A stretch of 64,000 nt of DNA from Macrophomina tecta (taxonomy: Eukaryota; Ascomycota; Dothideomycetes; Botryosphaeriales; Botryosphaeriaceae), in assembly GCA_024180945.1 (NCBI GenBank), contig JAKSGN010000007.1, positions 434,001 to 498,000 on the forward strand, in the 5' to 3' direction. The notes beneath the pieces are model-generated. The model was given only the letters and a program-made list of their open reading frames with translations, was not told where the DNA came from and did not search any database. Every line of letters begins with the position of its first letter. The stretch's first letter is position 1. Below, piece after piece: positions 1 to 64,000 of the stretch. The position numbers were made by a program, and so were the translations under genes.

Positions 1-1008
1 GCTCGGTATTAGGCCTGGGTTTTTGACCATATACGCCATTAACTCCGATGGGTCACCTCCAATGGGGTAGAACCCGAGCCCGGCACTTCGGACGAACTCT
101 TCAAACACATCATGGGTGGCAAGCCGTACGCGATGGCCGTGTTTTGTAGTTCGTTTCCGAGCGCCACAAATGGCTGCACGTCGCCACGGCTGCCAACGAC
201 TTGAATCACGACATTCAGTCGGATCTTCCACGGTTCCTGGAGTACGTATGGCTGAGGAGTGGAGGTAGATAGCTCAGCAGAGGGATACACGTTAAGCGTC
301 GATAACCTGTGGGCGGCTTTTGCGTCAAGATTAACTTCGACACGGCCATCTTGTTATGTTTTTGTCAGCTACTCTATACTGGTCGGGGAAGGGGATTGGC
401 GAGGCTGGCAGACCTTTGACTTCCGTTCTCTCGAGCAAATCCCCGATTATGGGTGGGTCTTGGCATGATGGGGAAATGTACGCTGGGGGGCTTTCATGTC
501 CGGGCGAGGTCGCATCGTCAAGCATATCATAGTTGGAGTTGGAGACAGCAGCGACCGGCTGCTGTCCACTAGCGTGGATCTGGCTCTCCGAAGCAGGCGA
601 CGGGCATGTCGAAGGAATATGGCTTGTGGAATATGCGGCACGGTAAGGAATGTATTGCTGCCCCGATGGGGAGCGGTGCTTAGCGGGTAAGGCCTGATTA
701 GAGGAGTGCAAGCCGGATTGCGGCTCAGTGTCGGATGGGATAGCTCGAGATTGGTGCGCTGCTGGCGGTCTGGAGCTCGAAGGCTGGGGTTGGGCGGCCG
801 TATAAAGTCCCAACTGACTGCTAGCGAACCCGCCTGCTCTCGCAGCATGACCATTGGCAGGAGAGTGGCCGTCGGTGGGAAGCTGGTGAGGGTTCAAAGG
901 CTGTCTTGGGCTACCCATTCCCACTGAAGACAGGTTCAGAGGACGTTTCGAAGGGCGCGATGGTGTCAAGGAAGACAGCAATACCGAATTCAAGCTTTGC
1001 AGAAGCAT
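1..1008 (-). CDS. GT28-family sterol-type glucosyltransferase, N-terminal part, with apparent frameshift; runs off the left edge
   Basis: This is the 5' portion of a UDP-glucose:sterol glucosyltransferase-like gene. Its first exon (1008-414) encodes a Pro/Ser-rich, low-complexity N-terminal region usual in fungal members. A 64 bp intron (413-350) joins ...TEVK to DGRVEVNLD. The second exon carries the diagnostic start of the GT28 fold, [18 protein letters not shown]. Right after GNELQ the frame breaks: the conserved continuation ([16 protein letters not shown], then [12 protein letters not shown]) lies in the next frame, beginning at an A4 run on the coding strand at 142-145. One extra A would restore the family pattern, so this is either a recent single-base deletion or an assembly error. 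The rest of the frame stays open to the window edge. The catalytic C-terminal half is outside the window. Such enzymes glucosylate membrane sterols. The start codon at 1008 is tentative; a Met near 918 is an alternative. Confidence 0.75.
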
Positions 1009-2210
1009 TTATAAGCCTGCGTTCCCAAGTTGTGTGGATAACGAATACGAGTACGTGTGCGCTCCCTTTAGTCTCCCGCCGCTTTCTCGGGGCTTGTGCG
1101 TCTGCGCAAAACACCCGTCCGGCCGCGCTAGCATACCTAACCATTGAGTCCAAACACAGCCACCGGGGTTCTCTCGTCTATGATAGTCCGTAAATAGACG
1201 GCCTTAGTTCTGCCAAATGAGGGATGCTTCGCAAGTCGCTCGGCAACGGTGTGTGATCATCGGCAGGGAGCAGCCGGACGAAAGACTCAGTCATCGCAGT
1301 CAAGGTTTCTGGCAATGCTGGATCTTATGTCAACTGCTGATCATAGCTGTAAGGAGGGAATGATGGTGGTCGGGTTACCCTGCCTTACTAGGGTTTCCAG
1401 GTGAACTGAGACTTCTCGGGCGGAGCTTGATCTCTCCAGCACATCCCGCGATTCGCTCATCTTGAACAAGGAGAAGGCGTCGTCACCGCGAAAACAGCAT
1501 TACAGGAGAGGGTTTTGTGAACAACCGCGATGGATCGTCGCCTCATAACTTGCCAAACGGGACGGGCAGGCAACGTTGTCGTACCTCCAACGACTCGCTG
1601 GCGTTGCGTGGGACTAGATGCACCAATGGTATCGGCATTGGGCAACAGAATCATGGATGACTAGACACTTGCCGCCCAGGACGACTGCCTCCGGTCAGGC
1701 CAATATAGCCCTGGCTGGACGCAGTAGGGTTCACCAATTGCGGACGCCAAAGAAGCCTTATCAACACCAAAGGGTTTCTGAGCAGGCGCCATCGAGCCCA
1801 GGCACAAGTGCGGGCAACGACCCGTGGGCAAAAGGTGTGTTGGAAAGCCTCAGCACGTAGAGGCCACGAGAGGCCCGGCATGGGGTTGTTGCGCCTCGGT
1901 GGAGCAAGGGGCTCGTATGGGAACGGGCCACGCGCCCGCAGTTGCGCGACCGCTGCCGAGGCCTCGCCCGACGTCTGCCTGCCACATGGATTGGCTGCGT
2001 GAAGATGATCCCTTGGCGGTCTTAGGGTGTTAACTAGACTCTCTCGGGGTGGCCTGCTTCTGCAGTGTCCGAATCACCGTCGATCCCTTTCAGTGAATGC
2101 GAATACGCGTATCCGAGCCCTGCCTGGCCCTTTTTCCTTCCTTGAGCTCCTCGTTCCCATCCGCCCTTTCTCCAGCCTTGCCCTTCACCTCTCTCTTCTA
2201 GAACGCGAAT
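1009..2210. other. Intergenic region, no supported gene
   Basis: About 1.2 kb between the divergently transcribed glycosyltransferase and the Zn2Cys6 regulator. Short open frames occur on both strands, but none has a recognisable domain or a consistent exon structure. It probably holds the promoters of both neighbours. The 60 bp before the regulator start are pyrimidine-rich (tccttccttgag, ctctctcttct), as is common in fungal leaders. Confidence 0.5.
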
Positions 2211-3548
2211 ATGGCCCGAAAAGCGCACAACAAATCGCGCCGCGGATGTGTGACGTGCAAGCGCCGCCACATTAAGGTATTGATCGGCCACCGCTCTGCT
2301 CAGGCATGTTGCTGCTAACCGCCTGCTTCTCTCTAGTGCGACGAACAGCATCCAATCTGCACCAACTGCCGCATCTCGCGGCGTGACTGTTTGTATCAGG
2401 AACAGCAGCGTCGGCACCTCCGCTCGCAGCCCTGCACCAGCTCAGCGTCAGCATCGCCGGCGACAAGCGCGTCCGCGGCTGGACTCGCCTCTACTCCGCA
2501 AGATTCCATGCCCGAGACCACGGCCAGCTCGCCGGCGGCCCGCACCGTGCCTCTGGGCCATCGTTATGAGGGCTCTCTTAACCAGTCCGACCCCCTTGGC
2601 GTCCCACTGCCGGAATCGGACCATGTCTCGCCTCATGCTCCGGCCATCAACATGCGCCACATGCAATATCTTTCTCACTTTATCCTGGTCACCTACAACT
2701 CGACCGGCCTCGGTCTTCCGTCGACGGGTGGGCGTAGTGCAATCCATTCGACGGTGGCCGCCGCGTTGGGAAGTCCGCATTTACTGCACGCCATGCTGGC
2801 TTTGGCTGCCATGCACCTGCGCCACCACACGGACGCAGCCGCCTTGCACGCACGCGCTCTGGAGCTGTTCAATGCCACGCCCGGGGCACTGGACGCCGCC
2901 CCCGACTCGGGAGCACCGACATTCCTGTTCGCATCGCTTATCGGCATCTACATGCTTGCCGACGTTTCCCTGTCTTGGCGAGATGATGAAGCCGCATTTC
3001 TCGACCGCTTCATCGAATACGTCGACGTCCACCGGGGCGCGCGCGCCGTGGTCAGCGTTGCCTGGAGTGCTATCGCGCAGTCTGACCTGATTCCGTCCAT
3101 CGCGCCTTTCGAAGAAGACATCCGGCGCTTCGAGCAGTCTCAGCATGCCGGCGAAGGCGATTGCGCTCAGCTCCACGCCTTGGTGCGCGACCTCGAGGCG
3201 GCAGGCACAAGCACGGATACGCTTGAGGCCTACAAGGGCGCTATTAAGTACCTCCAATGGGGCTTTGAGTTAGAAGCACGGCTGCGACCATCTCAGCACG
3301 CGCCATCTCCAGGCGCGATCTTCGCGTGGCCAATCATGCTGCCCGCCAATTTCATCACGCTGCTGCAACAGCGGCGGCCGGAATCGCTGGTCATTCTTGC
3401 GCACTATGGCGCGCTACTACACCGGCACCGGGAGCTTTGGATGGTGGGTGACATTGGCGCCAAGGTCGTCTGCGCTATCACTGCGCTGCTGGGGAGATAC
3501 TGGCAGCCCTGGCTCGAGAGACCAAATGCTATTGTAATGGGAGGCTGA
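2211..3548 (+). CDS. Zn2Cys6 transcription factor, UPC2-like
   Basis: A fungal binuclear-zinc-cluster regulator of about 425 residues in two exons (2211-2276, 2337-3548; 60 bp intron). The intron falls inside the zinc cluster, which is why a single-frame reading misses the DNA-binding domain. The spliced N-terminus has six cysteines spaced C-x2-C-x6-C-x6-C-x2-C-x6-C: CVTCKRRHIKC, then DEQHPICTNC, then RISRRDC. The lead-in SRRGCVTCKRRHIKCDE resembles the sterol-uptake regulators UPC2/ECM22. The middle is Ser/Ala/Pro-rich. The C-terminal half, with an LLHAMLALAAMHLRHH segment, looks like the hydrophobic regulatory domain of that group. It is convergent with the RTA1-like gene, whose stop codon is 29 bp away. 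Members sense sterols or control lipid genes, so regulation of the membrane-protein neighbour is possible, but this is inference. The family call is firm; the specific role is not. Confidence 0.85.
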
Positions 3549-3577
3549 GCCGTGCACGATATACCACCCGCTTGCTT

Positions 3578-4570
3578 CTACGCCAAGCAATTTACACGCA
3601 CATTATCCTTTGCCGTCATATCCGCCGCGCTCCCTAGCGGGAGATGCTCGTTCTCCGCGTTGATGCTCCGGTCCTTCTGCCGCAGCAAGACGCCCAGCTC
3701 CCCCGGGTGCACGACATTCAGCACCACAAGCGCCACGAACATGAGCAGCGCATCGAAGATGTACAGGAATGCCTCGTGCGTGATGATGTACCCGTCGAGC
3801 CCCTCGCAGTACTCCACCACCCTTACGAGGCTGCGTACCATGATCAGCATGCTGACGGCGTAGAGGACGCGCATGTACCTGCGCCAGCACTGCGACACGT
3901 CCGCCTCAAGCGACGCCGGCGTCGGGCTGCGCGACATCCTCTTCTGAAACACTGCCGCCGTCCCAATAAACCCCGCGAAGACGACCAGCTGCGCGATCAA
4001 GCCGAATATAGTGAGCCCCTTTCCGGCATTCGTCAGAAACGAGGTGTCGCCCCCTTTGGTGCTGCTGAAGGCGGCCGCCGTACTCATGCCGCCTCCACCG
4101 CCCTGGACCGTGATGCACAGAATGTCGCCGCAGACGAAGGCCTTGGTGAGCCGGCGCCGGGATATCGGCGAACGTGACTCGCCGCCGGTGAGCTGGATGA
4201 TACGGCCAAGCACCATGTAGATACTGGCGGCGAACAGACTCGGAGCGAGGAGCAGGTAAGAGTTCTGAATGGCGTACGGCATGAGCGTATACTGGTCGAA
4301 TGGCTGAGACGCAGAGGCGGCACGACAGGCATAGCCGATGAACTCCACTATTGTTGCATGTCCGTTAGTTCAGGTCGGATGGAGAGGGCGGCGCCTTTGG
4401 AGGGTTGACAAACTTGCTCCGCCGACGACCAGAGCGGTCATAAACCAACTTCTCCGCCGGATCATTTGCCACAAGTGAAATCCAGTTGTTGCGACGAATA
4501 GCAGGCAAAAGATGACTGCGCCGGCTTTCGTCGGCCGATAGTCGTAGAGGGGGTATCCACGGCTCGGCAT
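3578..4570 (-). CDS. RTA1-like lipid-translocating exporter family protein
   Basis: A polytopic membrane protein of about 308 residues in two exons (4570-4414, 4347-3578; 66 bp intron with GTTTGT donor and AATAG acceptor). The reading MPSRGYPLYDYRPTKAGAVIF, then FEFIGY-like (here MEFIGYACR), then YAIQNSYLLLAPSLFAASIYM, LGRII and GDILCITVQGGGGGM is the signature run of the RTA1 family (7-TM, Rta1/Rsb1). Hydrophobic segments near LIAQLVVFAGFIGTAAVF, YAVSMLIMVRSLVRVVEY and EAFLYIFDALLMFVALVVLN complete about seven helices. A conserved HPGELG motif follows the last helix. Family members confer resistance to azoles or 7-aminocholesterol, or move sphingoid long-chain bases across the plasma membrane. 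The convergent neighbour is a UPC2-like regulator, suggesting a lipid or sterol-stress context. Confidence 0.88.
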
Positions 4571-5130
4571 CTTGCAGATTCTTGCCCGGATATGAAATAG
4601 AGATTCTTAAGCAGGTATCGAGGCTGGGCGTAAGGGGCTTGGAGAACCGTGTGTATGCCGATGAGCAGTGCGGGACGGAGGTGGAATTGTTTGGAGCGCG
4701 GATGGGATGGTGCTGTTCATCGAGCAGTTATTTGAACGTGGGCAAGCCAAGAGGGTTAAGTGCTAATTGTGGACTTCCCGCATCATGGCGCAGCTGCATT
4801 TGTCGATGTAATGCATGTATCCGCGGCAAAAAGGATATTACGAGGTTGTGGTGCTAAATACGCCTGTCTTACCAGCTGCGCTAAACGAATACGCGGAACT
4901 TGTTCGATGGAGGCTGAGGAGCCCCGAGAATTCGCCTCCTCAGGCTTAAACCAACCTACGCTCAGACTATCCCGACAGAGTTTCACATCTGGCTTCATGA
5001 TGTGCTTTCCCTTTGATTGGCATAATGGATGAATGTAAGGCACACTGGAGGAGAATCCAGGAGTGGTTATTTTAGTCAATCTATTCCAACGCGGCACCCG
5101 CGTCCGCTTAGCCAAACATTGTCCTCTATC
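4571..5130. other. Intergenic region, no supported gene
   Basis: About 560 bp between the RTA1 5' end and the 3' end of the STAND-domain-like gene. Only short open frames without recognisable features are present. It likely holds the RTA1 promoter. Confidence 0.5.
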
Positions 5131-6444
5131 CTACTTAGCAGGCCGGTTGGGTGGCGGGATATCGTCAATGTTGTCTGTTCCCCGGCCCCCTAGCGGCCTC
5201 TCTTCCCATGTCGGTGGTCCCTCAGCACGCATCCACATTCTTCGATCTCCCGGGATTTCCCCCTCTCCGTGCCGCGGGCGATCCACCTCATGCATCAAAT
5301 CAGATTGGCTTCCTGCGGGCCTTGCAGCGGGAGCAGGACTGGAGCCTGGGCCATGCGTGACGGGACTGCCGACGTCTCTATCATCTCCCTCAACGTTGGG
5401 GTGGTACCGGCCGCATCTGTAGCAGTACCTCAAGTCGGGGGATGTTGATGGATCGTTCGGAATGGGAGACGTGAATGGAACCTCCACTAGACTCCTACCC
5501 TGTTGCCCACCCGTGCCATTCTCACGACCACTGCTAGGGCCGCTGCTGGGGCCTGTTGGCGGCGGCTCTGGAGGTGCAGGAGATGTGCTCGGGGAACGCC
5601 GGGAAGACGACGACGGGGCCGTCCATGAGGTGCCTGTCTCGGACACCGACACAGACGAGGCCTGGCGGGCTTGCTGCCTCCGGATCCGCTTTTCTCTTCT
5701 GCGGTTCCCCGATTCATGGACCTCATTCGAACCATTTCGGCCACCATTTGACGGAACCGCGACTCGTCTTCAGCCTGCGAAGGGTTGCTTTCGGTCAAGA
5801 CGTTACTCTGCCGCTCCCAAGCACGCTCAAGTCTTTTAAAGCTCTTCTCCATGGCTTCCCTGCAAAAAGGTAGAAAGAGTCAGCTGCCGGCACATATACC
5901 GTGGCTACGGCGTCAATACTCACAACCGCTCCTCGAGCTCAGGCGAGACCACCGCCATTACGCTCGCCTTGTGCCGCAAGGCTCCGTAAATGACAAGAGA
6001 CATGCATAGCTGCACCGACGTCTTGACCCTCTCCAGCTGTGCGAGTATCTCATTCACCTCTCTCTTTTGGAACAGCCACATCCACCGAGCAGTCGCGCGC
6101 TGCAGTTTTCCCTCGCCGTGCCTCTTGCTCATCGGGCGCAGCCGCTTCGTAATGATCGCATTTGTCTTGGAGAGCAGGGTTTCGCTGCTGTTGCGCAGGC
6201 TCTGGTTGATTCCTTTCGCCCTCACCTGCACAGCTGTCGGCGACTCGTCGGTTGTAAGAGCGGTGTCGAAGAGGAGGATGATGTTGCCGCAATTTTTGGC
6301 CTCGTCTCCCACTGCTTCCATCTCTTCTTTGGTGTATGTAAGCGTCCTACGATAGTACTTGAGCTTACGTCCCGCACGGACGAACTCCTTCGAGATGGTA
6401 ATGAGGGAGGCGACACCGCCTGCAATGGCGAATATCTCGGCCAT
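5131..6444 (-). CDS. Hypothetical protein with a STAND-type fungal N-terminal domain
   Basis: I recognise the N-terminus only. MAEIFAIAGGVASLITISKE followed by a helical region (YYRRTLTYTKEEMEAVGDEA, then NIILLFDTAL) resembles the fungal N-terminal domain found before NACHT/NB-ARC modules in STAND proteins. Exon 1 is 6444-5924. A well-formed intron (GTGAGT...TTTTTGCAG, 5923-5860) leads to ALEAMEKSFKRLERAWERQ, a charged helical segment. The frame must then change. A 59 bp intron at 5752-5694 (GTCAAA...GAAGAG) would join it to the Ser/Pro-rich third exon (5693-5131) and give about 396 residues, but this second intron has weak signals. The C-terminal part contains a small Cys pair (YCYRCGRYHP). 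No nucleotide-binding domain follows, so this is a stand-alone or truncated family member. Function unknown. Confidence 0.6.
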
Positions 6445-6472
6445 TGTGTTCGCTCAAGGGGTGAACTCGGCC

Positions 6473-6528
6473 AAAAAAAAAAAAAAAAAAAAAAAAAGAA
6501 AAAAAAAGAAAGAAAGAAAGAAAGAAAG
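6473..6528. repeat. A-rich microsatellite ending in (GAAA)n
   Basis: A run of about 24 adenines is followed by A-rich sequence and five or more GAAA units. It lies 28 bp upstream of the start of the STAND-domain-like gene, so on that gene's strand it is a poly-T tract in the promoter or leader. Long dA:dT tracts disfavour nucleosomes, so a promoter role is possible. Length is prone to sequencing error. Confidence 0.9.
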
Positions 6529-7565
6529 ACGGAATCAATTAAGGAGTCGGGAAGGGAAGGAGAATTTAAGAAGGGGGGAAAAAAGAGGGAGAAAGAGCTG
6601 GTGAAGCTGAGAGGGCATGGCACGCAAGGCTGAGACGGCTTTTTGCAAAGTTCATCGCCACAACCCCGCTCCGCACGCATGATGGTGATAGGGCTATTGC
6701 CGCCAGGGTAGCATGCGCGCAGCCAATTTCAACATTGTAGGGCTCACTCAAACGTATTCAGCACCCGTTCACTGTCTTGAAGCTTAATATACTTCGCTTA
6801 TTAAGCAGCTACAAACAAGCCAACCAGACCAAGCACATAACCCGCACGGACAAGTTAAGCTGCCATACAGACGGGATCTTGATCTTGAATTAGATCTTGA
6901 GGCTGGGAGCCCTGAGTACAATTCCACGATGTTTATAGAGAAGGCCTGCACCGATCGGCCCTAGGAGGCTAGGGCGCCGTGGTTACACGAAAGGGAACCA
7001 CTATACCTCATGGCCGATTCTACGCCATGTTGGCGCTGACCAAGTCGGTGAACTTCTCCAGAAAACCTCCGCACCGGAGATGAGGACGATTCTCTACGGA
7101 TGGTCAATGCCGCTTACAGAACAGATCTTATTTGCTCATTAACTTAGATCTTATAGCTTCTGCATTACTCTGCATACATCAGCACCTATGCGTTTCACTT
7201 TATTGCATGCTCTCTAGTGTTTTGCGGAACGAACGCATCATAAACCAGAAACATAGATGCGTAATGATTGGCATTAGTATGGGCTAACGTAGCAGTTGTA
7301 TCTTCGCATTTAATGGCTGTTGCACAGACACTAAGGTATGCCGGCTCTGCTGGCCCTTGGGGATATTCGTTCTTGTGGTGCTTCTTTGCGCACGGCGCCC
7401 TCGGCATACCAGATCATAAGACCGTTGTGCCTGCGGATTGTAGCGAATCTATATAATGAGAATGCTCCAAAGGCAGCTCTTTCGAAGAATCAGCTTTTAG
7501 TTTCTCCAGAATATAACTCCAACATGACGCGAACTACCCCCGCTCATCCAGCGAGTCCGTTGGTC
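6529..7565. other. Intergenic region, AT-rich, no supported gene
   Basis: About 1 kb of mostly AT-rich sequence between the STAND-like gene start and the end of the regulator at 7566. No frame longer than about 110 codons and no recognisable motif. From about 6790 to 7260 it is rich in TA steps, which could reflect old degenerate repeat sequence, but no repeat family can be named. Confidence 0.45.
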
Positions 7566-10378
7566 TCAGCGGGTTGTTCTGACCTCCCTGCCCTGTTGTC
7601 TCGTAGTGCTCTCAATCAGCGCCATCAGCTCGTCGGGGGTCATGTCGCCTATGCTCAAGCCCGGCGGCGAGAGGAATGAGCCATTGTTGCCATTGCCGGT
7701 GCTGAAGTCCGAGGCCGAAGAGGTGGCCGAGAGGGACAGCGCTGTTTCGAGATGGACAGATGACGACAGGTCGTCCGGTGTCAGAAGGCCGGTTGCTCCC
7801 GAATTTGAGAGAGGATGCACGGCAGGACCGCCGGGAAAGAGATTGGTGCTGTTGTTGACGCTATTGCTGTGACTGCGAGTATTGACGGGACTGTCGAGAA
7901 TGTCCGTAGAGTAAGAGGAGCTAATGCTGGAGGGGAGGGAAGTGCCGGAAGAAGTATACAGGATGCGGTGGGCCAGGGCGGAGATGTGGTTTACGTCTGC
8001 GAAGAAGTCGAAGGAGCCCCGTTGGTTAGTTGCGAGACGACCGAAGAGGCCGCAGGCGAGGCCAAGATAGGCGAGGTCTGACTGATTGCCATTTGGCTTG
8101 ATGACAGCAATAAAGAGGATGGTAGTGGCAAGAAGGGGAATGTGGATTAGCGGCCTGGGCGAGCTAGGATCAGCAACTAGCGGACGGAGGGGATAAATTG
8201 ATGAAGAGGGCGTTGAGCTTACCAATCGAGGTCGGGGTGGTGCACCTCGACGGTCTGTGTCAGACGGAGGACATCTTTGGCCGCGTCGGTGGATTCTCGA
8301 ACGGAAGACGAATACTGTGACAAAGCCGTAGTCGGTATGGAAGCTTTCCACCACACAGCCCATCGATGGATGGCCATCATGGCCTCCAGGTACTGCAATG
8401 TCACCTCAAGGCGGATGCGGTCAGCACCGTGGGTCGGTGACCCAGATTGATAGCTGCCGGGAAGCGATTCCCTCCACGACTCCAATGTCTTATGGAGCGA
8501 GCCAAGGGACCGCAGCGTGCCCTGCGGTGACTGCCTAAGCGAATTCCGGCTGTAAAGAGCCTTGACGATCAGGGCGCAAAGACGCGCGTACCGATACCGG
8601 ATCACCTCCCACCCGGTGTTGTCAATGAAGGCATTGGACTGGGCGTTGCCTCGCCTTTTTACCGGAGGAGGTAGCACAATAAAGTCGTCATCAATCATCT
8701 AAGTAATCAGCTGTTGTACCCTCTCCCTAAATGTTGCAATGACTTGTAATGTTTTTTTCCTAAGGAGAAGGGGCTCACCATTGGCAGCCCAAAGCGCATG
8801 GCGAAGGGCTTTTCGATTGAGTAGACGATCCAGAAGATTGTCCTCAGGCATTCGGCTTCTTCCTCGCTGTGGGCTGGGGGGGTTGCGGTTCGCGAGTGGT
8901 AGAACCCAAGTAGCCGCAGAGTGTGGGCGGCGTCCGTAAGCAAAGCCCGAGTTGTGTCCGTATCGCAGAGACGGCTTGCAAATATTAGCAGTGCCGTTAG
9001 TGCCTAAATTAACTACAGTCAGTGTGAGGGTTCTTCAACCCGCAGGAATAAGCATTTAAGATTGATGGACGAGGATCCAGCTGTTGGCCGGGCGCCTCGG
9101 GGAACGAACCTGCGCTTTCATGACCGACGGCTGTCTCTTTTTCAGCCGCTCCCACTGCCGTAAACCTTCTCGGAAATAGCCCATGTACGTGGACGGGTGT
9201 ACGGTCGACGCTCCACCAGCGTCATATTCCCTTTGTGAAAGTAGAGTAGATCCAATTGCAAGCACACCGTGTATGAGGGCTACAAGGGGCACCGGAGCGT
9301 TTGCAGGGCAAATCAGGAAATCTCTTAGACCTAATTCAAACTCCTCTCGTTTGACGAACGGGCTGTACCAATGGTAGTGGGCGAAAAAAGCTATCGACAG
9401 GCGTCAGCAGCTGGCTTGTCCCGTAATCTCACGGAGAAACAACCTTGGATGGACCTGTCAAAGTTGTCGCAGTGTTGCGTCTCTGGCCCGCCCAGCGTCT
9501 GCGGGATACCTGAGGAGCCTCGATCAGACGCAGACTGCTTCACCTTCATTAAAAGCCGGTTCGAGATGAGAGCAGCAGTCTTCTTGGTCTCGCGATCCTC
9601 CATGTGTGCATCCAGAAACACGAGAGGGCCAAGCGTCGATGTATCGCAGCACATGACAGTCTCCCACTCCTTGCTCCACAGCACATCTGGGCCCAAGCAC
9701 GGTTTGTGGTCCAAAGGGTGACCCTCGCCTTCACTGTCCGGCGACACGTCCGCAAACAAGATCTCTTCCTGTAATGAACAGCCTGGCCGGCAAGACTGTG
9801 CCGAGTCGTTATGCGAAAGATCGAGGCTGGGTGAGGACTGCGGATGCGCCCTCGCCGGAGGCATGGACGCCGTGAATAAGCTGCTAGGAGCAAATGTCAA
9901 CCGTATTTCCGCTTCCTATGCTGAGAATGCATACTTACGCCCGAACGGCCTCTCCATCACTCAGCTCGCCCCGGGTTCTGTAGTCATGAAATTCTATGTC
10001 GAAGTATCCCCCGCCTCCAAAGCTGCCGACTTCCATGTGGGCAGGAGACGGCGTAGGAGAGAGCTGAGCCCATCCCAATACTGAGGAGCGTTTACTGTGT
10101 GCGGTGGATGCGGAGGGGATGTCGTATTGGCACGCCAAGTTGGACTTCTGAGTCCGCAGTCAGTTTGTTTTTTTGGCTGCGTGGTTGGTGGGGTGGGTCG
10201 GACTCTGCACTGTGAGCATGGGCTGCTGCCGTCACCTGAACTTGTTGATCAGCTGGCGATTGGAAGGAGCATGCGGTGTCTGGAGCCCACATCTTGTTTT
10301 CCGTTGTTTGCAGGTGGTGCAGGCACCTTTTCGTCGGGTAATTTTGCGCACAGGCTTGGAGTTCGAGGAAGCCTCCAT
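7566..10378 (-). CDS. Zn2Cys6 transcription factor with fungal-specific TF domain; candidate pathway regulator
   Basis: Eight exons can be joined into 782 residues: 10378-10291, 10235-10204, 10147-9939, 9883-9444, 9390-9110, 9003-8779, 8698-8223, 8163-7566. All seven introns are 53-106 bp. The zinc cluster is split over the first three exons: RRKGACTTCKQRKTRC, then DGSSPCSQCR, then KSNLACQYDIP. This gives C-x2-C-x6-C-x5-C-x2-C-x6-C, with the usual basic linker after it. The middle homology region is clear: FFAHYHWYSPFVKREEFE, then TYMGYFREGLRQW, LTALLIFASRLCDTD, ECLRTIFWIVYSIEKPFAMR and a run of amphipathic helices to about residue 620. The tail is Ser/Asn-rich. It is the first gene of the chain-elongation locus and is transcribed away from the isomerase. 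Pathway-specific regulators of this type often sit inside fungal metabolite clusters; that assignment here is inference. Confidence 0.85.
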
Positions 10379-11025
10379 AATGCTCTCTGGGAGTGGAAGC
10401 GCTAAGCGCACACGGGCCTATATGGAGAATCTTTTCTTTATTTTGTTCTAGCACCGTCGTGGCATCCTTGGGATTAGCCGGCAAGTAAGTGGGATGGCAC
10501 CGTAGGTCGGAGCGTATTTTGAACGTTATCGATTGTGGAGAAGTGCTTCCGAGCCGCCTCTCGAGGATGCGCATCCCCGTCTCATCATGCTGTACAACCA
10601 GCCATTCGGCCACCATGCTGTTCTGAGACGCGCCGTATACGGGCTCACGGGCGGGCCGCAGCGGACCCGTCCGCAGAGCCCGCGACGGGGGCGGCCAAGA
10701 ACCTAAACACCGGATTAGTCTGGGCCCAGAAGGATGATGGGCTAGCGGGACGGGGCAGGATTTAGCCGCTTAGTTCTCCTGGCAATGAACAGGCGGAGGG
10801 ACAATGATGACTGGAAGAGCAATCGTACGGCACGGCTTACAACAGATTACGTTTGGCCCTTACATATTTTATCCTCCAGTCAGCGCTGGCCGGGTGGGGA
10901 CGCCGCCCCGCCTGCCGCCACCAAGCACCCAAACGCCCCGTGAAAAAAAAAGCTGAGGAATGCGGGTTCCGCATGCCATCCGAGGATTGCGTGGACGAGC
11001 AGTGTGCGCGAGAGGGCTGACGATG
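10379..11025. other. Intergenic region upstream of the regulator, downstream of the isomerase
   Basis: About 650 bp holding the regulator promoter and the isomerase 3' flank. It contains one CGGACC hexamer (10662-10667), within gcggacccgtccgc, a near-palindrome with half-sites typical of zinc-cluster targets. A pyrimidine-rich T stretch occurs on the regulator strand near 10430. No gene seen. Confidence 0.45.
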
Positions 11026-13521
11026 CTACCAGACCAACTGGGCTTCGGCGGGCAGTTGGGCGGCAGCAGCCTTCACCGCGGTGCTTGCAGCAGCGCGGCC
11101 CCCAAGCCCGGCAAGCTTCTGCGCCGTCGCCTCAATCCACGGCCATGCCTTTGCACGTTCTCGCTCAAAGCGCGCGATCTTGTCCTCGGCCGCCAGCGTC
11201 AGTCCAATTTCATCCAGCCCGTCCAGGAGGGCCGCGCGCCCGTGCGGCTCGACGACGAACGCGTACAGCTCGCGGCCGGCCTCGCTGAAGACTTTCTGCT
11301 GCTCCAAGTCCACGTGGAGCTGCCGGCCTGCGCGCGCCTCGGCGGCCATGGCCGCCAGGGCGGCGGCGCTCTCGACCCGGACGGGCAGCAAGCCGGCCTT
11401 GAAGCAATTATTGTAGAAGATGTCGGCAAAGCTGGGCGCGAGGACGCAGCGGAAGCCGTAGTCCAGCAGCGCCCACACGGCGTGCTCGCGCGAGCTGCCG
11501 CAGCCGAAGTTGGGGAGGGTGACGACGAGGATGCTAGAGTGCCGGTACGCGGGCTGGTTGAGCACGAAGGCCGGCCTGGGGTTCCCGTGCGGGTCGAAGC
11601 GGAGGTTGTAGAAGAGGCCGGCGCCCAGGCCGGCGCGCGAGACTGCCTTGCAAAACTGCTTGGGCATGATGCAGTCGGTGTCGACGTTGGCGCGGTCCAA
11701 GGGCGCAGCCACGCCTGTGATGCTCCGGGCATCCAGACACCGGCCGGGAGCAGCAGCAGCAGCAGCAGCAGCAGCGACGGCGGGCACTGCCTCCTCGCCG
11801 GCCTCGTGCTCCGCGTCCTCGGCGGCAGCGTCAGGAGCGCACGCCAGCTCCACCTCCACCGGCGTGGTCGGCGGGGGCAGCCGGGCGGGCGCGTAGCGGC
11901 GGACGTCAGCGAGCCTGCCCTCAATGGCAGCGGCGGCGGCCATGGCGGGCGACACGAGATGGGTGCGGCCGGCGGTGCCCTGCCGGCTCTCGAAGTTGCG
12001 GTTGGAGGTGGAGGCGCACCGCTCCAGCGGCAGCAGATGGTCGTCGTTCAGGCCCACGCACATGCTGCACCCCGCCTCCCTCCACTCGAAGCCAGCGCTC
12101 TGGAAGACGTCGTGCAGCCCCTCGGCCTCCGCCTGGCGCTTGACCTGCCCAGACCCAGGCACCGCCAGCGCCAGCCGCACGTTAGCCGCCACCCGCCGGC
12201 CCTTCAGGATGGCCGCGGCCGCGCGGAGATCCTCGATGCGTGAGTTGGTGCACGAGCCGATGAACACCTTGTCCACCACCACGTCCGTCACCCGCGCGCC
12301 CGCCTGCAGCCCCATGTAGGCCAGCGCCTGCTCGCACGCCTTCCGCTTCGCCGCGTCCGCGAACTCGTCCGGCCGGGGGATGGTGCCGTCGACGGGCACG
12401 ACCTGCTCCGGGCTGGTGCCCCACGACACGGTGGGCGCCACGGCGGCTCCGTCAATGCGCACCGCCTGGTCGAACACGGCGCCCTCGTCGCTGCGCAGCG
12501 TGGCCCAGGACCGCACCATGCGCTGCCACGCGCTGCTGCTGGCGCGGGGCATCAGCGGCCGGCCGCGCAGGTAGTCGACCGTGGTCGCGTCCGGCGCGAC
12601 CAGGCCCGCCCTCGCGCCCGCCTCGATGGCCATGTTGCAGAGCGTCATGCGTCCCTCCATGCTGAGCGCCTCGACGGCCTCGCCCGCAAACTCGAGCGCG
12701 CACCCAGTCGCGCCCGCGGTGCCGATGCGGCCGACGATGTGCAGCGCCAGGTCCTTCGCCGTGACACCCGCCGCCAGCCGGCCGTCGACGCGCACCAGCG
12801 CCGTCTTCCACCGCTGCGACACCAGCGTCTGCGTTGCCAGCACATGCTCCATCTCCGTCGTGCCGATGCCGAAAGCCAGCGCGCCAAAGGCGCCATGGGT
12901 TGACGAGTGAGAGTCGGCGCAAACCAGGGTTAGCCCAGGCTGCGTGAAGCCGAGTTCCGGCCCGCTGCGCTGCGTTCGTTACTGAGCTCGTGGGCAGTGC
13001 GGGAAGGCGTGGGCTTACATGACGTGCACGATGCCCTGGTATGGCGACGAGAGGCCGAAGTAGGGGATCCCGTGCTCACGCGCGTTCTGCCTGAGGAGCA
13101 CGCATTGGAGCTTGGCCTGCGGGTCCTTGACGTAGCCGGAGATGCTCACGAAGGATCCACGGGGCTCCGTCGGCACGTTCTGGCGACGGTGATCTGTCAA
13201 CGTTACTGGCTCAGGCTGCGACCCTGACTCGGCTTGCTGACGGGCCAGGGCTGGGGGGGGGAGAGGGTGCGTACGTGATCTGATGTTGCCAGCGTCAGGT
13301 CCGGTCGCCGCGTGCGCCGGCCGCGGGCTCGCAGGCCGTCGAATGCCACGGGCGACGTGACTTCGTGGATGAGATGTCTGTCTGGGGTCTGTCAGCACGG
13401 GCGCAGCTGTGCCGGGCGCTGACGGCGGGCTGGTATTACCGATGTAGAGCAGCACAGTGCCATCGCTGTTCGCGGCCACGCAATGCTGTTCAAACAGCTT
13501 CTCGTACAGGGTCTTGGCCAT
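11026..13521 (-). CDS. Isopropylmalate isomerase-type (aconitase-superfamily) dehydratase, fused LeuC-LeuD
   Basis: Four exons (13521-13440, 13381-13275, 13179-13019, 12964-11026) give 762 residues, the size of fungal 3-isopropylmalate dehydratase. The N-terminal aconitase-type domain starts [11 protein letters not shown] and continues [15 protein letters not shown] and LATSDHNVPTEP. The [4Fe-4S] ligands are visible: GSCTNSR (Cys about 354) and GCSMCVG (Cys about 415 and 418). The small swivel domain has [23 protein letters not shown] and [15 protein letters not shown]. The linker between the halves contains an Ala run encoded by an AGC-type microsatellite. The enzyme moves the hydroxyl of a 2-alkylmalate to position 3. 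Because the locus also holds a synthase, an aminotransferase, a transporter and a dioxygenase, I read it as a dedicated HtyD-like paralogue rather than the primary LEU1 gene. Sequence alone cannot show substrate preference. Confidence 0.88.
11749..11775. repeat. (AGC)n trinucleotide microsatellite in the isomerase linker
   Basis: About nine AGC units on the + strand, read as Ala codons in the isomerase. The repeat lies between the catalytic and swivel domains and extends an Ala-rich linker. It is a likely site of length polymorphism with little effect on the folded domains. Confidence 0.85.
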
Positions 13522-13771
13522 TTCGACAACGACGCTCTGGCAGCTCTCATGGCGGGCGTCGCGATTTCTTCAATGTAAGCAGTCAAGTGCGGCGCGCCCC
13601 GGTGGTGGTTGCGAGCGCTCGGATGGCAGGGCGTCAAAGGGCGCGCAGCTGCAATCTGGAGCAGTCCGAACCCGTGCCGTCAACCTTTCCGGCCCCGTGT
13701 ACGTCTCGAACGCCAAGACGCGAAGTGCCAAAAAGGAAAGAGAGAGAGAGAGAATGCAGGGACGTTGCGCG

Positions 13772-14025
13772 CGGACCGCCCGAGGTGCATTGCTTGGCAG
13801 TGCCGTGTTTCGGTACGCAGGTAGGGCTTGTCCGAGAAAACGGGTCCGCGCCTCACGCCGTTTCCCTGAACCCCGCACATCTTCGCTCCGCGGTCCGCTT
13901 CCTTCAGCCACCCCGCCTTTTCCGTTCCTCTCCACGCCCGCGAACCGCCTGGGCCAACCGGAGATAAGGGCGGCGCATGTTACTGTTGGCAATCAGTAAC
14001 TGCGGACCACACCTTATCTCGGACC
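13772..14025. promoter_or_regulatory. Cluster of GGTCCG/CGGACC hexamers in the isomerase promoter
   Basis: Five copies within 254 bp: CGGACC at 13772, 14003 and 14020, GGTCCG at 13843 and 13892. Chance expectation for this hexamer on both strands is well under one. CGG-containing sites suit a Zn2Cys6 regulator. The same hexamer recurs in the other two cluster promoters. A binding function is inference. Confidence 0.35.
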
Positions 14026-14274
14026 TCCGCCTCTAACCCTGCGGAGACAATGCCCAGGCTCTTGCTGCTGGATCTCACCGTCCCTACTCAGCCCCAGGGT
14101 CTACGGATAAGCGAGGATCATATGCTGGTTCCACTTTCACAACGGGGGCCAGATGCGATTTACCGCTGTTTGTTCTTCCGACGCTTCATATTACTGCATG
14201 CGGATAGTCTCATGTTGAACAGCACAAGGGCGACAAGAATGATGTACTGCTACTTTTCTGAACCCCGAGAGTTG

Positions 14275-14294
14275 CACACACACACACACACACA
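14275..14294. repeat. (CA)n dinucleotide microsatellite
   Basis: Ten CA units in the intergenic region between the isomerase and the aminotransferase. No function is suggested. Confidence 0.9.
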
Positions 14295-14739
14295 TGAGCA
14301 CTAAGAAGCTGTGTGCGCGATCAAGCGAGCATGGAGCATGGAGGTGCATATGGCCTCTCCCTGACAGCCCGAATGGAATGCTTGTAGCTACTTTAGCATC
14401 TTAGCAATATCAACCAAGACACGAAGATAGCTTCCAGCAGTCTGGTACTAGCAAAACAGCTTCATGGTATCGCCGAGCCAGTATTAGAAGAAGCCTTCTA
14501 GGGAAGGTAGTGATCGGACAAGCAATGCAGATAAACGACCCTGGGCCCAAGATCGCCAAACAGGCATGTGAACTGGTTGTGCCAAAATTCAAAACAAAAA
14601 ATAAATAAATAAATGAGACCGTAGACAATCCAGCTGAATGTTCGCCATCCCCTAGCCTCTATGAACGACAAGATTACGCCCAGTTCCCTCTACTAGCCGA
14701 GCTGAGGAAGGCACGCTTGTTGTCTTCAACCTGGCTCCG

Positions 14740-17700
14740 TCAAACAACCACACTCCACTTGCTCTCCTCACCTCCATACATCCTTCCCTCCAACCACCCT
14801 TTTACCTCCTCCGCAATCCCGCTCTTCGATCCGCACCCCTTGCAATCTATCCACCTTCCCTCCCACAGCACCCTGCCAATCGGCACCACGCACGCGGCGG
14901 TCCCCGTGCCAAAGGCCTCCAGCAGCTGCCCCCGCGCCGCCGCCCTCTGCAGCTCCGGCAACGAAACCGGGCGCTCGCAGACCGTGAACGAGCCGCAGCC
15001 GGCGGCAGCGGCACCCGCGGCGGCGGGGCGCCTCTGGCGCAGCAGCTCGAGAGCCGACTGGCGGATGACCCCGGGCAGGATCGTTCCGTCGAGCGGCGGA
15101 GTGACGACCTCGACGTCCAGCACCTTGTCGGCGCCATGCTGCCTCCGGCGGCCGAAGACGGCGAAGAAGTTCATGGTGCCCGCCTCGCCCACCCACGGCC
15201 CCTCCTCTACCTCGCCGCCACGCAGCCCCTCTTCCTCCGCAGCTGCACAGCCGCGGCTGTTCTTCCGCTCGCTCAACCACAGCACCTGCGCGCACCCGGC
15301 CTTGCGCGCCTCGCTCTCCGCCGCCAGCGTCGGCGCGTAGTTGCCGCCGATTTTCGACGCGCCCGGGCCGCCGGGACAGGCGCGCACGAAGCGGGACGGC
15401 GGCATCGCGTACAGGGAGAGCGCCGTGGCGGAGGCAGAGAAGTAGGATGTTGCCGGGCTGGCGACGACGTAAAGGAGTGCGGACGTGGGCGCGGAGACGC
15501 CGAGTGAGGCCGTAGTGGACACGAGAACGGGTCGGATGTAGAGCGAGTGAGGGGGGCCGCTGGACGGTGGGGCGAGGTTTAAGACGTTAGCTGGGCTGTT
15601 CCGACTAACGTGTTTCACCACCGAGCCGTCCAAACCACCGAGCCGTCCACTTCCTCACCAAAAACGCATCGGATGAAAACTCAACACGATGCATCACCAC
15701 AACGCTATGAAATCATCCCAGAAAACTCAGTATATTAACCTTGCTATCCAATCTATTGATACCCACGCGTCGCACAGCGAAAGAGCTACCTGTCGCGAGT
15801 ACCTTGCTCCCCGATCAACCGTACGCGACCGACGCGCAGGTGCCATACCACGCGTAGAAGCTGTGCCTAACGGCAAGAAGCTTACCAAACATGAAGAAGG
15901 CGCGATTGTCGAGCGTATACTGGACCTGGATTCGAGAGGGTTTCCGCCCTCCAAGGATATACTACGTGATATGGCCAACAAATTGCTGGCAGAGCGCGAC
16001 GGGGGTACCGTGGGCAAGAACTAGCCAGACAGGTTCATCAGCCGCAGAGATGAGCTCAAAACGTGCTGGACTCGCGCGTACGATCGCCAGCGAGCCTTAA
16101 ACGAGGACCCAGTGGTTATCGAGCGGTAGTTCGACCTCGTTCGCTCTGTGAAGGAGAAGTACGGTATCCTAGACGAGGATACGTACAACTTTGATGAAAC
16201 TGGCTTTATGATGGGCGTAATAGGCTCTCTGCTAGTTATTACAGGCTCTGAAAGGCGCGGAAAACGAAAATTTATCTAGCCAGGCAATCGCGAGTGGACT
16301 TTAGTTATTAACGCGATTAGCGCGCTCGGTTGGACGATCCCACCCTTTACGATCTTCGCCGGCAAGAACCACATTAACACTTGGTACGAAGACACCTCTG
16401 GCATGGAGGACTGGGTTGTTGCTGTCAGCGCCAACGGCTGGACGATAAATGAGCTTCGAGTGAAGTGGTTAGAGCACTTTAACGCGCATATAAAGTCGCG
16501 TACTGTGGGGGTGTACCGGCTGCTCATAATCGACGGCCACGAGAGCTATAACTTAATTGAGTTCTAGGATCTGTGCAAGGAGGAGAAGATTATTACCGTC
16601 TGTATGCCGTCGCATTCGTCGCACCTCCTGCAGCCGCTTGATGTGGGCATTTTCTCGCCGTTAAAGCGGGCGTACCGCTCTTAGATCTCAGGCTTGGCGC
16701 GCTTGATGGCCACAAAAATCGACAAACCAGCCTTTATACAGGCGTACAAGGCGGCTTATTACAAGGTGTTCACAAAGGAGAATATCTGTGCAAGCTTCCG
16801 AGGAGCTGGCTTGGTGCCGCTCGACCCGCAGGTTGTGTTATCGAAGGTTGATGTCAGGCTTCGTACGCCTACACCGCCTGCACCAGAGGCTGTCCCATGG
16901 GAATCCAAAACGCCCAGCAATATGCGCGAATTAGAGGCCCAATCAAGGCTACTTTATCAGCAGATAAGGCAGTATTGCAGCTCCTCACCTACAGAGGCGC
17001 GTGGATCGCTTCAATCGCTCGTAAAAGGCGCGTCATTCATGGTGCACTCTGCTGTGTTAGTACGCGACGAACTCTCTGCCCTTCAAAGGGCCACAGAGGC
17101 CGCAAACAAGAAGAAACAGCGTAAAAGAAAGTACGTACAGAATCGGGGCACGCTAACAATGGTAGACGGCGGTCAGCTATCTAATCCTCAGGGCGCTGGG
17201 GGGCAGAGGGCAGCGAACAGCCCTCTAAGAAGGCTCGCGCAGAGGGCGCGCAGGGGGCTCAACGGCGCTGTGGGAACTGCGGCAAGACCGGGCACAACAG
17301 ACGGACTTGTACAGAGGAGGTAACAGGTACTGAGTAATCTAGGATCGCTACTAGTTTATTGAAATTTTTGTGTTGTGTTGAATAACTTGAGTTCAAAGTG
17401 TGATGTTGGTGAGGAAGTGGACGGCTCGGTGGTTTGGACGGCTCGGTGGTGAAACACGTTACATGATGTTTTTTTTCCCCTTTTACAAAAAAAAAAAAAA
17501 CGAAAAGAAATAGTTCAGAGGAATGAAGAGGGGAAAGGGGCTGCCGCGTGCTCAATGGTTGAAAGAGAACGGAACTGAAGCTGGAAGAAATGATGACGAT
17601 GATGATGATGATGATGATGATGCTTACTTTCCGACCCACCGCCCTTCAATCTTCACGAACATGCGCACCAACTTCACGAACTCGGCCTCGTCGAATGTCG

Positions 17701-18254
17701 GCAGAGAGATGCGCGCCGCAGACCTATTCAGCCGTGCGGCATTGAGCTCAGGCCGGAAAAGTCGGAGACGTCCCGCCGCGTCGCGGTATGCCTTCATCCC
17801 CTCGAAGCACTCGAAGCCGTAATGCAGCCCGCTGGCAACGGGATCCAGAACAATGGGGCCGTACGGCGTTATGCGGGGAGTGTCCCACCCGCTTTCCGCC
17901 GTCCACGTGACGCGGAGCATGTGGTCTGCCGGGAAGAGAAGACGGCGTTAGTGACAACCGATAGTGTGCGTGCATCGCATTCATTTCTCAGCCGCTCTTG
18001 CACTTGGATTTGAGCTCGATCCCATCCTTCCGCCGAGCAGTCTTTCTTTTGCCACTGCTATTTGGGGGACGAGAGGAAAAAGAAAGAAATGATGCGGTTT
18101 CCATACCCGTAACCGTCTTTCCAAACGCAATGGCCTCCCCCATTGGCAGGGGCTTCGGGTTGTTCACCAGCGTGACCTGCAGCTTGGATGCATCTAGTGG
18201 CGCGGCAATGTGCCATTCACCGACATGTTCATTTTCTTCGAGCGACGGCGCCAT
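14740..18254 (-). CDS. Branched-chain-type amino acid aminotransferase, intron carries a transposon
   Basis: Three exons (18254-18107, 17925-17628, 15559-14740) give 421 residues of a fold-type IV PLP aminotransferase. The order is typical of BCAT: GKTVTDHMLRVTW, then YGPIVLDPVASGLHYGFECF, EGMKAYRDAAGRLRLFRPE, HSLYIRPVLV, SKIGGNYAP (PLP lysine about 218), EAGTMNFFAVF and VTPPLDGTILPGV. The second intron runs 17627-15560, about 2.07 kb, because a DNA transposon has inserted in it; without the element it would be about 214 bp. Donor (GTAAGC), branch site (GCTAACG) and acceptor (CCAG) are intact, so splicing could still give the full enzyme. The frame is open upstream to 18377 with an Arg-rich stretch (CRLPLTRCFRLRLS) that could be a mitochondrial presequence; the shorter start is preferred. 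It would transaminate the elongated 2-keto acid, like HtyB. Confidence 0.85.
15608..15661. repeat. Left terminal inverted repeat of the transposon
   Basis: Fifty-four bases identical to the reverse complement of 17406-17459. They begin immediately after the TA duplication. An internal direct repeat (15617-15650) contains the 14-mer CCACCGAGCCGTCC twice, a candidate transposase binding site. Confidence 0.93.
15689..17337 (+). pseudogene. Inactivated Fot1/pogo-type transposase (DDE_1 family)
   Basis: One reading frame runs from 15689 to a G run at 17198-17203, with five TAG codons at 16022, 16127, 16277, 16565 and 16682, all in the same frame. Domains in order: an N-terminal helix-turn-helix (KSSQKTQYINLAIQSIDTHA), a CENP-B-like segment (KKLTKHEEGAIVERILDLDS), then the DDE core with all three acidic residues kept: YNFDETGF, LLIIDGHESYN and QPLDVGIFSPLKRAY. 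After the G run the frame shifts. The expected C-terminal zinc knuckle, CGNCGKTGHNRRTC, is read only in the next frame, ending at 17337. Each TAG replaces a Trp or Gln codon of the family and is explained by a CpA to TpA transition on one strand, the RIP signature. Confidence 0.9.
17406..17459. repeat. Right terminal inverted repeat of the transposon
   Basis: Mirror copy of 15608-15661 with no mismatch over 54 bases, followed directly by the TA duplication at 17460-17461. Confidence 0.93.
17589..17622. repeat. (GAT)n trinucleotide microsatellite at the aminotransferase intron donor
   Basis: About ten GAT/GAC units directly inside the 5' splice site of aminotransferase intron 2 (the donor GTAAGC is read on the minus strand at 17627-17622). 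It belongs to the original intron, not to the transposon. Confidence 0.85.
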
Positions 18255-19046
18255 GGCTGCAGGAGATGTGTGGATGCTTGGCAAGAGGAGAACGGACTCT
18301 GCAAGGTCAGAACTGTCTTGCGGGGACAGGCGCAGTCTGAAGCATCTAGTCAAAGGAAGCCGACAACAAATACACAATCATCCTAGACATCCTCTCCTTG
18401 GCGCTAGAGGGCATCGCTATACCAACCGCCAGCCAAACTAGCGCTCCGGTTCCGGCTCCGTCTTCCCCCACACATCAGCTATGGCGGCTCCGGAGGGGCA
18501 GTCGTTCTGTAAGTCGGTAGAATGCGAGAGCGAGAGAAAGAGCCGGGTCCGGAAGCGGCCGTCAGCACAGAGGGGTCCGAGGGTCCGCAACGGAGCAGAC
18601 CTTGCAAGGGGTTGGAAATAACAGCGCATCATGCCTCAAATACTACCACCCATGTACAGGTGCTCCGCGGCTCCGGGGAAAGGCGCAGGGCTCGAAAAGG
18701 CTAGCGTGGCCGAGAGTGGAGCCAAAAAAAGAAAAGAGAGAGAAACGAGGTGGCACAGTCGTTGATCCCTGTCGCTCCAGTGGCTACTGCAGGTACTGCA
18801 GGTCAGACGGACGGCCAAATGTGATGCGTGTACGCGAGACCGCCCATGGGGTGGCCGATGGCGAATAAGTGGCCCAGGCCAGGCTTGGCCGTTGGTTCGC
18901 CGAGCAGTCATGGCGGGACCAATTGTTCTTCTCCGCCTGGTGCTGCCGCGCCCTGGCCGGATATCTATGAGGCTGAAGTGCCGCTTACTCTCGCATTTCT
19001 CCCGCTCTTTCTTCCTTTCTGCATCCTGCTGCCGCATCGCTGCGCC
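18255..19046. promoter_or_regulatory. Divergent promoter between aminotransferase and MFS transporter
   Basis: About 790 bp shared by two divergently transcribed cluster genes. Three GGTCCG hexamers lie within 42 bp (18546, 18574, 18582). Another tight feature is a tandem CTGCAGGTACTGCAGGT near 18787. Bidirectional control of transaminase and exporter would suit a metabolite cluster. No gene is seen in it. Confidence 0.45.
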
Positions 19047-20713
19047 ATGGCCCCGTCATCCACCGCCGCGTCCAGCAATACCCACCTGACAAAATCGAAC
19101 AAGTCCAGCGCCTTCGAGCTGCGCGAGATTGGCGATGACGGCCACCAACGCCATGCCCAGGACGCCTCCAACGACAGTGCTGGTGCCTCCACCTCGAGCC
19201 ACCGCCTCTCCCACGTCGACCAGTCGAGCGAGTACCTGCAAGGACCTGGCTTGACCCCGCCAGAGTCTTTGGCCGACCGCAACGAGTCGCAGCTGCCACC
19301 CGTCGACGGCGGCAAGGATGCCTGGCTATTCCTGGCCGCATGCTTCCTCATTGAAGCTTTGGTGTGGGGTGCGTAGAGCGCTGTGCATGCTGAGAGCACT
19401 CAATTGGGACCCGTGCTAATGCCCGCCCAGGTTTCGCATTCACATTTGGAGTCTTTCAGGAGTACTACAGCCGCAACGAGCCCTTCATTGGAGAGAAGAA
19501 CATCGCCGTCATTGGCACCATGGCCATGGTACGATACTGTGCCCAGCCTGCGTCGTCCCACCACTCACTGACACCGCAAAACAGGGTATCATGTACCTGG
19601 ATCTTCCGGTTGTGTTCGCCTTGCTGCAGATGCACCCGCGGTTAAAGCGATGGGCAACAGCCTTGGGGCTCGTTATCATGTGCCTGGGGCTCGCGCTGAG
19701 CAGCTTCTCGCGTAACACGACCCACCTGATCCTCACTCAGGGCATCTTCTACGCGATAGGTGGCAGTATCGCCTATGCGCCTACCATCCTGTACATGGAT
19801 GAGTGGTTTGTCAAGCGAAAAGGGTTCGCCTTCGGTATCATGTGGGTAAGTGTCTCGCCGTTCCCAACGCCCCCCCTGCCACATCTACCACCGCGTTTCT
19901 TACGAATACTACGTCTAGGCTGGCACTGGTCTCTCCGGGGTCATCCTGCCGATCGTCATGCAATGGCTGCTTGACAAGTGGGGCTTCGCCACCACCCTGC
20001 GGATCTGGGGCGTCGCGTGCTTCGTGCTCACCGCGCCGCTTACCTTCTACGTCAAACCACGCATCCCCATCTCGCAGGCGCAGCGCGTGCGCTCGTTCAA
20101 CCTCCGCTTCCTCTACAAGCGGCCGTTTGCGTTGCTGCAGCTGGGCAACGTGCTCGAGGGCCTCGGGTTTTTCCTGCCCAACATCTACCTGCCCACGTAC
20201 GCGAGCACCGTGCTCGGCACCTCCTCGCTGCTCTCGTCCCTCACGATCGTCCTGTTCAACGTCGCCTCGGTCTTCGGCTGCATCGCGATGGGCTACATCA
20301 TCGACCGCGTGCCCGTCACCACCGGCATCTTCATCTCCACCGTCGGCGCCACCGTCGGCGTCTTCTTGCTCTGGGGCTTCGCCCTGAACCTGCCGCTGCT
20401 CTACGTCTTCTGCATCGTGTACGGCTTTTTCGCCGGCTCTTTCACCTCCACCTGGCCCGGCATCATGCGCGACGTGACGAACCGCATGCGCGGCGCGGTC
20501 GACCCCAGCATGGTGTTCGCGTGCCTCGCGGCCGGCAGGGGCATCGGGAACGTCGTCTCGGGCCCGCTGAGCGAGGCCCTGGTCGAGGCCGGCCAGTGGA
20601 AGGCCGGCTGGGCGTACGGGAGCGGGTACGGTGCGCTGATCGTGTTCACCGGCATCAGCGCGTTGCTGGGCGGCTTGAGCTGCATTGGTCGTTTTGCGCC
20701 GCAGCTGCTTTGA
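19047..20713 (+). CDS. MFS transporter, monocarboxylate (MCT/SLC16)-like
   Basis: Four exons (19047-19368, 19431-19528, 19585-19845, 19919-20713) give 491 residues. A hydrophilic N-terminal tail of about 90 residues ends in PPVDGGKDAWLFLAACFLIE, the classic start of helix 1 in fungal MCT-like permeases. Then come FAFTFGVFQEYYSR, a helix-4 region with GIFYAIGGSIAYAPTILYM, the loop DEWFVKRKGFAFGIMWAGTG, LSGVILPIVMQWLL and, in the second half, LFNVASVFGCIAMGYIIDR and VFCIVYGFFAGSFTSTWPGI. About twelve membrane helices fit. Substrates in the family are short-chain carboxylates and related small acids; in metabolite clusters such proteins often export or import intermediates. Here it is divergent from the aminotransferase and convergent with the dioxygenase. 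Moving a keto acid or amino acid derivative is plausible but inferred. Confidence 0.9.
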
Positions 20714-21492
20714 AAGCCGCCACCGCAAAGTTCGTCTAGTCTTCCTGTCGTCACACGGAGGTGGTTTTAATTGCCGCTTCCACCGTGAAGGGGGCGGCGG
20801 GGGATGATCTCCCCCGAAATATGAAAAAGCTGGTATTGTACTGGCTGGATTTGAGAGAGAGAGAGAGAGAAAAAAAAAAAGGCCTCGTTTTTTTTTTCAT
20901 AGATAAAGATCGTATAAACAGCATAGGGTCAGTCCGTTGATACCGCGATGACGTATGGACAGTGGCATTTGATCAAGCTGCCGTTTCGGCCACTTCAGCA
21001 GTAACCAATTCAAAGAGCAAGGACACATTTCTTCCTCCGCTCAGCTTTGTTAAAGGCGGACTTGGATAGTTAAAGAATGCCTTTTCCAGTCCGCAGCCAT
21101 ATGAAGAGCAGCCCTTTAATTGGCTTCGCGGATGACAGAGCGCAAAATACCGGGCGTGAACAGGACATGGGATGGTATTGTACTGGGTATGTGGCATTGT
21201 ATTCTGGGAATAAAGGACTGACGCTGTAGATGCTGGAGTAGGGAGTCTTTCACAGTTATCGTCTTTTTTTTTTTAAAAAAAAAAAAAGGGAAAAAAATTG
21301 TTGGCATTGACATATTCTACTGACTGCATTTCTCCAGGGGCCAATTCCTTTGCTCAAAAAATAAAACAGAGTTAACTCCTCAAAAATGTGTTTTCCCACA
21401 TCCACCTTGTATCTACCTTCCGCTTTGGAATGCCGCAAAAGTATAATGACGGAGACAGAAGACCTTCCGGGTCGCTGTGCTCAAGACTCGGC
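20714..21492. other. Convergent intergenic region, no supported gene
   Basis: About 780 bp between the convergent transporter and dioxygenase. It holds low-complexity tracts: (GA)n followed by A11 near 20854-20880, T10 near 20888, and a T10/A12 hairpin-like pair near 21264-21287. The poly-T/poly-A pair could fold back on itself. No coding frame is convincing. Confidence 0.5.
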
Positions 21493-22582
21493 TCAAGCAT
21501 CCTGTGCAATCTGTTCAGTAGCAACAGGGGCAGCGAGCCGGGGGTAGTGGGCAGCATTCCTCATGTCCTGGTACTCAAGTGCACTCAAGTGCTGGTACAG
21601 GGGCTTCTGATCCTGAGCGATGAACTCGGGTAGAGGGCCGACATCGACGTGGCGGTCGGCCTTGCAGAAGTAGACCAGGCTCCAGCGCTCGGGCACGACG
21701 TCGCTGGCGAGGCCCTTGGGCTTGGTGACCTGGTGGAGGCCGGCGCGCATGCCGCCGTTGGTCCAGCGTTGCAGCGTCTCGGAGGCGATGACGACGACCT
21801 CGTCCTTGGAGCCGTAGGGCACCGGGATGAAGTTGCCGGGGTTCTCGCGGTCCTCGTACTCGAGCCCGGGCGTCTTGTCGGGGAAGACGAGCGAGATGAT
21901 GCCGAAGTCGTTGTGCGGCCAGATGCGCGAGATCTTGCCCGTGTCGAGCTTGGATCGCTCGATGGGCGGGAAGTGGTTGATGCGGATGGTGCTGGCCTCG
22001 TTGGTGCAGCGCGACGAGAACAGGGCAGGGTCCAGCTGCATGGCCGTGGCCAGCTCTTGCAGCAGCTGCACGCACAGCTCGCCACAGTCCCTGAAGAAAC
22101 TCTCCATCAGGTGCTGGTATCCTGGCAGCTCCTTCTCCGCCGGCCATTTGTTGGGGTACTGCTTGTCCGCCGGGTCGCCGCAGTCAAAAGACTCCTGCAA
22201 ATGGTCAGCAAAACGGAACGAGGAGAGTGATGGTGCGCTGAACGACGTGTGCACCCACCTTGTTGTCACTGAACTCGGGAGCGATGACGTCCCCCTTGTT
22301 GCTCTCCAGCCACCACGTCTTCTCCTCGCCGACAACGCTCCAGCCGCGCTGCTGGCTCTGGCCGGGGTCGTTGCGGATGTCCTTCTTGACGTCGAAGGGA
22401 AGGCGGAAGAACTTGGTGACCGCATCGAAGACAGCCTGGACCTCTTCGACGGGCACGCTGTGGTTGATCAGCTTGACGAAACCGTAGTTTGTCAGGCCTG
22501 TCAGAAGCTCTTTCGCAAAAGCGGCCCGCTCCACAGGCGTGCCATTGCGGAGGGCGCGAGCGTCGATGATCGGGATCGTCAT
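21493..22582 (-). CDS. Non-heme Fe(II)/2-oxoglutarate-dependent dioxygenase, isopenicillin-N-synthase-like
   Basis: Two exons (22582-22259 and 22194-21493; 64 bp intron) give 341 residues. The N-terminal DIOX_N part reads IPIIDARALRNGTP and LTNYGFVKLINHSVPVEEV. In the C-terminal jelly roll the iron triad is visible: His and Asp about 202 and 204 in RIWPHNDFGIISLVF, and His about 262 in AGLHQVTKP. The 2-oxoglutarate Arg/Ser pair is in ERWSLVYF. All catalytic residues are present. It is divergent from the synthase over a 588 bp promoter. In echinocandin-type clusters, related enzymes hydroxylate leucine, proline or homotyrosine. An amino acid or elongated-keto-acid derivative is therefore the most sensible substrate guess. 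Fungal gibberellin-type or plant-like flavonoid oxygenases belong to the same family and cannot be excluded. Confidence 0.88.
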
Positions 22583-23170
22583 TGTGAGTGCGAGGTTTGG
22601 ATGGAAGCTGGATGGGTTTGATTCATCTGTCCTTCCGACCCTGAGAAGAGGCTGTTATATCTCCCTCCTCCACCAGCCTTTGCCATTGGCATCCCATGCG
22701 CATCTCAGTAGACTGACTTGCGGTTGCTCTCTCAGCCTCATCGGTCCCGTTCGTGCTTTGCCGCAATAGGCATGACGGTCCGAGCGTGTCAGCGGATCCG
22801 GGTGGCAGCGGGCCCCGGAAACGTATCCCATTGGCAGATCCGGACCGGTAAGGCAGGGTCTGCAGATCTCGGAGCGCGGGTCCGGCGCTGCTGGACAGTG
22901 GGGGTCCGCGGCTGCCTGGCAATCCTTCAGGAGCACCACCCACGTTGCAGACGGCCCAGCACGGTCCCCGGAGCGTTGTCACTGTCCGAATTCCAGGCCA
23001 GATCAAGCTTCTGGGCTGGGCTACCACTGCCGCGATGGTAGTTGCTCGCGACTTCGGAGTCTCTGATTTAATGCCCGTGATGCTCGTGCAGAACTCTGCT
23101 CATCGTCAGGAGACACTTCGGACCCGTGCGCTTATCAGAGGTCAACAGCAGAAACCGACAATCAGCCAAG
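22583..23170. promoter_or_regulatory. Divergent promoter between dioxygenase and synthase with GGTCCG repeats
   Basis: 588 bp between two divergent cluster genes. It carries GGTCCG at 22777, 22879 and 22903 and CGGACC at 22841 and 23119, plus a CGGATCCG palindrome near 22793. The density far exceeds chance for a hexamer and matches the isomerase and aminotransferase promoters. It is a candidate target of the local zinc-cluster regulator; binding has not been shown. Confidence 0.45.
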
Positions 23171-25122
23171 ATGGTAATGTATGCAATGCCCCTCGTCCGC
23201 CTGTGTCTTACCGCCAACACCACGTAGGGCAAAGAATGCTTCGTCCAAATACGACCCTTTCAACCCGCCGGCCCTGCAAGACAGACAATGGCCAAGCAAG
23301 AGGATCACAAAGGCTCCTCGGTGGCTTGCGACGGACTTGAGGTAGGCAGGCCGCATCACGGGGCTCCGCAATACCGTCAGCAGCTGAGATCCGCCGCAGA
23401 GATGGGAACCAATGCCTGGAGTACCCCATGACTGTGGAGCAAAAGTGGACGTACTTCCAGATGCTCGTCAAGACTGGCTTCACTGAAATCGACGTCTCGT
23501 TTCCCAGCGCCTCGCAAACAGAGTTTGACTTCACCCGCAAGCTGGTCGAGACCGCTGGTGCCGTGCCGGATTCCGTTTGGCTGCAGGTCCTCTCGCCCTG
23601 CCGCATCGAGCACATCAACCGTGCAGTCGAGAGCGTCACGGGCGCAAAGAAGGCCATTATCAGCCTGTACATCGCCTCCAGTGACTCCTTCCAGGAAATA
23701 ATCTTCGGCATGACGCGGCAGCAAGTGCTCGACCTGGCCGTCGACTGCGTGCGGCACACCCGCAGCATCACCAAGGATCACCCCGTGCGAGGCCAGCAGA
23801 CCGAGTGGAACCTGATGTTCAGCCCGGAAGCGTTTTCAGACACGGACGTCAGCTACAGCGTGCAGCTGTGCGAGGCCGTCAAGGCCGCCTGGGGCCCCAC
23901 GGAGGCCAACCCCATCATCCTCAACCTCCCTGCCACCGTCGAGATGTCGACCCCCAACGCCTTCGCGGACCAGGTGGAGATTTTCTGCCGCTCCATTACC
24001 GACAAGGACAAGGTCTGCGTGTCCCTGCACCCGCACAACGACCGTGGCTGCGCGGTCGCGGCCGCCGAGCTGGGCCAGCTGGCCGGTGCCACGCGCGTCG
24101 AGGGCTGCCTCTTCGGCAACGGCGAGCGGACGGGCAACGTGGACCTGGTCACCCTGGCGCTGAACCTGTACAGCCAGGGCGTGGACCCGCACCTGGACTT
24201 CTCCGACCTGGCAGGCATCAAGCGCGTGGCCGAGGAGTGCACGCGCATACGCGTGCATCCGCGGGCCCCCTACGCCGGCGACTTTGTCTTCCTGGCTTAC
24301 AGCGGCTCGCACCAGGACGCCATCAACAAGGGCTTCAAGAAGCTGCGCGCGGGCGAGACGCGCAACAAGTGGAAGATCCCGTACCTGGCCATCGACCCAG
24401 AGGACATCGGGCGCACGTACGAGTCGGTCATCCAGATCAACTCGCAGAGCGGCAAGGGCGGCGTTGCGTGGACTCTGCAGCGCGCCGTTGGCCTCGACCT
24501 GCCCAAGGGCTTCCAGATCGCCTTCTCCAGGATCGTCAAGGACGTCTCGGACCGGCTGGCCCGCACCATGACGCCCGAGGAGATCATCGAGCTGTTCCTC
24601 GAGACCTACGACGTCCTCAACAAGGATCCGCGCATCATCGCTGCCCGTTACACTTGCCTTCCGCACGGAGACGGCGTGGCCGTTGAGGCAGAGCTCGTCG
24701 CCGGTGGCCAGATGCTTAGCGTCAGCGGCTCGGGCTACAATGTCCTGGCTGCGGTTCAGGACGCCGTGGTGAGAGCGTCATCATCTACCACGCCGCAGCT
24801 GTCGCTCAAGAGCTATGAGCGCACGCTGTCGCCGAAGAACGGTCAGATCCACACTATACAGATCGTGGAGTGCCAAAGCGCACGTATGTTAACGAGCTCT
24901 TGGGGTGCCAACGTGGCAAATGACACGAGGATGGCCATCGTTTTGAGTGCTTTTGCCGCGGCCCTGGTGAGTGGCACATGTTGTTCTCGTCCATTGGAAA
25001 TTGGCGCACATGCTAACAATCAGTTGCAGCCCCTGATTGACCAACATCCCTCAGATACGCTATTGAAGGAGGATTTCCACCAACTTGTTGGTTTAAGCAA
25101 CAAGGCTCGAGCATCAGCTTAG
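23171..25122 (+). CDS. 2-Isopropylmalate synthase-type enzyme (acetyl-CoA:2-keto acid acyltransferase)
   Basis: The proposed exons are 23171-23173 (the ATG alone), 23235-23341, 23400-24966 and 25024-25122, giving about 591 residues. The last intron (24967-25023, GTGAGT...GCTAAC...CAG) is in frame, so the sequence also reads through it. The N-terminus SSKYDPFNPPALQDRQWPSK and ITKAPRWLATDLRDGNQ is that of fungal LEU4/LEU9. The catalytic barrel has the LRDGNQ motif (about 36-41) and the metal-binding HPHNDRG (about 247). A C-terminal LeuA regulatory domain follows from about 450 (GQMLSVSGSGYNVLAAVQDAV). The enzyme condenses acetyl-CoA with a 2-keto acid, the first step of chain elongation. Retention of the regulatory domain leaves open leucine-type feedback. 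Clustered with the isomerase, aminotransferase and dioxygenase, it is the HtyA-like candidate. The single-codon first exon is the weakest part of the model. Confidence 0.85.
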
Positions 25123-26544
25123 CTTATTGCAGAGCATTAGTTTCCGTAAAAATAAAGAGAGGAGTCGAAGGTAAAAGTAGACCTACCGCTGGACTTGTCA
25201 TGAGTCCTTTTTTTTAAAATGCCAAAGCAAATTTTTTCCTTACTATATGAAAATCCCGACTTGGTCTGAAGTTGCTATTTTGATACGTCTCCGTATACCT
25301 TTAACCACTGTCTTAAAACTAGATCGATGACCTAATTTAGCCTAGTACAGCGTCCTTATACATCTGTACGAGTAGCAATCTACTAGTATCTATTATACTC
25401 GACGGATTCCACGGCGAAGTCCACGAACATGCTTTAGCAGAGGCATATCGTAGCGCAACCAGCGGTTATGCAATCTTTTGGGCTATCTTCAACATGACCA
25501 TATTGTGCGAATATTCAAAAACGGTCTACTAGGTCGAATGCGAGGGAGGAATATAATTCTGGGTAGGTAAGGGCGTATAGTCCATCGTTATTCTTCATGA
25601 AAGGCTTAGCAAGATCACCTACTTCCAGACTCCCGAGGTACATTCAATCCGGAAAGTCGCCTACCAAGCTTAACGTCGCCGATCATTCCAGCACGATGAA
25701 ACTTCTGGAGAAACTTGGACCTTAGCGAGAAATCTACAATACTTGTCTGCGAGTAAGGGATCCTAGCACATAACGAACAGGGTACCTGGAAGCCCGTCGG
25801 CGGTGGATCTAGGTTCAGCCTGGTATGGCGGGTAGGAGCACTGAATGCTTCATTAAACGCCAATCACGCATCAGGCCACTTAGAGCAGACGAGCGCATCT
25901 TGTAACCTTACAATGTGCCTTCGCTATCACGGCGTCAATGACTTAATAACGGAAAATGGAAGACTGTGCTCGGTGCAGAAGCCGTCATCCTTGTTGTGAG
26001 TATCGAGAAGACCTCATTACTCACTCCAAGGTTATAATTCAGCTGTTGATAGAGGAAAATGCCTCATAATTTCCCGAAAGCAACATCTGAGAGGGCCAGC
26101 CGTGCATAACCCCATGAACCCGGGAGTATACAATATATCATATTTGGTATTCACGCTCTCATCCGGAAATATCCGCAGAATTCCGGTGACGAACATCGCC
26201 GGGCGGATAATGCTGGAAGTTCACGCTAAAGATAGCCTTGCAGCAGCTTGCTGGACGGATCAAGGTGGGGGGTTCTCCCCCACGCGAAGCATTGCCCACC
26301 CGAATTGGTAATCAGAGGCGGATAGATTTCCCAAATAGGAAGTTGAATTATATGGCACATCGGAGGCGAGCGCTCGACGTCCTGTAAGGACAGCCACATT
26401 TTTGAATTAGCATCAAGGACGCCTTACGTAAAGAGGCCAAGAAGAAAAGTGATTTGGTTTTCCGAACGAGAAATATCCCGAGGATAAAAGGCAAAGTTCT
26501 TAATCGAAGCTAAGGCCAAAGTCGCAGTACGTTTCAGGCCCTTC
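25123..26544. other. AT-rich convergent gap, no supported gene
   Basis: About 1.4 kb between the 3' ends of the synthase and the secreted-protein gene. From about 25200 base composition is more AT-rich and TA-rich than the flanking genes, and frames on both strands are short. It looks like degenerate sequence, possibly an old repeat, but no terminal repeats or protein remnants are recognisable. It forms a natural right boundary for the chain-elongation locus. Confidence 0.45.
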
Positions 26545-27531
26545 CTATTCTGACACTCTTAAGCCTCTCTCATTTTCGGCATGGACGTATGAGTCGTAAG
26601 CTGTGTACAAAAAACACATTTCCATCTCCACGTCGTCTATCAAGAACCAACCACCCGAACCACCACTCACTTCCGCACTCAGGATAGCTCGCAATGACTT
26701 AAGCGCCCTGAGCCGGAGCGTCGACGTCCGTGCACTATTCGATCAAGTCAGTAAAAAAGGAAGAAAAACTCCCACGGCATCCAAGGCAGAGATGAAATAA
26801 AGCAAAAAAAAAAAAAAAAAAAAAGCAAGGAAAGAAAGGAAAAAGAGCCACACTCACCCATTCCAACCACAACAACGCCCCACTCTTCTTCGTCAACACC
26901 GTACCGGCGACACCATCCAACACGCCCGTCGCCTGCCTCCCGCCCTGCGGATCCAGCTTCGCCTCTTCCCCGCCCCACTGCACGAGACGCCACGGCCTGA
27001 CCTGCGCGCCGGGCACGAACGTCGCGTTCCCGAAGTACCCGTCCCGGCTGGGGGCGTCCGGGGCCCACAGCTGCAGGTCGAGGTACTGCTGCCGGTAGGG
27101 GCCCATGCGGTCGGGCTCGAACAGCGTGATGGAGCCGTGCCAGGGCCCGGTCAGGAAGGCGAAGTGCTCGCGCGTGGTCCGCAGGTTGGCGAGGACGAGC
27201 TCGGCGGAGGAAGGGCTGTAGGGCCGGATTTCGAGGGTGAGGTTATCGGCGCGGTCGCAGCCTGTTCGGTGAGGATGATTGTGTTAGCGGAGAGCCCGAG
27301 CCGGCGGGGCGTGGGGGAGAGCGGGGCAGAAGAAGGAGAGGGAGCGGATTGGACATGTGGAGGATGGCCCAGGCGGGTGAAGGCAAGATGAGGCGGAAGG
27401 CTAGAGAGGCATGGGGACGTACGAGAAAAGTCGGCCAAGATGGAGAACGTCCTGCCGTCGTCGGCGACCGTGGTCGCGCTGGTGAGAGCGGCGCTCATGC
27501 AGAGCAGAGCGGTGGAGAGAAGGCCGTGCAT
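26545..27531 (-). CDS. Predicted secreted protein of unknown function
   Basis: Three exons (27531-27423, 27261-26858, 26733-26545) give 233 residues; starting at an upstream ATG (27564) would add 11. The N-terminus MHGLLSTALLCMSAALTSA is a good signal peptide, which favours the 27531 start. The mature part contains CDRADNLTLEIRPYSPSSAE, a hydrophobic/aromatic region (LTGPWHGSITLFEPDRMGPY, LQLWAPDAPSRDGYFGNATF) and, after a GTGAGT...GAATAG intron, a short third exon with CTDVDAP and GGWFLIDDVEMEMC. Four cysteines could form two disulfides. I do not recognise a family; a small extracellular carbohydrate-binding or effector-like protein is possible. The third exon is inferred from splice signals and frame. 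Confidence 0.6.
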
Positions 27532-30213
27532 CCTTGCGATGAAGTCAGGCTTTTGGTGCTCCACTCAAAAGTATGTATCTCAAGAGTCTAAAAGCGAGTG
27601 TTCGGCGAGAAAGAGATCTCAGACTGGATTGAGCTGGTGCGGAGATGAACAGCCAACCTAGGGCGTAGATCATGCCATCTTATATGTACATACAACCCCT
27701 CCTTTTATTTTCCACTACGTCCACGGACCTCCCGGATCTCCCTCTTGGCGCGCTGATGGACGCAGGGCTCGGGTGAACTGGTTCTCAGCCCTTCTTGGCG
27801 TATGCACCACGACACGAGTTGGGGGAAGCTTGGATGCCGAAAGTATGGGGAATTCCTACACCGTGCGGACCAGGCGGGCCGGCCTGCATGGAGAAACGGA
27901 AGATGTGTGTGCCCAGGTCGTATGCGAGCCGACATTTCCGGGCCGAGGAAGGCAGGTTAAACAGAACACCGTCCCTCCAGGAAAGCGCATTCCGCTGCCA
28001 CGAACGCTGCCGATGAAAATATGTCATCAGTCCTAGAGAACATCAAGAGCGCCTCGGCGAATAATGAGTAGGTCGCGCTCCACTCGGGCTGCGCACGGTC
28101 AGTTGTGTGGTTTACCCGCAATTGAGCGGCATGATTAAGGTAGCAGATTTGGGTTGAAGTGTAAATACGAAGCGAAGCTCACAAGGCACTAACTTATTGC
28201 TAATTTTGGGACGCGGTGGTGTATTGCCAAGCAGCGAATCGACGTCATTGCACACAGCCCCCGTTCATATTAAAGGGGTGTCTAGGGCGAAACGGCGGGC
28301 GATCAGGTTGAACTTAAGGAAACGCCATATAGCGGGGAAGCTCACGTCTATTTAGCCACCGTTGCAATTTTACTCGCATCAAAGAGCAGTCCATTCGATG
28401 CTGCTGCAACACGTGGGCTTCGATGACTCTCTTCACACTGTGGCGTAAGTCTTGATTTATTTGGCCGTCGTCAGCACGTCATGGCAGCAATGATGTGTTT
28501 TCAACTACAGGAAGGGGGAGCCCTTGGGAATGTCGGCTTTCCACCCGGATAAACCCTACCTTGGCTGCGAAAGCGATGGGAAGGATGCCAGAGATGGAGA
28601 GTGCGCTGGGTCATTGTGCTGAGCAGGATTGCCAAAACATAGGAGACAGCAGCTTGCGGTCCGAAGATCTGAAGGAACCTCGCCCATCAACCGCCCGTTC
28701 CAACTCGGTCGACAAAAATACCACTTACCGCTGACATACCAAGGATTTCATGGCCTTAAAAGAAAACAGAAAATGAAAAAGTCGCCGGAGCCTCAATACT
28801 CCCAAACACCCTTTCAGCGTCCGTCAGCAGTTCCTGTCATCCCTCTACGACACTTAACACCATCCAATAGTGACTCAAAACCTGACATCTCATCTACACC
28901 GCCATCGAAATCCGCTCCCCAGCAGCCTCTCATCGACCATACGAAAAAAGAAGGATCACAACACCGACAGGGCGGCCCACACATCTTCCATTTGATTCGA
29001 GAACGACTACGACTGTAAACCGAATCGGCAATGTTATTCCCTCAATCATCGCCGCCGTAATCGGAACTTCCTCTCTCTGTCTCTCTCTCTCTCAACCCCG
29101 CCGCCTTGATAATTCGCTGAAAGGAGTAGAAAAAGAAAAGGTTGGGAAAGAACAAATACAAAGGCGGCAGATGATGAGAGGAAACTGCTATAAAAACACC
29201 CGCCATACGCCACTAAATAACAAACCCTCCCCTTCCGTGACACCTAGCAGCGGATAAGTGTGCAGGTGATGTATAAACCGCCTACAATGAAAAAGAAAAA
29301 CGGCTGGGCTTTCCGATGATATACCCCCGCGTTCGCGATATCCTGTACTCAAGAGGAGGATACTGATCGACTCCACAGGTGGCTTCAATCATGCTGGTAG
29401 TCACAGCATGGACGTTGACCGCAACTCTCAGTCTCGAGAGATATCTCTGATGGTACGTATGTCGTGGTGTCACGCTACTGCTCGTTACTCCCGTTCGAGT
29501 TGGGGGCTGCAGTCCCGGCTGATGCTGCGGTGAAGTCGAGAAGTTAGCCTGATATACACCAAAAGTATCCGCTTCTTCAAGATTATCATCCTGGCCAGGG
29601 CCATGCCGGTCCGGGTCGGCCTCTTTATCCAGTAGTCGTAGTATGTAAAAACTGAATCAGGTATTGAAGTTCAAGGGGGGGAGTTATTGGTCAGAGACGA
29701 CTGGGTTGCCAGGCGGCAGTCTGATCATCCTCAGGTGCAGAAGCCGGACCATTCTGGTATTTCCTAGCCGACGTATCACGAGTCGACAGCGGAATCCACA
29801 ACCTTATCCGATTCACCATCCGGGAAGTAATCCACATCGAAGGAAAGGTCGAAAAGTATCCTCACGATCCAACTGACTCTCCTCCGGAGCCTGCTGGGAA
29901 GTAAAGACCGAATCCGGCTCACCCGGGGCGGAGGGCCTGGCGTACTCACCAGATCCAGGGTGTGAACCAGGACCAATCTGACCCGACGGTATCGGCGCAG
30001 GAGCCATGGAATGTCCAACAGTATCTGGATGTGTTCCAAGAGTCGACCGACTGCCTGGGAGAGGAGGCCAGTGCTGCACATAGCGGTGGTAGACCAGAGA
30101 GGGATCGCCGGTGACGTTCCAGGACTATGCCGGGGGATACATGTTGACACGAGAACACGAGCGCCTCTATTTGGCCGGGCCATCCAGTTCCTGAGGAGCG
30201 GGTTCATGGGCTT
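27532..30213. other. Intergenic region of 2.7 kb, no supported gene
   Basis: No frame with a recognisable domain on either strand. The 27.7-28.4 kb stretch is mixed sequence. There is a CT-rich tract near 29070-29090. The last 400 bp (29800-30213) retain open frames on the minus strand that could hold extra 3' exons of the KapC-like gene, but no convincing splice pattern was found. Confidence 0.45.
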
Positions 30214-31040
30214 CTATTGAAAGAAATGAAAAGGCGGCCTACCTTGATTCGCAGCTGTGTCGTCGCTCTTCTGCCTCTTGGCGGGCGGGTAATCGTTAGA
30301 CGCGGGCATATACTGCGCTTCTTCATGGCTATGCTTTGTGCCGTTGTTCAGGTGCTCGCTCGAGGCCTGGGCGGCTGCAGCTTGGGCCGCCGCTTGCTGG
30401 AGCTGCTGAGCAGCCGAGGCGGACATGGGCGCCGTCGGAGCGGGCTGCTGGGGAAGTTGCGGAGGGCCGCTGTTCTGCGACTGCGGCGACTGGATGTTCT
30501 GAACAGGCGGAGGAATCTCCGTGTGCGGGCGCGACAGGTCAATGTTGCCCGGCGGCTCGGGATAGCTGCCCTGCGACTCGATGAGACGCGCCTGCAGGCT
30601 GATGACGTAGTCGCGAAGCGTGTTGTTCTCGGCCTGGATGGCACGGAATTGCTCGGCCATCTGTTTGTAGTCTTCGACCTGGTCCTTGAGCGACTTGATG
30701 TACTCCTCCTTGCGCTGTCGGAAAGCCCGCTGCTACCTGTTAGCTGCTGGTGAGTGCCTCGGGTGATGTGAGGAGAGCTAACCTGAGCGGCGCGATTCTG
30801 GGCGGCGCGCTTGGAGGTGGAGAGCTCGCGACGGCCCTTGCGGCCTCCCTCGCTCATGTGGCCGTCAGCTCCTTCGCCAGCACTCATGGGGTAGCCGGCA
30901 GCGGTGATGGAGGGGTCGAGTCCTTGGTGTTGAGAGTGGTCGGGGGCATGCGCGGTGGGGCCGGGGGTGATCTGCTGGGGAGGTGGAGGCGGCTGGCCAG
31001 CGCCAGCGGCGATGAGGTGCTCTCTTAAACCTACAGACAT
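30214..31040 (-). CDS. kapC: bZIP transcription factor, KapC-like (AP-1 type)
   Basis: Two exons (31040-30783, 30729-30214) give 257 residues. The 53 bp intron splits the basic region, which reads across the junction as SKRAAQNRAAQ / RAFRQRKEEYIKSLKDQ. A leucine zipper follows (VEDYKQMAEQFRAIQAENNT, LRDYVISLQARLIESQG), then the SYPEPPGNIDL motif typical of the KapC family of filamentous fungi. The remainder is Pro/Gln/Ala-rich (PPQLPQQPAPTAP, AQQLQQAAAQAAAAQ) and ends with PPAKRQKSDDTAA, a possible nuclear signal. KapC-type factors act in the nucleus and are linked to growth and stress responses. The last codons may be extended by a further 3' exon, since a pyrimidine-rich acceptor-like sequence overlaps the stop. 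A 5' leader intron is possible. Confidence 0.88.
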
Positions 31041-32885
31041 GGTGAGGGGCGGTTAGCGGTGGGCACGGAAGGCAGAGGATGCAGCTGGGCAGGCGGATGG
31101 TCCGGCTTACTCATCTCGAGATTGTGCGTGGAGCCCTGGTGCCGGTTAGCAAATATGGGTCGGCAGCCCAAGCAGGCGGGGCGAGCGCAGTCAGCTCAGA
31201 CTCACCGAAGGCGATTGATTCATCGTGTAGCCCCAGGCGGTCGTGGCGGCCGTCATTCAACCCGCGGCGTGGGGAGGAAGCAGGCGGTGGCGGAGGAGGA
31301 AGCAGGACGCGGGCGCGGAGCGAGGGTGGGGAGCGCAGTGGACGGAGGGCGCAGCGAAGAAACAGCTGTCGGGGGAAGAGGTGAGCGCAGGTCGCGCGTC
31401 GGCGAGAATGGAGGCGGCCATGACCGCGGTCGCGGGCGCGGAGATGCAGCGCGCGCTCGCAGCTCCATGGAAGCTTTGGTGGAGGCTCTAACTTACCTCG
31501 ATGCGTTGATGAATAATTTCTGACTGAGACGGGCGGAGGAGACTGGCCACGGGCTTTAATAAGGTATTCGGGGGGACGGGCGGTCGGCGCCAAGAGGGTC
31601 GGAAACTGCAGTCGTTCCGCTATCCGAAGCCGACATTATGGGCACCCCCCAAAGACGCAATCCAGCACGCGCCGCTGTCAACCTCATGCCAGGCTGCTCG
31701 CAGGCCCGAGCAGCCTGCACACGATGCCGCTGCGCCCGCCTCAGCAAGCACGGCGCCGAAAAGCACGCAGCAGCAGCGCCAGCAGCAGAGCGCCAGCAGC
31801 AGCGCGCCAGGGCCAGGGCCAGGGCCAGCGCCGGCGGTAAGTCCAGACGTCTCGGACTTTGCTCTGCTTACTTGCACAGTTCCGGCCATTCCGAATACCG
31901 CCCATCAGCACCCCGTCAATACGATTACAAATCCCCGCCCTCGCCGTCTTCTACCGCAATACCTAGCAGCAGCAGCATCCAGCATCCAGCATCCAGCATC
32001 GACAACCGCCACACCGAGGCCCAGTCTGCTGCAGCTCTAATCTTGGAAGGCTTAGCCATTTCCCGCCCCTTCAACAAAAATACCCGCCACAGTCCACTCA
32101 CCGTTCAAAGTCATCATCATCGTCATCATCGCAAACATCCCTTGAGGTCTTTCGCGCGCCAGCGTCGTGCGACCCAGCCGCCAGCGCGAGGTTTACGTAA
32201 GGACGGAGCGCTACTTACTGCATCACCTTCACCCATCCAATCCCAGCCCTTTTCACCGCTTCCAATCCTGCTTTCCGCAGCTGCCGCTTCGGGTGAGCTG
32301 AGCACAAATCCCTCGAACAAAATAAATCCGCCGAACAACACACAGCATTTCCCTTTCGGCGTCGATCGATTGTCGCCGTACCGCCGATCCGCAGCCATGC
32401 CAATCGCTGCCATCATCCCCGCGTGCCACCCGCACTGACACTAACTAGCCTGCCGCCCTTGTCTGAGGTGTTGGAGCATAGTCAACCAAGCATTCAGTGC
32501 TGCATGTTTTACATAGCTGATCTGACTAAGCCAATGCCACCGGCACCCTGGCGAGGCATTAGGCTCACTTGTCGTGACCTATCAGGCTCCGGAGGCCGAT
32601 GATATGTATACAGTAGGAAAGCCGAGGACGCCGCGGACTATAGTAGAACGGATGGAAATGAAATAAAAAGGCCACTCGGGCCGCCGCCGATGCAAGAGCC
32701 AACGGAAAGTAATCACGCTCCGAACCAGTCCAGTCCCAAAATACCACTTGCCCGCCTCATGCCCATGTCGATCCAGTTTCCCATCCCAAAGGACCGAAAG
32801 AAGATTCGTCAAACTCGTCCCATCATGCACCAGCATTCCCAGCGGCTGTCCCCTGCGCACGCATTATTCATTTCTGCTGTACCGA
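31041..32885. other. Long upstream region of the KapC-like gene
   Basis: About 1.85 kb between the KapC start and the 3' end of the mechanosensitive channel, which is transcribed toward it. It is likely promoter and long leader. A 266-codon frame on the + strand (31638-32438) is low-complexity, Gln/Ala-rich from CAG repeats, and has no domain; I treat it as chance. CAG/GCC repeats lie near 31765-31835. One GGTCCG occurs near 31100. Confidence 0.45.
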
Positions 32886-35781
32886 TTACGGAGACTGCGT
32901 GTACGGATTACTCGGCTTGCGCGGGAGGGGCTGCTGGCCTTGCTGTGTGCCTCGCTGCTGTTGCTGACTCGTAGGCTGCTGGAGAGGCTGGTACGCCGTT
33001 CCCGCCTGAGGGAACTGCTGGTACGCGTAGCTCTGCTGTGAGCCGTAGGAGCCTTGACTCTGCTGTGGGCTCGCAGGGCTCATGCTCTGCTGCCCCCCGT
33101 ACTCGTAATACTCGCCCGCCTGACCACCGGGCCCTGAGACCATGATTGCCGAGGGGCTGGTCGGCCCGGCCTTGCGCTTGCCCTTGGTACTCTCACGCTT
33201 CAACGTGTTGCGCACCTCCTCGGCATCTTGAGCATCCATGCTCTTGCCTCCGATGGATCCAGTGCGGTTGATGTCGCCTTGGTCAGCACGCTCGCGGAAT
33301 GCATCATCACGGTATGGATCGGAACCAACCGGACGAGCCGTCAGGGTGTTGATAGCCTGCGTCTCTTGGCCGAGACCAGCGCCAAGGTAGTCGACCCCGG
33401 AAGAATTCCCAGTCGATGGTTGCTCCTTCTTGGACGGATAGAGGCGACTCTTTTCCTTGTCATCCAGGTAGGCTTGGCGGCGCTCTTGCGCCTCAGACGC
33501 GGAGACGGCAACAGACCAGGTCGGCTGATCCGCAGAACCAAGAGCAGCATCGCTGCCACCAGGAGGATCGATGGGGATCTTGCGAAGTGCCTGAACGAGA
33601 GCACACATGAATTTGTTGCGACGAGTAGCCCGCAGGGCCTCGTTTCCCCAGTTGCTCTTATGGCGACACTCGATCATGAGCTCTAGCTTGTTCAGCTCTG
33701 CGATGCCCCGAACCTCGATGTCGATATCCGCGTGGAAGTCTCGAGAGTTGTCCTTGTCGCGGACAAACTTCTGCATCTCATCCTTGAGCGCAGTAATGTC
33801 TTCAAAGGAGGTGCCGAACGCAACGTAGACGGGGATTTGCTCCCTCATGGCCAGAGACCTGCTCGTGTTCTCAATCCAAAGACTGTTGAGCACAATGTTG
33901 GGAATCTGAACAGTGCGGCCGTTGTTCACACGCTTAAAGACAGTGAAGAGAAGAGAGATGTGTTCAACCGTGAGCTGGTCGGTGCCGTTGGTGAGGTCGA
34001 CCCTATCGCCAACGTCGTAAGGATGCTTGACGAAAAGGAAGATGCAGGAACCGAGCACCTCCTGGCAAGTGACTGAGAAAACGAAGGAGAGAGAAAGAAG
34101 AGCTGTTCCGGCGGTTGCAAGCGTGGTCACGAAGCTGGCGTTCAAGAACGCAACTGTCCTGCTGTCAGACTACAACCGCTCCGCAATTCATGGCTGACTT
34201 ACTGAAGACGAATACACAGATGATGAAGACAACGGTGGCGAGCAAACCGTCAAGAACGTTGATCGCCTGATCAACATCGTGCATGCTGGTAGCTACAGAC
34301 TTGCGGCTCCTACCAATCTCGGTGACCTGGAGGATCATCTCGTCGAGACTGATGTCGCCGTTGCCATCCTTGTCAAGAGCTGCGAAAGCCTCCTCGGCTT
34401 CGAGCTCCCGACCAGCGCCAAGCACTTCGACGATGTCATCGTGGTAGAGAGCGTTTCTACCCTCAACGACAAAAGACATCCAAAGGCGCTTGGCGAGAGC
34501 CTCAGAAGAGCGCGGTTTCTCCAGAGCCTCAACCACGACGTTGTGAGCCGAGTCAGGATTGAAGACCTGCTTGCCAGTGATTTCGGAAGCAATATTGCCA
34601 AAAGCCGAAGTAATCTTATCTCCGACACGTCCAACATCATGCAGGAGCCGCATGGGCGTCGCCGAGCCGGACCGTGCGTGGCTCTTCTTGGCACCGGGAA
34701 TGTTGAGCCTCAGCGAGTCGTTGATGATGTAATCTTCATCCTGGAACTCAGGGCAGTATGACGGGAAAAGTGCCCTGGAAGCATCAAAGAGCAAGCCGAG
34801 CAGGTACACCTGGCGCTTGTTCTCCTTGATCTTGGCATTGAACTGCTTCCGGTGGTAGTTGATGCTGATGAGCTGAATAAGAAACTTTTCAACGAGCAAG
34901 ACGCAGGCAGAAACAAGGGCCGCCGCCAGGAGCTGACGGACGACCCTTTCCCATTCCTTGACGGAATCTGCGGTGGAGGTGTTGTTAGACGAATTTGCCT
35001 TCTGCGCGGCAGCTTCCCGTCGGATATCGGGATTGTGAACCATCAAAGGAATGAACGTAGCGAGGGATGTGACGGCCCAGCCAACCAGGGAGAGCGGAAT
35101 CTCGAGCGCACGAAGAACCAAGGCATACTTGCGGACACCAGAGCTGACCACACCAGTCAGGATCTGGAAGGCCTTGGGAAGGAAATGGGCAATGATTTTG
35201 GACACCCAAACGGACAGCCAGACGATCTCGACCCAAGTGAAGAACCTGGAAGGGGTGTGTCAGCGACGTGCAGATCTCGGCTCCCGGGGCCGCACAACTC
35301 ACCATACGATCCGCACACCGCCAATCTTTGCACCCGTAGCGACGGTAGCACCGACGACGATGGGCACGGCAATGCAGAGAGCCAATGGGAGGACGTAGAT
35401 GAAGTAGCGAGTGACAATGCTGAAATTGAGGATCTTGTAGTAGATCCTGCCCACGCGATTGATGTAGTCCTCCTCTCCGTCATAGCCCACGGTGCCGAGC
35501 GGCTGGCCCTTGGAGTCGAGCTTCTTCACGCGGCGGCCGAAATGACGGTGGTCGCCCTTCTCATTGGGCGACTCTTGGGTGGCGAGCTGGGCAATTGGGG
35601 CGGCGCTGCCACTGCGCATGCCGGTCGAGGACGGCGTGCGGCTGGTGACAGGCTCGAGAGGGATGTCGATAGTCGCGTCGTTGGGAGCCATGTCGGCGAG
35701 ATGATCGCGCAGCGGGTGGAAACCCTGGCGGGAGAAACGGTGAGACGGCGACCTGGGCGACTTGGGGGGATTGGTGGACAT
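32886..35781 (-). CDS. MscS-family mechanosensitive ion channel with EF-hand (Msy1/Msy2-like)
   Basis: Three exons (35781-35303, 35245-34203, 34153-32886) give 929 residues. Several N-terminal membrane helices come first (YFIYVLPLALCIAVPIVVGA, ALEIPLSLVGWAVTSLATF, LLAAALVSACVLLVEKFLIQ). An EF-hand loop DKDGNGDISLDE is followed by the MscS pore and beta domain: FVTTLATAGTALLSLSFVFS, CIFLFVKHPYDVGDRVDL, LLFTVFKRVNNGRTVQIPN. The tail is disordered and rich in Gln, Ser and Tyr. Channels of this architecture sit in the ER or vacuolar-side membranes of fungi, where they control calcium during hypo-osmotic swelling; the EF-hand gives calcium sensitivity. Both introns have strong GTGAGT/GTAAGT donors. 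Confidence 0.92.
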
Positions 35782-38047
35782 TTGAAGTGGTGATCGCGTG
35801 GAGAGCGCCGCAGTGGAGAGTCAGTCAATGTGGAGCAGGCGCAAGGACACAGGCTCAATAAAGCGTCCCGAGGCGACGATCGCTGGGAGATCGTGTCTTA
35901 AATGTCAAGGGGGGGCTGAAGCTGCTCCGCGCGCAAAATGACGAAACAGCCTTCGGGAGGAATGCACGCTGAGCACGCCGGCGTGAGGTAGTAAAACTGC
36001 AGCGGGCGGAGGGGGAAAAAAAGAGAGAGAGAGAGAGAGAAAGGACAGCGGACGGGATTGAACGAAGGCCCGCCGACGGTTGGATGGAGAAAGTGAAGCG
36101 CGCGAGGAAGCAGAAACTCAAGGAAAAACAGCGATGGGTCTGGGAGGGGGAGATGCTGAGATGGAGGGAATGAAGGACGCGAAAAGCTTGAGCCGTACTC
36201 CCCCAGGCCGGTGGGCGAGAGGACGACTGAAACGCGCCACTGGCCAGGCACGAGCGAATCCCAGAGGGCTGCCATCTCCAGGCGCGCGCCGCTAAACCTC
36301 GCTTGGCCGCCGCCGCTGCTTTTCTGGCCTGGCCGTTGTTCCGCCGCCGCCCTCTCCCTGCGCAGCCACATACGCATGGAAAGGGGTTCAGCCTGCTCGC
36401 CTCTTCAAACTCTGCAAAGCGCCGGCGCGTGTGTTGCGCGCCGCCCGCAGCGCCGGCGGAGGCGTCCGACAGACGGGCTGCTCATGAGGGACTGATCTGC
36501 GGTGCATCACAGATCGAATCCTCTGGCGATCATGCCGCAATCGGCAACCCCGTGGAGCAGCGCGGCTGGCAGACCAGCAAGAGGGACGTGGCCGTGTGGA
36601 GCGCTGCAGAGCACAGAGCTTTCCTGCCCGCTGGGTGCGCCATGACGCTGCTGTTTCTTCCTCCGCGCGCGCGTGTTTGCGCAAGCCGTCGCCATTTCGC
36701 CGCCACCGATACGAGCAGTCCGGGCCGGCTTCCCCTCCGCTGTTTGACTCACAGCTGCACGACGTCTTTTCACAACGCTAGTAACCTGCCCTTGCCGCAG
36801 GAATCGAAGCATTCGTCCGAGCCCTGGCCTCGCCGCTTCTCTGGCTATTTGTGCCCGGGCGGATGTCTTGACTCCCTACGCGTACATGTGCTTCTGCTAT
36901 TGCAGTGTCCCTGCCACCGCCCCTCGCACGTTCACGATACTGCTCGCCCAGGCGCATTGCACGCCAGGGAGCGACGGGAATTGGCCGAGAACGCCAGATG
37001 ACAGGTCGTCCTAGAGTAGCGGCGAGGAATGCCAACCATCTCGAGCTTTGTCTCGCGTGTCTGCTGTCGCGTAATACAGTCGAATCCCGATGACGTTGGC
37101 GCATGTTCAAGCCTAGTGGTCTGGGCTACCGACGAACTCCGTGCGCCCGTCTCGCTCGATAACCGATACACTTATCGAGCATCGCCTTGTCTGGTTCTTG
37201 CGCGTCCGCTCGGCAAGCTCCCGAAAGTATGTCATCGGCCTGCCGCGTGGCCAGGACGAAAACATGCAGGGCGTTCAGCATTCTGCCGCTGCCGCCAACG
37301 CCGCCCCAGTCTGCACGCGCCAACGAGAGGCACTGCTTCTGTAGAGTTGCATCGTAGTACTCTCCACTGCGGTCGTCAGGAGATACAGGGAACGTCGTAC
37401 GGGACCAGGCGGCAACCCGTGCTCTCTCACGATGCATGTCACAAAGCTTGTCCATGCGCATTGACATCTCGATTCACGGTCCTGTCTGTGTTCAAACGTC
37501 TGCCGCTCGCCACTCTAGCTACCAGCGAGCCTGGCTCGCCTACAGCTAGCAGGGCTGCCACAGTAAAGGCCGCCAGCCGAGCGGTGTCTACAGCCTTGTG
37601 CGCAAGTAGCGGTTTCGCCTCCCCTGATGCGTCTGAGGACGTTCGAGGGTGGGTCGAGGAATGCAAAGCAAATGGAATTGGCAAAGCAGAGCTTGACCCG
37701 GATGCCAATCGCACGATCGTAGCTGTGTCTCGGAAGGCGTATCCGCCCTGGAACACCGTCAGACACACTGGCAGATCATGCTAAGTCTACCTGACATGTT
37801 ACTGCGCGCGGTGAGCGGCTCCAGAGTAGCGGCAGGAAAGGCCATTGGCCAGTAGGATCTCAATGAGAATACATCAGCACGGGGCAAAGACAGGTCCGAA
37901 GGAGTACACGAATCACGCAATTGAGCTTTTAAATTCAACTACCATCTACCCGCGGTCCCCGAGCGGTTAGTATCACGCTCCTCGAAAGCGAGCATCTCCA
38001 ATCGAGATCGGAGTACTAGTGGAAAGGACCGCCCATGTGCTCTCTAT
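35782..38047. other. Intergenic region of 2.3 kb, one tRNA-like relic
   Basis: No supported protein gene. A (GA)n microsatellite lies near 36020-36042. The stretch 36300-37790 keeps longish overlapping open frames on both strands, but codon content and the lack of any domain mark them as chance in GC-rich DNA. A tRNA-like sequence lies at 37952-38032 and is listed separately. Confidence 0.45.
37952..38032 (+). other. tRNA-like sequence, probably a degenerate serine tRNA
   Basis: The ends GCGGTCC and GGACCGC form a perfect 7 bp acceptor stem 81 bases apart. Inside are a D-arm-like GAGCGGTTAGTATCACGCTC with a 4 bp stem, a loop CTCGAAA compatible with anticodon CGA (Ser), and ATCTC/GAGAT, which could be the long variable arm of a serine tRNA. 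However, the T arm with its GGTTCGA box is not recognisable and the anticodon stem pairs poorly. I therefore treat it as a relic or chance fold rather than a working tRNA. Confidence 0.3.
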
Positions 38048-40223
38048 CTACTGAGCGAACACGAAAACAAGAGCGAGGATGACCAAAAGGCCCGAGATGC
38101 TGCCGCTCTTGATGGTTTCAGCGCTACCGTTGAAAACGGTAGGGGTTGGGCTACCGGGCGTGACCGGAGTAGTCGGGGTGCTGGGGGGCGAAATGGGAGC
38201 CCGCGGAGCAGTTGCGGAGGAGCTGCGGTGTACGGCCGTGCTAGCAGGGTCGGCAGTCGAAGCACCATCTGAACTGTCGCTGCTGTAAGAAGTGCCGTTG
38301 ACATAGATGGTCGTCGAGAACGTAGAAATGGGCGGGGTGGACTGGACAGTGATGGTGATGGTGCTGAGGCCATCGCATGCATTGTTCGCAGTGGAAGTTG
38401 TCGTAGACGTGCTGGAAATAGTTGTCGTGGGTGAGCTGTCCGACTCGGTCGAGGTGGTCCATGCAACGACGGTGGCAGCCGAGGTGATGGTATAGGTGCT
38501 GCCGGTCTCAGCGGCTTGAGCAACTGCCGGGACAGTGACGCCGGTGCAGTCCCGCGCAACGTAGGTGCCCCAGGTCGTGCTGCCACTCTCTACTGTACTG
38601 GCGAGATACCGTTCGCAGGTACTGGGGATCATGGCCGCGCTGTTCGTGATCAGCGCAACTGGGAAAGTGGTGCTAGACCCCATCGCAGTGACGACCGTCA
38701 CATCACCACTGACGATGCTGATACTCGTGACCTTGTGGTCGCGTGCTGCGAGAGTAGGGTTAGGTGATGGGGTGGTTGGCTCCGGTGTAAAGGGGAACGT
38801 GGGCCACGAGTATTCAGTGAAGACAAGCGGGGTGCTGTAGCCGCTAGGCGAGGAAGCGCGGCGGTGGTAGCCGAATGCCCTCTTCGAAAAGTGCGCAGAC
38901 GAGGTTGACGCCAAATCGACAGCGGTAGTGGTGCTAGGTGAAGGCGATACGGTGACATAGACGGTGCTGGGGGGAGGAGCTGTGTAGGTAAAGCTTAGTT
39001 CCGTTATGAGGACCGGACCGGAGGAGAGAGTCATAGACGAAGTCGTTGACGCGGTACTGGCACTAGTAGTAATGGTAGAGTGGTTGAAAGCGGCAGATGA
39101 AGTTGAATTCAAATAGCTGAGAGTGACAGTAGCCGTTGTTGTTGTAAAGGCAGTGCTAGTGACTACGGTGTGTTCGGTGCTAGCAACTGCCCCGGTGGAA
39201 GACTTGAGGTCCGTAAGCGATGAGGCCGACAAACTGGTGGCAACAGAAGTTTCCATGGCGGTAACTTCAGTTGTAACAATAGTATAAACAACCACCGTGC
39301 TTATCCTAGCCGTCACAGTGGAGGTATCGGATTTCGCAGACGCCGGTGCCAAGTCGCGAGCCGAAAGTTTGGCCGGGGAAACGATCGCAGATGAAGTTGC
39401 TAACGGGGGCTGGACAGTAACGGTAACTGTGACCAAGGAAGCTGGAGAAGTCAAAGCTGAGACGGTCGAGCTGCTGCCCGCTGGGACCCAAACGGTCACC
39501 GTGGTGGCATAGCTAGGAGAAATGTCTTGACTTGAAGTCGCAGAAGACGGCGCAGACGGATGGCTAGCAGTAACCGTGATGACGATAGTTGACACTACAG
39601 ACGAAGGCCGCGTAGGACCACTGACGGTGGTGGTACTGGCAGTCGGACCGATGACGCTGATTGTCGTTGTGGTGAAAGTAGGAGTCGGGATGCTGGAAAC
39701 CGAAATGCTCGAAGAGGAGCCGAAAAACAAGCTCATAGACGAGGGATTCCACGTCGAGTTCAGCGACTTGTAAGAGTAGCTAGTCGCCTTGGTATTGGCC
39801 GACGAGGAAGTAGGATTGGATGAGCCATGGTTGGACACAGACTCTGAGAGTGAGGGAGTGACCACAGTAGAGGGAGTGACCGCGGGTAAGTTAGTGACCA
39901 TGGAGGAGGCAATGGCCGGGAGCGACGAAGTGGCCGCGGACGAACCGGAGCCTGTTGCAGACTCCGAGAGTGAGGTGACGATGGACGAACTGCTCGGGGA
40001 GGTCGTGTAAGCGCCGGTAAGAGTGTAGTTATGGATGATGTCCGGGTCCGGAACAATGCCGGTTATCGTGAGCTGACTGCCGGAGATGAGAAACGGTTAG
40101 AATGATCCGTGAGTGTGCCAAGATTAGAGAGAATACTTACCTGGATGCCTCACCAGCGTTGACATGAACTCCGAAGAGTAGAGCGAGAAGGAAGGCCATA
40201 AGAGCCAGCGGAAAGGACGCCAT
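38048..40223 (-). CDS. GPI-anchored Ser/Thr-rich cell-wall protein
   Basis: Two exons (40223-40141, 40076-38048) give 703 residues. The N-terminus MASFPLALMAFLLALLFGVH is a signal peptide. The short N-terminal part QLTITGIVPDPDIIHNYTL is the only non-repetitive segment. Most of the chain is Ser/Thr/Val-rich with many TVTV-type stretches and possible N-glycosylation sites (NYT, NST, NHS, NGT), as in heavily mannosylated wall proteins. The end (NGSAETIKSG followed by SISGLLVILALVFVFAQ) is a typical GPI-attachment signal with a hydrophobic tail. A central segment (YLASTVESGSTTWGTYVARD) has Cys residues and may be a small folded patch. Expected at the plasma membrane or wall; adhesion or wall organisation is a family-level guess. 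Confidence 0.82.
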
Positions 40224-41006
40224 CGCGACGCGAAGACGGGTTTGGGGAACGAGAGAATGTGTGAAGGAAGAGGAAGTGAGTCGGATGGTGAAGAAGAGTG
40301 AGATGGTGAACGAAGGAGTGGTGGTGGAGCAGGAGGAAGAGGAGAAAAGGTTGTGTTGCAGTTGATGTCGAGGATTTATATGCCCATCACTGGCCGCGGA
40401 ATCGCCTCGTGCCAAAGCCTACGCGAGAGGAAGGCAGGCGCGGCGGCTCAGTCACTGTGGAGGGTTATTACCAGATCTGGCATCCGCGCGTTTGTTGCCT
40501 AACCCTCTGGCTCCCCGGTTGACGCACCCAGGATCTGCTTTGCATGCCCCGCACCGTCGCCGACCACGTAAGCAGCACTTGCAGCACCTTCACGCTCTAG
40601 GTAGTCAGGTAACTAGTAAGCCGAAGCATTCACCCAGGCGAAAAATGTGCACTCAGGCCGAAAAGCCGAGCCGGAAGGTTGCATCTATTCCCTATGGCGG
40701 CCACGGTACGACAGTAGAAGGCATTGGGCTTGTGCACATCAGGCTTCGCAAAGCATCCCTAACTGGATTGCGAAATTGGGTCTGGAATTTGCTGGACGGT
40801 CCAAGAAAGGATGATTCGCTCTGCGGACCAGTGGAACCCGAAGATAGGCGAATTGTTGTAAGCCGAGGGCACCTAGCCGCCTGGTCTGTAAGACTACCGC
40901 GCTACTCAGACTCAGAAATCTGGCAAACGATGACTGGAAGCATGCTCTTCAACGGCCTGTGGGTATCGAGCTGAAAACCCATAGCAACGACCTCGCAGAC
41001 GGGCCT
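40224..41006. other. Intergenic region upstream of the GPI-protein gene
   Basis: About 780 bp with the GPI-protein promoter and the 3' flank of the DUF2458-like gene. The first 200 bp upstream of the GPI-protein start are CT-rich on its strand. A TATA-like element (TATAAATCC on the gene strand) lies near 40378. No gene seen. Confidence 0.45.
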
Positions 41007-41776
41007 TTAGTCCTTGTACATGTCCTCCAAGTACTCGATCATCTTCTTCTGAAGCTTCAGCAGCTCGTCCGGAGTGATCTTTGCCCTGGAACCCGCACCA
41101 GAATTAGCGCCCGCTCCCGCTTCCTCTTGATTCGCAATCAATTCGGGCTTGACCCCAAAAAAAGGCACGCCGAGACTCTTGAGTTGCCCCGACATAGCGT
41201 TGAACATCTCGCTTTGCGCACGATGGACTTTCTTGTCGTAGGCTTTCAGCTGCTCTGCGTTTGCGCGCTGGGTGATGAGCGCTTGGCGGCCGCCCCACCA
41301 GATCAGCTCATGTTCATGCTGCTCTGCTATCATCTGGGTCACGATGGTTAGCTGCGGGGGTCCTGGTGGAATCTGGACTAGCCTACTTTCTGAATGATGG
41401 GCTTGAAGTTGGGGTTCTGAGACGCAATCTTGGTGATGCAACGGAGACCCGGGGCCCATTCGGTGATAGTCGCTGGATTGATGGGCGCTGCAGCCGAAGA
41501 TTGCGGGATGATATGAGGCGGAGGAGATCCAGGCGGAGTCGTTGACACGTTCTGCGCGGCCTGTTTCTGAGTACGTCCTGCGAGCCTTGGGTCCGACGTC
41601 TGTCGAAAGCTGGCGGACTGCGTAGGAGTAGCATTGCGTCCAGGATCAGGAAGTGCAGCAAACTGCGCCTCATTGAAGGCCGTACTCGTCGGCTGAGCAG
41701 GAGGAGGCGCAAGAGCCGCCAGGTTCCTCAGCACAGTCGCTAGATCCGGCGCCTGGGAATTATTTTGCTGCTCCAT
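41007..41776 (-). CDS. Conserved fungal protein, DUF2458-like
   Basis: Two exons (41776-41387, 41333-41007) give 238 residues; the 53 bp intron has a GCTAAC branch site. The N-terminus EQQNNSQAPDLATVLRNLAALAPPP and the following Pro/Ser-rich linker lead to ITEWAPGLRCITKIASQNPN, a conserved block, then across the intron IIQKMIAEQHEHELIWWGGRQ and a long Lys/Glu/Gln-rich helix ending KLQKKMIEYLEDMYKD. This layout (short N-terminal motif, linker, central block, coiled coil) matches the DUF2458 family of ascomycetes. No catalytic residues are apparent. It shares a 403 bp divergent promoter with the COX14-like gene. Function unknown. Confidence 0.75.
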
Positions 41777-42179
41777 GATGGGGCCGACAGATGATAGTAG
41801 AGAGCGGACGCGGTGTATGGGGGCTCCGCAAGAAAAGCGACCAGCGTTCAACTTCGGGATGAAAATTCACATATCGCGCGCCCCAGGTTCACCGCGCGTC
41901 CAGCGTTGCCCGCGGTCACTCGCGTCGGCCTTGAATGAAGTGGGAGAAAGGGTTGCGGCGATGCCCTGACGTTGGATTCCAATTGGCGCACAGACGATTG
42001 GCTGAGATCCATGCACGAGAAAGTTCATCGGCGTCCAAGCATCATACGAGGCCAGCAGCATTTGCGCAGCGAGCCCTCCCGCAACGACCACTGCCCGCAA
42101 TCCCGCCCCTCCGCGCCCTGCCTACCTCGTGCCCCGAAGCCCCGCTTGATACACATTGAGCTGCCAAGGATCGGTCACG

Positions 42180-43017
42180 ATGTCGCCTCGATCAGCAATG
42201 GACGCCACGCGCTTCACGGCCACCGGGCCGTACGCGCACTCAAAGTCCACCAGCGTCCCGCTCAACTCGTCGCCCGCGCCCAAGAATGAGACCCCACAGC
42301 AGAAGATTGCCAGGTTAAGAGCAGCGGCGCAGAAAGCCAAGGGGTCGCAGGTGTCGACCTTCGACAAGATTGTCGCGGGAGGCAGAGTGTGGGCGGACAG
42401 AGCTCACCGGGTGACGGCGCTGAGCTTGATTGCCATCACTGGTGAGCGCAATGCAGCGGCAAAAGCCAACACAACACGTCCAACTGACTGAGTCGTTGCC
42501 AGGCATCGCTGGCGTTGTTACCGTATTTGCCCTCGGCGACATGATAATCTACAACCGGCGGAAGCGCAGGGAATGGTTCCATGAGCAAAATCAGAAGCAC
42601 GCAATTGCTCTTGCCGAGGCCAGGCAAGCTGTAGCATCAGGCACGGCAACGGAAGATCAGGTGCTTCTCCTCAACAACGAGCGCAACAAGGACGAGCACG
42701 CAAAGAACAAGAAGGGAATTTTCAAGCGCGCAAAAGAGAGCCTGTTCGGCGGTCTTTCCAAGGAAGAACAGGAGGGTGGTCAGATCCTTGCTGCGGCGTC
42801 CGAAAGGTCGCAAGAGGCGTTTGATGCCCTCCGCAGCGATGCACAGGAAGCCAAGGATCAAAGTCTCGGAATATTGCAGGCGGTGAAAGACAAGAGGAGG
42901 GAGGGCGAGAAGGCACAACCACAGACACCAGGACCCTTGGATCGCATGGCAGAGGAGGCTACACAGACGGCAGTGCAGAAGTCAAAGAGCTGGACAAGCT
43001 GGATCACTGGTCGGTGA
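42180..43017 (+). CDS. Mitochondrial cytochrome c oxidase assembly protein, COX14-like
   Basis: Two exons (42180-42441, 42503-43017; 61 bp intron) give 258 residues. The conserved block SQVSTFDKIVAGGRVWADRA, HRVTALSLIAITG and, after the intron, IAGVVTVFALGDMIIYNRRK forms one membrane helix flanked by basic residues, as in the fungal COX14-type cytochrome oxidase assembly family. The long Lys/Glu-rich C-terminal extension (EQNQKHAIALAEARQAVAS, FKRAKESLFGGLSKEEQEGG, SKSWTSWITGR) is typical of filamentous-fungal versions, which are much longer than the 70-residue yeast protein. Expected in the mitochondrial inner membrane, helping Cox1 maturation. A second ATG at 42198 is an alternative start. 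Confidence 0.78.
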
Positions 43018-43218
43018 GGAATAGCAGGAGCACCAAAATCTAGTCCGACAAAGCTGGCCGCCTGCTATTGAGCTTCCATTGTATCATATTATACCTCCCA
43101 GAATGAGATGGGATGTAGTATAGAGGTGCATCACGGTTGTGGAGCGTCCGGAGTATTTCTGAACACAAATGAATTTGGTTGGGTATATAAAACACTGGGC
43201 GCCGATTATCTCCATCGC

Positions 43219-43878
43219 TCATTGCTCGCCCTGGGTGGATACAGGAATGTACGACCTCCGCTCCTTCACTTTCTACATTGCGCAACTCGTCAGCAACAGA
43301 GTCGCCTCCATGGGCGCAGACTAAGCTTACTTCTTGCCAGCGGTCAATGTACGGGCGGGCAGCCGCGTATACTAGCAGGCTTACAGTGGCAGTTATGAAG
43401 ATGACGACGACCGCTTGATCCTTGGCTGAATCCCTCTCTGCAGAACCGAGTGAGCTCCAATGAACCGTTGCGTGATCGGTAGCACTTACGGAAACATTCC
43501 GTGTAGACGTCCTCCTCCTTAGCACCGTGACATATCGGTAAATTGTACTCCAAGCAGAACTTCTTGTTGCAATCGTTGCAGCTTCGCTTGCCCTTCTTGG
43601 AGTCCTTTGCGCGGGAGAATATGCTGGAGCCGGAGCCCTTGTTGGAGCTAGACTTGGAGGAGCCGGACTTGGAGCCGTAGGGTGACGGATCGTCGAGGTG
43701 AATGATTGTACTGTTGGTAAAGCAGGTGCACTTGCAGAAGGAGGCCGGGGCTAGCGGAGGATCAGCAAACGGACAGGTATGCGGAGACGGAGATGTGCGG
43801 CGTACAGGCTGCAAGCGCAGTGGACAGCAGGGCGAGGAAGGCGAGGAAGGTCAGGAGCGCATGTCTTCGTCCCAACAT
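43219..43878 (-). CDS. Conserved fungal Cys-rich single-pass membrane protein
   Basis: Four exons (43878-43806, 43750-43490, 43437-43331, 43272-43219) give 164 residues. A signal peptide (MLGRRHALLTFLAFLALLST) is followed by FCKCTCFTNSTIIHLDDPSP, a Ser/Lys-rich linker and CNDCNKKFCLEYNLPICHGA, with KEEDVYTECFQRDSAKDQAV leading into one transmembrane helix (VVIFITATVSLLVYAA). A short basic tail ends the protein. I recognise the pattern as a conserved ascomycete family with the CxDCNxxFCLxYNLPIC motif, but no function is known to me. Paired cysteines on the lumenal side suggest disulfides. The convergent neighbour COX14 ends 201 bp away; the 375 bp upstream are shared with the NOL8-like gene. 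Confidence 0.78.
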
Positions 43879-44253
43879 GGTGTCGACTGCACAGGGCTGT
43901 AATTGCAGGCCGGAGTGTCGCGAGCGGCCGCGATGGAGATGGATGATGCGCGCAACGATGGCCTGAGCCGGAGCCCTGCCGGCCGCGTACCCTGCGACGG
44001 CTTGGCGGGCGCCCGGCGGTGGGGAACCCGGCCTGGCAAGGACCGAGCTTCTCGACATTTTGTCTCCGCCGCGTCCCAAAATCTTCCCGCGCGATTATCC
44101 GCGTCAGCACAGCGAAACAAAGCGCCTTCGCTGAGCAAAGCCCCTATCAAAAACAACGTCGCTGAGCTGAGACTCTTGCGTGGCTATGATCTAGCATCCT
44201 TCGGCCGCTAGTTGGTGGTGGCTCACTCTCTCGCTCCTCACGACTTTTCAGCA

Positions 44254-46065
44254 ATGTCCGTTACACAAGCGCTTACAGTAGACTCCTCCACCCGCAAAGA
44301 GCGGTCCAGCAGCTCCAACACTGAAAGGACGCGCCTTCATATCACTCCATTCAACCCGGACCTGCTGAAGGCTTTCATTCCGCCCTCCCTCTTGCCCCAA
44401 GCGTCGCAAATCTCGTACCACACTGTCCAGACTTTCCCCGAAAAAGGCTTCGGCTACGTCGACCTCCCTACCATGGAGGCACAAAAGCTGAAGAAGAAGC
44501 TCCACGGTTCCATTCTCAAGGGTCATAAGGTTCGCATTGAGGATGCGCGCCCGGAAAAGCGCAAGAAGATAGTGGAGGAGGCACAAGCAGCAACGCAGGC
44601 GGGCGTCGATGAGGAGGACCGCAAGGCCGGGAAGAAAATCAAGAAGGTGAAGCGCAAGGACGGCGTGCTACCGGGCTTCGAGCTTCCGGACGAGAGGCAT
44701 GTCAAGCGCGGGTGGACGGAGCCTGATAGCAAGAAGGATCATAAGCGCAAGGACAAGAAGGACAAGGGCAAAGGAGAGAATAAGCATAAATCACAGCCAT
44801 CGAAGTACACCACGGAGAAGGAATTGCTGTTCAAGACAAAACTCCCGCCAAACGCTATTCCGCTGGCCAAGTCCGACAGAGCTGTGGAGAAGCCGAAGAA
44901 GGCGAAAAAGACTACGCGTGAGGTTGTTGTCCACGAGTTCGCGAAAACAACAAAACACGCCAGTTTCCTGAAGAGCAGTCAGGTGTCGAAGGACGCGAAG
45001 AACACTGCCGAATTTGTCGAAGGCAAGGGATGGGTAGACGAAGAGGGAATTGTAGTAGAGCCAGAGTCTGAGTCGCGTCGGAGGCGCAGGGAGGCTGGAG
45101 CGGAGGCGAAGCAAAAACGCGAGGAAAAGAAGGCAGCCGCTGCGAAGGAGGAAAAGGGTTCCAAGAGGCCGTCTGCTCTCGAACGGGCGGAGGCCCTTGA
45201 GGCAAAACGCAAGTCTGCAGGAATTGCCATATCTTCAGTGGAGTCGGACGACAATGACGACGACGACGAAGGCTCCGATAATTCTTCAGTGGTCTCCACG
45301 AGTTCATCCGACGTCAGCAGTGGCAGCGAAAGCGAATCTGAAGAAGTGTCTTCGTCGGAGGCTGAATCAAAAGTCGCACAAGAACACGAAGCCGATGAGG
45401 AACCTTCTCCGGAATTCAAGCCACCGGTAGCACATACGAATGCAGCTGGTCAGGAGAACATTCCTCATGGTAATTCTGGCACAGACGTGGAGATGACCGA
45501 TTCCACAGCAGATACCGGCAACCCCGAGCAGGAGGCGACCGCAAAAGAAGTTCATCCTCTAGAGGCCCTTTTCAAACGCCCTATATTGGCTGAGGGTGGG
45601 ACACCAACGAAGCTCGCGCCAATTAATACTTCTTTCAGCTTCTTTGGCGGTGGCGAAGACGACGAAGAAGAGGCTGTGGAAGAAGCAAATCCACCGCTCA
45701 CGCCATACACGCGGCAAGACCTGCAAATACGTGGCATGCGCAGCGCCGCCCCAACGCCCGATACTGCCGCCATCGGTAAGAGATTCTGGCGCAACGATAA
45801 CGATGACGAGGAGGATGAGGAAGACGAGCAGGTGGAGGACAGCATGATGCATATTGACGCCAATTTGGTATCTGTCAGGACGAAGACTTCTGATGTTACC
45901 AGCGCGCCGGTACAAGGCTCGGACAGCGCCGAGCAAAGCGACTTCGCAAAGCATTTCTGGGAGCACCGTGGAGACTACAACAGGGCATGGAAAAAGCGCA
46001 GGAGGGAGGCGATGAAGGTACAACGTCAACGCGAAAACCGCCGACTGGGAAGAAAGGTTGTCTAG
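44254..46065 (+). CDS. Nucleolar RNA-binding protein, NOL8-like
   Basis: A single exon of 603 residues. The N-terminal 100 residues look like an RRM: LHITPFNPDLLKAFIPPSLL, then FPEKGFGYVDLPTMEAQKLK and LHGSILKGHKVRIEDARPEK, which fit RNP-type strands and the last helix. The middle is highly charged (KKIKKVKRKDGVLPGFELPD, KDHKRKDKKDKGKGENKHKS) with acidic Ser/Asp/Glu tracts near residues 320-400, usual in nucleolar proteins. The C-terminus SDFAKHFWEHRGDYNRAWKK followed by RRREAMKVQRQRENRR is the conserved end of fungal NOL8-type proteins. Expected to act in pre-60S ribosome assembly in the nucleolus. The start at 44254 is the first ATG of the frame. Confidence 0.75.
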   Translation: MSVTQALTVDSSTRKERSSSSNTERTRLHITPFNPDLLKAFIPPSLLPQASQISYHTVQTFPEKGFGYVDLPTMEAQKLKKKLHGSILKGHKVRIEDARPEKRKKIVEEAQAATQAGVDEEDRKAGKKIKKVKRKDGVLPGFELPDERHVKRGWTEPDSKKDHKRKDKKDKGKGENKHKSQPSKYTTEKELLFKTKLPPNAIPLAKSDRAVEKPKKAKKTTREVVVHEFAKTTKHASFLKSSQVSKDAKNTAEFVEGKGWVDEEGIVVEPESESRRRRREAGAEAKQKREEKKAAAAKEEKGSKRPSALERAEALEAKRKSAGIAISSVESDDNDDDDEGSDNSSVVSTSSSDVSSGSESESEEVSSSEAESKVAQEHEADEEPSPEFKPPVAHTNAAGQENIPHGNSGTDVEMTDSTADTGNPEQEATAKEVHPLEALFKRPILAEGGTPTKLAPINTSFSFFGGGEDDEEEAVEEANPPLTPYTRQDLQIRGMRSAAPTPDTAAIGKRFWRNDNDDEEDEEDEQVEDSMMHIDANLVSVRTKTSDVTSAPVQGSDSAEQSDFAKHFWEHRGDYNRAWKKRRREAMKVQRQRENRRLGRKVV

Positions 46066-47140
46066 TGGATTCAGATAAAGAGATGGGGGACCGGGAGCTT
46101 GACGCCACTGTTGTGAGAGGTGAGAACACCCCAGCAGGTGCTAAGCTCGTCCCGTTGGCATGCAGGGTTCATGGAAAGGAAACGGGGAGCCGCATGCTCG
46201 GATTTCGGGGTGCGAGGCGGTGTCTACAGGCATGAGCCCCATTTCGCAATGTCAATTGCTTGTGCAACCTGAAGCTTTTCCGTACACCTGCATATGTGCG
46301 ATTGTCTCAGTTTGACAACCTTTCGCCATGTTCAGAGCTGACCCCTCGGCGCACGCGCATATGACACGACGATTTTAATTCGAAAAGCATTGCAACCCAA
46401 GCACAAATGCGTGGGTTAGAGCATTCGCCTGGACGTGATTTTCATTGGTTCTTCAAAACGTTTACATCCCGACAAATGCCTCGACTCGCCAGAGTCAGGT
46501 AGGATGCGTTACTTCTGGAACCAGTCTCGTATTTGTTTTTCTTGCCTCCATTCACTCTCGACGGTGCGCCTGGAGGGCCGGTGTGTAGGGGGCCTGATTC
46601 TGCAGGTACGGCATGCGGGGAGGAGGGGAAGACAGGGATGGTGGCGTACGTGAATGCTTTTGCGGGTTTATACTCCACCGCGTTCGCTCCAACAAAACCT
46701 GCACGGCCACTCCACTCCGATTCTCATCGGCAACGATGACATGCATCCAACAAGATCTGTTCTTTCTTTTTGAAGTAGATTGCTTTTTGATGGGGTGGGT
46801 ATAATGGTAGGTTTCGGTCGTCGTGTAGGTAGTGGTTGACTCAACCTGCGCACCAGCACCAATACTTCCTGACCTCACTTTATTCTGACTTTGACTACCA
46901 TCGAGATTGCCTCAGTCCAAGTCTGTGGTTGCCTCGTTCGTCATCCACCGGTTGATCTGCTACATCACCGCCTAATTTCTATGTTTTTTCAACCTCAACT
47001 CCTTCTCTACCATACACTCGTACACTGGCCCGACTAGATCCTCGCTCCCAGCATTTCCATAGGACCTCGACCATAAATTCTTCCTGCTGGATATAATTTG
47101 CCACCTTCTCGATTGCGACTGGGCATAAACCGTAACCGTC
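46066..47140. other. Intergenic region, no supported gene
   Basis: About 1.1 kb between two co-oriented genes. Short frames on the minus strand near 46550-46880 lack domains. The last 250 bp before 47141 are CT-rich and likely promoter. Confidence 0.45.
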
Positions 47141-49192
47141 ATGTCCCGAGGCGCTCCCACGTCCGCCTCCACGCCTACCGCACTCCCGAACATACTGGCT
47201 GCCCGGCGGAAGGTGGACTCACAAACGTACTCGGCTTTCCTTGAAGAAGCCCATATCTTTGACGAATTCGCCAACATGGAGCCACCGATCAGATATTCCG
47301 TTAGTGCGCCCTCAAAACGCTTCTACAGCGTCCTCGTTATCTGCCAGCTTGCGCTCCTGTCTATGGTCGTGGCGGTCATCCTCATCACGGTCAATTACCG
47401 AAACCTAAAAAGCAGTAATGGCCGAGTTGGATATGTCCTCTGGCTGGTTATATCCGCGTGCGCAACCTCGCTCCTTGCCTTCACGGCCTTCATATTCTGG
47501 CACAAGCGGCGCCGGATGCGCTACATGCAGGACAAGCTCAAGAGTATGCAGATGAGCGCTGAGGCGCAAGGCTCGCAAAAGCGCCTGGAGGCAGCCTCCG
47601 TCGCACCGCAGTTACGCACAGAAACGGACCATCGGCAGAGCATCCTCTTAGCGCAGCATACACCAGTCGGAGGAGCGGAACTGTTCAACGACCACATCTC
47701 CAGAAACAGCGCTCTTCCCGACAACGGCGGTCGTCGCCGGCAATACAGCTCCGCAGCGGGCGAGGGGTGCGAGCTGTCCCTCTTCCAAACGCACCTCAGC
47801 AGTCACGACAGCACCGAAACTATCGCCAATACCCTTATTCGAACCCCGCCGCGCATCGCTCACCGGGCTCCGCGTCTCCAGGCGGAACAGTGGTCTGGAA
47901 ATGAAAATGCGCAAGGAACCAGCACAGCCGGGCCTGGATGGCTGCTTTCCCTACCCCTCGCGACCCACGACACCCAGCGCCAGCGTGAGTCCACAACGAC
48001 GCGCCTCTTCCAAGACGACCCCACCATGATCGACCTTTTCCACGGCCTTCGTGGCGACGACACTAGCAGCCCTGCCGAAGACGTGCTATCATTCACCTCT
48101 CCCCTCTCCAGCCGCCATCTCTTTACCGCCGACGATGCCAGCACGACACCCTTATCGACCGCGCGCACTCTCGCAGCCCGCCGCCGCCACTCTCTCAGAA
48201 CGGCGCCTGCAAACCGCAGCTCCGCAGCCCTGCCGAACATCTTCAACGACCACGATGCCACAGATACCGCCTCCTGTTCCTCCTCCTCCTCCTCCTCCTC
48301 CTCCTCCACTTCGATACCATTCCCCTTCCGACCCCGGCAGGCACGCTCCCCTCCGCCCAGCATCTCCTTCTCCCCCGACTACGACACCGTCCTCCCATCC
48401 TTCCCGCTCCCGCCGACCCACGCGCGCTTCAGCAACGCGCCTTCGAGCCCTCTTGCTCGCACTTCTCCTCCTTCTTCTCCTCTTTGGCAGTGGACCTCGA
48501 GCACGCGTGCGAGACGCCGGTCGAGGACGGCGAGGCTCGGGCCGATCGTCATCACGCAGCAGCAGGAGAAGACGGACACCACCGACACGGCCGAAGACAA
48601 CACCGACCCGCCGACGGCGACCCCAGAAGAGCGCGCGGTCTGGTCGCGCATGAACGCCCCCGTTGGCGGCAGTCCTTCCCCCTCCTCATCAAGCCAGAAG
48701 AACAGCGACGACGACGACGACAAACGCCGGCGCGGCGCCTCCTCCTCGTCCCCGTCGAGCGTTTGCACCGTCGTGCATCACCCCGCGCTGAAGCAGGGAG
48801 AGAGCGTCAAGGCCCTCGATGGCGCGGTGGGGCGGATGAGGGGTCGCGCGGGCAGGGGCGGTAGTGTGTTTGTGGAGATGTTGAAGGAGAGGACGGCAAT
48901 GCCGACAGCGACGCCCACGCCGGGGTTGATGATGGGCCTGGAGGCGAGGAGGGACTCGCATGTCGATGTCGATGCGGGAGAGGAGGACGAGGTCTCGCCG
49001 GGGGGCAAGACATTGACGGACGTTTCTACGCTTCGTCTGGTCCCTAGCAACGACTCGGAGACAAAAGGCTCGATGGGGCACGTGGAGGCGGCAGAGTCGC
49101 CGGAGAGGCGGCCGAGTAGTAGGGGGCTGGCACCACTGGACTCGTTGACGGAAGAGAAGTACGCGCGGTTGGATGGCGAGCGATGGGCGTGA
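47141..49192 (+). CDS. Hypothetical two-helix membrane protein with long disordered tail
   Basis: A single exon of 683 residues. After about 60 hydrophilic residues there are two membrane helices (FYSVLVICQLALLSMVVAVI and GYVLWLVISACATSLLAFTA) separated by about 16 residues, followed by a basic stop (WHKRRRMRYMQDKLKSMQ). This places both ends in the cytosol. The remaining 500 residues are Ser/Pro/Arg-rich and disordered, with a poly-Ser stretch encoded by a TCC/CTC microsatellite (about 48272-48307) and Asp-rich patches. The layout resembles poorly characterised ascomycete membrane proteins. I cannot name a function. Codon use and the lack of stops over 2 kb support a real gene. Confidence 0.65.
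   Translation: MSRGAPTSASTPTALPNILAARRKVDSQTYSAFLEEAHIFDEFANMEPPIRYSVSAPSKRFYSVLVICQLALLSMVVAVILITVNYRNLKSSNGRVGYVLWLVISACATSLLAFTAFIFWHKRRRMRYMQDKLKSMQMSAEAQGSQKRLEAASVAPQLRTETDHRQSILLAQHTPVGGAELFNDHISRNSALPDNGGRRRQYSSAAGEGCELSLFQTHLSSHDSTETIANTLIRTPPRIAHRAPRLQAEQWSGNENAQGTSTAGPGWLLSLPLATHDTQRQRESTTTRLFQDDPTMIDLFHGLRGDDTSSPAEDVLSFTSPLSSRHLFTADDASTTPLSTARTLAARRRHSLRTAPANRSSAALPNIFNDHDATDTASCSSSSSSSSSSTSIPFPFRPRQARSPPPSISFSPDYDTVLPSFPLPPTHARFSNAPSSPLARTSPPSSPLWQWTSSTRARRRSRTARLGPIVITQQQEKTDTTDTAEDNTDPPTATPEERAVWSRMNAPVGGSPSPSSSSQKNSDDDDDKRRRGASSSSPSSVCTVVHHPALKQGESVKALDGAVGRMRGRAGRGGSVFVEMLKERTAMPTATPTPGLMMGLEARRDSHVDVDAGEEDEVSPGGKTLTDVSTLRLVPSNDSETKGSMGHVEAAESPERRPSSRGLAPLDSLTEEKYARLDGERWA
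48272..48307. repeat. (CTC)n microsatellite encoding poly-Ser
   Basis: About eleven CTC units inside the two-helix protein, read as Ser codons (TCC) in frame. Likely length-polymorphic. Confidence 0.85.
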
Positions 49193-50251
49193 GGTATCTC
49201 TTTTTCCTTTGCTTTAATTTTCCCTTCCCTTTTTTTTTTTTTTTTTTTTGGCTTCCCGCTGCGCGACATGCTTGGATTTTTTCAGCCCGTGGTTTCAGGT
49301 ACGGCAGAAAAGTCTCTCCGTCCTTCGTCGGCAGTTGAAGTAGTCGGCAGGACGCAAGTGCCTGGAGATGTTCTTGGCATTCACGCCCAGATGGCTGCTT
49401 TAGCTCTATATGTGCGTTTGCTGCGAAAGCACCGAAGCATGACGTCGCCGTCCTTTTGCACGGTAGGAGCAAGCATCTGGATAGTCGAATGGTGGAACGA
49501 TGGCGCAAGGGAAAACACGTGGGAAAGCGGCTGTTTCTTTGACCTAACATTTATTTGGATCCCCATTTCTGCGAGACAGGCCTCGCGTCGATTTGGAGGG
49601 TCGCATGAGGCGATTTGTTTTTCCTTCTTTCCGGAATACGCAATACGCAATACGGCAGGGATGATGGCATCCCAACGAGCAACGAGGAAAAGACAACGAG
49701 AGGGATGAGAGGAAGAAGGAGATAGCTATGATACCCCAATGCATATCTTATCAAGAGCTTTTGCTGTTGCTTCAGTATATGGGTATCTGCATTGTGCCGC
49801 ATGCCAAGCCAAGTTTTGAGCTTCCGTTTCTGTCTTGTTGATCAAAAAGGCTTTTCGTATTAGGTACACAAGAATGCATACCTTTACTTCTTATCATTGC
49901 TGAAGTCGTGCTTTCTCTTTGCCTGTTCAGGTGAAAAACGTGTTTACTAAGGACATCCATGAATCAAACCAAAAACACTCGGGCTAATCGCGGCATAATC
50001 CCCTGAATACCCCAAACAAGACGTGCAAAGGCATAAGTTTCCACCTTGACAAGTCTCTGTGCTGCAATTGAAAATAAACAATGACGTCCGGAACTCCTTC
50101 ATGCGGGTATTACAAAGAGTAGTTATATGTTGATGGATGGTCTTGGGTCTTCCTAAGAACGGGAGGGCTGATATATGGTAGTGTCTCAGGACGCGAATCG
50201 CTTCGAGTCGCCTGCGGATGCGATGGGAGGAAGGAGAGAAAAACGCCACGT
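49193..50251. other. Convergent intergenic region, no supported gene
   Basis: About 1.06 kb between two converging genes. There is a T21 run near 49229-49249 just after the upstream stop codon, probably part of that gene's 3' region. The rest is AT-rich without a convincing frame. Confidence 0.5.
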
Positions 50252-51171
50252 CTATGCATTGTCTGCCTGAATCGTCGTCTATGCGTTCTACCGTTAGCAA
50301 GCCGGGAAGACGCAATATGAAGTGGGGAGGTCCGGTGGTAAAGCCGAGAATAACTCACCGTCAACCAGTCCATGCCCTCGTCCACACCCCTACCGTCGAT
50401 GGCCGAGCAGGCGACTATGCTCCAATTGCGGTCCCTGAGCTCGGCCAGCTTGAGGGCCTCGGATATCTCGCCGGCGCCCTTGGCGCCGGGCTGGTCCTGC
50501 TTGTTGGCGAAGACGAGCAGAGCGGCGTCGCGCAGCTCCTCTTCGGACAGCATGGCGGCCAGCTCCTCGGCGGCGGTGCCTAATCGGTCGATGTCGGTCG
50601 AGTCGATGACGAAGATGACGGCGGCCGTGTTGCTGTAGTAGCACCGCCAGTACTGCAGGCGGGGGAGGATGGTCAGCGTGCGCAGCTCTGCGGTGCGGGA
50701 CAGTTGTTGGAAGAGTGGGTGGCGGGGGAGAAGGGGAGCGGCGGCGCGTACCGGGCGGATCGAAGTCTGGCCTCCGAGGTCCTGTGGAAGAGGGAGTGTT
50801 AGCTGGAGCACTCCAAGGCGGGAGGGCGGGAGGATGCTGAGACGCACCCAGACATTGAGATTCAGGTTCTTGTAGGTGACGGACTCGACGTTAAAGCCGA
50901 TAGTGGGAATCGTCGTCACGACCTCGCCAATCTGCACCCAGACACGACATGTAAGCAGAATCCCGGTACGTGTTTGTTCGTTCCTGCAGGATCCCGCACC
51001 TTTAGCCGGTAGAGCAGCGTCGTCTTGCCAGCATTGTCCTGCGCGTTCTCGCGTTAGCAACGCCGGAAGCTTGAAGCCCGCATGGCGCGAACGTACCAGG
51101 CCCAAGATCAGGATGCGGATCTCCTTCTTCGCCCAGACCAGCGACGTCAACCGCGATACCCAGCCGCCCAT
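50252..51171 (-). CDS. arl1: ARF-family small GTPase, ARL1-like
   Basis: Six exons (51171-51097, 51038-51000, 50931-50848, 50781-50752, 50652-50359, 50278-50252) give 182 residues, the normal ARF/ARL size. Gly2 in MGGWVSRL is a myristoylation site. All nucleotide-binding motifs are intact: G1 GLDNAGKT (split by an intron after GL), switch 1 with [11 protein letters not shown]3 [18 protein letters not shown]4 NKQD and G5 CSA. The switch-2 sequence [19 protein letters not shown] is that of ARL1. The protein cycles on the trans-Golgi and recruits GRIP-domain golgins. Introns are frequent but all have good signals, including a 30 bp exon for [10 protein letters not shown]. The C-terminus ends [14 protein letters not shown]. 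Confidence 0.93.
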
Positions 51172-51873
51172 GGTGTTGTTGTGCGGATGCGCGCAGAAAA
51201 AAAAGTTCAGAGGGAGGGATAGCTATGGCGTCAGGGCCGGGGAAGGGCGAGCGTATTTCTAAGCACGGCGGAGCGGGCGACGGCGATTCTGCGCGGGCGT
51301 TTGGCGGCGAGAGGGCACGGGGTGGGCGGGGAGAAGTGCGGGTGGGAGTAGTGGACGGCAAAGAACAGGAGAGAGAGAATGGGATGGTCTTGGACCGACT
51401 TGTAGTAGAGCATTAAGGCAAAAGCCAGCAAAGCAACCTGTCGCCCAGGTGGTTGATCCGAGCTCGAGCCCTAAGTGAGCGAGCGGACATGGGGCCAGCC
51501 CTGCAAGACAGCCCGCGGGCCCCGCCAGGAGCCACGGGAGCCCAGACAGCCGGCCAACGAGCTCGGGCTTGCCTGCGCTGGCCGGGGCGAGCTGGAGCAG
51601 TGTCCCGCAGGCCTGATGGCGCTGCACGACACCTCTCCGCCTGCACGGCTGCGCTGGCCGGTCCAGGGCAATCGCCGCAGCGAGCCCGCTACAGGCCCCA
51701 GGAGCCCAGCCCACCGCCTTGCCCAGTGCGTCAATCACCATCAAGCCACACATGCCCTGCACTTGTCCGCCCTGAACGGAGCCCTGCAAATCGCGTCTCG
51801 CTTTCACATGTCCAACCCCCGCGCTATGCAACTACAACGTCCACGAGCCCGTCCCGCCCATTACAGCGCTCCC
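51172..51873. other. Intergenic region between ARL1 and the amidase
   Basis: About 700 bp, GC-rich, with ARL1 promoter and amidase 3' flank. Overlapping long frames on both strands are composition artefacts. No gene supported. Confidence 0.45.
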
Positions 51874-53520
51874 CTATTCCGTATTCATCTCTTCCGTCAG
51901 CGTCGGCGTGTCGTCGCGACTCCGCTTCCGGCTCGTATTACCGCCACCGTTGCCGTTCCTATCGTGCCTGTCGTGCTCCACCACCGCCGACGGGTCCAGC
52001 GACTGCTCGAATCGCCGAGCGATCTCCAGCAACTCTGCGTCCATGCGGCTGCCGCTCATCAACTGCACCCCAAACGGCAGCCGGCCATCGTTGCCCCCGG
52101 TTCCAAGCAGCTCGTCGAGCGGGTAGAGGCCTGCGGGCACCGAGACGGCGCACAGGTCCAGCACGTTGGCCGCATGCGTGTACTCTCCCAGCGCGCTGTT
52201 CTTCTTGATCGGGTCCGCCAGCACCTCCTCAATCGTCCAGTGCGCGGGGGCCGTCGGCGTGACGATGACGTCGACGCCGTTGGCCCCGGCACTGAACGTC
52301 TCCTCTGCCTGGCGCGTATAGAGCGCTTTGGCCTGGAGGTCGCGATAAGCTTGGGTGGCTGTGCTCTGCCGCGCCAACGCCGCGTCGAACACCTCCACGA
52401 TGGCTGGGTGCAGGTAGTTCCTGTTCTTCTCCAGCCAATCGTCGGGATGGTTGGCGAGTCGCTCCATGACGAGGGTGCCGTCATAGAGCAGCCTCCCCGC
52501 CTGCTCGAACGGAGTCCAGTCGATCGGCTTCAACACCCCGCCAATGCTAACAAGCTTCCGGATGACGTGGTTGAAGATTTTGCGGTACAGCGGGTGGCAC
52601 GCATCTAGCGCTTCCGGAGGGGGGATGCCGAAGCGGAAGGTTTGTCTTTGCGGGCCGAGCGCATTGATGGGGCGATCAAAAGCAAGAGACGGCTTCGAGT
52701 ACCTGTCGGCAGCGTCATACCCCTCGATCGCCTGCCACACCATGCGAGCTTCGCTTGTGTTGCGAGCTAAGACCGCTATGCAGTCCAGAGAGGAGCAGGC
52801 AGGAGTGATGCCACGCATGGACACGAGCCCGGGCGTGGGCTTGAAGCCTACGACGTCGTTGAATGCTGCCGGAATGCGTCCTGATCCCGCCGTATCTGTT
52901 CCAATGGAAAATGACACCAATCCTGCTCCCACGCTCACCGCGCTGCCGCTGCTCGAGCCGCCGGCGATGTAGTCCTTGTGGTAGGTTGAGTGCGGAATCC
53001 CCTCGGGGCTTCGACAGCCAGTCATCCCTGTGCCCAGCTGGTCCATGTTCGTCTTTCCGATAAAGATGCCGCCCTCCGCAACAATCCTTTCGTACACAGG
53101 CGCGGATTTAGACGCCATGCGTGTGAGCGGCGGGCATGCTGTGGTAGTTTGAATGTTCGCAACGTCGATAGAGTCCTTGATGCTGAAAGGGATGCCGAAT
53201 AGCGGTGGCCGCTCCCTGGGATTGGGCCATTTCTCCTCCACCTTCCTCGCTGCTTCCAGTACTGCGTCCCTGCTCTCCAGGTGAATCCAGACAGCCGGAT
53301 CGTGCTCCTTGTAAACCTCGATCTTCCGGTAAAGCGAACTCATGACTGATTCGGGGGATACTCCAGACTTGTAGGCAGCCTGTAGTCGTCGAATTCGCAT
53401 GTCTGCGTTCTGTCGATATCGCTCGTCTTGGGCCACACGCGCTTCGGCTAGAGGAGCCAAGGCTTTGACAACTCTATCCACCTTCGAAACAAATCCAAGA
53501 AGACCTCCGTCGGCATGCAC
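51874..53520 (-). CDS. Amidase-signature hydrolase, allophanate hydrolase-like
   Basis: A single exon of 548 residues. The amidase-signature core is complete: Lys in FGIPFSIKDSIDVANIQTTT, the Gly/Ser-rich strand YIAGGSSSGSAVSVGAGLVS with the cis-Ser, and the nucleophile region FSIGTDTAGSGRIPAAFNDV. The surrounding text (GKTNMDQLGTGMTGCRSPEG and MRGITPACSSLDCIAV) is that of allophanate hydrolases rather than general amidases. The separate C-terminal domain of bacterial AtzF is absent; instead there is a short charged tail. The enzyme would split allophanate to CO2 and ammonia. It lies 278 bp downstream of, and on the same strand as, an isochorismatase-type hydrolase, the fold of biuret hydrolase, suggesting biuret/allophanate nitrogen scavenging. 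An Asn/Gln amidase role is the alternative. Confidence 0.85.
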   Translation of the reverse strand: MHADGGLLGFVSKVDRVVKALAPLAEARVAQDERYRQNADMRIRRLQAAYKSGVSPESVMSSLYRKIEVYKEHDPAVWIHLESRDAVLEAARKVEEKWPNPRERPPLFGIPFSIKDSIDVANIQTTTACPPLTRMASKSAPVYERIVAEGGIFIGKTNMDQLGTGMTGCRSPEGIPHSTYHKDYIAGGSSSGSAVSVGAGLVSFSIGTDTAGSGRIPAAFNDVVGFKPTPGLVSMRGITPACSSLDCIAVLARNTSEARMVWQAIEGYDAADRYSKPSLAFDRPINALGPQRQTFRFGIPPPEALDACHPLYRKIFNHVIRKLVSIGGVLKPIDWTPFEQAGRLLYDGTLVMERLANHPDDWLEKNRNYLHPAIVEVFDAALARQSTATQAYRDLQAKALYTRQAEETFSAGANGVDVIVTPTAPAHWTIEEVLADPIKKNSALGEYTHAANVLDLCAVSVPAGLYPLDELLGTGGNDGRLPFGVQLMSGSRMDAELLEIARRFEQSLDPSAVVEHDRHDRNGNGGGNTSRKRSRDDTPTLTEEMNTE

Positions 53521-53798
53521 AGCGTCCAGACTTCCGCGTCGGAGCTTTTCATCGTCGTATCCAGCTGTGCATTCCGAGATTACGCCTGCTCTCGGTAAGC
53601 ATGTCTCTCAGGAGCACGATGGATGGCAACAAGAATCATGTCTCGGTTCTGCAGGACCGTCTAAAGTCGACACAGCTGTCTGGACGTAAGCGTCCTGCGG
53701 ACTCAGGCACGATTACATTCGGACGATTGGTCCATCTCCGCAAGATCTTGGTCAAGCTGGCGATAATCCACGTTGCCATCCGTTGCGGTGTTGGGGGC

Positions 53799-54386
53799 TC
53801 ACGGGGACTTACAGCATTCAAAGCCTCTATCACTGGCTTCCCGGATGGTGGAAGACAGACCGCTCTCGACCGTGATGCCAGCCACGAGTATGTGGGTGAC
53901 GGCGCGGGCCTTGAGTTTGTGCAGCAATTCGGTGTTCCAGAAAGCGCCCTTTCCCGACTTGTCTATCACCACCTCTCCGGGAATGGGGCGAAGCTCATCA
54001 ATGATGTCGTGGCCATATTGGCCGCGCACCAGGTAGCGGCCCATGGAGCCCTTATCTCCAACGGTAATGCCAGCATTGCCGCGGGAGTGTGCTTGGCGCG
54101 CCAAAGTGATCGATGGGCAATCAGACAGGTCGGGCTCAAAGCCCACGCGGGTGTGGAAGACTGGCAGACGAGCCGCCCGGCAAGCGTCCAGCAGCCGCAT
54201 GACGGGGCGAACGCAAGCCTGGACGGCCTCGAGGTTTGCGCCAACGCCGTGGGAGAAGCCACCCTCGACCAGGAAATCGCGCTGCATGTCGATCACGAGC
54301 AGGGCAGTGTGGCGCGAGGGGAAGCTGAAAGGAAAGGGTTTGGCGTCGACGGCCAGGTGCGAGGGGCCAGTGCTACTGGACGCCAT
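53799..54386 (-). CDS. Isochorismatase-family cysteine hydrolase, possibly inactive; 3' end uncertain
   Basis: The frame gives 195 residues with HTALLVIDMQRDFLVEGGFS (catalytic Asp), VIDKSGKGAFWNTEL (catalytic Lys) and the motif VAGITVESGLSSTIREASDR. In the family this last motif has the nucleophile Cys where Gly stands here (ESGLSS against the usual E-x-C-V/L-x-x), so the catalytic residue appears lost. The frame stops soon after GFECCK. A good donor (T/GTAAGT) at that point suggests a further exon, but the candidates that resemble the family end (DAYVQTAVSTLDG near 53660) cannot be joined in frame. Homologues include biuret hydrolase and N-carbamoylsarcosine amidase. Together with the linked allophanate-hydrolase-like gene, this suggests nitrogen scavenging, perhaps with a decayed partner. 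Confidence 0.7.
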   Translation of the reverse strand: MASSSTGPSHLAVDAKPFPFSFPSRHTALLVIDMQRDFLVEGGFSHGVGANLEAVQACVRPVMRLLDACRAARLPVFHTRVGFEPDLSDCPSITLARQAHSRGNAGITVGDKGSMGRYLVRGQYGHDIIDELRPIPGEVVIDKSGKGAFWNTELLHKLKARAVTHILVAGITVESGLSSTIREASDRGFECCKSP

Positions 54387-54980
54387 GGTTGCGGTGGTGT
54401 GGGAAGAAACGGGGCGCGAGGTTGTCTTCTCGAAGGCCGTGGGCGGGAGCGGAAACGGGACGGATTAAGAGGCTGTGTTATTAGGGGCCGTGAAGCTATG
54501 AAACAGGTCGTGGGTTTTTCATTTCTTGCAGCCCCAATCAAGCCTTTTCCGCGGCCCACAGCCGCCAGCTTGTTCCCAGTGCGGGGCGAGGGCTAGGGAT
54601 GCGCTTATTAAGAGGGTGGAAGCAGAGGCCGAACGCAGCCAGGCAGCGGGCATTTTCAGGCCAGGAGAAGGGATGGCCGCCGCGAGTAAGGAAGCGTGCT
54701 GGGCGGGCAGAGCATCTGAGCGTTTGGGTTGCGGAGGTGTTCCGTTGAGGGTGCTGCAGTGCAGTGCAGTGCAGGCTCCGCTGTGCCCGCGCTGCCGGGT
54801 CGAGGCACTGGCACGGGCCACTGCTGCTCAACCACCCGCACCCGCCTGCACCGCCTGAGCTACCGCCGCTTCGACTCCACCAGACGCGCCGACGCGCCCT
54901 CGATCCCATCTGTCCTCTGCGCCCGCACCCCCGCCATCGACCCGCCCGAGCTGCCCCGACCGCGACCCCAGCTGCCCGCC
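54387..54980. promoter_or_regulatory. Divergent promoter between the hydrolase and ARP8
   Basis: About 590 bp, GC-rich, shared by two divergent genes. A short repeat GTGCAGTGCAGTGCAGTGCAG lies near 54751. No gene seen. Confidence 0.4.
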
Positions 54981-57900
54981 ATGGTTGGCAAGAAATCCGG
55001 CCGCGCCCTCATGAGGGATGAAGGTACGTCCTGGACGAGAGCTGCCTTCTGTCGCCTCACTCGTCGCGCGTCGCATTGAAGCTGTGTGCTGACTTCTGCC
55101 GTGCAATGTCCAGGCCTGGAGAGGACGGATAACAACCTGGACCTCACTACATGGCCTCAGGTTAGCATGATCAACCAGAAGAACTACTACACGTCTGTAA
55201 CCCCCTCCCCCCAGCCCTTTCCTCTCGCATCCTCTGCTCGCTACCAAACTCCCGTTCCTGCGCTTTTGTCTTCCAATCCCCGGTTAAGCAACCAATGCCG
55301 CATCAATATATGGCCCGTGGGAGAATGGAAGAAACTATAGTCCCGGTCAGCAGCGACTCGAGGGAGGCACAACCAGTGGGAAACGACAACTCCAGAGTAC
55401 AGGATTGTCTTTGCTGTCTTCGCTGCGGAGATCCCTCGGCCGCGATCATAACCCACTGCGACACCACATATCCTTTGTTTCACCGTCATCGAGCCCGGTG
55501 TATTCAGCAATTCCTTGTCGTTGGACCAACGTTTCGTACACCCAGCGCAACTCTCTCTCTCTCTCTCCTGCCAACATCCTGTTTACCAAGCCGGTGGCAA
55601 TAAGACGAAGATGTTTCGGCGTTTCGGTTTCCCCCGAGATAATAACGGTTTCCTCATCGCCAAATTGCATCCTTGATGGGTCTCCGGTGATTGCGTTCCC
55701 ATCTTACTTCTGGAACGTAGTTACATCTTCCCGAACCGAAATAAGTACCCGCCAGCTGCTCTGAGCAGCCCTTTTAGAGATAATTTTGGCGCGACAACTC
55801 AACTACCCTCAAACAACTTCCAAACCCGATTTTCGACTACTGAAGCGGCTTCGTTCATAGTGGCCATGTCAGCCTCTAGGCATACATACCCCGCTGAGAG
55901 ATGCCTTTCATTTTTCTCGGAATTACCATTCCTTTCATGGCCTCTGGAAGCGCCCTATTCCTCCGCAATTTGGACACCTGTTTCTGCAGGCCCGGCCGTT
56001 CGCACTGCCTTTGTACAACATCGGCCGTGGGCGAAAGATCCAGCACAGTCAAGCATCACATCGGTTCAGCCTCAACCGACACTCTCCTGGCCTTCTAGGA
56101 TTTTCAGGACTCTCCATAGAGTTATTATCTCGTGTGCTCCAGAACTGGCCAACACTTCTTTGCGCTGCCCTGTCTCTTGGCCCTAGCTGTCCTTCCGCAT
56201 TGCGCAATGCTTTTTATTCATTTCATTTCATTTAGAAATAGTGTGCTGACATGCAAATCAGTGAATACTTGAAGCGCGACGATCAATTCCTCGCATACCG
56301 GACTCAGCAAGAAGAGGCAACAAACCGCATGGTCCAACAAGCAAGAGATAAAGACAGAGCTTTGGCACAGGGCGTGGAAGTCAACGAAGAAGATGAGAGC
56401 GGCGCTACCACAGCAACACAGGAGGCCTTCGGTTCAAAGATTGTCGTCATACACCCTGGAAGCCAAAACTTGCGAATAGGCCTGGCAAGCGATGCTCTAC
56501 CGAAGACAGTTCCCATGGTCATTGCACGGAAATGGCCTCAGAGTGAAGCAGAGGAAGATGGAGGTGAACCTCTCCCGAAACGCATCAAGATGGACGGCGA
56601 GATTCCGGAAGAACCTGATAAGTGGTTCGGCGAAGACTTCTCTTCCCAGTACATTTCCATGTCGAATGACTTGAAGCAACGTATGCGAGCGAACAAACGG
56701 AGGGTGTTGCCGAACTCAAAGGAATTGGTGGTCAACTACAACAAGCGAACACCGCCGGAGGTTATCAGCGAACACAACGACCCGCATCGCGTTGAATGGA
56801 CAGAAATCCCATCGGATGCGCCTGACTACATTCTGGGTCAGGCTGCCCTGCGCATCCCGGACAATTCGAAACCTCGCTACAAGCTTTTCTGGCCTATTCG
56901 CTACGGATGGTTCAACGAGCAGGATTACACGACGAAAAATGCCCTTTACCAAGATGTGTCTTTGATCATCGAGCACGCCATAACCTCCGAACTCGGATTG
57001 AAGCACAAGAAAGACTGGTCGCAGTACGGGTGTGTCTGCATTATCCCCGACCTTTTCGAGCGCAATTACGTCACACAAATGCTCGACATTCTGCTGCGCG
57101 ATCTCGGGTTCGGCCGCGTATGCTTCCAACAAGAAAGTCTTTCTGCGACTTTCGGTGCCGGCTACTCCAGCTCCTGCATCGTTGACCTTGGAGCACAGAA
57201 GACATCAGTCTGTTGCGTTGATGAGGGCATGTGTATTGAAGACTCCCGGGTTAACTTGAAGTTTGGTGGTTCGGATGTCACAGAGACATTCATACGAATG
57301 ATGTTGCATGACCATTTTCCCTATTCAGACATCAACCTGAAGAGGAGATACGACTGGCTTCTGGCTGAGGAACTCAAGCAGAAGTTCTGCACGATGAACG
57401 AGGCGGATATCAGTGTGCAGCTGTACGACTTTCATTTGAGAGCTTTTGGGGAGGACACAAGAAAGTATTTTTTCAAATGTTATGATGAAACCATGTTGGC
57501 TCCTATGGTGAGTGGACTATTTATATATCCCGTTCTCAAGACTGACTGGCTCCAGGGTTACTTCCATCCTACAATTTTCGATCATTCGGAAAAGCTCAGG
57601 AGACGTCGGAAGCTCATTGACCGGTCATATGACCTGTATGACGGATCACCAAATGATCCTCAATCTGCCGCGCAAAGCACCATTATTGAAAGTGCTGCGC
57701 CGCCGCAGCCAGCAGCTGTCAGCAATGCTGCTCCAGACACCAAGCCACCGCCGATGATGGTTGCGGCAACCCCAAGTCGTCCTAACCCCGCTGGTCTAGT
57801 GGCTCGTCTCAATGAACAGGAGGGAACACCTCGTTCATCAGTCGCCGGCTCGCCTGGACCGGATGGCGCTGGCACTCCACAGCCGCCCCGTGAAACTCCT

Positions 57901-58362
57901 GCCGTTGGCGGGGCGCCCGGCGAAGGAGGAAGCTTCGGGGCCACAAGTATCTTCTTCGACCCTACGTTGGAAAAGATCAAGGCGGCCGAAGAACGCGACA
58001 AAATCCTCCCGATTGCTGGTCTTGACACAGCCATCATGAGTTCAATCCAACAGGGCGCACGTGGAGACGACCGCAAAGCGCGCGACTTCTACGGAGGAAT
58101 CATGGTCATTGGCGGCGGCAGTAAGATTGCTGGCTTCATGCCGTTCCTGGAGGACAGGTTGCGGTCACTACTGCCCGGTCTTGGCAAGGACATCCTCATC
58201 GGCGCGCCACCGAGAGATCTTGATCCTCAGGTTTTGGTATGGAAGGGCGGCAGTGTCTTCGGAAAGCTGAGTAGCAGCGGCAATGATAGCTGGGTCTCAC
58301 AGAAGGAGTATGATATCCTTGGGAGTCGGCTGCTGATGAACAAGTGCATGTTCTTGTGGTAG
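54981..58362 (+). CDS. arp8: Actin-related protein 8 of the INO80 chromatin-remodelling complex
   Basis: Four exons (54981-55023, 55114-55192, 56262-57507, 57556-58362) give 724 residues. The N-terminus MVGKKSGRALMRDEGLERTD, then NNLDLTTWPQVSMINQKNYY and TEYLKRDDQFLAYRTQQEEA is that of filamentous-fungal Arp8, which shows that the two small 5' exons belong here. The actin fold is clear: IVVIHPGSQNLRIGLASDAL, CVCIIPDLFERNYVTQMLDI, YSSSCIVDLGAQKTSVCCVD, and a late block GGIMVIGGGSKIAGFMPFLE. A Pro/Ser-rich insertion lies at about residues 480-580. The second intron is 1069 bp, far longer than the others (90 and 48 bp). Arp8 is nuclear and binds nucleosomes/histones within INO80. The 48 bp last intron is in frame, so read-through is also possible. 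Confidence 0.92.
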
Positions 58363-58632
58363 GGCTAGGGGTCAACGGCGCTGGCGAAACAGAAAACGGG
58401 AGTTCCCGCGAGAGAATGGTAGCTTCCATGATAGAATTCACGGTTTTGCTCATGATGAATTGATTCGTTCGTTGCTGCTGGACGGCACGGAGCTCTCTCA
58501 CCGCCCGCGAGCTGCCACCACGCATGCGCACGGACCCGTGGACGTCAACCTCGAACGCGCTGTTGTCGACTTTCTTAATCGCACCTCCATTCCTTCTCAA
58601 CCTCACAACCCCTCCCCTGTCATACCTCCAAG
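58363..58632. other. Short intergenic region between ARP8 and PAF1
   Basis: 270 bp holding the ARP8 3' end and the PAF1 promoter; the last 60 bp are pyrimidine-rich. No gene. Confidence 0.5.
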
Positions 58633-60083
58633 ATGGCGAGCGGCGGGCGCGTCTACCACCAGGACTACATCGCACGGATACGATACTCGAATGCGCTACC
58701 TCCGCCGCCTAATCCCCCGAAGCTCCTTGAGATACCCAACACCGGTCTGGCTAGCGGCCAGTACACCTCCGCCGGATTCGCATCGCGCCTCGCCAGAGAG
58801 CAACCGCTGAACGTCGAAGCCGATGCCGAACTTGGAATGCCCATAGACCTCGTCGGTCTGCCGGGCGTATTCGAGGGAGATGACGCTGGTGAGCCCCCTC
58901 GGCATCGCCTCACGTATGCGCAACACAGCTAACGGCTCCCCCAGTACTCCTTGCACCCGAAAACCCCATGCCCCTTCACCCTCATGACCGCGCCCTGCTA
59001 AAACCCCTGTCGAGCCTCGGCAAGCCCTCGTCAATTGCTGGCGGCGTCAGCTTCCTGCGGCGAACGGAGTATATGACCGCCGCGGGCGGCAGTAGCCACA
59101 GCGGACTGCGCGACTCGGCGGGCAGGCGGGCGGCACCCAAGCGCAAGAAGCAGACGGATGCGGAGAAGAATGAGCCGATCAACATCTTGCGCTCGATACT
59201 CAAGGGCTTCGACATCGCGCATCCGGAGGACGCGTACAAGGGCCAGGACACGGTGCAGAACCTGCGCGCCGAGGAGATCACGCAGGAGGAGCGCCGAGCG
59301 TGGGACAACCCAAAGCACCCGCTCAATCCTTCGCTCAAGCTCGTCGACTCGTACCCCATCCTGCCCGACCTCGACGCCGTCACCGAGACAGGCGGCTACA
59401 TCGTCGCCAAGTTCCAGACCAACCCCATCGCGGCGCAGGGCAGCTCGTACGACGACCGCGTCGACGTGAGCCTGCTGCGCGTGCTCGAGCCCACGGCTGA
59501 GCAGGAGGACGCGTACCGCACGAAGCTCGCCGAGCACGAGGCCGCCGACCCGGAGGTCCGCGCGACGAAGCCCCCACCCCAGCCTGACTACGACTATGAG
59601 TTCTTCCTGCCCAGCTCCCGTGACGCGGTGCGCGGCATCAAGCGCAAATTCAGCCCGAATGACCCTGAGCGCGACGACGACGCGCTGTACGACTACACCA
59701 ACGCGGAGGGCAAGCGCTGCTTCAAGTTCGACCGCGTCCGCTGCTACGAGACGTATCAGCAGGCCGGCAACCCACAGGAGCCGTACGATGACACCGTCGC
59801 GCTCGCGCTGCACGACCCGGAGATGGACGTCGGCGCCGTGCCCGGCCAGGGCAGTAGACTGCAGAAGGGCGCGTACTATTACCCGATCGTGCAGCGCACG
59901 TTTATTCGGCCGAAGAGGAAGGCTACCCGCGCGGGCGTCGTGGGCGTTGCGAGTCAGCCGAACGACGAGCAGGAGAACAGGGTGGATGTGCTGGAGATCG
60001 AGGTCAGGGAGCCGGACGAGAAGGAGGTTGCGGATAGGCAGGCGTTTAAAGAGAAGATGGATGGCGAGGAGGCTGATGCGTGA
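58633..60083 (+). CDS. paf1: RNA polymerase II-associated PAF1 complex subunit Paf1
   Basis: Two exons (58633-58888, 58945-60083; 56 bp intron) give 464 residues. The start MASGGRVYHQDYIARIRYSN with NALPPPPNPPKLLEIP is the conserved Paf1 N-terminus. It continues DLVGLPGVFEGD, LHPHDRALLKPLSSLGK, VSFLRRTEYMTA, then KQTDAEKNEPINILRSILKG and FDIAHPEDAYKGQDT. The middle domain has PILPDLDAVTETGGYIVAKF and YDYEFFLPSS. The acidic/charged C-terminus ends EKMDGEEADA. Paf1 is the core subunit of the transcription-elongation complex that promotes H2B ubiquitylation and H3K4/K36 methylation. It lies tandem to ARP8, another chromatin gene, but a functional link from this is not implied. Confidence 0.93.
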
Positions 60084-61683
60084 GGAGAGGGTGGTGTTGT
60101 GAAGGGGTTTCGAGAAGCGGGCGCGATCAGTCTATATTCGCGGGTCGGAGCATGGAAAGGTTTTGGGTTTATTTTCTGTTTTCTCACTCAAAAGAGCATT
60201 GGTGTGCGAGGTGGCAATCGGGCGCATAGTGGAGAAAAATCATCTCTATTTGCAATGCGGCAGAGCTGTAGGCTAAGTACTGCGATATCCAATGAAGAAG
60301 CATTTGGATCCGAGCTCCCGCTTTGGGAAATCAACTTGCTGGTGGTATTTGGTATCTGGTTTCCTGATTAAGGTGACGTGAGAAGAAAGCAAGCCAGGTT
60401 GTGCCAGAGGATCCTGCATTGGGCTGAGCATACTCTACTCACCAACGAGGTATGTTTCGCTAGTGACATTTGTATCAGGAAAGTCAAGTGGACCTTAAGA
60501 GGTATTCTGAATTCCTTGGTCCACGCACTTTTTCGCCGATACAATCCAGTCCCCTATAAAAAGTCATTGGGCAGTTGGTGTTACGCCGTTACTCTTTCTA
60601 TGGGAGGTCGGGCGTATCGTCGGGTAGCGTAGGCTTTCGGGGGGCCATGGCAGTAGGCAGCGGCATTAACTATTAGTAAGTATAATTTCTAGAAAGTCTA
60701 CGCTATCTAATGATGTATTTAATCTTTTCTAGAGAGAGTAACGGCGTAATAAAAGTAGTAGAGATAGTAAGGATATAAAGATAGCTAATATAGATAGTTA
60801 TCTGTTAGAAATATCCGCCAGTTCCACCAACACTAGCATCAGGGGGTGGGGTAATAAGAGGCCTCTTAGCAATATGGAGTAACTGGACGCGTTCCGTCCT
60901 TTTGCTCCATTCCAACATTATCTTAACTAAATCAGGCATTGAGGCATTGATCAGCCAACGATTGGGCTCATGCTCCATCAAGATTAGTGAAGATAAGCCT
61001 TGATGATCTTTATCTTATGCAGCACAATGGTGTTCTTATGGTGGATGAGGTGGGTAAACAGCCTTTTGCACTGCCACTACCGCCGCGAAAAACGGACCGA
61101 CCATTTTGTGGGTTGTATGACGAAAAGTAGAGATACCTAGCTAGGATGCAGTCGGCTTATTGCTGCCGAGTCCTCGGGTATGGTAACTGTGCAATGAGGA
61201 ATAGGATGCCCAGCAGAGGTGACGCGGTCCAATCTCCCGAGGTTGGCGCGACGTCCACCGGCAAAGTCACTGGCGAATACCGGGAGCATCCATACTGGGG
61301 TTATGTTTCTGTGCGAACAGAAGCCAAGAGTCGATAATGCAAACGGCTTCCTGGGGAGGGGAAGCGCGACGGGCGCCGGAACAAATTCGGTCGGTATTGC
61401 TGCGTAGTCGGCTCGGCGTATGCACCTCATACAGACGTACTGATTCGGAGTCCTCGTCATCATGCGTAGCACAGCCTCCATTCCAAGCACGCTATATTAG
61501 CCTCAGATATGACATTAGTCTCTTGGCTACACGCGTGCTTTGTTTATAGGACGAGTATAAAGTATACTACTCTTTTAACAGAAGTCTTCTTTTTCAGTCA
61601 TTGCCAGCTCAAGAGTTCAATCTCAACTTTTAGTGGTGTGCCAAGTTGAAGCTTCTTGTTGAATCTTTCTAAACGTCCCTACG
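60084..61683. other. AT-rich gap, RIP-like composition in part
   Basis: About 1.6 kb with no supported gene. The stretch 60660-60830 is strongly AT-rich and dense in TA steps (for example TAGATAGTTATCTGTTAG), quite unlike the GC-rich PAF1 gene beside it. This fits a short relic of a RIP-mutated repeat. The part from 61140 to 61500 has returned to mixed composition and carries only short frames. TATAAAGTATAC near 61556 could serve the dehydrogenase promoter. Confidence 0.45.
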
Positions 61684-62842
61684 ATGGCGCTCAACATCAC
61701 GAACGCTACCATGAGGGGGGTCGTGTATACGGGCACACCATTCCAGATGGTAGTCCAAGACCTACCTATGCCAATTATCCAGAATCAAACTGACGCCATC
61801 GTCCGAATTACTACCTCCGCCCTCTGCGGGTCAGACCTTCACGTCTATCGCGGCGTATACGGTGCCGGTCCTAGGCCAATGGGCCACGAAGCTGTGGGCT
61901 ACGTCTCCGAACTGGGGAGCGCGGTGACTTCGCTCGCGATCGGTGATTATGTCGTCATTCCTGATACTCCCAGCGACGGTATCGTTCAGCTCGAACCCAG
62001 TTCCCAGACATACTATGGTACTGAAGAGTTGGGCGGCTTGCAAGGTATGTCTTGCAGCTCTCCTGTTGCCGATATCTTACGACGTATGCTAAGGGCCATC
62101 AGCGCAATATGCACGTGTTCCCTTCGCCGATAGCAACCTCATTCCCATTCCACTCACCCACAACACAACCAACGCAACGATTGAGCAATCTTACCTAACC
62201 GTTTCCGACATCCTTCCAACTGCATGGTCCGCCGTCACATGGTCCGGATTCGAACCTGGTGATACAGTCGCTGTCTGGGGTGCAGGTCCCGTAGGACTCG
62301 TCGCCGCATACATTGCCATCCACCGCGGAGCCTCCAACGTCTATATCATCGACCACGTAGAACAACGACTCGAAAGAGCCGCCTCGATCGGTGCCATCCC
62401 CATCAACTTCGTCGAATCTGATCCCGTGGAGCAAATTCTCGCCTACGAGCCGTTCGGTGTCGGTCGCTCTGTCGACTGCGTTGGTAACGAAACATTGAAC
62501 GCGAATCTCACCATCGACGAGGATATCTTGTTGCACCAGACCATCGCCGCCACGCGCTTTGGCGGAGGCATAGGCACCGTCGGCATTTACAGAGGTGGGC
62601 CGGATGTCGTGACTGGCAATGCGACTGATTTTCCTGTTGCGCAATTTTGGAGCAAGGCATTGAGTTGGAGGGGCGGCCCTGTCGTTCCGCTTCGACTAGC
62701 GCCTGAGATGGTACCGCTTGTCTCCAGCGGAAGGTTCAATCTAAGCTTCATAGGGACGGCAGAGATTGGGATTGAAGAGGTGCCGGAATATTACGAGCGT
62801 TTCAACGTGTGGGAGGAGATGAAAGTATTCATCCACCCTTGA
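61684..62842 (+). CDS. GroES-like zinc-type alcohol dehydrogenase (MDR family)
   Basis: Two exons (61684-62044, 62103-62842; 58 bp intron) give 366 residues. The N-terminal GroES-like domain has MRGVVYTGTPFQMVVQDLPM, ALCGSDLHVYRGVYGAG and MGHEAVGYVSELGSAV. The Rossmann fold follows: AVWGAGPVGLVAAYIAIHRG and VYIIDHVEQRLERAASIGA. The catalytic-zinc ligands Cys (CGSDLH) and the GHE motif are present. The four-cysteine structural zinc loop is absent; that region reads PSDGIVQLEPSSQTYYGTEE. This is common in fungal secondary or aldehyde-type members. It resembles glutathione-independent formaldehyde or sugar-type dehydrogenases in outline. Substrate unknown. It may belong with the FAD oxidase at the window edge. 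Confidence 0.88.
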
Positions 62843-63712
62843 GATGGTGCGTTCGGCCGAAAACACAGTTTCCCCTTGGCAATTTTAAGACTTTTTGGGG
62901 AGCATTGATTGGATGGTGGATTAGGGCACTAGAGTGATGTGAATACTAGCCGACTTGTGCCGACATGTGTTTCTAGGTGCACATTCGAAATATATAACCG
63001 CCTGTCCTGCCGATACTAAGAAACTTCCCTCCTCCTCAAAATGGCGCGATACTTCCGATCTGGCTGCAAAATCGCGACCTCCTTCGTACCCAGTACCAAT
63101 CCATTGTCCTTAAGCTCAACATCATCCAAACGAATTCAAAAATTCCGATATCAGAGCAAACGAACCTTCCAGCACAGCCCTCCTCGAACCCGCCCTCGCC
63201 ATCATCGGCCACGTGCACAAGATATACTATGCCTATCTATCGATATTTTGGTCCTGAGATCGGGGGCTGAAGGCGTTGAATGATTCTTTTTGCAACCGAA
63301 AGGCCAGGTAGAGCTGCTGGGCTGCAAAAGAAAAAGGCTGCAGGAAGAGCAGACAAAAGAACAACGGCTGGGTTGCGAAATCTCAATGATCGATGGGTCT
63401 CGAAAGCTGTGATTATGTCTTCGGCGTGTTCTTTGGATGCAGAAACTTCTCTATTACCTTTACGAACTCGGTACACATTATGGCTCTGAGGTGTCTTCTT
63501 TTATCTGCTTTAAGCATGTATGCTCGCGTCGTCCATACGAACGGCTCTGAATTTGGTTGGCGTACTGTGGTGCGAGAGCCTCACGTCGACCGCTTTCTGG
63601 AACATACGGCTAGGCTTCTACAGGTATATGGCGGTGGCAGGTGTGGTTAAGGAATCTTTATAGATCTATATCTATGAACTATTTAACCGATAATATTTCA
63701 GCACAAGGCGAG
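62843..63712. other. Intergenic region, fragmentary frames only
   Basis: About 870 bp. On the minus strand near 63020-63130 a frame reads DDVELKDNGLVLGTKEVAIL and QPDRKYRAILRRREVS before a stop, which has a coding look but no supported upstream exon. It may be a gene relic. Otherwise nothing recognisable. Confidence 0.4.
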
Positions 63713-64000
63713 CTAGAGGAGCTTGAAATAACTGCGGCAGAGTCCCTGAGAGGTGAAAATGCCGGTGGGATCAACGCTCCGCTGGATGCTCCGCAGCCTT
63801 TCTACATTTTCTGCTGGGAAGTGGGCGAAAGGATCCTGAGTCCTGAGAGCATAGTTGATGTACAGGTAGGGGTGGTACAGCCCGGCGTCCGTAGCAGCCG
63901 CCGTAGCTCTTTCGATCCATCTGTCGGCATGACGATAGACAACCACGTCATCGTCGGCGTTCAGCCAGGTGAAGATCAAGAGCTTGACTGGTGATCGAGA
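63713..64000 (-). CDS. C-terminus of a BBE-type FAD-linked oxidase; gene continues beyond the window
   Basis: The last 95 codons of a gene entering from the right edge. The frame is open to position 64000 (SRSPVKLLIFTWLNADDDVV). The end ENVERLRSIQRSVDPTGIFT followed by SQGLCRSYFKLL is the conserved C-terminus of fungal FAD-binding PCMH/berberine-bridge-like oxidoreductases, where SVDPTGIF closes the fold. These flavin enzymes oxidise sugars, alcohols or metabolites and are frequent in secondary-metabolite loci. The FAD-attachment domain lies outside the window. Convergent with the alcohol dehydrogenase. Confidence 0.78.
   Translation of the reverse strand, partial: SRSPVKLLIFTWLNADDDVVVYRHADRWIERATAAATDAGLYHPYLYINYALRTQDPFAHFPAENVERLRSIQRSVDPTGIFTSQGLCRSYFKLL

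Follow-up and report, generated by a model that had tools for sequence, protein, structure and literature searches.

A leucine-type gene cluster of Macrophomina tecta with a synthase of a third clade: a candidate amino acid homologation cassette apart from the HtyA family

Do paralogues of leucine-synthesis enzymes that lie side by side in the genome of the crop-infecting fungus Macrophomina tecta serve a pathway of their own, and if so, which kind of 2-oxo acid would they elongate? The question arises from a stretch of 64,000 bp (contig JAKSGN010000007.1, positions 434,001 to 498,000; hereafter the window), in which a set of six genes at 7.6–25.1 kb encodes an isopropylmalate synthase (IPMS)-like synthase, a LeuCD-type isomerase, a branched-chain aminotransferase (BCAT), an MCT8/10-like transporter, a UcsF-like Fe/2OG dioxygenase, and a Zn2Cys6 regulator (Table 1). 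The original prediction had likened this set to the homotyrosine (hty) genes of echinocandin producers.

Table 1. Features of the cluster (positions within the window)
Feature	Position	Strand	Remarks
Zn2Cys6 transcription factor	7566..10351	-	start and introns approximate
LeuCD-type isomerase, 762 aa	11026..13521	-	exons 13521-13440, 13381-13275, 13179-13019, 12964-11026
Branched-chain aminotransferase (BCAT), 421 aa	14740..18254	-	exons 18254-18107, 17925-17628, 15559-14740
DNA transposon inside BCAT intron 2	15608..17459	.	1,852 bp, perfect 54-bp TIRs, TA duplication
MFS transporter, MCT8/MCT10-like, 491 aa	19047..20713	+	spliced model; PDB matches
Fe(II)/2-oxoglutarate dioxygenase, UcsF-like, 341 aa	21493..22582	-	divergent from IPMS
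Divergent intergenic region dioxygenase/IPMS, 588 bp	22583..23170	.	from gene models
IPMS-like synthase, S/M clade, 593 aa	23171..25122	+	exons 23171-23178, 23228-23341, 23400-24966, 25030-25122

Gene models were spliced at GT..AG introns, the sites being chosen by us and controlled by reading frame and conserved motifs rather than by transcripts. They yielded full-length, stop-free proteins for the synthase, the isomerase, the BCAT, the transporter, and the dioxygenase. By reading, the motifs LRDGNQ, HPHNDRG, and GNGERTGN of the synthase, the Fe-S motifs SCTNS and GCSMC of the isomerase, SKIGGNYAP and GTMN of the BCAT, and H-x-D...H of the dioxygenase were found intact. DIOX_N and 2OG-FeII_Oxy domains were matched in the dioxygenase, whose best PDB match was UcsF (9ktp, E 1.5e-72) over nearly the whole length, while the transporter matched MCT8/MCT10 (E 4e-19 to 5e-18). 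The regulator revealed a Zn2Cys6 half-motif at about 10321 (-) and a Fungal_trans match (PF04082, E 6.8e-8) in a piece spliced by eye. Intact spliced models, families, and motifs thus confirmed the predicted clustering of leucine-type paralogues with a regulator, a transporter, and a dioxygenase. The genome (54.1 Mb) holds 5 IPMS-type, 3 LeuCD-type, and 8 Aminotran_4 places, for which chance would put about 0.007 pairs of IPMS and isomerase within 12 kb of each other, or about 2e-5 if the BCAT is included. An isopropylmalate dehydrogenase (Iso_dh match) was not found in the window, nor was a partner reductase for the dioxygenase recognised there. None of the 75 Condensation matches of the genome lay below 3.42 Mb on contig C7, the window's contig, and no NRPS-like gene without a C domain was seen among the window ORFs read and scanned.

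Intron 2 of the BCAT gene measures 2,068 bp because it houses a TIR transposon. The original prediction had overlooked this insertion, as well as the fact that neither a dehydrogenase nor an NRPS was found in the cluster. At least 40 full-length genome places were 100% identical to this element, the one in the BCAT intron included (40 of 304 candidates scored), so that the insertion is probably recent; by lengthening the intron to 2 kb, it may impair the BCAT. A PDB search of the protein matched BCAT structures, and its score on the equivalog model NF009897 was 284.7 bits, below the cut-off of 307, compared with 347 for the copy on contig C35.

This C35 copy (2.00 Mb) belongs to a set of primary-looking leucine genes elsewhere in the genome, namely LEU4 (C7:2.53 Mb, 91% to Lasiodiplodia LEU4), LEU1 (C29:0.55 Mb), LEU2 (C7:2.63 Mb), and probably a further BCAT at C2:1.12 Mb, which was scored on NF009897 as two pieces only. 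Second copies of all three leucine genes of the cluster (LEU4, LEU1, BCAT) were thus present, as the original prediction had asked to be looked for. Of eight Iso_dh loci, leuB was the best model for two only, the one at C7:2.63 Mb and another at C31:0.70 Mb.

The synthase departs from the primary enzymes. It fell with support of 100/100 into a third IPMS clade, apart from LEU4 and HtyA, in a 72-row tree comprising hand-picked database rows (24 of 55 S-type, 18 LEU4, and 25 HTY-type), the window protein, and four of the genome's own copies, the one at C7:4.82 Mb being stood for by MS6 protein P0008 (94%, tblastn, intron translated). We named this clade S/M for its pocket changes, Ser at H167 and mostly Met at E214 (M. 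tuberculosis numbering). Catalytic Glu218 is not lost: E218 is conserved, and Glu214 is the changed residue. Over a set of 123 rows, position H167 was occupied by H in 65, S in 57, and M in one, and the 57 S rows made up exactly one side of one branch. LeuA_dimer (PF08502), the leucine-feedback domain, gave no match in the window synthase and was absent from 55/55 S-type database rows of this set, while it was present in 62/63 H-type rows, the exception being a partial protein. Four further residues, S216, N250, P252, and T254, were each retained in 24/24 S/M rows, whereas HTY rows had substituted them (25/25, 25/25, 24/25, and 25/25, respectively), mostly by G, G, A, and S.

With groups defined after the trees had been seen, a constrained clade of the window synthase with LEU4 was rejected (AU p 0.005), and one with the HtyA/GloH/AMT7 family even more strongly (p about 1e-43). 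One hand-assigned HTY protein, P0168, fell outside the HTY clade on a long branch and was omitted from the constrained clade. A. mulundensis P0037 proved to be S/M-type and not HtyA; the member of the HtyA clade from this species is P0135. The window synthase itself scored slightly under the leuA_yeast cut-off (685.7 vs. 697.4) and formed an isolated long branch. It was 99% identical to the synthase of M. phaseolina MS6; among the entries listed from outside M. phaseolina (best 120 of about 8000), identity reached at most 64%, except for a single partial protein with 70%. No description of an S/M synthase family was found among the open-licence titles and passages covered, and the family is apparently unstudied.

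A similar picture emerged for the isomerase. Though it passed the curated cut-offs (leuC 722/560, leuD 226/116), so that it may act on isopropylmalate itself, it was placed in a specialised clade outside primary LEU1. The tree comprised 34 of 120 rows, chosen without the bacterial large subunits and without several nearly identical entries, as well as the window protein and two of the genome's own copies. A constrained clade with LEU1 was rejected with modest strength (AU p 0.028; groups again defined after the tree). Since synthase and isomerase both lie outside the primary clades and other copies are present, the view of these genes as specialised paralogues held up on the points that could be tested. 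A database M. phaseolina isomerase was 99% identical to that of the window. In 6/8 species listed for both, the S/M synthase and the specialised isomerase lay on contigs of identical size, and in Kalmusia their locus tags were adjacent (008727/008728).

Two further loci of the genome hold related genes. The C31 locus comprises an HtyA-type synthase, an aconitase-type isomerase, and a dehydrogenase, with an NRPS nearby. A query with this synthase retrieved HtyA, GloH, and an AMT7-named protein, all of which formed their own clade with it; kinship of the window cluster with hty is thus not supported. The pieces of the C31 isomerase scored best with hacA/IPMI/archaeal-LeuD-type models and were 25–28% identical to the window isomerase. 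On C7, at 4.82 Mb, a second synthase-dioxygenase pair in head-to-head arrangement was found near an NRPS, with about 60% and 51% identity to the window pair. This locus (4.82–4.84 Mb) contains the S/M synthase, the divergent 2OG dioxygenase, three further 2OG domains, a P450, and the NRPS, while an isomerase (including a linked specialised one), a BCAT, and a dehydrogenase were not among the scored matches there.

Altogether, we lean, with some reserve, towards a dedicated one-carbon homologation that is based on duplicated and remodelled leucine enzymes and differs from the hty/AMT type known for homotyrosine. The clade and pocket changes of the synthase, its linkage to the isomerase in other fungi, and the recurrence of the synthase-dioxygenase pair favour this view; the missing dehydrogenase, the isomerase scores above the leuC/leuD cut-offs, the synthase score close to that of leuA_yeast, its isolated branch, the transposon in the BCAT, and the modest AU result for the isomerase count against it. 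The original idea of a single pathway to a homologated and hydroxylated amino or keto acid would still be the best reading of the cluster. The substrate would probably be an aliphatic 2-oxo acid and the product a hydroxylated non-protein amino acid. In such a pathway, the BCAT would deaminate an amino acid, for which leucine or isoleucine, being branched and aliphatic, would be the most likely candidates. The S/M-type synthase would condense the resulting 2-oxo acid with acetyl-CoA, and the LeuCD-type isomerase would turn the 2-alkylmalate into the 3-alkylmalate. The decarboxylation could fall to a dehydrogenase from another locus, either primary LEU2 (C7:2.63 Mb) or the copy on C31, after which the BCAT would re-aminate the lengthened chain, the dioxygenase might hydroxylate its side chain, and the carrier might move the product.

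More speculatively, and rather doubtful as yet, S/M synthases and their partner isomerases may form a homologation system of fungi that is third to LEU and HTY/AMT and occurs in several classes (from species names, presumably Dothideomycetes, Leotiomycetes, Eurotiomycetes, and lichen fungi). In the window, this system would then operate with no NRPS, and its product, an aliphatic amino acid with an extended chain and a hydroxyl group, would be released in free form via the cluster's own carrier, while the duplicated synthase-dioxygenase pair would feed the NRPS elsewhere in the genome.

Foremost among the alternatives, though unlikely, is a feedback-insensitive supply of leucine or ketoisocaproate, in which isopropylmalate would still be made and would feed a secondary pathway needing hydroxyleucine or methylproline. 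The missing LeuA_dimer match and the isomerase scores above the leuC/leuD cut-offs are in line with this, and a dedicated dehydrogenase would be unnecessary because LEU2 would serve. The UcsF-like dioxygenase would fit as well, as the substrate of UcsF is an aliphatic amino acid and echinocandin synthesis involves an L-leucine dioxygenase. However, a pocket His changed in 57/57 clade members examined would be unexpected with an unchanged substrate, and the position of both enzymes outside the primary clades also speaks against it. Ranking next, and improbable too, is aromatic homologation to homotyrosine or homophenylalanine, which would follow the hty scheme but use a synthase recruited independently. 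Echinocandin homotyrosine synthesis uses the same enzyme classes and a 2OG hydroxylase, serine replaces the pocket histidine, and MCT10, which the carrier resembles, moves aromatic amino acids. Against this stand the four residues kept throughout the S/M rows and replaced in HTY rows, the HtyA-type locus that the genome already holds on C31, and, according to PMC6603273, a plant MAM1 variant given the IPMS proline, which favoured leucine and in which phenylalanine elongation was abolished. This proline is present in 24/24 S/M rows and replaced in 24/25 HTY rows.

It seems quite improbable that the pathway is split between the window cluster and the NRPS locus at C7:4.82–4.84 Mb, with the window providing isomerase and aminotransferase in trans and the product ending up as a residue of a peptide. 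The S/M synthase and dioxygenases of that locus, and the lack of an isomerase, a BCAT, and a dehydrogenase among its scored matches, would suit this, but the loci are 4.36 Mb apart and the two synthases only about 60% identical. Least of all do we expect that the cluster is silent or in decay and no longer serves any function. The transposon in the BCAT, the lack of a dehydrogenase, and the isolated long branch of the synthase could be taken that way, yet every coding exon and every motif read is intact, and both M. phaseolina counterparts (MS6 synthase and database isomerase) are 99% identical.

The analysis separates two fungal enzyme families that are alike by annotation, most members being named 2-isopropylmalate synthase, and a residue signature tells them apart. 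It points to a widespread, apparently unstudied candidate homologation cassette and to enzymes that could be tried in the production of non-protein amino acids. Should the substrate be aliphatic, amino acid lengthening would have arisen from leucine synthesis in fungi in two forms or more, and the pocket changes would partly parallel those of plant glucosinolate enzymes.

Compared with known systems, the window cluster shares with hty/glo (HtyA, GloH) and AM-toxin AMT5-AMT8 an IPMS-type synthase without LeuA_dimer, clustered with an isomerase and a branched-chain-type aminotransferase, and with echinocandin hty/glo also the 2OG hydroxylase partner. Its synthase, however, differs in clade and in pocket residues, and the search of the cluster yielded neither a dehydrogenase (HtyC/AMT6 type) nor an NRPS. 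Its isomerase is LeuCD-type; the aconitase type (HtyD/AMT8) was represented in the comparison by the C31 enzyme. With the primary leucine pathway (LEU4, LEU1, LEU2, BAT), the same reaction types are expected and the isomerase passes the leuC/leuD cut-offs, but the window genes are clustered, lack LeuA_dimer, carry H167S/E214M, form separate clades, and have primary-looking copies elsewhere. The dioxygenase resembles the UcsF-type fungal 2OG enzymes in sequence.

In the Aspergillus niger cimA-mfsB cluster, whose overexpression gives citramalate, an IPMS-like synthase is likewise clustered with an MFS transporter; isomerase, BCAT, or 2OG neighbours are not mentioned in the available part of the source, and the likeness is one of description, not of sequence (PMC6862759). 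As to a citramalate-synthase (cimA) reading of the window synthase, two IPMS listings, each giving the best 120 of about 8000 matches with some names truncated, showed no row named for A. niger. The aspercryptin genes batC/batD show a BCAT recruited to a secondary cluster, with no synthase/isomerase cassette mentioned in the part of PMC8262921 at hand, which states that A. nidulans has a single gene for isopropylmalate isomerase and a single functional one for the synthase. The MAM enzymes of plant glucosinolate synthesis are, according to PMC6603273, IPMS duplicates that lost the regulatory domain, changed the pocket His, and homologate amino acids. MAM1/MAM3 types also change N257 and P259 (MAM1 numbering), whereas the S/M clade, set against that published description and with residue numbers of M. 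tuberculosis and MAM matched by our own inference, keeps both.

The cluster consists, in this order, of genes for a Zn2Cys6 regulator (-), a LeuCD-type isomerase (-), a branched-chain aminotransferase (BCAT) (-), an MCT-like transporter (+), a UcsF-like Fe(II)/2-oxoglutarate (2OG) dioxygenase (-), and an isopropylmalate-synthase-like enzyme (IPMS) (+). Spliced models of all five structural genes were complete and in frame; the cluster described in the original prediction is real and non-random. IPMS and isomerase were each 99% identical to a Macrophomina phaseolina protein (P0001 and P0223, respectively). Second copies of the leucine genes were indeed present in the host genome (54.1 Mb, 37 contigs), namely five IPMS-like places including that of the window, three LeuCD-type isomerases (window, contigs C29 and C35), and another BCAT.

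The prediction had overlooked the lack of a dehydrogenase and a condensation domain as well as a transposon in the BCAT gene. An Iso_dh search revealed no isopropylmalate-dehydrogenase-type gene in the window; leuB was the best model for two of the eight Iso_dh loci of the genome, the remaining six being closer to models for isocitrate, tartrate or homoisocitrate dehydrogenase. On contig C7, which carries the window at 434001-498000, the genome search detected no condensation domain below 3.42 Mb. Seven of nine scanned right-hand ORFs could be assigned to families (mechanosensitive channel, EF hand, Arf, amidase, actin, Paf1, and zinc-binding dehydrogenase) and two could not; neither these nor one further match, an isochorismatase domain, represented NRPS or PKS parts. 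BCAT intron 2 reaches 2,068 bp owing to an inserted element of 1,852 bp, which has perfect inverted ends of 54 bp and a TA duplication and leaves the coding exons undisrupted. Since the element occupies at least 40 full-length genomic places at 100% identity (window copy counted in; 40 of 304 candidates scored), its insertion is probably recent. Its best transposase-like frame contained nine stops, and a Tc5-type HTH match remained below the cut-off.

Coordinates of features in the window and on other contigs of the same genome
Feature	Location	Observation
Fungal_trans_2-like regulator adjoining RTA1-family gene	window:2337-4369	left of cluster; regulator match below cut-off
TIR element	window:15608-17459	BCAT intron 2
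IPMS-like copy	C7:4.82 Mb	62% (search with window IPMS)
2OG domains, P450, methyltransferase, sugar transporter	C7:4813000-4842000	three further 2OG domains (four in all)
NRPS condensation domains	C7, from 4.831 Mb	at second S/M locus
IPMS-like copy	C7:2.53 Mb	91% identical to LEU4 of Lasiodiplodia; considered the primary gene
IPMS-like copy	C33:0.14 Mb (142622-144253)	51%; about 70% to Lasiodiplodia LEU4; diverged LEU4 paralogue, H/E pocket kept
IPMS-like copy	C31:0.69 Mb	48%
leuB-type dehydrogenases	C7:2.63 Mb; C31:0.70 Mb	
HTY-clade synthase, aconitase-type isomerase pieces, LEU2-type dehydrogenase	C31:691-697 kb	
Aminotransferase	C31:725 kb	
NRPS domains	C31:739-755 kb	
Specialised isomerase	C35:683811-685697	alone; no synthase match about 8-10 kb either side
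BCAT	C35:2.00 Mb	passes equivalog cut-off missed by window BCAT
Large NRPS with adjoining Aminotran_4 gene	C35:3062000-3087000	

A tree of 72 synthase rows, chosen from searches with the window IPMS and with the C31 copy, revealed three clades: primary LEU4 (20 rows, support 100/100), S/M (26 rows, 100/100), to which the window and C7:4.82 Mb copies belong, and HTY (25 rows, 100/99), with the C31 copy, HtyA of A. pachycristatus, GloH of Glarea, A. mulundensis protein P0135, and an AMT7-named protein. The homotyrosine reading of the cluster was right as to the class of chemistry, but kinship with the hty genes had to be abandoned, as HtyA fell outside the clade of the window IPMS and a single clade of window IPMS and HTY was rejected (p 9.7e-44). 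A single clade with LEU4 was rejected as well (p 0.005), both groups being defined after tree inspection. The pockets differed by clade (M. tuberculosis numbering): position H167 held H in 18/18 LEU4 database rows, S in 24/24 S/M rows, and F in 21/25 HTY rows, and E214 held E in 18/18 LEU4 rows, M in 21/24 and V in 3/24 S/M rows, and G in 15/25 HTY rows. S216, N250, P252, and T254 were kept in all LEU4 and S/M rows and replaced in 25, 25, 24, and 25 of the 25 HTY rows, respectively. The metal ligands D81, H285, and H287 and the acid/base residues E218 and H379 were kept wherever S/M rows cover these positions (gaps at R80/D81 in 4/24). In a larger set of 123 rows, mostly best matches to the window protein, the 57 Ser rows formed exactly one side of a branch; the LeuA_dimer domain (PF08502) was absent in 55/55 S-type database rows and present in 62/63 H-type rows, the exception being a partial protein. 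The window IPMS revealed HMGL-like and IPMS_D2 domains only. Its HMMER alignment with M. tuberculosis IPMS extends into the start of the regulatory region, of which a remnant is therefore present.

The isomerase tree (37 rows) was divided (100/100) into a primary LEU1 side (17 rows), including the C29 copy, and a specialised side (20 rows), including the window and C35 copies; placing the window isomerase within the primary side was modestly rejected (p 0.028). The specialised isomerase appears to go along with the S/M synthase. Among the matches listed, eight named species had both, and in six of these the single-member entries lay on same-sized contigs (Diplodia corticola 2,090,884; Mytilinidion resinicola 498,988; Lophium mytilinum 1,952,340; Kalmusia 2,023,348, locus tags N0V90_008727 and 008728; Lachnellula suecica 57,009; Delitschia confertaspora 17,596), which is evidence of linkage, not adjacency, save for Kalmusia and, from its small contig, Delitschia. 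Sizes differed for Lasiodiplodia and Macrophomina, whose entries represent several sequences each; for Macrophomina, linkage was seen directly in the window. In Phylliscum, the one control species noticed with both primary genes listed, these were on different contigs (247,127 and 148,893). Counting against the pattern, neither an isomerase near the second S/M synthase nor a synthase near the C35 isomerase was found close by.

The closest solved structure to the window dioxygenase was UcsF (E 1.5e-72), and its nearest match among the examined genome loci outside the window lay at C7:4.82 Mb, with 51% identity across 226 aa; N-terminal pieces also matched. There, the dioxygenase gene and that of the second S/M synthase are arranged head-to-head, in the same layout as in the window; the synthase-dioxygenase pair therefore occurs twice, in one case with an NRPS nearby and in the other not. 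The window probably holds a homologation cluster of a separate kind. No experimental record of the S/M synthase family was found in the open-licence papers searched. An aliphatic substrate is our reasoned guess, drawn from the pocket residues and from the UcsF-like partner, UcsF acting on an aliphatic amino acid.

Compared with the hty/AMT composition published in PMC7778625, PMC8102738, and PMC5561558, the C31 locus fits better than the window and would be the true hty-like locus of the genome. Plant MAM synthases, according to PMC6603273, have also lost the regulatory domain and replaced the IPMS histidine; there, a variant of MAM1 carrying the proline of IPMS gave more leucine-derived than methionine-derived products, and phenylalanine elongation failed only in this variant. 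Judging from residue identity and spacing, MAM1 positions 186/257/259 would correspond to M. tuberculosis 167/250/252. Unlike plant MAM1, the S/M rows have retained the IPMS proline.
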